In this document: one piece after another, positions 1 to 31,641 of the stretch
Position numbering within the stretch: position 1 is the first letter of the stretch
How the letters are laid out: the number at the start of each line of letters is the position of its first letter
IMG/VR virus record: IMGVR_UViG_3300020595_000121
Coordinates: 1-31,641 of that record
Origin: a virus
Direction: 5' to 3' (one strand)
Length of the DNA: 31,641 bases
Notes under the pieces: model-generated
What the model was told of the DNA's origin: nothing
Database searches by the model: none
What the model saw: only the letters and a program-made list of their open reading frames with translations
Made by a program: the position numbers and the translations under genes

Positions 1-71
1 AACGCTGCAAAATCTGCAACGTCTGGTGTACCTACGTACATGTGTCTTACCTGTCCTGAAGATAATCCCAT
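1..71 (-). CDS. Unknown protein, N-terminal fragment cut by the window edge
   Basis: An ATG at 71 opens a frame that stays open for 23 codons to the left edge (MGLSSGQVRHMYVGTPDVAD and on). It follows the connector gene after about 100 bases and is in the same direction, so it is probably another head-tail or tail protein. Too little is visible to assign a family. The frame is the only one here that starts with ATG after an AT-rich leader, as the other genes in the window do. Confidence 0.55.
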   Translation of the reverse strand, partial: MGLSSGQVRHMYVGTPDVADFAA

Positions 72-86
72 AATTTTAAATTGTTT

Positions 87-164
87 TTAATTAATATATA
101 TTTGATACTTATAATTGTAAAGATAATGCATTTGTATCAGTCCTGCAATTTCTTTTATTAACAT
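87..164 (-). CDS. Possible 25-residue protein
   Basis: A short ATG-to-TAA frame (MLIKEIAGLIQMHYLYNYKY and on) fills the space between the connector gene and the next gene. It begins 8 bases after the connector stop codon, which fits the packing of this genome. It has no recognised motif, it ends in a tyrosine-rich tail and no Shine-Dalgarno is visible. It could be chance in AT-rich DNA. Confidence 0.22.
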   Translation of the reverse strand: MLIKEIAGLIQMHYLYNYKYQIYIN

Positions 165-172
165 TTTTAACG

Positions 173-970
173 CTACACTCTAGAGTCTAACTGAACCCTA
201 CCTTGTAAGTTTGATTCTCTATAATCTAGAACTGCGTTCTGTACTGCAATATTTATGATCTCTCTGTGAGTAAAATCATTTAGTTTACATGTGCTCATAA
301 CATTATACCCTTCAATGCTTAAATCTAATCCAGCAGTATCATCTGCTGTTTCAAAACTTTGAACAATAATTGGCTTTGGTCTAGCTATAAATCTAACTCT
401 ATACTCTTGTATAGTTCCAAAATCTATAGAAGGTATTAGTTCTACAACTACTTTACTACCTTGCACAAATGAATCCATTCTCCAAACCTTTCTTTTAGAA
501 GGCTTTCTAAATGGGTTCTTATAACTAAGATGAAACTCATCATGAGTTATAGGAATTACTGGAGTAATATTGTAACCTGTAAGAGGTCCATTCTCTACCT
601 CTCTAGATCCTCCAGATGCAACGTGCTCACTAACTATATACATTAGGTCATCAGATATATCCCAAAAGCTAGAAAACTCAGTCATTCCTCCGTTAAGTGG
701 ACTGTCTGAAAGAATATCAGTAGTAAGGACATTTGTCATTGGAGTATTCAAGATCTTGTTTCTTACTAAGGGAGCGAGCACTCTCCTACACTTTTCAGTG
801 TATTCAAATGCTGTGCTCATATCCTTTGTACCATCATAATGCGTCTTAACATATTGCTCTTGAGCAATAGTCAGATAAGAACTTATCTCAAAAGTATCTA
901 GTCCAGGTGCACCTTCTAGTGCATTGTTGTAACGTAGGTTAAACTCTTCTCTAAATTCTTGTGCAGTCAT
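173..970 (-). CDS. Head-tail connector (ring/adaptor) protein, crAss-like type
   Basis: 265 residues. The N-terminus (MTAQEFREEFNLRYNNALEG, then APGLDTFEISSYLTIAQEQYVK) has the pattern I associate with connector or ring proteins of crAss-like and other Bacteroidetes podoviruses: an 'EF..eFn..YNna' helix, an 'aPGLd.fEIS.yLT.AQEqyVK' helix and a later 'aFE.TEk.RR.LapLV'. Such proteins sit under the portal and join head to tail. No transmembrane segment or enzyme motif is visible. It lies two genes after the capsid protein, the usual place for connectors. The name rests on remembered family patterns and gene order, not on a search; 'virion structural protein' is the safe minimum. Confidence 0.68.
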   Translation of the reverse strand: MTAQEFREEFNLRYNNALEGAPGLDTFEISSYLTIAQEQYVKTHYDGTKDMSTAFEYTEKCRRVLAPLVRNKILNTPMTNVLTTDILSDSPLNGGMTEFSSFWDISDDLMYIVSEHVASGGSREVENGPLTGYNITPVIPITHDEFHLSYKNPFRKPSKRKVWRMDSFVQGSKVVVELIPSIDFGTIQEYRVRFIARPKPIIVQSFETADDTAGLDLSIEGYNVMSTCKLNDFTHREIINIAVQNAVLDYRESNLQGRVQLDSRV

Positions 971-973
971 ATT

Positions 974-1894
974 TTATTTTAAATTATTTAATCTAGCTTC
1001 TAAGCTTAATCTCATTTCTTGACCAAGGTTGCTCGCTAAATATTCAGCAGCTACTTGGAATGTTGGTGTATCACCATCAGAAATAGGCTCGTCATCTAAA
1101 CTATAATAGTTCTTGTCAACTTTGTTTACAGCTCCAAATTCGTAAGCCTCTTCAAGTAACACTTTTGTTTTTAAATACTCATCACCCATTACAGAACAAA
1201 CTAGTCCTGGGTTCTTTTCCAACTCTTTGTGTAACTCTGATTGCAAGAAATCCATCTTGTGAGATCTATTAGTATTTCTACCTAGATTTCTAAGAGAGTA
1301 TCTTAACACAGACTTATCATCTTCGTACTTAACAAACAGTTTGTATGCCTGTACTTTACTTCCAACCTTGCTAATTTCTTTTGCCATTACTTCAGATGCT
1401 GAGGTAAGTACAAATCTATTAGTTGCCTTGTGCTTAATCTCATCAAGAGAGTTAGCTACGATAGGGCAGGCCTTTAACACTTTATATCTAATGTAGTCGT
1501 AAGGATCAGATAAATCTAATCTCTTCTCATCCTTGCTTAGATAGATTGGTAAGATACCCATTGTGTATGCTTCACCACCTTCTTTCCAAAAGTCACCATA
1601 GATAGAAAGATTAACACCATTTAATAAATGTTGTAATCCATCTTTCTCTACATTAGTAAGAAGATTTTTCATCTTCCCATTATCCATTGTTGGTGCAGGT
1701 ATTGCTATCTCTGCTCCATTTAATAATCCACCATGAGCAACGTGCTTAACGTCTTTAATCCCATTAGTTTCTTTTGATATATATTTTACAGATACGATTT
1801 TGTTTTCTAAAAAATCAGTTCTGATTACATCTTCTTTTTGTGTTGCTACCTGTTCAGCTTTCACTGGGGCAGACTTCTTTTTAGCTGTTGCCAT
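974..1894 (-). CDS. Head or capsid-accessory protein of unknown function
   Basis: 306 residues. The first 20 are low-complexity and lysine/alanine-rich (MATAKKKSAPVKAEQ), followed by a mixed alpha/beta body and an acidic stretch near 272-278 (DDEPISDGD). There is no signal peptide, membrane segment or catalytic motif. It follows the major capsid gene after a 120-base spacer holding two hairpins and precedes the connector by three bases, so it is very likely expressed with the head genes. A basic, disordered N-terminus on a small head protein could contact DNA or the capsid interior, which is inference. I do not recognise the family. Confidence 0.6.
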   Translation of the reverse strand: MATAKKKSAPVKAEQVATQKEDVIRTDFLENKIVSVKYISKETNGIKDVKHVAHGGLLNGAEIAIPAPTMDNGKMKNLLTNVEKDGLQHLLNGVNLSIYGDFWKEGGEAYTMGILPIYLSKDEKRLDLSDPYDYIRYKVLKACPIVANSLDEIKHKATNRFVLTSASEVMAKEISKVGSKVQAYKLFVKYEDDKSVLRYSLRNLGRNTNRSHKMDFLQSELHKELEKNPGLVCSVMGDEYLKTKVLLEEAYEFGAVNKVDKNYYSLDDEPISDGDTPTFQVAAEYLASNLGQEMRLSLEARLNNLK

Positions 1895-2014
1895 TTTTAT
1901 ACTTATTTTATGATTCTTCCTTCCTTATGTGTGGAGGTTTTTGTAGATTCCTCCTAAACTATAATTTAAAATAATCACCCCAGCGAACAACCAGGGTGAT
2001 TAAGTTATTATCAA
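1895..2014 (-). promoter_or_regulatory. Intergenic leader with a GGAGG/CCTCC hairpin
   Basis: Besides the capsid terminator-like hairpin (1973-2001), the leader of the next gene holds AGGAGG at 1950-1955, paired with CCTCC near 1933-1937 across a 12-base loop. AGGAGG is a perfect Shine-Dalgarno core but lies about 55 bases before the ATG at 1894 and is not followed by a start codon. It could be an RNA structure that tunes translation, or a relic. Confidence 0.35.
1972..2002 (-). terminator. Hairpin after the major capsid gene, probable terminator
   Basis: AATCACCC (1973-1980) and GGGTGATT (1994-2001) form an 8-bp stem, extended by one more pair, around a 13-base loop. In the minus direction it begins about 13 bases after the capsid stop codon and is followed by ATTATTTTAAATT, a broken U-rich tract. 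It may terminate only partly, giving more capsid than connector transcript, or may protect the capsid mRNA 3' end. Confidence 0.6.
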
Positions 2015-3514
2015 TTACGCTAGTACGTAAGGGATGATTGAAGCTGTACGACTTGCATCGTATACTACAACACCTAACTGACACCACTTGGTGATAGTTC
2101 CACTATCTTCTAGTGTTCCCATGTTTCCGTTATTGATTGCTCCTGTGAAAGGATTACGGAATCCATACTGGTATCCACGAATCTCTTCTTTTCCTTTAAC
2201 AGCTACCTTCTGAATGTTTGGCTCTTCTGGAGTTCCAACATAAAAGATATCGAATCTGTAAGACTCAGCTACACCGTTAGATCCTGGGATCTTGATAGTG
2301 TTACGGATCTTGTCATCGTAGAAATCATCTACTTCTAACTTCACACATACACCGTTTGGTGCAAGGTACTCAACAAACTGGAATCCTGCACTCATTGCAT
2401 TAGAATGTAATGGAGAAGCAGTGTTCTTTACAGTTGCTGCGTTAGTTCCTGGAGTAGACATGTTAGCTGACCAACCTGAAGTTGTTTGTAATACAGCTTT
2501 GTGGAATTCAGCAGCTCCTCTTTCTCCAGTACGAAGAATGAATACACGCTGATCAAATCCTAACTTTCCTTCTGAAATTCCGAAAAGGATTTCTTCAAGT
2601 AACTCAATAGAGAACTCATTGTAGAAGTAAGTGTTTGATTGCTCCATTTGCTCACGGATACCAGAACCAATCTTGATGCTACGACCAGATACGTCTTTGT
2701 TGTGGTATTGTCCATCAGCAGTACGGTTAGTTTTACCATACATTAGGAATTTGTTTTTGTAAAGAGAGAATTCTTGCTCTACTAACCAATCTTCGTATAG
2801 AGACAATGCTCCAAATACTTTCTTGTTACCAGCTTTGTCAATAACAGGGATTCCCATTACAACTTGCTTACCAGTAGCATCACCAGGAAGTTTGTGGTCA
2901 ATACGGATTGTAGTTAACTCACCTCTCATAGATACAGGAGTTACTCTACGGATACCACCTACTTCTCTAGAAAGACCTTTTCCTACAGGAGCAAACTCCT
3001 CTGTGAATTTCTTTCCTGATACTAGCTCAGCTCCAGGGATACCTGATCTGTCAGATCCTGCGATTTCACAAGTGTGAACCCACTGAGACCCTGCTGGGTA
3101 ACCATCGTTAAGTACACGGATTGGGTATACTTCATTTTTCTCACCAACAATGATTTCTCCTTTGAAGAACCACTGCTCATCAAACGTAAGTTCAAACTCT
3201 TGTCCACCTTCTCCGATATTGTTATCAGATGCAGTAACAGTAGCTCCTTTGAAAGATGCCTCTACTAGAGGAATGTTTCTACGCTCTGAACCGATAAGTT
3301 CCCAATAGAACTCATTGTCGTTGTCTACTTGCTTTGTATCAAACATAGCTAGCATATTCTCTAGAGACTTACCTCTGTTGATTGCTAACAATTTGATCAT
3401 AGCCTCATTAATCTTGGTAGGGTTAGTCTTCCAGATAGCACCTAAAGTGTTCTCAGGATTGATCATCCCTGCAAATGCTTTCGCATCAGTAACTTGGAAT
3501 TTTCCTAGTTGCAT
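2015..3514 (-). CDS. Major capsid protein
   Basis: 499 residues. Assigned by context and length: it follows a Glu/Ser-rich scaffold-like gene, precedes a hairpin and the head/connector genes, and is the right size for a crAss-like major capsid (about 490-500 residues). The sequence is a mixed alpha/beta protein without signal peptide or membrane segment, with long beta-rich parts such as the end (KWCQLGVVVYDASRTASIIP), as expected of an HK97-fold shell protein. The N-terminal helix region (MQLGKFQVTDAKAFAGMINP) carries no obvious cleavage site. The start at 3514 follows an AT-rich leader without Shine-Dalgarno. A different abundant head protein is possible, but no other ORF here fits better. 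Confidence 0.82.
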   Translation of the reverse strand: MQLGKFQVTDAKAFAGMINPENTLGAIWKTNPTKINEAMIKLLAINRGKSLENMLAMFDTKQVDNDNEFYWELIGSERRNIPLVEASFKGATVTASDNNIGEGGQEFELTFDEQWFFKGEIIVGEKNEVYPIRVLNDGYPAGSQWVHTCEIAGSDRSGIPGAELVSGKKFTEEFAPVGKGLSREVGGIRRVTPVSMRGELTTIRIDHKLPGDATGKQVVMGIPVIDKAGNKKVFGALSLYEDWLVEQEFSLYKNKFLMYGKTNRTADGQYHNKDVSGRSIKIGSGIREQMEQSNTYFYNEFSIELLEEILFGISEGKLGFDQRVFILRTGERGAAEFHKAVLQTTSGWSANMSTPGTNAATVKNTASPLHSNAMSAGFQFVEYLAPNGVCVKLEVDDFYDDKIRNTIKIPGSNGVAESYRFDIFYVGTPEEPNIQKVAVKGKEEIRGYQYGFRNPFTGAINNGNMGTLEDSGTITKWCQLGVVVYDASRTASIIPYVLA

Positions 3515-3543
3515 AATTTAATTGTTTTTAAAAAGTTGTATAA

Positions 3544-4692
3544 TTATTCTATTTCAAAATCTTTCAGATCGGATAACTTGAAATTAGATTGACTGTCTTT
3601 CATATTTGTTTCGACAGCACCACCCTCAGTAAAGTTAGCTCCTCTGATTAAATTTTCTATGTTATTGGTAATCTTACTTTCATTCTTTACACCAAAGATG
3701 CTGAAATCAGTAAAATCCTTCGTTAGGTAAGCAACGGCTTCTATACGAATCCTTGATCCAACTGGATCTGCTTTTTGAGCACGCATAAATGCATTGTCTC
3801 TATCACCTAAGTCCGTGGTAATTCGACTGTATAACTCATCCTTTTGGGTATCAGTTAATACAATCCCAGGCACAACCTCCTGCGTATTTGCAATGTATTT
3901 CTTAACATCATTAAGTTTACCTTGCTCTTCTTTCTTTGCACTCTCTATCATAGAGCTTAAAGATTCTTCTTCTGATTTAATAATACTAGCTACTGCAAAT
4001 TCTGCATCTGCAATGTCAGTACCTGCATCAATACTTCTTTGTGTCATTTCAACAGCTCTTTCCTCAGAGTATCCTTTTAACAAAAAGTCTTGTACTATTG
4101 CAGTACGTCTAAATTCTAGACTATCATCACTTGAGATAAACTCAGGAGTAACTCCTTTAAGTCTATCAATGGTATCCACTTTCTGTGCTACCTCACCAAC
4201 AGGGACTCCAGTCTTCTGTGCATCCTCTATGGCTTTTTGTCTTGCAGTTAAACTATTGTCAATACGACCTTGTATTGCATTGTTTAAATCTTCAAGAGAT
4301 TTTATTGTTGTGACATCATCAAGCTCAGGTAAAACTCCTTTGGCTTTAAATTGGGCAGCTAAGTTAGAATAAAGCTGTTCAGTCTCATTCAGTTTAGGAG
4401 AGGAAGAATCGCTGCCTTCTTCACCATTAGCAGTTTTACCTGCCTGAACTTGAGTGTCATCTTTACCTTCAGCTACGCTCTCTTGACCAGCAGTTGCTGA
4501 GTCATCACCATCGGTAATTGTATTGTCGTCTGTACTCTCTTGTGCTGCATTAATCAATTCTGATCCTGCACTAGGCGGAGTGTCACCTTCTGTTGTTTCT
4601 GGACTTGCACTTGGCTCTAGATTACCTGAGTCATCAAATAACTGTAGGTTGTCTGTGTCAAAGTTTAAATCCTCTAAATTTAATCCTTCCAT
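3544..4692 (-). CDS. Scaffold-like acidic head protein
   Basis: 382 residues directly upstream of the capsid gene. Residues 1-100 are very acidic and Ser/Thr/Gly-rich with few aromatics, probably disordered. Residues about 100-340 are rich in Glu, Lys, Ala and Gln and look helical or coiled (for example KSEEESLSSMIESAKKEEQG). The C-terminus is acidic (LKDLKDFEIE-like ending). This composition, the size and the place immediately before the capsid gene are typical of phage scaffolding proteins, which organise capsid assembly inside the prohead. No protease motif is seen. It starts unit G, 68 bases after a copy of the repeated TTTAGCTATAATA motif. Confidence 0.72.
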   Translation of the reverse strand: MEGLNLEDLNFDTDNLQLFDDSGNLEPSASPETTEGDTPPSAGSELINAAQESTDDNTITDGDDSATAGQESVAEGKDDTQVQAGKTANGEEGSDSSSPKLNETEQLYSNLAAQFKAKGVLPELDDVTTIKSLEDLNNAIQGRIDNSLTARQKAIEDAQKTGVPVGEVAQKVDTIDRLKGVTPEFISSDDSLEFRRTAIVQDFLLKGYSEERAVEMTQRSIDAGTDIADAEFAVASIIKSEEESLSSMIESAKKEEQGKLNDVKKYIANTQEVVPGIVLTDTQKDELYSRITTDLGDRDNAFMRAQKADPVGSRIRIEAVAYLTKDFTDFSIFGVKNESKITNNIENLIRGANFTEGGAVETNMKDSQSNFKLSDLKDFEIE

Positions 4693-4744
4693 TCTATTGT
4701 TTATAAAATTAATTCTCCTTCGACAAAAATACTATAAACAACGA

Positions 4745-4772
4745 AAAAAAGCTAACATGTATTATAGCTAAA
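4745..4772 (-). promoter_or_regulatory. TTTAGCTATAATA motif, copy 4, before the scaffold-capsid unit
   Basis: The exact 13-mer occupies 4760-4772 and lies between the holin stop (4779) and the scaffold start (4692). It contains TATAAT, but I find no convincing -35 box. On the minus strand it is followed by ACATGTTAGCTTTTTTT, so AGCTA/TAGCT can form a 5-bp stem before a T-tract. A terminator for the lysis genes and a promoter for the head genes are both possible here. Confidence 0.6.
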
Positions 4773-4778
4773 GTATGA

Positions 4779-5267
4779 TTAAGCTTTAAATGTTTTCATT
4801 ACCTTCTCAATACCTCTACTACCAAAGTAAAATATAGTCATAGTACCAAATAAAGATTGAATTACAGGTACGTACGCTTTATCTATTGTAAACTCACCCA
4901 TGTTACCATCAAAGAACACACAGGCTAAGAACATTAAGAACATAGCTCCATAAGTCACAGGCCTAACTAGACGTGTAATCGTGTGCTCATTATCCATGCC
5001 TAGACGCTTAGTTATTTCAACCATCTCTATCATGTCATTCTCCATCTCTTGTAAAAGTATGCTTTTGTCAGGCTCACTAATTTTTTCATCACCTCTTATG
5101 GCGTCTCCTAACTTATTGAGTTGCTTAACACCCGTTAAGTCTCCAGCAAGCTCTAGTATCTCAGGAGAAAACTCTTTACCTTGTTTAACTAACCAGCGTA
5201 ATGCATTTCCAACATTAGTTCCTTTTCCACCATTCTTGATTAATTTTGGGTTATCGCTATTATTCAT
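4779..5267 (-). CDS. Holin-like membrane protein
   Basis: 162 residues. An alpha-helical soluble N-terminal part (about 1-100) is followed by two strong hydrophobic segments (about 105-120 and 131-149) near the C-terminus. The segment begins with RLVRPVTYG and ends with FYFGSRGIEK, a pattern I associate with the small '3TM' holin family of gene transfer agents and related phages. A holin opens the inner membrane so that endolysin reaches the cell wall. It overlaps the amidase gene by 8 bases, supporting a lysis cassette. Holins have weak sequence signatures, so the call depends on topology and neighbour. Confidence 0.72.
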   Translation of the reverse strand: MNNSDNPKLIKNGGKGTNVGNALRWLVKQGKEFSPEILELAGDLTGVKQLNKLGDAIRGDEKISEPDKSILLQEMENDMIEMVEITKRLGMDNEHTITRLVRPVTYGAMFLMFLACVFFDGNMGEFTIDKAYVPVIQSLFGTMTIFYFGSRGIEKVMKTFKA

Positions 5268-5697
5268 AATTACAATCTTTAAAGTATTCTATTATATCTT
5301 CGTATTCTTTTTGTACATCAAAGCTAGGGCATGCTTTAGAGCTAAACTCATTGTGTCCGTGTAGAGTTGATCCAGGATACTTGTCCATTAAATTGGCTAT
5401 TAACTCATCTAATGCCAGTACCTGATCATCTGTCCTAGTGTCTTTAGGTTTCATGCTAGAGTCACAACCTCCAACATAAGATATTCCTATAGAGTTTTTG
5501 TTATGTCCTCTTACATGAGCCCCTTGTCTCTCTACAGGTCTACCGTCCTCTACAGTACCGTCTAGTTTTACAACATAATGATAACCTATGTCAGACCACC
5601 CTTTGTCTGTGTGCCATTTTTTTATTGTAGCTGCACTAATATCCCTTCCTTCTGGAGTAGCTGTGCAGTGTAGTATTATTTTATTTATGTCTCTCAT
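5260..5697 (-). CDS. N-acetylmuramoyl-L-alanine amidase (endolysin), T7 lysozyme type
   Basis: 145 residues, the whole length one Amidase_2-type domain and close to T7 lysozyme (about 150). It cuts the bond between muramic acid and L-alanine in peptidoglycan. The zinc ligands and catalytic residues of T7 lysozyme (H17, Y46, H122, K128, C130) correspond to H10, Y39, H115, K121 and C123 here, all shifted by exactly seven residues. The motifs are IILHCTAT, GYHYVV, GHNEFSSKACPSFDV. No signal peptide is present, so it needs a holin, and a holin-like gene follows. T7 lysozyme also inhibits T7 RNA polymerase; nothing here shows that second role. Confidence 0.95.
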   Translation of the reverse strand: MRDINKIILHCTATPEGRDISAATIKKWHTDKGWSDIGYHYVVKLDGTVEDGRPVERQGAHVRGHNKNSIGISYVGGCDSSMKPKDTRTDDQVLALDELIANLMDKYPGSTLHGHNEFSSKACPSFDVQKEYEDIIEYFKDCNYE

Positions 5698-5698
5698 A

Positions 5699-6388
5699 TT
5701 ATAATCCGTAATCTATATCTCTAAATTTACCATTCATTGCTTCAAATGTTTCTCTCATATCTTTTGGTAAGTCTTTTATTCCTCCTGACCACATATCATA
5801 AACATCCTTTATTCTTTCAAAATTAGTTTGATTGAGCTCTGTTGCAAATATTTGTTCTATCTGATAATTGAATCTGTCTATGACAGGAGCTCTAAATCTT
5901 TCAAAAAGATCCACAACATATAAGACATTGTCTTTAGGTATTCCTCTTCCTAGCCAATCATTAGTTATGTTTTGTACATAAGTAGCGTGTATGCTGTTTT
6001 GTAAATCTAGAATTTCTTTTCTAAGCTTATCCTTTTTCATTGAGTCTAGATCTTTTCTATCTAAAAAAGAATTCATTTTATCATTGCAAGTGTCTACTTT
6101 GTGCCTTGTAAAGTCGTAACACATCTTTGTTTTTACATGATCAAACTTTCCATGAGTATAGTAGCTTCTGCTCTTGACTTCTGCTAATGCCATTGGTAAG
6201 GTAGTAAAGACATAATGGTCTTTTAGGTCTATTGCTTTTCTTACGTTTAATAAAGATGCCAAATACTTTATAAATTTATCCTTATAAATAGTAAGGCCAA
6301 AGTATATAGGTACAGCTAATATGATTACAAGCAATAAAGCCCAATCACTTTCTATTCTGTCCATTAGTCTAAGAATTATCTGATCCAT
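5699..6388 (-). CDS. Membrane-anchored protein in the lysis cassette, function unknown
   Basis: 229 residues. One clear transmembrane segment near residues 17-35 (ALLLVIILAVPIYFGLTIY) is followed by a mostly helical, charged domain of about 190 residues without Cys-rich or enzyme motifs. It sits between the last long fibre and the amidase, one base from the latter, so a role in lysis (spanin-like, holin partner or antiholin) is plausible. It lacks the lipobox or paired gene of a classical spanin. A virion or membrane-penetration role cannot be excluded. I do not recognise the family. Confidence 0.55.
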   Translation of the reverse strand: MDQIILRLMDRIESDWALLLVIILAVPIYFGLTIYKDKFIKYLASLLNVRKAIDLKDHYVFTTLPMALAEVKSRSYYTHGKFDHVKTKMCYDFTRHKVDTCNDKMNSFLDRKDLDSMKKDKLRKEILDLQNSIHATYVQNITNDWLGRGIPKDNVLYVVDLFERFRAPVIDRFNYQIEQIFATELNQTNFERIKDVYDMWSGGIKDLPKDMRETFEAMNGKFRDIDYGL

Positions 6389-6394
6389 TGTTTA

Positions 6395-9292
6395 TTATAT
6401 TATACATTTTAATACCACTACCGCACATGTGTCTTGCCAAACTCCTGAAGTACATCTGAATTGAAATCTCAAATCATCTCCTGAATTAAATGTTGCATCA
6501 GTACTAGTTAAAACCCATCCTTTATATGTTCTAGCTGCTGCAGTAAATGTTTGTGAACCACTTGTATGTGAGGTAACTCCATTCACTAAAACTCTGAAGT
6601 TCATATTAGTTCCCGTCATTGCGGTCCCAGTTGCAGTGTTCTTGAATGCAACACTATGCACATATCCACCATAAGGCGTAACCATAAAGTGCTGCTCTCC
6701 TCCTGAAGCATTATCATTTGTTGTGTTGAATGGTAAATTCATGTATCCATTACCAGTTGAGTGAACAAAGTTAGATTGGAATGTCTGTGGAATGTAAGTC
6801 CATCCATCTGCTTGAATTATATCACATTGAATGTTTCCCGTAACATCAACATCTCCTCCAACATTAAGATCAACAGATACATCTAAATTACGAGATGTAA
6901 GTGTACTGCTTAAGAAGTTGTACTGAAGATTAGAATCATCTGTTGTAGTGTTTGTTCCATTGTATACTGCAACACCTCCAGATGTTCCTGTACCTGAATT
7001 ATATACTGTTCCGTCTAGTGAACCATTAGCTTTCAAGAAACTGTTTCCTGAAGATAACCCTGTTATGGTAAATGAATCTGCTATAATACCTCCTCCAAAG
7101 GTTCCTCCTGAAGCTGCAGATACAAAGTCAGTTGGAATAGTTCCTACTGCATAAGTATTTGAATCAACTGAACCATCTGCTTTTAAGAATTGTGAAGATG
7201 TTCCTCCATCCTTAATGAATGAGTCTGCTTTAACATTACCATTTACATCAACCATTTCTGTAGGTGTGATATCTCCAAACCCAACACCATCTTCTCTAAT
7301 GGTCATTAACTCGTTACCATCTACTTGAAATCTAAGTTCACTAGCTGACTCCACTCCCGTTGGGTCCACTCTAAATGTAAAGTTAGATGAAGACTTTAAA
7401 AACTCAGCATATCCTGCTGTATCACTATCTTCCATTCTAAATACTGGTGCTGCATTTTTCATGTGCAAAGCCTTCTGTGGAGTAAAGTTTCCACCAACAG
7501 CTAGCCTTTCTGAAATTATAGCTCTACCCGTTACATGAAGCTCCTCTTGTGGGCTTGTTTCGTTTATACCTACATGACCATCTGAGTCGATAGTCATTCT
7601 TGTAGCTGCTGCAGTTCCTAATAGCAATTGACCTCCAGTCTCTTCACTCATTATGGTAAAGTTATCACTAGAGCCTCCAAATCCAAAATAAGCATGTCTG
7701 TCATTACTCCTAGCAAATGTCACATATTGTGGACCATTGTCTGAATTGTTTAACTTTAGTATTGTATCTGTATTTGAATCAATTGTCAATGAACCACTAA
7801 AGGTTCCTCCTGAAGCTGCAGACACGAAGTCAGTTGGTAACACTTGGTCATTCGTTGCGTCAGTGTCTCCTGTAAATCCTAAGTCTGCTAGAGTTAGTGT
7901 TCTAGTTGCAACTGCCATTGCTGCATCCTCTACGTGACCAAAAGCATTTGTAGTTATGTTCATATCTATGTCAGATACTACTACAGCTCCCGTAAGAACT
8001 CCTGTGTCAACTGCCGCAGTGAAAGCTGTTTCTCCTGGGTGAGTATAAGTTGCTGCTCCTGCATCAAAGTTTAATTTTCCATCATTATCTGAATATGTTA
8101 CCGAGATTGATTGCTCTGTGTTAGATTGAACCATCGCTCCTACAATATCCTGAACCTGCTCTGTTGTCAGTTGAGTATCTGTTGTTGAGTATGTTGATGA
8201 GTCTACTGAACCATCAGCCTTTAAGAACTGAGAAGATGTTCCTCCTGTTTTAATAAATGATGTTGCTTCTATACTGCTATCTGAAACAATATTTGCCGAG
8301 GCAATTGATATCTGCTCGTCAATTGTAATTTCTGCTCCGTCTCCAGTAGTTATAAAAACCCCCTGGTCTCCGTAAAGTTTTATAAGTTCATTTGTATCTT
8401 CTTCAAGATAGCCATTACCTAAACTTCCTAATATAAATTTAGGTGCTTGAATTGTTCCTGCAAATACAGAAGGCAATGTGCTCACACTATTTATTGTTCT
8501 TGCATTTCCTGATACTGTTAGGTTACTTGTATTTGCTTCTAGATGAAGCACTGCAGCGTCAACTGTTGTTGTTGATCCTTGATTACAATCTAATCCAATC
8601 TCAGCTCCAACAAGTCTGTTTGTCACATCTCCTGCTGTAGTTTTTGTGTATGCTACAATTGATTGCATCTTTCCGACACTTGCGTTAGCGTTGTTTAATT
8701 CTGCCACTTGGTTTGTACCGATCAAGAACGGATGTGTTCCTGTTCCTGTTCCTGAGACAAGCCCTCTATTGTATGCTCCCCAAATTGCTCCAGTATTACC
8801 TGAGCCTAAATGCTTTGCATTACTTTGCGAACCTAATAGGTAGTAGGATATTCCACTTCCATTGTGAGTTGCACCAAAAGAACCTCCCTGAATGTCTGCA
8901 TTCTGTCCTGTTCCTTCTGCGTATACATTAGACCTTACTCCAAATGCTGATGCTCCCCACCCCGTTGTTGAGTGGTTTTTTGTGTAATCTATTTCAAATG
9001 CTCTAGACACATCGTAAGTGGTATCCGTAGCCTCTATGTGAAATAAGTTGTCATTGTCTGCTGTACCTATTGCAAGATTCCCGTCTACAAGTATACTTGT
9101 GCCATCATCTGTCATTATACCATCTGTGATAGTATCTGAGTCAGAAAATTTTGGTATTTTGTTTGCAGTTCCAGTTCCAACGTCAACACCGCCACTTGGA
9201 CCTGTGCTTGTACTACCGTCAGCCATTAAGTACTGGCTAGATGTACCACCTGTTTTTATAAATTGATCTGATTCGTATTGTTTTAATCCCAT
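6395..9292 (-). CDS. Long tail fibre / virion protein with repeated modules
   Basis: 965 residues. The N-terminus (GLKQYESDQFIKTGGTSSQY) already carries the 'FIKxGGTSSQxLKADGSVD' module, which returns around 8189-8264 and 7151-7227, with a shortened form near 7005-7045. 'PTDFVSAASGGTF' occurs twice (about 7800-7842 and 7097-7135). Residues about 80-290 are paralogous to the same part of the next fibre upstream (692 residues). It has further 'GINETSPQEELHVTG' units typical of marine phage fibres. The last 140 residues (from DGWTYIPQTF) differ in style and probably form the receptor-binding tip. No S74 chaperone motif is evident. It is the last fibre before the lysis genes. Confidence 0.8.
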   Translation of the reverse strand: MGLKQYESDQFIKTGGTSSQYLMADGSTSTGPSGGVDVGTGTANKIPKFSDSDTITDGIMTDDGTSILVDGNLAIGTADNDNLFHIEATDTTYDVSRAFEIDYTKNHSTTGWGASAFGVRSNVYAEGTGQNADIQGGSFGATHNGSGISYYLLGSQSNAKHLGSGNTGAIWGAYNRGLVSGTGTGTHPFLIGTNQVAELNNANASVGKMQSIVAYTKTTAGDVTNRLVGAEIGLDCNQGSTTTVDAAVLHLEANTSNLTVSGNARTINSVSTLPSVFAGTIQAPKFILGSLGNGYLEEDTNELIKLYGDQGVFITTGDGAEITIDEQISIASANIVSDSSIEATSFIKTGGTSSQFLKADGSVDSSTYSTTDTQLTTEQVQDIVGAMVQSNTEQSISVTYSDNDGKLNFDAGAATYTHPGETAFTAAVDTGVLTGAVVVSDIDMNITTNAFGHVEDAAMAVATRTLTLADLGFTGDTDATNDQVLPTDFVSAASGGTFSGSLTIDSNTDTILKLNNSDNGPQYVTFARSNDRHAYFGFGGSSDNFTIMSEETGGQLLLGTAAATRMTIDSDGHVGINETSPQEELHVTGRAIISERLAVGGNFTPQKALHMKNAAPVFRMEDSDTAGYAEFLKSSSNFTFRVDPTGVESASELRFQVDGNELMTIREDGVGFGDITPTEMVDVNGNVKADSFIKDGGTSSQFLKADGSVDSNTYAVGTIPTDFVSAASGGTFGGGIIADSFTITGLSSGNSFLKANGSLDGTVYNSGTGTSGGVAVYNGTNTTTDDSNLQYNFLSSTLTSRNLDVSVDLNVGGDVDVTGNIQCDIIQADGWTYIPQTFQSNFVHSTGNGYMNLPFNTTNDNASGGEQHFMVTPYGGYVHSVAFKNTATGTAMTGTNMNFRVLVNGVTSHTSGSQTFTAAARTYKGWVLTSTDATFNSGDDLRFQFRCTSGVWQDTCAVVVLKCII
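7151..8264 (-). repeat. In-gene repeats of the FIKxGGTSSQFLKADGSVD module
   Basis: Near-identical codons for FIKxGGTSSQFLKADGSVDSxTY occur at about 7151-7227 and 8189-8264 in this fibre, and a related copy (IIKSGGASTEFLKADGSVD) near 10455-10526 in the neighbouring fibre. The spacing (about 1 kb) and the similarity at DNA level suggest duplication or recombination between fibre genes. Confidence 0.7.
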
Positions 9293-9297
9293 GTTTA

Positions 9298-11376
9298 TTA
9301 TACGCTAAAAGTGTTTCTTACTACATTTACCCAACCATAAGTTGATGTGTCTGTTTGCATTATCATGTCTGCGTAAGATCCAAATGCATCTGCATAGTAT
9401 CTCATTGTTCCAACATTTGTTGACGCAGGTGTTTGTGTGTCGTTACCCATTCTTATTCCTCCATCTACATCCAACCTTGCTTGTGGGTCACTTGTTCCTA
9501 TACCTGTTCCTGAATTTGTAATTCTTATTCTTTCTGAATTGTCTGTTGCGAACAATATAGTGTCAGGTACTTCGTTACCAGATATTCTAACTCTTCCTAT
9601 GTTGGCGTCATCAGTTGCCCAGTTAATACTATATTGGTCATCAAGTCTAATGTCACCTGCAGATATATCTAATTTTTCTTGCGGGTTTGTTGTTCCTATT
9701 CCTAATTTACCGCTATTGTTTAAAGTTAAAGAATAACCTGCTCCACCTTCATTGTATACTCTAAAAGTACCATCGTTAAGTGCTGATAAAGAATATTTGT
9801 CCCCATTACCTCCTATTAAGTTGTATGACGCATTAGTACCATCTACAAGCATACCATCAAATCCACCTATAGCATCAAGTTGTGCTTTGACATCTACAGT
9901 ACCTAAGTCTATATGAAGTGGCTGTGATGGGCTAGTAGTTCCAATACCTACGTTACCATCTGAGTCTATTGTTAAGTTACCTGCATCAAGAGAAGCGTTT
10001 GAACCTAAGCTCATTTTAGAATCTTCAGATATCACATAGTTTGTTGTATCGTTGTCAGCAATAGAAATTCTTCCTCTATTGTCCGTAGACTTAAAATAGG
10101 CTATTGTTTCAATACTCGCACTATCTACATGAAGTTTAACACTAGGAGCTGTCGTTCCTATTCCTACGTTGTTAGTATCTTTTTCTATAAACAGTCCATC
10201 GCTACTGTTAGCTTTAAAATGCAAAGAGTTCCAACCAGTAAATCCTACATCAGCACCAGAAATTTGATATACATCTGTTGATAAAACACCAAAAGCAATT
10301 CCAGTTGCTGAATTACCAAATCTTGTGTTTCCATTTACTTCTAAAGGTACGTTTGGACTAGTTGTTCCAATTCCTACGTTGCCACTTGCATAATTTATTC
10401 CTCCAGTTACATCATCCCATTGTGAGCTTGTAACATCTGCTGAAGTTAGATAAGTATTTGTATCGACACTTCCATCTGCTTTTAGAAACTCTGTAGATGC
10501 TCCTCCTGACTTAATAATAGATGTTGCAGTAATGCTGCTATCTGAAACAATGTCTCCACCCCCAGTAATGTCTATCACGTCAGACATTTCAATTAACATT
10601 CCGTCACCACTTTCAATCTTTACAGCTGCATTTCCATAAAGTTCTACATCTCCAGAGTTTTCTCTTAGATAGTTACTTGAGCTTCCCAAGTCAAATCTAG
10701 GTGATTGAATTGTTCCAGCAAATTCTGAACGCAATGTGCTCAAAGAGTTTATAGCTCTAGCTGTACCTCCAACTGCTGAGTCAAATGTATCATTTTGTAT
10801 TCTTAGGTATTCAAAGTCTCCTGATATAGTCCCTCCTGTGTGGTCCAAATCTAATATGAGAGACATTACATTATCTGTAACCTCTCCGTCTGCAACTTGA
10901 ACAGTACAATGCTGACCTTGAAGAAAATCAACTGTGGCATTTGGATTGTCTAACTTTGCTATAGAGTTAAGTCCAACAACATAGCTATGATCTCCAGAAC
11001 CAGTTCCTCCAACTTTTGCTTCAGAAAATGTACCAGATATTGAACTAGAGTTTCCGCTTCCGCTATGGTATGCTCTGTTGGTTCCTCCAGTTGCATAGTA
11101 TATTTGTCCAGAACCCGTGTGCTCTGCCTTACTCCATACCCCACCTATGTTAACAACTATTTCTGAAGAATTTGCTATTGCGTAAGACTTCACTCCATAT
11201 ACATTAGATGCAAATCCTGCTCCACTTGTATTCTCTTTACTCAGCTCTATGTTTATACCTCTCGTCTCGTCATTAGCTACACTTGTCTTGTCAATATCAA
11301 TAAAGTGCTCAGGGTCTTTTCCAAGCCCTATATTTCCATCAGTATTAAGATCCGTTAAAATTTTCTTTATAGCCAT
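9298..11376 (-). CDS. Tail fibre / virion protein with GIGTTSP repeats
   Basis: 692 residues. The N-terminal start MAIKKILTDLNTDGNIGLG is followed by a region (about 28-230) paralogous to residues about 80-290 of the 965-residue fibre (shared landmarks: SGxGAxxxxxYGVxS, TGSGxHxYxxGxNxxAxLxN, ARxINSxSTLxxxFAGTIQxPxF). One FLKADGSVD module follows. Then four or more 'NVGIGTTSPxxxLHVD' units cover about 330-660, a pattern of many environmental phage fibres, probably short beta repeats along a trimeric shaft. The end (STYGWVNVVRNTFSV) is a short tip. It lies five bases before the next fibre gene, so the two are probably made together. Confidence 0.8.
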   Translation of the reverse strand: MAIKKILTDLNTDGNIGLGKDPEHFIDIDKTSVANDETRGINIELSKENTSGAGFASNVYGVKSYAIANSSEIVVNIGGVWSKAEHTGSGQIYYATGGTNRAYHSGSGNSSSISGTFSEAKVGGTGSGDHSYVVGLNSIAKLDNPNATVDFLQGQHCTVQVADGEVTDNVMSLILDLDHTGGTISGDFEYLRIQNDTFDSAVGGTARAINSLSTLRSEFAGTIQSPRFDLGSSSNYLRENSGDVELYGNAAVKIESGDGMLIEMSDVIDITGGGDIVSDSSITATSIIKSGGASTEFLKADGSVDTNTYLTSADVTSSQWDDVTGGINYASGNVGIGTTSPNVPLEVNGNTRFGNSATGIAFGVLSTDVYQISGADVGFTGWNSLHFKANSSDGLFIEKDTNNVGIGTTAPSVKLHVDSASIETIAYFKSTDNRGRISIADNDTTNYVISEDSKMSLGSNASLDAGNLTIDSDGNVGIGTTSPSQPLHIDLGTVDVKAQLDAIGGFDGMLVDGTNASYNLIGGNGDKYSLSALNDGTFRVYNEGGAGYSLTLNNSGKLGIGTTNPQEKLDISAGDIRLDDQYSINWATDDANIGRVRISGNEVPDTILFATDNSERIRITNSGTGIGTSDPQARLDVDGGIRMGNDTQTPASTNVGTMRYYADAFGSYADMIMQTDTSTYGWVNVVRNTFSV

Positions 11377-11394
11377 ATTTTTTTTTAAATGTTA

Positions 11395-11424
11395 TATAAG
11401 AGGCAGTAGAGACTGCCTCCTATA
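11395..11424 (-). other. Perfect 13-bp stem-loop between two fibre genes
   Basis: TATAGGAGGCAGT, loop CTCT and ACTGCCTCTTATA form a 13-bp stem (one G-T pair) between the stop at 11444 and the start at 11376. On the minus strand it is followed by an A-rich stretch, not a T-tract, so it does not look like a classical terminator for these genes. An RNA-processing or mRNA-stability element is more likely. Confidence 0.65.
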
Positions 11425-11443
11425 TTGTAATTCAGGGCTCTTA

Positions 11444-13531
11444 CTATCCTGTAATAACTACTCTAAACTGATTAGTAGTTGGTGCAACGTTAAACACGAA
11501 TGTTGTAACTGACGTTGATGTCAATTGAATTTCACATTCAACCTTAGATGTACCTTCGTAAACTGAAGCTTGTACAAACTGATTACCAATACTGTGTGTT
11601 ACTGGAATTGAAGTCAACACTCCATTTCCTATTGTATCGCTAAATGTAAGTGTTGTAGATAACGTAGCTGTAATTCCTAAGTGAGATCTTAATCTGCTTG
11701 GAGTAATTGCTCTAGTTGTATCTGTACCTGCGTTAACTTCCGTTTGGGTAGCTAACTCGATTATACCTTTAGCTGTTGTAGATGCATTTACTATGTCATC
11801 TATGTTTTTGTTTATTTCTGTCCAATCAGCTTCACTAGAAGGATTTGCTGTTTCAGCTATAATCATATCACCAACAGATAGTGCTGTACTCCAGTAGCTA
11901 GAAACTCCGCTTCCTGCTACAGTTACAGTAAATGTATCTCCTTTAGCAGCTGAAGAATCTGGATTGGCAGTTGCATCGTAAGCACCTCTGTATGTCATTT
12001 CAGATGCTATAGCGTCAGCTATTTCTGCATCAACATAAGCCTTAACAGATTGTTGTGTTGGAACTTTAGTAGCTAAGTCTGAAACCATATCATCCTCATC
12101 TATTACAAAGTCCATCGCAGCTGTAGTTGTATCAGTATTCATAACTGCTCCTGCAGCATCTACATTTGTAGCATCTGTTACATCTGCGTTAGTTTCTATG
12201 GTATCTAACTTAGTACCGTCAGCTGATACATCTCTACCATCAACATTACCTGCTGTTATAATTCCAGCAAATGTCGGAGTGTCCGTAGTAGCTACTCCTT
12301 GGTTTAAAGCTTTTACTGCTGCTTCGTCAGTTAATTCACTGTCCATTACAGCACCAGCTGCAGTTACATTGGCTGTGTCCGTTACGTCAGCATTGTCTTC
12401 AAAGTTTAATAGCGTTTGAACTTCTGCTTTAGTAATGTCTGCGTGTAACGCAGGAGTACCAGCATTGTTGTATATTGCTGCTTGATCACTATTAAGGTTG
12501 TCTAATATTGTCTTGTCAGCTGCAGTCATTACCCCCGCTAGAGACTGAGTAGCTGCTTGAATTGAATCGTTGCTTCCTGTAGATGAATTAATAGCTACAG
12601 TACTAGCTCCTTCTACTACAGTAATGTTAGTATCAACATTTACCTCAGCTCCTGTAGCAATACCATCTAATTTGGTTTTGTCAGCTCCAGTCATCGCACC
12701 TGCCAGAGTAGTTGTAGCTGCATCTAAAGTAATGTCAGTTCCATTCTCTATTGCTATATCAACATCTCCTGCGTTATGCGTAATAGTTAAATTGTTTGTT
12801 TCCGCATCTAAAGCATCAATCTCTTGCTCTAGTTCATCTATAGCATCTCTTACATTTGTTGCTGTTAAAGCACTAGTAGAGTTGTCATAAGAAACTTCAG
12901 CTGCAGTTTGATCATCTTTTGCATTTGCTTCAATACCGTCTAGCTTTGTTTTATCTGCTCCTGTCATTGCACCAGCTAAAGATGTAGTAGCAGCGTTTAA
13001 AACTATATCTGCTCCATCTTCAATTGCTATATCTACGTCAGATGCATTGTGAGTTATGCTCAAGTCATTTGTTGCAGACTCTAATCCGTCTATATCTCCT
13101 TGGAGCTCTTCTAAGGCAGCTTGAACATTTGTTGCTACAAGATTACCAGATGCAGAAGATACTACCTCAGAAGCTATCTGATCGTCTTTAGCGTTAGCTT
13201 CTATTCCGTCTAATTTTGTTTTTTGTGCTGCAGAAAATAAACCTGCATTAGTTCCGTCTGCTAATGGAATGGTTGCATCCGTTCCAGTATCTGAAGTTAC
13301 AACCCCATTAGATACACCTGCTGTGTACCCTAAGTTAGTAATTCCGTCTGATCCTAAATCAATCCAAACACTACCGTCAGCACTCCAAACGTACATTGTA
13401 TCGTCTGCTGTATCCCAGTATATTTGTCCGTCTGCAGGACTGCTTGGTGCTACAGCTAAGTTTTGCACTACAGTATTGAGTAGTTGATTTTTGTTTAAGT
13501 CTAAATCGACTAAATGCTTTATTGAAGCCAT
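11444..13531 (-). CDS. Repetitive tail fibre protein
   Basis: 695 residues. The N-terminus contains a short module common in fibres ([19 protein letters not shown], residues about 32-50). Four copies of a '[15 protein letters not shown]' motif follow (residues about 96-120, 186-210, 276-297 and 331-346), the first three in roughly 90-residue units with '[20 protein letters not shown]'-type segments between them. Near the end '[21 protein letters not shown]' is the repeat seen in lambda-like side-tail fibres. The last 55 residues ([20 protein letters not shown] and on) resemble a compact tip module built on a 'VxHxxG' strand. It was probably formed by unit duplication. Confidence 0.8.
12494..13246 (-). 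repeat. Tandem ~270-bp repeats within the 695-residue fibre gene
   Basis: The DNA coding for [15 protein letters not shown] recurs at intervals of about 90 codons, with diverged spacers that also align ([16 protein letters not shown] and [16 protein letters not shown]). Copy number in such arrays often changes by recombination, and short-read assembly may misjudge it. Confidence 0.75.
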
Positions 13532-13552
13532 AATTGTTTATTGTTTAAAAAT

Positions 13553-13894
13553 TTAGTTTAAATATGCTTTGCCGCTAAATGCAGCTTGAAATAGTATTTC
13601 TATTTCGTTATTACTTACGTATGTTATCTCTCCCGCAACTACAGTACCTCCAGTATCTACAACAGTAGCTGAAGGGTGTTTTTCTAAGTTGTGAACTACC
13701 GTCCAAGTGGCAGATGGCACTCCTTGGTCGTGTGTGTATGTAGATATACCTAAATCTACTAAAACTTGCGATGTAGATCTGCTTGTTACTATTTTAGTTA
13801 CAGGATCTATTGTGAGTAAATCTCCCTCTGCGTTTTGAGTATTTAGTTTAGTAGTTCCTTGAACTTCTACATTTTTATTAAATATTTCTGCCAT
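13553..13894 (-). CDS. Small fibre-tip protein
   Basis: 113 residues. Residues 1-50 resemble the 'NKNVEVQGTTKLNTQNAEGD' shaft segments of fibres. Residues 52-113 form a module (VPSATWTVVHNLEKHPSATV ... GEITYVSNNEIEILFQAAFSGKAYLN) nearly repeated at the C-terminus of the next gene upstream. The 'W.v.HNL.k.Ps..V.Dt.G..v.GE..Y.S...I.I.F..AF.G.AYLN' pattern is one I know as a C-terminal tip of phage fibres. It is one base from its paralogue's stop codon and shares its ending AYLN. Confidence 0.72.
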   Translation of the reverse strand: MAEIFNKNVEVQGTTKLNTQNAEGDLLTIDPVTKIVTSRSTSQVLVDLGISTYTHDQGVPSATWTVVHNLEKHPSATVVDTGGTVVAGEITYVSNNEIEILFQAAFSGKAYLN

Positions 13895-13895
13895 T

Positions 13896-14504
13896 CTAGT
13901 TTAAATATGCTACCCCTGCAAAAGCATTGATAAATGTTATTGTTATTGTATCTGTACTTGTATACGCTACCTCTCCATGAACAGTATTGCCTGAAGTGTC
14001 TTGAACACTTACAGAAACCATCTTGTCTAAGTTGTGGCTTATTGACCATACAGCTGAAGGTAACGATTGGGTATAAGTAAAATGCTTATCTCCAGTTATT
14101 GCAGATGTAGGAACATTGCAAGAAGGACTATCATTAAATCTAGTTCCTGTCAAGCTTTTTGTTACGCTAGTTGTTGTGTTTTCTACAGTTAATTCAGCTC
14201 CGTTAAAAAATCCTGCTACACCTGAGTTCTCTATAGAAAAAATTAACTTTAAACCACTAGAGCTATAAGTTAATGTTTTTGTTGTTTCGTTTATCCAGTC
14301 AGTAAAAACAGCAGCACCAACCTCGTAAGACTGACTAACCCAAGTTACTGTAGTAGTAGATGTACCCATTAAGGTTATATCTAAAACATCTCCTGGAGTT
14401 GCTATTACTTCGTACTCAAAATAAGTTGCACAATCTGTAGATATTTCTGACAGAAGGTTTAACTGAAAATTTGATTCTGATATGTTAAAATTAAATATAG
14501 CCAT
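13896..14504 (-). CDS. Fibre-tip protein, paralogue of the downstream 113-residue protein
   Basis: 202 residues. Residues about 1-135 are a beta-rich domain of unknown type (TPGDVLDITLMGTSTTTVTW). Residues about 141-202 (HFTYTQSLPSAVWSISHNLD and on to AFAGVAYLN) are a clear paralogue of the C-terminal module of the next gene. Its start at 14504 overlaps the TAG/TAA end of the cadherin-like gene by one base. The arrangement suggests that a tip module was duplicated onto two different N-terminal parts. Location in the virion is inferred from neighbours. Confidence 0.7.
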   Translation of the reverse strand: MAIFNFNISESNFQLNLLSEISTDCATYFEYEVIATPGDVLDITLMGTSTTTVTWVSQSYEVGAAVFTDWINETTKTLTYSSSGLKLIFSIENSGVAGFFNGAELTVENTTTSVTKSLTGTRFNDSPSCNVPTSAITGDKHFTYTQSLPSAVWSISHNLDKMVSVSVQDTSGNTVHGEVAYTSTDTITITFINAFAGVAYLN

Positions 14505-15244
14505 TATCCTACAAAATTACCTGATCCTGTGTCTGATATTTCAAATTGGAATGACTCAGAATCTCCATTACCAGGTATAGAGGTAGGTAGATAAGTAAGT
14601 AATCCAGAATCAATATCAGCAAAATCTATTTCCTGATTAACAATAACCGGTGAGCCATTTAGCTTAACGGTTCCAAAAGAAGCGAGTGATATTATTTTAA
14701 GCTTATCTGCCGCATCTCCTTCTGGGTCTGAGTAAGGAATATCTAAATCAGTAGTTAGCATTGCTCTAGTTAAGGTAAATTCAGACCCTAACGTAACATC
14801 TGCAGAACCATCACCTACAACTGTTGGTTGCTGGTTTACAGAAAAATCTATTCCAACATTAAAAATAACTTGCTGTGCACTACTATTGTAAAGCCCAGAA
14901 ACTACATCCGAAACTAAAAAAGCCATGTTACTGTCATTGTATCCTGCAGTGCTTATAGTGTTTGATGTATACACTAAGTTTCCTGCGTCTATATCTGTAG
15001 CAGATATTTCTTGATCTACAGTTACAGCTACAGAGTTTAATAACAAAGCTCCTTGACCAGGCAGTGCAGTCACTTTTATGTATGACAAAGCACCGTCAGC
15101 AACATACTCCGGTGTTGTTTCCGTAGTAAAGTTATTGACAGTAAATGTATGCGAAGCACCATAGCTCATAGCTATTCTAAGCCATCCAGATTGACTAGGA
15201 GGCCTAGAAAACTGAGTGGATATTTCTAATGTCATTGTCGCCAT
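14504..15244 (-). CDS. Cadherin-like (CSPG-type) repeat virion protein
   Basis: 246 residues from the ATG at 15244 (MATMTLEISTQF). A longer frame begins with TTG at 15265 and is less likely. Two tandem beta repeats are visible: about 58-130 (GALLLNSVAVTVDQEISATD, then IDAGNLVYTSN and FLVSDVVSG) and about 155-246 (GTVKLNGSPVIVNQEIDFAD, then IDSGLLTYLP and FQFEISDTGSG). The 'G.v.LNg.pV...qeI...DIdsG.L.Y.p......f.F.vsD' pattern is that of cadherin-like / CSPG repeats, here without obvious calcium-site clusters. It is first in unit F, 55 bases after motif copy 3, and probably belongs to the fibre or adhesion apparatus. Confidence 0.7.
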   Translation of the reverse strand: MATMTLEISTQFSRPPSQSGWLRIAMSYGASHTFTVNNFTTETTPEYVADGALSYIKVTALPGQGALLLNSVAVTVDQEISATDIDAGNLVYTSNTISTAGYNDSNMAFLVSDVVSGLYNSSAQQVIFNVGIDFSVNQQPTVVGDGSADVTLGSEFTLTRAMLTTDLDIPYSDPEGDAADKLKIISLASFGTVKLNGSPVIVNQEIDFADIDSGLLTYLPTSIPGNGDSESFQFEISDTGSGNFVG

Positions 15245-15279
15245 AAAGTTTTGGTATTGTTTCAAAAATACTACTAAAT

Positions 15280-15311
15280 AGCAAAAAAGCTATACGTATA
15301 TTATAGCTAAA
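15280..15311 (-). promoter_or_regulatory. TTTAGCTATAATA motif, copy 3, before the fibre-lysis unit
   Basis: The exact 13-mer is at 15299-15311. It shares 17 bases with copy 4 (ATACTTTAGCTATAATA on the minus strand). The motif continues as ATACGTATAGCTTTTTTG, so AGCTATA and TATAGCT form a perfect 7-bp stem ahead of six Ts. This copy lies just after a strong UUCG terminator, so a second terminator is less needed than a promoter, but both readings remain open. Confidence 0.6.
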
Positions 15312-15326
15312 GTATATTTAGTGTGT

Positions 15327-15354
15327 AAAAAAAAGAGAGACCGAAGCCTCTCTT
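15327..15354 (-). terminator. Intrinsic terminator with UUCG tetraloop
   Basis: On the minus strand AAGAGAGGC, loop TTCG and GTCTCTCTT form a 9-bp stem (one G-T pair) closed by the very stable C(UUCG)G loop, followed by a T-tract. It begins 9 bases after the stop codon of the 111-residue gene and ends unit E. Confidence 0.92.
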
Positions 15355-15362
15355 AATTTTAA

Positions 15363-15698
15363 TTACCCTTTCTTTTCCTTTGTGATAGGGTACTTTTTCT
15401 TATTGTGCGTATCCGCACTTGACTTAACACTCTGTATCTTTTCAACCTCTTCTTCGCTAAATCCTGAATCTTGAAGTTCTTGAACAATTTTGTCAAGCTT
15501 TGCAAGAATCCTTTTGTCAGAATTTTGTCTCTTCTCAATAACTTTAAGCATTAAGCTTTCTTGAGCTTCAGAATCTTCTGGTAAAATTTCATTATTAATT
15601 TGGCTTGGAAGTTCATAATTTTCTAAGTCAGCTTGTGTTTTCCCACCAAGCAATCTGTAAATAAGCTCAGCTTCTTTTTCTGTTATGCTTAAAATCAT
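15363..15698 (-). CDS. Small charged helical protein, unknown
   Basis: 111 residues, highly charged and predicted helical, with a lysine-rich end (TKEKKG). Residues 1-20 (MILSITEKEAELIYRLLGGK) look like an amphipathic helix; no Cys, no membrane segment and no known motif. It is the last gene of unit E, joined to the preceding 26-residue ORF by a TAATG overlap and followed by the UUCG terminator. The fold could be a helical virion accessory or regulatory protein. I do not recognise it. Confidence 0.6.
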   Translation of the reverse strand: MILSITEKEAELIYRLLGGKTQADLENYELPSQINNEILPEDSEAQESLMLKVIEKRQNSDKRILAKLDKIVQELQDSGFSEEEVEKIQSVKSSADTHNKKKYPITKEKKG

Positions 15699-15778
15699 TA
15701 GTCTCTATATTTTTTAAACATTAAACAATATAGTAATGAGTTCCATTTGCTTTGTAATTTGTCAATAAATTTTTCCAT
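15698..15778 (-). CDS. Possible 26-residue protein
   Basis: MEKFIDKLQSKWNSLLYCLM and six further residues; the TAA stop overlaps the ATG of the 111-residue gene (TAATG), the same coupling used by other gene pairs in the window. It follows the hairpin at 15795-15814 through an A-rich leader. The amphipathic helix is plausible, but the length makes chance possible. Confidence 0.38.
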   Translation of the reverse strand: MEKFIDKLQSKWNSLLYCLMFKKYRD

Positions 15779-15794
15779 TTTGTTTTTTATTTAT

Positions 15795-15814
15795 GCCCCC
15801 ACGTAAGTAGGGGC
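15795..15814 (-). other. GC-rich stem-loop between two small genes
   Basis: On the minus strand GCCCCTAC, loop TTAC and GTGGGGGC form an 8-bp stem (one T-G pair). It starts just after the 46-residue gene. The sequence after it on the minus strand is A-rich, while on the plus strand it is T-rich, so as a terminator it would act better against antisense transcripts. Confidence 0.6.
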
Positions 15815-15821
15815 TTTGTTA

Positions 15822-15962
15822 TTAATTTTGTAGATCTAATAATTCTAGCTCTACTTGCTCAATCATTTCTGTATACAAGTCAGTTCCAGCTGGAGATTTA
15901 TTTCCTTCTTTTAGGAAGTGGCTGTATACTTCTATTTTTTCTTTTAATTCTTGTTCTGTCAT
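15822..15962 (-). CDS. 46-residue helical protein, unknown
   Basis: An ATG frame coding for MTEQELKEKIEVYSHFLKEG, NKSPAGTDLYTEMIEQVELE and LLDLQN. It is acidic, helical and Leu/Glu-rich with a heptad-like pattern, so it may be a small coiled coil. It begins 6 bases after the stop of the 1091-residue fibre gene and ends just before a GC-rich hairpin, which supports a real gene. No family is recognised; a small chaperone or accessory for the fibre is only a guess. Confidence 0.6.
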   Translation of the reverse strand: MTEQELKEKIEVYSHFLKEGNKSPAGTDLYTEMIEQVELELLDLQN

Positions 15963-15967
15963 AATTT

Positions 15968-18900
15968 TTAACTTAATCCACTAATAGTTACAGTCTCTAT
16001 ATCATTAGACGCCATATTATTAAACACCATCTTAGTAGTAGTTTGGTCTTCAGGACCAACTTGATTCCTAATACCGTTAGCGTAAGAGTCATAAGTACCT
16101 TCTCCCATCAGCCACACTTGAGTTGCACGATAACAACTTACAGTACCAATTTGAAAGTTTTGATAGTCTCCAGATAGAGTAACAGGTCTAAATAGTTCGC
16201 CAACTTTGTAATCATCTAACCATTTTGTAGGATCAGTAATCATTAAATCAATTTCAGCAGAAGTAGGCATAGGTTGATTAACTCTCAATGTAGTTACTAT
16301 CATAGAAGCTACTTTACCTTGGAAACTTCTATTAGAACCTCTACCACCTATAGTTAACTCTCCAGCAATAGTTTTATCCATATCAGCTCCAGTGCTCGTC
16401 CAAGCTGAAGAAGTTGATAAGTTAGAACCAATAGTCCAGTTATTACTTCCACTATTCATTAATCTAATATCAAACATCGCTGCTAATGCAGTTGCTGTAG
16501 CGTTTGAACCACTTTGTCTAGTTCCGTTATTAGCTATGTAAACTCCGTACCAATCATTGTGTCCAAGTGCTGTTGCTTGAATTGTACATTCGTTATACCC
16601 TTGTCCTTCACGTCCCCAACCGTAGTATAGTTTCTTGCTAGAGTCTAATCTTAAATACATATTATCATCATTTGTTCCAGCTCCTTCTCCACTATTCCAA
16701 ATATGTTGGTTTGAAGAAACATTGTCTATCTTAAATACTATAGCAGTTGCCCAAGGTCTAACACTAGAACCGTTAGCAGTATAACCTGAATTACTAGGTG
16801 CAGCAATGTTTGTAGCATAATTGTTCATATGCAAAGGACTTACTGTGTAGTAATTAGCTACTTGCTGTAAGTGTTCGTTACCACCACTAAAATCTACTGC
16901 CTTATCCCAATCTGTTAAGTTAGATGGTGCTGCTGGGATATCTATTTCACTAATACCAGAAGTACTTAATCCTGCCTCTGCACTTACAGTTGCATAAGCT
17001 ATTTCTAAAGGAATAGTATCTGAATAACTACTATCTGTAATCACTCTATCAAAGCTACCACCACTTGCAAGTCCTGGCTCAGTATTTATATCTGAAGTTG
17101 AACAAGCTATAACTGAAACACTAGTTCCATCTACTTCAAATCCAAAATCATAAACTGCATCTGTTGCACTGTTAATGTCTAGTGAGTTTAAAGTACCATT
17201 AAATAGTACAGATTTAACACCACCAGTACCTAGCTTTTGCCAGTACATTCCTAGTGTAAAGTCATTAGGAATACCATTGGAGAAACCAACAGTTCCCCAA
17301 CCTGGAGAAGCCACTCTAGCTCCAACAATAATAATGTCTCCAGTTGTAGTTAAGTTTGGAAGAACATTTGCTTCTACCCAAACCTCATCTATCACAAATC
17401 TCTTGCCGTCTTGTAATGTATCATCTAAATAAACAACAGAACCTTCATCCATTGTAGTAGAATCTACTAATGGTGTAGAAGTGTTTTGCCAAGTGAAACC
17501 ACTTAAAGCAGTTGCTGGAGCTGTTGTATTAGTTACTACTAATGTTAAAGTTCCTACACTTGATCCATAATCATTTGCTTTAGTTACTGTAATTGTAAAA
17601 GTATCTGAAGGATTTGTAACATTGTCTTGTAATACTTCTGGAGCATTACCTACTAAGTTAAATCCATCAAAAGCAAGTCCAGTTGGTATTCCACTTACAT
17701 TATAAGTAGCTGCATCTCCAGCTGGTTTTATTGGTAAGTTTATTGCAGCTAGTTCATTAACTGTTACAGTATTGTCTGCATATTGAGTTGGTACATAGTT
17801 AGCATCATCTCCAGTTGCAATCTCATTCCAGACAACTCCTGCTAAAGCAGAAGGTGCTGAAGATTGAGCATGAAACATATAAGTGTCAGGCATGTACCAA
17901 ATGTTTTGACTTGGTTGCTCATCTACAAATAAATGTTGGTGAGAAGTTCCTGCATCATCTGCTGCTGTTCCATATTGTTCATCTACATAGTTAGCTTGCT
18001 CAGTTGAATTAAACAAAGGATAATAAAAATCTCCATCAGGACTTTCAATGTAGTACCAAGTTAAAGCTGGTGCTTCATCAATAGTATTAACAGTGAATGC
18101 TCCTATTCCATCTAATTCATTTGCCAAAGGCATTATTACATTAAGCTTTAATAAAGTTCCAGTAGCTATTGCGGATTCTGTTCTACCTATAGTTACCAAA
18201 ACTCCACTCTCCATATATCCAATATAAGCTCTACCAGCTAAATCTAATCCTAATCTATATGTAAGTTTAGTTGATAGATTATCTGAAAATCCTTGTTCAT
18301 TAATCTTTCCATAAGTTGAATCTGGATCTGTAAATATAAAGTTTGTATTCTTAATTCTTAATCTAAGAATATTCTTTACAGCATTACCTGCCACATCCTC
18401 TTCTAGGTCAGATTGATCATAAGTAGTCTCATCAAATAAACCAAAAGTGAATCCAGTACCTGCTGAGTTCCAATCTGAATTCTGAGTGAATTCAAAGTAC
18501 TCTCCTGGCTCAGAAATAGTTTCAGCACTTATCATACCATTAGAGGTATCAAAGTTTCCTACTTCTAAAGTAGATGTATAAACATCTCCTACATTAGTAA
18601 TTCTATCTCCATAAATTACAAAGTTACCATCAGCACTTTCAGTACTTGCATCACTATCTGCTGCACCTGGATCACTTCCTACAGCTTGTCCAGATAGTAC
18701 TTCATTAAGTCTATCTACTGCTGCATTTACATTGTTAAAAGATACAGCACCACCATTAACAGATACATTGTAATATCTTAAATTAAGGTACACATCTTTA
18801 TCTCCAACAATCGTATCAATCGTTATTGTTCCATTACTTGCTGCACTAGCATGCAATGAATTAACTGCAAATATATCTCCATTAGAGAATAGTACAGTTG

Positions 18901-19243
18901 TGTTAGTTGCTTCTCTTTGAGCATCTAAAGTATCAGTCTGGTTAAATATAAATGTACCTGAAGTACCAGATACGTTTGCATTCTCAGTTATATATTGAGC
19001 ACACTCTGAAGCATTCTCAAAAGTGTTTTCATCTTTATCTACAAAATCTGTGTAAGGTAGGTTAAAGAACTCATATACTACTCCTTCTTGTTCTAACGTT
19101 CTTACAGTGTTTACTACGTTAACATTGTTTGGGTTGTCTTCGTTTATTTCTCCTTCTAGTACTGCGTTCCAGTATGTAGGGTTAGATGATCCAAAAAAGT
19201 TAATACAGTTACCTGCGTCATTTCTTGCTATTCTTATTGCCAT
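15968..19243 (-). CDS. Large tail fibre/adhesin with lectin-like C-terminal domain
   Basis: 1091 residues. The N-terminus (YWNAVLEGEINEDNPNNVNV, then VVYEFFNLPYTDFVDKDENTF, residues about 25-75) looks like the attachment module of flavobacterial phage fibres. Residues about 480-570 contain an immunoglobulin-like 'putative Ig' stretch (YNVSGIPTGLAFDGFNLVGN, then DTFTITVTKANDYGSSVGTLTLVV). Residues about 780-990 have the layout of a concanavalin/LamG-like sandwich (ATAIVFKIDNVSSNQHIWNS, YLRLDSSKKLYYGWG, TIGGRGSNRSFQGKVASMIV). Such domains bind host glycans. The last 90 residues form a separate tip. It follows the 277-residue protein after 4 bases. Domain names come from pattern only. Confidence 0.75.
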   Translation of the reverse strand: MAIRIARNDAGNCINFFGSSNPTYWNAVLEGEINEDNPNNVNVVNTVRTLEQEGVVYEFFNLPYTDFVDKDENTFENASECAQYITENANVSGTSGTFIFNQTDTLDAQREATNTTVLFSNGDIFAVNSLHASAASNGTITIDTIVGDKDVYLNLRYYNVSVNGGAVSFNNVNAAVDRLNEVLSGQAVGSDPGAADSDASTESADGNFVIYGDRITNVGDVYTSTLEVGNFDTSNGMISAETISEPGEYFEFTQNSDWNSAGTGFTFGLFDETTYDQSDLEEDVAGNAVKNILRLRIKNTNFIFTDPDSTYGKINEQGFSDNLSTKLTYRLGLDLAGRAYIGYMESGVLVTIGRTESAIATGTLLKLNVIMPLANELDGIGAFTVNTIDEAPALTWYYIESPDGDFYYPLFNSTEQANYVDEQYGTAADDAGTSHQHLFVDEQPSQNIWYMPDTYMFHAQSSAPSALAGVVWNEIATGDDANYVPTQYADNTVTVNELAAINLPIKPAGDAATYNVSGIPTGLAFDGFNLVGNAPEVLQDNVTNPSDTFTITVTKANDYGSSVGTLTLVVTNTTAPATALSGFTWQNTSTPLVDSTTMDEGSVVYLDDTLQDGKRFVIDEVWVEANVLPNLTTTGDIIIVGARVASPGWGTVGFSNGIPNDFTLGMYWQKLGTGGVKSVLFNGTLNSLDINSATDAVYDFGFEVDGTSVSVIACSTSDINTEPGLASGGSFDRVITDSSYSDTIPLEIAYATVSAEAGLSTSGISEIDIPAAPSNLTDWDKAVDFSGGNEHLQQVANYYTVSPLHMNNYATNIAAPSNSGYTANGSSVRPWATAIVFKIDNVSSNQHIWNSGEGAGTNDDNMYLRLDSSKKLYYGWGREGQGYNECTIQATALGHNDWYGVYIANNGTRQSGSNATATALAAMFDIRLMNSGSNNWTIGSNLSTSSAWTSTGADMDKTIAGELTIGGRGSNRSFQGKVASMIVTTLRVNQPMPTSAEIDLMITDPTKWLDDYKVGELFRPVTLSGDYQNFQIGTVSCYRATQVWLMGEGTYDSYANGIRNQVGPEDQTTTKMVFNNMASNDIETVTISGLS

Positions 19244-19247
19244 TTTA

Positions 19248-20081
19248 TTATCGTATTAATGTTACTAATAGCCCTAGTGGCTGAATTATTACTGGGTTAT
19301 CTGATTTTATTGCCGGAAGTGTCAACGCATTAACATCTTCATTACTTGTTATCCAAGCTGATATTTCTACTCTGTTTAGAAAAGATCTACCTACTGTACC
19401 TTGCCCGTAAAATATTGGCTGTGCCGTTAGTGGGAAGGTAAAAGTAATATCATCGCTGTCATTCCTGTTACTGTACCATAAAGCTGGCTCAACAGTTGTA
19501 TTAGCAATTTGAGGTATTACGTTAAAGTCAAACCTTACTCTTAGCTGATCTCCATATACTGCATCATTTAATCTGATACGACCTGTAGTTCCTTCAAATC
19601 CTGTTCCTGTAGAAGTAGGATAGTTAACATCAAAGTCGTAGTCAAATTCAAATAGCTTGGTTACATCGTTTGGAAGGTTAGCACCTTGGAATAATCCTAC
19701 TCCTGTAGTTCCGCTAGGTGTTGGTGTTGACCAATAAGGATTGTCTACTGCTGCGTGTACTGCATTACTAAGAGAAAATACTTTCCATAATTCTGCATCT
19801 ACATTAGCCTGAGTATAATCTATACCTGCTCCTGCTTGCCATACATAATTATTGTCTAAAGGTTTATCAGCAAATGCTCCTGTATGTGAGTATCCTGACT
19901 GTGCTGCTAACGCTAGTTCTTCTATTTCACTATCTACTTCGCCATTTATTAATACTGGATTATTCCCTTGACCATAGAGGAAAAGCTCCTTAGTATCTTC
20001 GCAAAGATAAGTGGAGCCTGCTTCCATTCTACTGGGCATGTTAGTTTTTAATCCAAAAAATTGATTTTGGGTTTGTTTCAT
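19248..20081 (-). CDS. Virion protein, probable fibre attachment or tail accessory
   Basis: 277 residues. The N-terminus (FFGLKTNMPSRMEAGSTYLC and EDTKELFLYGQGNNPVLING, residues about 9-48) is a short beta module I associate with fibre and tail proteins of Bacteroidetes phages. The rest is beta-rich (FEFDYDFDVNYPTSTGTGFE, LTAQPIFYGQGTVGRSFLNRV). It has no membrane segment. It overlaps the portal stop codon in TAATG and precedes the large fibre by 4 bases, so it may be the adaptor between tail and fibre. Function is inferred from position. Confidence 0.6.
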   Translation of the reverse strand: MKQTQNQFFGLKTNMPSRMEAGSTYLCEDTKELFLYGQGNNPVLINGEVDSEIEELALAAQSGYSHTGAFADKPLDNNYVWQAGAGIDYTQANVDAELWKVFSLSNAVHAAVDNPYWSTPTPSGTTGVGLFQGANLPNDVTKLFEFDYDFDVNYPTSTGTGFEGTTGRIRLNDAVYGDQLRVRFDFNVIPQIANTTVEPALWYSNRNDSDDITFTFPLTAQPIFYGQGTVGRSFLNRVEISAWITSNEDVNALTLPAIKSDNPVIIQPLGLLVTLIR

Positions 20082-22486
20082 TATTTTGTTGTATTTGATT
20101 TATTAATTTGTTTTTCTTTTAGACCTATCTCTTTGTCTTTCCTAGCCATTAAATCATTATGTTTACTCATATCGTTTTGCAAACCTTTTTCTTTTATACC
20201 TAGCTCGGCCTCAAACTTAGCAAGATCATCGCTGTCCTGCTGTGCAGAAATAATCCCTCTTTCTTCATTATCCATTTTAAGTCTATCAGTCTCTGCTTTA
20301 AGCTCTGCAATGTACCTTGTAGTTTCGTCAGTTCTGTTAAACTTTTCCAGGTCTATTCTCTTAGCAGCATCATCCATAGCCATAGCTTGCTGTCTGTCAG
20401 CTTCCATTTGCTTGTTTTGTGCTTCAGATTGTTGAGCCTGATTCTCCTTCATTTGTTGCTCATCTTTTTGTATGAGTCTTTGTATTTCTCTTACTGAAGG
20501 TGAGTTGTAAATCTTAATGGCTGTAGAGAAAGATAGCATTTGGTTTTGTAGACCCATCTGTACCATTCCTTCTAGTTTTTGTTCCATTCTGTTTATCTCA
20601 TCATCATTAGAGACTGCGAGTCCATATTCTTCTTCTGCAAACTGATCACCATCTATCTCTGCTAATTGACGAGTCATATCGTCAGCAATGTAAGAGAATT
20701 TTAGCTGTTGACCTTTTAGTGCAATCTTAGCAGTTTCCAGTAATATCTGGAAACATCTTTTCTTGCAATAATCGTGCATAGTAAATATTTCTTCTGTAAT
20801 ATGATTGGATTGAGACACTGCTCTTTCTACACCGCCAACAGTCTCCCTATTCTCGACTTGTCCTAAACGCTGTCTTGAAACCCCAGTGATCTCATCCATC
20901 TGAGCTTTTGCAAACTCCATCATTTGTATATGTGTCTGGATAAAGTCACCTACTCTTTGCTCTAGTACTCTACCTGTGGTATTTCCTACTGAGCCGGCAA
21001 GTCTTCCTTTAGCCATCCCTTTTTGTCCTTCTTTAAAACTGTCTACTACAGAGATACCAGATTTACGTGCAAAGTATAACCACTTGCTTACTGACCATCC
21101 TGTAGGAACTTTTGCTAAGTCTAGCTCAACAATTGATCCCATGTACTTAGACAATGCCTCATTTACTCTGTGCCAAGAAATATCGTACAGATACTGAAAA
21201 GGCTTAGCTCTATCTACTAGAGTTACAGATTCTTCGTCAGCTGTATTATATATTTGACCAACTATTCCGCATGAGTTAAATGACGGCTGATCTATTCTAT
21301 TGTATTGTATTTCTCTTGGCTTTATTTGAAGATATGTATCTTCTCCAATCTTAACACCTTTCCACCACTGAGGAACCCAAAGAGTTTTAGATGTTTCGCC
21401 CATTTCTTTGTCAACTATGTAGTCTTCTGATCTAAACTTAACTTGTTTTTTTCCTAGCTCATCAAAGTATTCTATCTTTAAAACTTTTTTCATAGATCTC
21501 CAAAACATTCTCAGTACTCTAATGTTTCCATTACCATCAGTATAAGAACCTCTACCTGGAGAATCTTTAGCATCAAAGATACCTGTAGATTCCATGTAAG
21601 AATCCATTCCTTCTCTTTCTAGCAACTTAAGTCCATCTGCGTAGTTTATTGCATGACTTTCTCCGTCAGAATCTACATTAGATCCGTTAAAGTCTTGCTC
21701 GTCAAGCTTCTTTGTTTCTATATCGTTTAAGTCGTTGTAGTATGTATCCTGTATTTTACCAGGGCTCCAGAAGTCATCTATTACAATAACGTCAGAGTCT
21801 TCTATCTTGTTAGAATTACCACCACGTAGAGTATGCACCTTCAGTGGGTTTAGCTTTTCAAAAGTAACCTGACCATTTACAATGTCAAACATGTATATCT
21901 CTTCTCCCATTATCAAGGCATCTTTAAATCCTTGCTGAAAGACAACTTTCATGTTTAGCTTAGTTATGTAATGCCTCATCAAAAGATTGGCTCTTTTTTC
22001 TCTAATGTCTTGATAATCAAAGTTTATGTAGTCAGCATATTTAGTTAGCTCTTGCTCTAAGTCTTCATCAGAAACATCTGACTGAAGCATTTCCATAAGT
22101 CTTTGGTCAACTAGTTTTTTCTGATCTTCTTTTATTTTAGATAGAGTGTCAGGATTTATAATGCTTACGCTCCAATCAAATTTTCTTCTCTTTTCCTCCC
22201 CAACAAGTACGTTGACTCTAGGAGTAACGATTGGGTAGTGTTGAATAGCATCAGGGATATAGTATTTCTCCATACCTCCTGGATTAAGAATTAGCTTCAT
22301 ATCTCCTACATCCAACTTACCGTTGTATAGGTTTAAGTTTATTCTTTTGTGTTTTAGCTTTCTTCTTATATTGCTATTGTTAAGGTAACTGTTGCTGTCA
22401 GCCCAGTCTAAGTGGTCTCTTCTCCATGCTTTACCTTTCTTCTTGTAAGTCAACTTTTGACTTGGGAAATTTTTCTTTGATGACAT
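20081..22486 (-). CDS. Portal protein
   Basis: 801 residues. The portal ring is the DNA gateway at one capsid vertex and the docking site of the terminase. Features: a basic N-terminus (about 1-50), then 'YPIVTPRVNVLVGEEKRRKF' (about 84-103), the pattern I recognise in crAss-like and related long portals; an alpha/beta wing region; 'GVSRQRLGQVENRETVGGVE' (about 549-568), the usual portal helix region with its 'G..E.r.tvGgve.av.qS' turn; and a long Gln/Lys/Glu-rich helical C-terminus (about 650-801) that would form the barrel. Position immediately after terminase agrees. No protease or other domain is fused to it. Confidence 0.9.
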   Translation of the reverse strand: MSSKKNFPSQKLTYKKKGKAWRRDHLDWADSNSYLNNSNIRRKLKHKRINLNLYNGKLDVGDMKLILNPGGMEKYYIPDAIQHYPIVTPRVNVLVGEEKRRKFDWSVSIINPDTLSKIKEDQKKLVDQRLMEMLQSDVSDEDLEQELTKYADYINFDYQDIREKRANLLMRHYITKLNMKVVFQQGFKDALIMGEEIYMFDIVNGQVTFEKLNPLKVHTLRGGNSNKIEDSDVIVIDDFWSPGKIQDTYYNDLNDIETKKLDEQDFNGSNVDSDGESHAINYADGLKLLEREGMDSYMESTGIFDAKDSPGRGSYTDGNGNIRVLRMFWRSMKKVLKIEYFDELGKKQVKFRSEDYIVDKEMGETSKTLWVPQWWKGVKIGEDTYLQIKPREIQYNRIDQPSFNSCGIVGQIYNTADEESVTLVDRAKPFQYLYDISWHRVNEALSKYMGSIVELDLAKVPTGWSVSKWLYFARKSGISVVDSFKEGQKGMAKGRLAGSVGNTTGRVLEQRVGDFIQTHIQMMEFAKAQMDEITGVSRQRLGQVENRETVGGVERAVSQSNHITEEIFTMHDYCKKRCFQILLETAKIALKGQQLKFSYIADDMTRQLAEIDGDQFAEEEYGLAVSNDDEINRMEQKLEGMVQMGLQNQMLSFSTAIKIYNSPSVREIQRLIQKDEQQMKENQAQQSEAQNKQMEADRQQAMAMDDAAKRIDLEKFNRTDETTRYIAELKAETDRLKMDNEERGIISAQQDSDDLAKFEAELGIKEKGLQNDMSKHNDLMARKDKEIGLKEKQINKSNTTK

Positions 22487-22501
22487 AATCTTTATTTATT
22501 G

Positions 22502-22515
22502 TTGTAAATTTACAA
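22502..22515. promoter_or_regulatory. 14-bp perfect palindrome in the portal leader
   Basis: TTGTAAATTTACAA is a perfect dyad 16 bases before the portal ATG. On the minus strand the adjoining TAATTTTG matches the host -7 consensus TAnnTTTG, but no TTTG lies 19-21 bases upstream. It may be an operator; AT-rich DNA makes chance palindromes common. Confidence 0.35.
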
Positions 22516-22540
22516 AATTATCTGTGTTTTTCTATCTATA

Positions 22541-22553
22541 TATTATAGCTAAA
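22541..22553 (-). promoter_or_regulatory. TTTAGCTATAATA motif, copy 2, before the portal-fibre unit
   Basis: The exact 13-mer overlaps the TAG stop of the terminase gene (22549-22551) and lies 55 bases before the portal ATG. It is followed by TATAGATAG, which can pair with CTATA in the motif, but there is no T-tract after it. This argues for a promoter rather than a terminator. Confidence 0.62.
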
Positions 22554-24897
22554 AACCAAAATCTGCATAGTTAGGTTCTTTGCCTCTTTTTCTCATTGCA
22601 TTCTGCCAGTTAAGATCTAGAAACTCATCGTTGTGGTAGAAGTTATCTGTGTCTTGCAATTCTTGTTCTTCAAACTTAGTTGTGTACTTAGCTCTGTCTT
22701 CTCTAAGTATCATTACCATATCCATAGCAGAAACCCTATCCGTGTTAATGTCTGGGTTCCAAGCTATACATTCTTTTATGTATCCTATACTCCTAATCCT
22801 TCTTAGGTTAGGTATAGTCATGCTTATTGTCTTTTGAGTGTTGTCGTCATACCTTTCTTCTTCGTAAGGTGTGAGCATCCATGTTCTCTGTAAAGTTTTA
22901 CCTAGCTTAATAACATCCTTTGTTGTTCTAGTACCTTTTGCTCTGTTACCAAATAAGTTAGACTTTACTATGTCCATATCTCTTAGGATCTCAGGACTGT
23001 CAGCTAGTAAATGCAATGCATGGTTGTTACTAAAGTAAGAAAACAAACCTTTAAGGTTATTCTCGTAATTAGCTTGTGCGTTGTAAAACATTAACAGTCT
23101 TATGCATATTTCGTAAAACTCATTAGCCAGCTGAGGTCTAGCAGTGTATTCTGCTACAATCTTATCTGTCCACAAATCAAACACTATTATTGATGCGAGC
23201 GAGCCTCCGATAGTATAATCATTATCAATAGGGTCAATGCCGGCAATATATCTATTATCGAATATGTTTCCATCTCTATCTTTATTAGGCATTTCGTAGA
23301 TTTCTATTGCACCATTAGATGATGACCCTCCTTTTACTTTGTAAGGGAACTCTCTAATAGGCTTGTCATCTGTGTTACGCCATTTAGTAAAACCGTCATC
23401 TCCATAAACTATAGTACCTTGATAATGAGTGTCTAAGAAAGAATCTAGCTCTGGGGCTATATCTTCTAAATAATCTCTAAGATCTGCTACAGGAAATGCA
23501 ACACCCTCTGTACGCATAATTGCCTCTTGAGGAGTTATTGGCTCCTCTGCTTTTGTCTGCACAATTGTGTTTACATCAGAAGATCCGTATTTTACTTTAG
23601 TTCTTTTCTTGTTTATTTCTATTAGTGCACCAATAACATCGCTATTACCGTTCTTATCCATCTTACCTCTGTAATTTAGATAAGTTCCAAAAAAGAATGC
23701 ACAATTGTTTTTTCCGTTTGTGTTTTTGTCAAATACGTTAGGTATTGAATGTATGTTGTAACCTGCTGAGTTATAGAAGATTTCTTCTAGACCTTCAAAG
23801 GCTCCACCTTCGACACCACCCGTACCACCAGCCATCATAAATCCAAATGCAAATCCAGACTCCTCTACTGATGGTTGTGCAATTTTCCATGCGGTTAGGA
23901 AGTCATCAAACTTACCTGCTTCTTCCCATAGAACTAAAGCACCCCTTTTTCCACGGGCTTTCTGTGCATCATTCTTGAGTGTAACACCCATCACTTCATT
24001 AAGCACACCTTTTTCTGTACCAGTCTTGTTGTCCTTAAACCCCATTCTCCAGTGCATGTCATTTAAAGAATCCTTAAGTGACCTTGTCTTTGGCCATGGT
24101 GTGTGAGTTGCACTCCAGTCTATAACTGACACAAACTTATTTAGTACACCATCCTTAGTCAAGTATTCTTTCTCGTTTGCAATTGCAAATGACTTTACTT
24201 TAGCTTTGGCCTTTTCAGAGTCACCTAAAATAAAGTTTCTTGCTAACATGTTGCTAGCTTTTACCGAGTAACCACAACCCCTTCTCTTTAGGTTTGCACC
24301 GTGCATACCAAGAGCTCTACATTGTTCTACATAGTGAAAGAACCAGTAATCTGCATCATATACGTATGCAAACCCTTCTAGTCTGTCAGCTTTCTTTGTA
24401 CCTTTTATTATTTCTGCCCTAAGTAACGGTGCGTAGTTTAACTGGAAGTAATAATTACCAGGTATCCATTCCCCGTCACTAGGTCTAATCATACCTTCTC
24501 TACATCTTCTTGCTTCTTCTGCCCAGAATCTAAAGTAGGTTGAGTTAGGGTTCTTGTTTGGATATATTTTTGTGTAGCATCCGTGCTTCTCAAAGTGTAT
24601 AGCTGCAGGTCTAAAAAAATCCATATCCTCAAGTATGTGAGGATTGGTAAGGTCTACAACTATTCTGCCATTAGGATCTAATTCTCTAGGCACTATGTCT
24701 GGATCGTCAGACACCTCTGGCACTAAAGGGTTATCCCATCTATCTAAGTCTTTAGCAAACTTACGATTAGGATCAGAAAGATTTTGTATAAACATAATAG
24801 AATCTATGCTGTCAAGAAGAGATTCTTTTTCTTCTCTTGGCATAGAGTCTAACAGCTCCTCCGTAATAGGAGTTTGTAAATTATTAAACTTCCTCAT
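22549..24897 (-). CDS. terL: Terminase large subunit (packaging ATPase and nuclease)
   Basis: 782 residues. It pumps DNA into the prohead and cuts it. The ATPase half shows a deviant Walker A, RRGCGYS (205-211), with K204 just before it; Walker B is LVLWEEAG (321-328), with E325/E326 as catalytic candidates. The nuclease half has the RNase H-like start IAGIDPIDNDY (D555 as metal ligand), E612 as a possible second ligand and D726 in RVSAMDMVMI as the third. Length is within the range of crAss-like terminases, which are longer than the usual 450-600. It abuts the 183-residue gene (shared base 24897). No intein or intron interrupts it. Confidence 0.95.
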   Translation of the reverse strand: MRKFNNLQTPITEELLDSMPREEKESLLDSIDSIMFIQNLSDPNRKFAKDLDRWDNPLVPEVSDDPDIVPRELDPNGRIVVDLTNPHILEDMDFFRPAAIHFEKHGCYTKIYPNKNPNSTYFRFWAEEARRCREGMIRPSDGEWIPGNYYFQLNYAPLLRAEIIKGTKKADRLEGFAYVYDADYWFFHYVEQCRALGMHGANLKRRGCGYSVKASNMLARNFILGDSEKAKAKVKSFAIANEKEYLTKDGVLNKFVSVIDWSATHTPWPKTRSLKDSLNDMHWRMGFKDNKTGTEKGVLNEVMGVTLKNDAQKARGKRGALVLWEEAGKFDDFLTAWKIAQPSVEESGFAFGFMMAGGTGGVEGGAFEGLEEIFYNSAGYNIHSIPNVFDKNTNGKNNCAFFFGTYLNYRGKMDKNGNSDVIGALIEINKKRTKVKYGSSDVNTIVQTKAEEPITPQEAIMRTEGVAFPVADLRDYLEDIAPELDSFLDTHYQGTIVYGDDGFTKWRNTDDKPIREFPYKVKGGSSSNGAIEIYEMPNKDRDGNIFDNRYIAGIDPIDNDYTIGGSLASIIVFDLWTDKIVAEYTARPQLANEFYEICIRLLMFYNAQANYENNLKGLFSYFSNNHALHLLADSPEILRDMDIVKSNLFGNRAKGTRTTKDVIKLGKTLQRTWMLTPYEEERYDDNTQKTISMTIPNLRRIRSIGYIKECIAWNPDINTDRVSAMDMVMILREDRAKYTTKFEEQELQDTDNFYHNDEFLDLNWQNAMRKRGKEPNYADFGF

Positions 24898-25448
24898 TAC
24901 ATTCCTAAATCAAACATGCTTATATCTTTTGTCCCTGATTGAGCTTTTAATGCTTTTTCTTTGACAACTTCTTTTTCTATTTCGTTTATGGCTCTAATAA
25001 GCTTTGGTATCTTTTCTACTGATCCAGTTATCTTACCTATGTCGTGTATAGGCTTGTTAGATCTCTCATCTCTCTCGTTGAGGTTAATGTTATCTAAGAA
25101 TTCTGATATCTTCTGTAACACTAGCCTAGTGCTTTGCAGTAGTTTTGTACTTGTTGTTTCTGATAGCTTTTCGTAGAACCTCATTGCTTCTAGCAATTCT
25201 TCTGACTGGCCATTAAAATCTTCTGGAAGTTGCAACGCTTCTTTTATTGCTTGCATTCTCTCATCCACATTAAGTATGTGCATAAAATCACTTCTCTCGT
25301 CTGCCATGTAGTATACGTAAGACATTACAAGGTTTGCTTGTATCTTGTCATCACTCTTGTCCTCTTCCCATATCTTTTTAAATGGTGCTAGCATTAATGC
25401 TTGAGGGCTATAAGTTACTACATTGTTTTCTATTTCAAATATATTCAT
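24897..25448 (-). CDS. Unknown conserved-looking protein before the terminase
   Basis: 183 residues from ATG 25448 (MNIFEIENNVVTYSPQALML), preceded by the strong Shine-Dalgarno GGAGAA at 25451-25456. A longer frame to 25490 would start inside the terminator of the previous unit, so it is rejected. The protein is acidic and helical (FKKIWEEDKSDDKIQANLVM, YVYYMADERSDF), without Cys clusters or membrane segments. Its place directly before terL makes a small-terminase or packaging-related role possible, but no DNA-binding motif is evident. I recall similar proteins at this position in Bacteroidetes phages without assigned function. Confidence 0.68.
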   Translation of the reverse strand: MNIFEIENNVVTYSPQALMLAPFKKIWEEDKSDDKIQANLVMSYVYYMADERSDFMHILNVDERMQAIKEALQLPEDFNGQSEELLEAMRFYEKLSETTSTKLLQSTRLVLQKISEFLDNINLNERDERSNKPIHDIGKITGSVEKIPKLIRAINEIEKEVVKEKALKAQSGTKDISMFDLGM

Positions 25449-25472
25449 TCTTCTCCTTTTTTTGCAATATAT

Positions 25473-25504
25473 AAAAAAATAGCTCCACAAACAAGCAGAG
25501 CTAT
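25473..25504 (-). terminator. Intrinsic terminator after the GroES-like gene
   Basis: On the minus strand ATAGCTC and GAGCTAT form a 7-bp stem around a 12-base loop, followed directly by TTTTTTT. It starts 22 bases after the stop codon of the GroES-like gene and separates the chaperonin operon from the terminase unit. The sense transcript may read through in part, since no clear promoter lies between it and the next gene. Confidence 0.82.
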
Positions 25505-25525
25505 ATCATAAGTGTATGACACTTT

Positions 25526-26080
25526 TTACTTAGAGTCTAAAATGTATTTTACATCTCTCTGCGTAACGTGCAGATACTCAGTACCTTCTATAATTTCTAC
25601 TGGAAGCACATACTCGTAATCTTTGTTTACTTTTTGTGCCATAGTGTCACTTAGTCTTTTCTTAAAGTTTTCTAAGTTAATTACCACTTCCATTCCTTCT
25701 TCTAACTGTTCAGCATGTGGACCACATCTTAGTACAGTTTGTCTGTCAGAAAAATCCATCTCCATATCTGTATCACTACCCTTCCCAAAAGAAGCAGTAG
25801 GTAGATATATTCCGTTTTCAACTAGTTTATTTCTTTTAGCCGTAAGGAAGACATTTGAAAACATGGGTCTTACCTGGGAGGGTAGAGAAGTAACAGACTG
25901 AGATTTATCGTAAAGATCTTGTTTTACCTTGGTTTCTTCGTTGATAATCTTTGTTGCGTTTGCAACTAATCCGTCTGCACCTCTAGCTCCCTTGTCTCTC
26001 TGGTTAAAAAAATCTACTATACCAAGGTCTCTAGCTTCAGTATTCTTCTGCTCTTGGATTTGTTTTTTAACGTCTGGCAT
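25526..26080 (-). CDS. Divergent GroES-like (Hsp10) co-chaperonin candidate
   Basis: 184 residues from ATG 26080 (MPDVKKQIQE); the frame extended upstream would overrun the small gene before it. Residues 1-66 are a charged helical extension. Residues 70-182 follow GroES order: VRPMFSNVFLTAKR (70-83, like IRPLHDRVIVKR), a loop with GIYLP (90-94, like the GroEL-binding GGIVL), TVLRCGPHAEQLEEGMEVVI (115-134, like GEVLAVGNG...VKVGDIVIF) and TEYLHVTQRDVKYIL (167-181, like EVLIMSESDILAIV). It sits in one operon with GroEL. Phage co-chaperonins such as T4 gp31 are equally divergent. The fold is inferred; a structure prediction would settle it. Confidence 0.72.
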   Translation of the reverse strand: MPDVKKQIQEQKNTEARDLGIVDFFNQRDKGARGADGLVANATKIINEETKVKQDLYDKSQSVTSLPSQVRPMFSNVFLTAKRNKLVENGIYLPTASFGKGSDTDMEMDFSDRQTVLRCGPHAEQLEEGMEVVINLENFKKRLSDTMAQKVNKDYEYVLPVEIIEGTEYLHVTQRDVKYILDSK

Positions 26081-26081
26081 A

Positions 26082-26225
26082 TTATGCTTTTTTTGTTTCA
26101 CAATTGTTAGCACACTCTACTTTTTCAACTACCTCGTCTATTGACTTTAGTATTGCCGCAGCCTCGTCTAAATTAAACACTCCTTTTAGCATTGCTTTGT
26201 TAATTGCTTGAATAATTGTTTCCAT
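26082..26225 (-). CDS. 47-residue helical protein, unknown
   Basis: ATG frame at 26225 coding for METIIQAINKAMLKGVFNLD, EAAAILKSIDEVVEKVECAN and NCETKKA. It is a short amphipathic helical protein with two Cys near the end (C39, C42). Its stop (26082-26084) is one base before the ATG of the GroES-like gene, so the two are probably co-translated. The small protein is not a known fold. A start at this ATG is supported by neat packing between the flanking genes (22 bases after the previous stop). Confidence 0.62.
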   Translation of the reverse strand: METIIQAINKAMLKGVFNLDEAAAILKSIDEVVEKVECANNCETKKA

Positions 26226-26246
26226 ATTTATTAAATTTAATTGTTA

Positions 26247-26510
26247 TTACTTATTTTTATTTTTTTTCTTTTGTATTTCGTTATAAAGAAAGTATGATGC
26301 GTAAAGCTTACCTATTGCTGGGATGTTAAAGTTTTTCTTTTTATTATCAAACTCTTCCCTTGTAAGCCCATCTTCAAAGACTATTTCTTTAGACTTTTCC
26401 TGTATAAACTTAGTTGGTGAAGTTATTATGTCTTTTACCTCATCAACAGTAAGTCCGTGCTTTTCAGCAATCTCCTTTATCTTTATTTCGTGTGCTCTGC
26501 TAAACTTCAT
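26247..26510 (-). CDS. Small helix-turn-helix-like protein, unknown
   Basis: 87 residues. The N-terminal half (FSRAHEIKIKEIAEKHGLTVDEVKDII, residues about 3-29, written with gaps in mind) is a helix-turn-helix-like or 'iA.khgLtvdeV..Ii' pattern; the second half has NKKKNFNIPAIGKLYASYF, a phrase I recall in small proteins near terminase genes of Bacteroidetes phages. It ends in a lysine-rich tail. Its start overlaps the stop of the next gene upstream by 4 bases (ATGA type). A small-terminase or regulatory role is possible, not shown. Confidence 0.6.
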   Translation of the reverse strand: MKFSRAHEIKIKEIAEKHGLTVDEVKDIITSPTKFIQEKSKEIVFEDGLTREEFDNKKKNFNIPAIGKLYASYFLYNEIQKKKNKNK

Positions 26511-26878
26511 GGCTTTTTTACTTCAAAATTAAATACTAGCTTAAAACCACCCTCAGTCATATTGGGTATAAGATTATGATGGATCTTATTGTCTTTTGTT
26601 AGTACACCCTTTTTTCTTAGCGATGTCAACAAGTTATTAAAAACTTTTTGACTCATGTCATTTAGCTCTGACCTTATCTTTGCTCTTGTTTCTGTAGAGA
26701 ACAGTATCATGTCAACCATCTCTACGTTAGGAATCTCCCTAGAGAGTTCGTATCTGTAGTACAGCATAAGACTTAGTGCCTCTACTTCTTTGTTACGAAG
26801 CTTGTGATAAGGTTTAAGAAACTCCAGCCAAAATCTAAATATCGATTTCTTGTCTGTGTGTATTCTTTTTATGTTCAT
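26507..26878 (-). CDS. Winged-helix-like protein, unknown
   Basis: 123 residues from ATG 26878 (MNIKRIHTDKKSIFRFWLEF), chosen because AGG lies 8 bases upstream and the overlap with the previous gene falls to 44 bases; ATG 26896 would add six residues. The region 'KLRNKEVEALSLMLYYRYEL' and 'LNDMSQKVFNNLLTSLRKKG' followed by VLTKDNKIHHNLIPN has the order of a winged helix: helix, turn, recognition helix, two-stranded wing. I recall similar genes just before terminase in crAss-like phages, where their function is open. It may bind DNA as regulator or packaging factor. Confidence 0.6.
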   Translation of the reverse strand: MNIKRIHTDKKSIFRFWLEFLKPYHKLRNKEVEALSLMLYYRYELSREIPNVEMVDMILFSTETRAKIRSELNDMSQKVFNNLLTSLRKKGVLTKDNKIHHNLIPNMTEGGFKLVFNFEVKKP

Positions 26879-27119
26879 GTTCTGACCTATCGGCATAATG
26901 CTCTATCTTTACTAACAGTTTGTAATAATTGTTTTTTGAGTTTCCAGTTATTGTAGTTTCTATGTGAAATATTGATTTTGACAATACCTCGTTAATTTGA
27001 TCTACTTCTGTATGGAGCTCTCCAGCTTTGTCTTCAAAGTATTTTAAGTCTGAGCCTTCTTCCTCAAAAATATCAACACTTTTGTCGTTGTTGTTTTTAA
27101 ATCTTAAAAGCAGACTCAT
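26835..27119 (-). CDS. 94-residue acidic protein, unknown
   Basis: No recognised family. The N-terminus is MSLLLRFKNNNDKSVDIFEE; the centre is acidic and helical (LKYFEDKAGELHTEVDQINE), followed by a beta-like SIFHIETTITGN and a His-rich charged end (EHYADRSEHEHKKNTHRQE). No Cys and no membrane segment. It ends inside the next gene (44-62 bp overlap, depending on the start), and begins two bases after the zinc-ribbon gene's stop. Confidence 0.55.
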   Translation of the reverse strand: MSLLLRFKNNNDKSVDIFEEEGSDLKYFEDKAGELHTEVDQINEVLSKSIFHIETTITGNSKNNYYKLLVKIEHYADRSEHEHKKNTHRQEIDI

Positions 27120-27120
27120 A

Positions 27121-27462
27121 CTACTTCTTCTTTGTTAAGAAATCCTCTCCGTATCTTTCTTTGTACATTTCTTGCCACTCAGAGATATGTACTTCAGCCA
27201 TCTCTGTGTTACCGCAAGGTACGCAGTAATCTACCGACCTTTCTTCTCCTGCCTCTGTAGATTCAAACTCTACCGACTTGATGTTAATACTTAAACAAGT
27301 CTTACAGTAGCATACTGGCTCGTTATTATAATCCTGCTTCTTTACTATTTCACTTAATTTGCTCATATCTTTAATTATTTCTGTGTCGAATACTGGAAAA
27401 GGAGCCATGTTGTTGTAGTACTCTCTTCTCTTTATTTCTTCTTTTAATTTATTAGAATTCAT
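27121..27462 (-). CDS. Zinc-ribbon protein next to GroEL, unknown
   Basis: 113 residues. Two CxxC knuckles, C53-x2-C56 and C80-x2-C83 (in YCKTCLS and YCVPCGN), form a likely zinc ribbon; C51 is an extra. The N-terminal half is helical and charged, and the C-terminus WQEMYKERYGEDFLTKKK is basic. Such proteins are often nucleic-acid or partner-binding adaptors. It follows GroEL by 11 bases and precedes the next gene by two, so it shares the chaperonin operon. Confidence 0.62.
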   Translation of the reverse strand: MNSNKLKEEIKRREYYNNMAPFPVFDTEIIKDMSKLSEIVKKQDYNNEPVCYCKTCLSINIKSVEFESTEAGEERSVDYCVPCGNTEMAEVHISEWQEMYKERYGEDFLTKKK

Positions 27463-27473
27463 ATTAATTTAAT

Positions 27474-29186
<1,713 letters not shown>

Positions 29187-29190
<4 letters not shown>

Positions 29191-29369
29191 GTTTCTCCTA
29201 CGTCTACTGGTGCATCTAATACTGACACCATATATACATTCTCTTCATCTGTCTCTGAGTATACCATCTCGTTTATTATGAATGACATTACTCCTGCTTC
29301 TTCTTGCTTCCATACGTTCTTCTCTAGGAATTCTACTACGTCTGGCTTAAGCTTAATTAATGTAATCAT
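29187..29369 (-). CDS. 60-residue protein, unknown
   Basis: MITLIKLKPDVVEFLEKNVW and on; a mixed helix/strand protein with a strongly acidic centre (YSETDEENVY). No Cys cluster or membrane segment. It starts one base after the stop of the zinc protein before it and its TGA overlaps the next ATG. No family recognised; the operon placement between two zinc proteins and upstream of GroEL is the only clue. Confidence 0.55.
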
Positions 29370-29370
29370 A

Positions 29371-29613
29371 CTACTTGATTGTTTTCCAGTATCCTTCAGG
29401 ACAGTTAGTTTTGTTTGTTCTTGTCTTAGCTCCTAGCGGACATCCACACTTAATGCATTTGTCTGCAGCAGATCTAAATGGACATGCATTACAAACCTTT
29501 CTTCTAGCAGCAAATACTTTTTCGTCTTGCTCGTTAGATATACCAAGCTTGTGCTTAAGTAAGTTTTTATTGCCGTCTACTATCGCAGCTAATTGCTTAA
29601 GTTTGTTTATCAT
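29371..29613 (-). CDS. Zinc-binding protein with CGCPL motif
   Basis: 80 residues. Six Cys at 41, 44, 53, 56, 58 and 71 give C-N-A-C-P, C-I-K-C-G-C-P-L and N-C-P-E-G-Y-W. This 'CxxCP...CxxCGCPL.aKt......CPegyW' pattern occurs in small proteins of many large tailed phages, probably a zinc-ribbon fold. The first 35 residues are helical. Function of the family is not known to me. It overlaps the previous gene's stop by 4 bases (ATGA). Confidence 0.72.
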   Translation of the reverse strand: MINKLKQLAAIVDGNKNLLKHKLGISNEQDEKVFAARRKVCNACPFRSAADKCIKCGCPLGAKTRTNKTNCPEGYWKTIK

Positions 29614-29714
29614 AGTTTGTTCTTAATGAATCTTCCTTTACTGTCTCTTCTTCTTGGCTTAGTATACTTCTCTCCTTTGATCCATGCTACTAATCTTTTA
29701 AATAATTCAGTCAT
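29610..29714 (-). CDS. 34-residue basic protein
   Basis: MTELFKRLVAWIKGEKYTKP, then RRRDSKGRFIKNKL. Very basic (many Lys/Arg) with an N-terminal amphipathic helix. Both ends overlap neighbours by ATGA, which supports a translated gene. The basic tail suggests binding to nucleic acid or the host membrane. No family recognised. Confidence 0.6.
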   Translation of the reverse strand: MTELFKRLVAWIKGEKYTKPRRRDSKGRFIKNKL

Positions 29715-29953
29715 ATCGTATAATCTATTGGTTCTATTTCTATTCTCATTCCTTTTATGCAGTATAATGGCTTTCCAGACATTATTACTCTTCCTATCTT
29801 TTTATGATTCTTTACTACCAGGCAAACTTCTTCGTGCCATTCCTTTTCTGTCATTAGCACTATGTGGTTTTCTTTTCTTGACATTGCATCGTCAAGTATT
29901 GTTGGTAGCTTCTCAGTTATGTTTTTACTGTTGTTCAGTTTTACTACTATCAT
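29711..29953 (-). CDS. 80-residue protein, unknown
   Basis: MIVVKLNNSKNITEKLPTIL and on. Alternating helix and strand, with VCLVVKNHKKIGRVIMSGKP near 49-68. No metal motif. It overlaps the following gene by 4 bases and the preceding one by 29. The size is that of many early-operon phage proteins of unknown role; no family recognised. Confidence 0.55.
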   Translation of the reverse strand: MIVVKLNNSKNITEKLPTILDDAMSRKENHIVLMTEKEWHEEVCLVVKNHKKIGRVIMSGKPLYCIKGMRIEIEPIDYTI

Positions 29954-30257
29954 TTTTGTCTAGTTGTCTTTTTAATTCGTTTTCTATTGCGTTGCTTACG
30001 CCATTTACTGCTTCTGTTACTTGGTCCATTTCAAGCCTCTTTGTTTTTACGGCATAAGAAACTCTCTCCAATACCATCTGTCTTTCTTGACTAGATAGTG
30101 AAGATCCTTTGTGAGCAATAAGTGCGTAGTGTTTTAGTAACAGATCATCTGTAAGACTTAAGATCCTTTTCTTTTGAGGGCTTACTGTACCCTTTACAAG
30201 CATCTGCTCCTTGAGCATTTGTACTTGTTCTTCTGTGAGTTGTTGTTTGTCGTTCAT
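29925..30257 (-). CDS. First protein of the chaperonin operon, unknown
   Basis: 110 residues from ATG 30257 (MNDKQQLTEEQVQMLKEQML). A frame reaching 30383 would start upstream of the promoter and include its hydrophobic-looking translated leader; it is rejected. The protein is helical and highly charged with Gln/Lys/Glu-rich parts (AVNGVSNAIENELKRQLDKN). No known motif. It is first behind the promoter at 30278-30309, with a leader that carries ACACACAAT just before the ATG, complementary to the upstream RNA. Confidence 0.68.
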   Translation of the reverse strand: MNDKQQLTEEQVQMLKEQMLVKGTVSPQKKRILSLTDDLLLKHYALIAHKGSSLSSQERQMVLERVSYAVKTKRLEMDQVTEAVNGVSNAIENELKRQLDKNDSSKTEQQ

Positions 30258-30277
30258 ATTGTGTGTTTTATCTATAT

Positions 30278-30309
30278 CAAAGATACAGTAAATTATTTTA
30301 ATTAACAAA
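30278..30309 (-). promoter_or_regulatory. Bacteroidetes-type promoter of the chaperonin operon
   Basis: On the minus strand TTTG (30306-30309), 20 bases and TATCTTTG (30278-30285) match the Bacteroidetes consensus TTTG-N19-21-TAnnTTTG exactly. The ATG at 30257 lies 20 bases downstream, leaving a short leader. This is the best promoter in the window and the main evidence for host type. Confidence 0.85.
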
Positions 30310-30333
30310 CTTATATATACTAAAGTTATTAAC

Positions 30334-30366
30334 AAAAAAAATACCATATCTCTGGCGAGATACAGT
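30334..30366 (-). terminator. Intrinsic terminator of the structured RNA
   Basis: On the minus strand ACTGTATCTC, loop GCCA and GAGATATGGT form a 10-bp stem (two wobble pairs), followed by A and eight Ts. No gene runs into it: the last stop codon upstream is over 400 bases away, so it terminates the non-coding transcript. Confidence 0.9.
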
Positions 30367-30707
30367 ATCTTTAAAAAACACACACAATGTTTACTATATA
30401 ACTAAACAACTTTAACTTTAATCTTGTTAATGATAAAATGTAATTTTCCCTACATCAGGTGTTACCCTGATCAGAGAAAAGAATTACTTCTTATCCTATT
30501 TTAACCTTCGTATCTTATAGAGTCCGTTCTCTTGACCTACATGGGTAGCTTTACCTGCTTTATTTATCCCACCACTCTACTTAATACTTGAAGGTCTGTT
30601 TCGTAATTACCGGGGACAACCTCTGCTTTATTTAAGCCTACTAACCCGATGTCTAAGTTCCACCGTTAGGGAAGGAACTGTAATCCAAATGATAAATGGA
30701 TATTACT
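30334..30707 (-). ncRNA. Stand-alone structured non-coding RNA, about 370 nt, family unknown
   Basis: A gene-less block with its own promoter (30712-30743) and terminator (30334-30366). No ORF of note on either strand. It is more GC-rich than the spacers around it and folds by eye into many helices on the minus strand: GTAAT..CCA/TGGATTAC at the 5' end; GTTCC/GGAAC whose loop CTAAC can pair with GTTAG downstream (pseudoknot); CGGG/CCCG around GCTT/AAGC; AGGT-TGT/ACA-ACCT; nested long-range ACCTTC/GAAGGT, TAGAGT/ACTCTA and TGGG/CCCA; GTAATT..TTTC/GAAAATTAC around ATCAGG/CCTGAT (loop GTAACA); TGTTTA/TAAACA. No tmRNA, RNase P, tRNA or group I core found. Confidence 0.78.
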
Positions 30708-30711
30708 TCTG

Positions 30712-30743
30712 CAAATATACAAACTTTAGTTTGATATTCCTAA
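30712..30743 (-). promoter_or_regulatory. Promoter of the structured RNA, with palindrome in the spacer
   Basis: On the minus strand TATATTTG (30712-30719) matches TAnnTTTG; TTAG (30740-30743) matches TTTG in three of four bases at the same 20-base spacing as the chaperonin-operon promoter. The spacer holds the palindrome CAAACTTTAGTTTG (30720-30733), a possible operator. Transcription would start near 30706. Confidence 0.7.
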
Positions 30744-30747
30744 TTTT

Positions 30748-30769
30748 TGTATCATTAAATATTGATACA
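30748..30769. promoter_or_regulatory. Dyad upstream of the RNA promoter
   Basis: TGTATCA, 8 bases, TGATACA: perfect 7-bp arms, just upstream of the -33 element. In the minus direction the dyad is followed by AAAAATT, so it is not a terminator for the gene ending at 30779. It is a candidate operator for the RNA. Confidence 0.5.
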
Positions 30770-30778
30770 CTAGTTTTA

Positions 30779-31027
30779 TTACTCTTCAAAGCTTTTTTGA
30801 ACTAAGAAGGTCATTGTTGTAGTTAAAAATCCTAAATGAAATTGAAACATGTGTTGTGTGTAATACTTGCTCTCATCCTCAAGATCTTCTAAATCTATCT
30901 TGTTGTAATTTAAACCAAAGGCTATGCCAATTATAAAATCAAATTGAACTACGCCACTTTGTCTGTTATATACTACAGGAAACGTTATTAATCCTGCCAA
31001 CATTACTATGCTTATAAAATCTGTCAT
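30779..31027 (-). CDS. Small membrane protein
   Basis: 82 residues. Two hydrophobic parts, about 4-20 (ISIVMLAGLITFPVVY) and 64-76 (LGFLTTTMTFLV), flank an acidic segment (NYNKIDLEDLEDESKYYTQH). Its start overlaps the previous stop as TAATG. It is the last gene before the RNA block, with 70 bases to the RNA promoter. A role in the host membrane (superinfection exclusion or lysis control) is possible; no family recognised. Confidence 0.55.
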   Translation of the reverse strand: MTDFISIVMLAGLITFPVVYNRQSGVVQFDFIIGIAFGLNYNKIDLEDLEDESKYYTQHMFQFHLGFLTTTMTFLVQKSFEE

Positions 31028-31236
31028 TACTTTATGTGTTTATTTATTAATTCTTTAAACTGGTCGAAGGATTGAACAAAATCAGAAAATAATACTTCCT
31101 CTCCTTTTCTTATTTCGAATAATCCTTTCATGATCATACATACTGATAATGTTCTTCCCCAACCAATACTTTTTGTGTACTCATCTGTCTCTTCGTTATA
31201 CTTAAGTCCAGACTCTACTAAGTGATCTTTCCACAT
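31027..31236 (-). CDS. 69-residue soluble protein, unknown
   Basis: MWKDHLVESGLKYNEETDEY and on. Acidic and helical; the centre (GWGRTLSVCMIMKGLFEIRK) looks structured. Coupled by TAATG overlaps to genes on both sides, so it is almost certainly translated with them. No motif or family recognised. Confidence 0.55.
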   Translation of the reverse strand: MWKDHLVESGLKYNEETDEYTKSIGWGRTLSVCMIMKGLFEIRKGEEVLFSDFVQSFDQFKELINKHIK

Positions 31237-31355
31237 TAGTTAAATCTAAAGTATGTGTACGTTATAATAATCCCTATAGCTACTCCAAGAATAAATGCTT
31301 TTAGAATTGCTTTACCTATTTTTAAATTTAGTTCGTCAGTTAAGTTGTCTTTCAT
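31236..31355 (-). CDS. 39-residue single-pass membrane protein
   Basis: MKDNLTDELNLKIGKAILKA then FILGVAIGIIITYTYFRFN. A short polar N-terminus is followed by one clear transmembrane helix (about residues 18-35). The stop TAA overlaps the next ATG (TAATG). The TM, the coupling and the candidate promoter at 31382-31412 support a real gene. A host-membrane function is inferred. Confidence 0.65.
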   Translation of the reverse strand: MKDNLTDELNLKIGKAILKAFILGVAIGIIITYTYFRFN

Positions 31356-31374
31356 AGTTGTGTATTTTTAATTG

Positions 31375-31412
31375 TTGTGGGCACAATATACTAAAAATAT
31401 TTGACATACACA
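31375..31412 (-). promoter_or_regulatory. Weak Bacteroidetes-type promoter candidate
   Basis: On the minus strand CTTG, 20 bases, TATATTGTG: the spacing is that of the other two host-type promoters, but the -7 box is one base off (TATATTGT). A dyad TTGTG-GG-CACAA (31375-31386) overlaps it. It would serve the small-gene unit starting at 31355. Confidence 0.4.
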
Positions 31413-31549
31413 AGTTTTAAGAGAAAATAAATAAAAAAAGTGAAAGATAATATTGACAGGGTTCGTGGAAAGAACATATTCTTGTATATAACAGTACCAC
31501 CGAGTAGGTAGGCAACAGTACAGAAAAGCTTTAGTAGAAATGATCGCAT
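31391..31549 (-). CDS. Possible 52-residue hydrophobic protein
   Basis: MRSFLLKLFCTVAYLLGGTV, IYKNMFFPRTLSILSFTFFI, YFLLKLVYVKYF: two hydrophobic stretches joined by a short polar turn. The ATG lies 41 bases after motif copy 1, within the 41-68 base range of the other copies, which favours a real gene. Against it, codons such as CTC, CTG, CGA and GCC are unlike the rest of the window, and AT-rich DNA readily gives hydrophobic frames. Confidence 0.35.
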   Translation of the reverse strand: MRSFLLKLFCTVAYLLGGTVIYKNMFFPRTLSILSFTFFIYFLLKLVYVKYF

Positions 31550-31589
31550 ACTTAAATATAGTGTATAAGGGGACTTCTATTGACTTTAG

Positions 31590-31602
31590 TATTATAGCTA
31601 AA
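31590..31602 (-). promoter_or_regulatory. TTTAGCTATAATA motif, copy 1
   Basis: The exact 13-mer. On the minus strand it is followed by CTAAA, which pairs with TTTAG of the motif. There is no T-tract after it. It lies 41 bases before the ATG of the 52-residue ORF and 235 before that of the 39-residue gene. Confidence 0.55.
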
Positions 31603-31607
31603 TTTAA

Positions 31608-31635
31608 TTTTTTTTTTTTTTTTTTGAAAAAAAAA
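31608..31635. other. Homopolymer runs at the contig edge
   Basis: Eighteen Ts (31608-31625), one G, nine As (31627-31635), then TGGTCG. Nothing else is seen in the last 40 bases. Such runs at a sequence end may be an assembly artefact. Confidence 0.8.
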
Positions 31636-31641
31636 TGGTCG

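Follow-up and report, generated by a model that had tools for sequence, protein, structure and literature searches.

A new type of structured non-coding RNA gene predicted across crAss-like phages (Crassvirales and relatives)

Among the large RNAs of phages, GOLLD and ROOL come closest to the one described here; they are phage-encoded, ornately folded and without known function, and they are often found near tRNA islands (PMC12286853). Other structured RNAs with which a phage RNA can be compared are the pRNA of phage phi29, a short molecule encoded with late functions, and the IMES motifs of marine phages, which were recognized from marine sequence.

Crassvirales dominate the human gut virome and are its most abundant phages. 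In the open papers searched, no conserved non-coding RNA of Crassvirales besides tRNAs was found reported, nor any crAss non-coding RNA of a kind comparable to the one described here. This RNA lies in a virus record of 31.6 kb (IMGVR_UViG_3300020595_000121), the whole of which (31,641 nucleotides) is referred to as the window. It encodes a terminase, a portal and a major head protein with matches to phage families, and the terminase is 41–45% identical to those of Crassvirales (for example, crAss001 and cr111_1). The window is therefore a marine crAss-like phage fragment, and its main genes are all on the minus strand.

The gene-free block and its RNA

An initial annotation, made from the letters of the window, had pointed to a block of some 520 bases without genes that carried a promoter, nested helices and a terminator on the minus strand. 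The block is indeed free of gene-like ORFs over about 525 bases, between an ORF at 30779-31027 and an ATG at 30254, and within 30420-30720 no ORF exceeds 38 amino acids. It holds a genuine, independent non-coding RNA gene with an elaborate fold, and the features of this gene, all on the minus strand, are as follows.

30740-30743 (-): −33 promoter element TTAG, 20 nt upstream of the −7 box; TTnG occurs at the same spacing in many homologues
30712-30719 (-): −7 promoter element TATATTTG; Bacteroidota consensus TAnnTTTG
30434-30706 (-): conserved folded core of about 270 nt (alignment A4, 12 homologues, 46 pairs)
30702-30706 (-): P1, 5′ strand GTAAT; 100% paired, both-side changes in 4 of 5 pairs
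30678-30701 (-): hairpin P2a, ATCCA/TGGAT
30657-30678 (-): hairpin P2b, GTTCC/GGAAC; 100% paired, both-side changes in 2 pairs
30608-30656 (-): family signature TTAGACATCGGGTT, inner hairpin P3in, TCCCCGGTA; 87 viral stretches by pattern search
within 30608-30656 (-): helix P3, ATCGGG/CCCGGT; the R/Y pair covaries
30603-30607 (-): P1, 3′ strand ATTAC, followed by conserved GAAA
30587-30596 (-): P4, 5′ strand GACCTT (first six bases); 98.6% paired, both-side changes in 2 pairs
30574-30579 (-): P5, 5′ strand TAGAGT; both-side changes in 3 pairs
30542-30571 (-): P6, TGGG/CCCA, around hairpin P6in, AGC-AGGTAAA-GCT
30518-30523 (-): P5, 3′ strand ACTCTA
30503-30508 (-): P4, 3′ strand AAGGTT
30437-30488 (-): P7, extended hairpin with 3′ motif TAGGGAAAATTACAT; 88% paired, TAGGGA invariant in A4
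30334-30372 (-): intrinsic terminator, a long stem-loop (30372-30337) followed by eight T

The host-type promoter proposed earlier (TTAG at 30743-30740, then 20 nt, then TATATTTG at 30719-30712) is borne out by the conserved spacing between box and P1 in homologues, and transcription would start at about 30706. Of 68 members, 54 have a TAnnTTTG box no more than 25 nt ahead of P1 (background 1.8%), and in nearly all of these 54 it is 4–5 nt away. Most lineages have a promoter of the host type; three members (L122, L134 and L150) lack the box and share another upstream motif, CCTTTT and then GTTATA before P1, which suggests a different host or polymerase. The terminator with its eight Ts is likewise confirmed; three terminator-like sites were found against 0.1 expected, and members L004, L008, L055, L021, L013, L065 and L042 have terminators at a similar distance with different stem sequences. 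The approximately 65 nt preceding the terminator are not conserved among homologues.

The minus strand folds at −98 kcal/mol (z = −4.5; none of 100 shuffles was as good) and the plus strand at z = −0.9, so that the fold is strand-specific. The predicted structure has two domains, with P1 at the 5′-end, a junction whose unpaired bases hardly vary, and a 3′ domain that branches. All long-range pairs noted initially (ACCTTC/GAAGGT, TAGAGT/ACTCTA and TGGG/CCCA) form and show both-side changes in homologues, in which P6 changes from TGGG/CCCA to CGGG/CCCG and P6in from AGC/GCT to GGC/GCC; the hairpin ATCAGG/CCTGAT is replaced by other complementary pairs, such as ACAGG/CCTGT in L055 and CAAGG/CCTTG in L017. 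Two suggestions of the same annotation did not survive comparison. The CTAAC/GTTAG pseudoknot is broken in L055 (CTTAC with ATTAG), L017 (CTTGT with GTTAG) and L013 (CTAAC with ATTTG), and the two copies of AATAAAGCAG are a coincidence, as the second copy alone, the one with the AGGTAAA hairpin loop, is conserved. A kissing contact between the P2a and P6in loops is put forward tentatively: in the window UUUAUC is complementary to GGUAAA, and further candidate loop pairs are UUUACC/GGUAAA, UACCC/GGGUA, AUUUC/GAAAU and UUCUA/UAGAA (swap test p = 0.05, with loops chosen by hand).

Searches of the window against Rfam 15 (4227 families) gave no match at gathering threshold and unrelated weak matches in a relaxed search, and many loci of other members gave no relevant match at either setting. 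Neither covariance models nor ARAGORN detected a tmRNA, tRNA, RNase P RNA or group I intron in the window; a likeness by eye to group I introns, RNase P and rRNA (the AGGTAAA-CC loop; TTAGA..CCGGTA) is supported by no model. Like GOLLD (RF02032), the RNA is phage-encoded, large, ornate and without known function; it differs in having no sequence or covariance-model match to GOLLD (the window is below the gathering threshold) and in its core of about 270 nt, as GOLLD often exceeds 800 nt. ROOL, also a phage or prophage RNA of complex fold and without known function (PMC12286853), is far longer and of different architecture. With phi29 pRNA the RNA shares shortness, structure, coding alongside late functions and a possible loop-loop contact, but the folds differ and no covariance-model match was found; with the IMES motifs it shares an origin in marine sequence, but again no Rfam model matches the window. 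It is a new family among the structured RNAs of phages, which as a broad kind are known. The initial reading, a phage non-coding RNA of undescribed type, is upheld by this absence from Rfam together with marine homologues, strong covariation and conserved promoter spacing.

Homologues, subtypes and covariation

Homologues were sought in 66 loci encoding terminase relatives, nine of which carry a full-length homologue of the block, 70–93% identical and at the same place. Two pattern scans of viral contigs with a 60-nt module (TTAGACATCGG-R-TT, hairpin, YCYCCGGTA) returned 34 and 87 stretches, and about 70 distinct members remained after duplicates and chance matches were removed, so that the homology search proposed for marine phage contigs did yield relatives; about 70 further phage contigs have one at this site. 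The members comprise type A (that of the window), type B, which is large, and several that stand alone. A covariance model built from type B and two other members, with the window left out (R1), matches the window at 55.9 bits (E = 6.5e-11) and finds all other members too. The window also has the features by which the family is recognized: P1 directly after the promoter, the TTAGACATCGG..YCYCCGGTA module in P3, and the 3′ motif AGGGA..TATA. Among seven matches in genome contigs, six were judged to be chance and only one fits the model; it lies in a chromosome contig of Deminuibacter soli (L158:5698-5820, minus strand), near an RHS/deaminase toxin with a SUKH immunity gene and an AAA_24 ORF, and is possibly a mobile-element remnant.

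In all members examined, the 5 nt that immediately follow CCGGTA can pair with a 5-nt stretch just ahead of the junction. The P1 variants include GTAAT/ATTAC, GAGTC/GACTC, GATAC/GTATC, ATAGC/GCTAT and GTTGA/TCAAC, as well as ATCAC/GTGAT, GAAAC/GTTTC, CCAAC/GTTGG and GATGG/CCATC. The scan picked the best complement, and any single sequence is thus no proof; the complementarity gains weight from its fixed distance within each subtype and from the fixed spacing of 4–5 nt to the promoter box.

Several terminase relatives without an R1 match (L022, L024, L026, L031, L037, L041, L045, L052 and others) have a similar or larger gap at the same place. This gap is filled by a strongly diverged, conserved and covarying RNA with the same promoter, designated type D. 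Its 3′ half resembles that of type B (TGAATTAACA, GCACTGCT, CAAGG..GA..TATCTAAT), and the best non-member matches in this comparison reach E = 0.028 over all loci and 7e-5 at syntenic sites. Types A to D are regarded as one fast-evolving locus, the link of type D being suggestive. At the same locus in L043 (1045-1500), a block without genes has a leading promoter and a terminator and resembles neither type A nor type D; it is probably a further subtype.

The covariation that the initial annotation proposed to look for is present in three subtypes. It was counted at fixed columns, subtype by subtype, because MAFFT misaligned P1 across subtypes, in alignments A4 (type A, 12 sequences, 46 pairs), A5 (type B, 26 sequences) and A6 (type D, 13 sequences). 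Pairing is kept in 92.2% of cells in A4, with changes on both sides in 19 pairs (70 cells), in 98.9% of cells in A5 (15 pairs, 76 cells) and in 95.0% of cells in A6 (24 pairs, 70 cells). When the pairing was slid along A4 as a control, 33–48% of cells were paired with at most seven both-side cells, and over all three alignments slid controls gave at most 52% paired and at most 13 both-side cells; none of 500 shuffles matched the observed values, either for A4 or over A4 to A6. Slid controls keep the relatedness of the sequences and shuffles do not. Such pairing would be hard to explain without an RNA structure.

Genomic place and human-gut Crassvirales

Whole records carry one copy of the RNA, on the terminase strand and 2.4–8.5 kb upstream of the terminase gene, and a recognizable terminase of the same group is present in 39 of 46 records with a member. 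The genes that follow the RNA include those for a zinc-finger protein, for GroEL or GroES and for a helix-turn-helix-like protein, as well as the ORF before the terminase. Most type-A and type-D members have an intrinsic terminator; in type-B members no recognizable terminator was found, and the RNA runs towards the GroES gene. In L021, 21 tRNA genes are clustered directly before the terminase region (7142-9373), and tRNA arrays also lie downstream of the RNA copies in crAss001 and cr111_1.

These gut copies were reached through a general model of 37 members (R2), searched in 17 known phages. It matches cr111_1 (Steigviridae; E = 0.0012) in a 1.8-kb gene-free gap that heads the rightward late genes; INPHARED gave no blastn match to type-B or L122-type sequences, and R2 was required for cr111_1. 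The cr111_1 copy has GGAGGG/CCCTTC as its P3, a fully compensated change from ATCGGG/CCCGGT; its promoter is TTTG/TATCTTTG, and CTTAGGGATTTACTATGT is at its 3′-end. When the cr111_1 RNA was in turn used as a blastn query, crAss001, 25 PhiCrAssBcn phages and others were found (34 nt, 91%), as was cr128_1 (77 nt, 77%, E = 5e-5), whose P3 module is ATAGGG..TAGTAG-hairpin-TGAGGT..CCCTAT. The crAss001 copy (MH675552) occupies intergenic positions ~660-985 on the plus strand, between leftward gp2 and rightward gp3, with TTTG/TATGTTTG upstream and CTTAAGGGATTGTTATACAC at its end; it is no more stable than its shuffles (z = 0.02), so that the case for it rests on homology and position. In cr111_1, cr128_1 and crAss001 alike, the homologue, more diverged than those in the marine contigs, sits at the divide between early and late genes.

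Neither R1 nor R2 matched crAss002, cr11_1, phi14:2, ProJPt-Bp1, DAC15 or two Flavobacterium phages, and among the phages searched the two models did not detect the RNA in Intestiviridae and Suoliviridae; such phages may carry a diverged form. A match in cr55_1 (E = 0.08) was judged to be chance. Taken together, the sequence comparisons establish a new-type RNA gene that is order-wide across crAss-like phages (Crassvirales and relatives). Annotations of crAss-like genomes are without it because the family is invisible to Rfam. That one locus is kept across marine and gut lineages despite fast sequence turnover implies an important role.

Proposed role and alternatives

The RNA is probably a stand-alone gene of crAss-like phages whose product acts in trans as a structural RNA in the late phase of infection, and not a message or leader. 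This reading is favoured because conserved unpaired bases on fast-changing helices point to a conserved binding partner rather than to pairing with messages, and the locus keeps its position at the head of the late module. In crAss001, late genes come on at 30–60 min, probably through the host polymerase (PMC8375218). The host RNA polymerase would transcribe the RNA together with the late genes; the RNA would accumulate as a species of about 270–370 nt and act in trans, most probably in complex with a protein of the phage or the host. Its task would be in virion assembly or packaging, or in the control of host machinery. The broader proposal, a Crassvirales-wide, ancestral and fast-evolving structured RNA that heads the late module as a working part of the assembly or takeover machinery, is held tentatively, at somewhat less than even chances. 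If true, the most abundant phages of the gut would have an RNA component that had escaped recognition. The crAss001 homologue, with its cultured host (B. intestinalis) and published stranded RNA-seq (SAMN16810643–SAMN16810654), makes transcription and function accessible.

It is unlikely that the RNA acts during takeover as a decoy for, or an inhibitor of, the host's polymerase, ribosome, nuclease or defence system. Its rapid sequence turnover at a fixed locus would fit, as would the fall in bacterial host transcription at 10–30 min of crAss001 infection (PMC8375218), but the late-module position in crAss001 is later than host shut-off, and the unpaired signature is conserved over lineages with presumably different hosts. 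Rather less probable is a packaging-motor RNA in the manner of phi29 pRNA, copies of which would gather on the portal through loop-loop contacts and assist the terminase. The fixed place a few kilobases upstream of the genes for terminase and portal, on their strand, and the tentative complementarity of loops speak for such a role; however, the Rfam search, phage pRNA family included, gave no match, an intramolecular contact would account for the loops equally well, and a 197-aa ORF directly before the terminase could encode the small subunit.

Assembly into RNA-only cages or multimers, in the fashion of GOLLD and ROOL, is improbable to much the same degree. The RNA is likewise phage-encoded, ornate and without known function, and L021, crAss001 and cr111_1 have tRNA clusters downstream of it, as GOLLD and ROOL are often near tRNA islands (PMC12286853), but it is much shorter and unrelated in sequence. 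Three phages carry both GOLLD and the new RNA (L075, L084 and L087, with GOLLD at a locus separate from that of the type-B member), and the new RNA is therefore no substitute for GOLLD. A slightly poorer prospect is that the RNA acts in cis, as a leader of the late operon or of chaperonin genes that works, for example, by processing, attenuation or riboswitch-like control. Type-B RNA directly precedes the GroES gene with no terminator found between them, and type-B members may have such a role; against it stand the strong terminators after the RNA in the window type and type D, the differing genes that follow among lineages, and a TATATTTG box of its own before the GroES gene of L100. Conserved regulatory DNA or decayed coding sequence, with no RNA gene at all, is refuted by the covariation (compensatory changes at over 55 helix positions) and further opposed by the strand asymmetry of the fold and the lack of an ORF, and is almost certainly wrong.

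As to a putative binding partner, a likeness to Y RNA with Ro/TROVE was considered, as crAss001 and cr111_1 encode TROVE-domain proteins. This candidate was rejected: among 36 records TROVE occurs in these two only, and no match was found in the marine RNA-bearing records searched, including those of near-genome size (82–102 kb).

Some records carry further features of note. In those of L100, L106, L113, L121, L147, L089, L139 and L079 the terminase frame contains one in-frame stop (TAA; TAG in L089), which perhaps reflects stop-codon recoding or a match running past the gene end. Long insertions, perhaps inteins, interrupt the terminase frames in the records of L122, L134, L125, L151 and DAC15 (L167). 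L134, from a crAss-like phage contig whose record encodes the terminase as well, holds a permuted tmRNA at 366-548 on the minus strand (RF04321, 55.7 bits), in agreement with ARAGORN.
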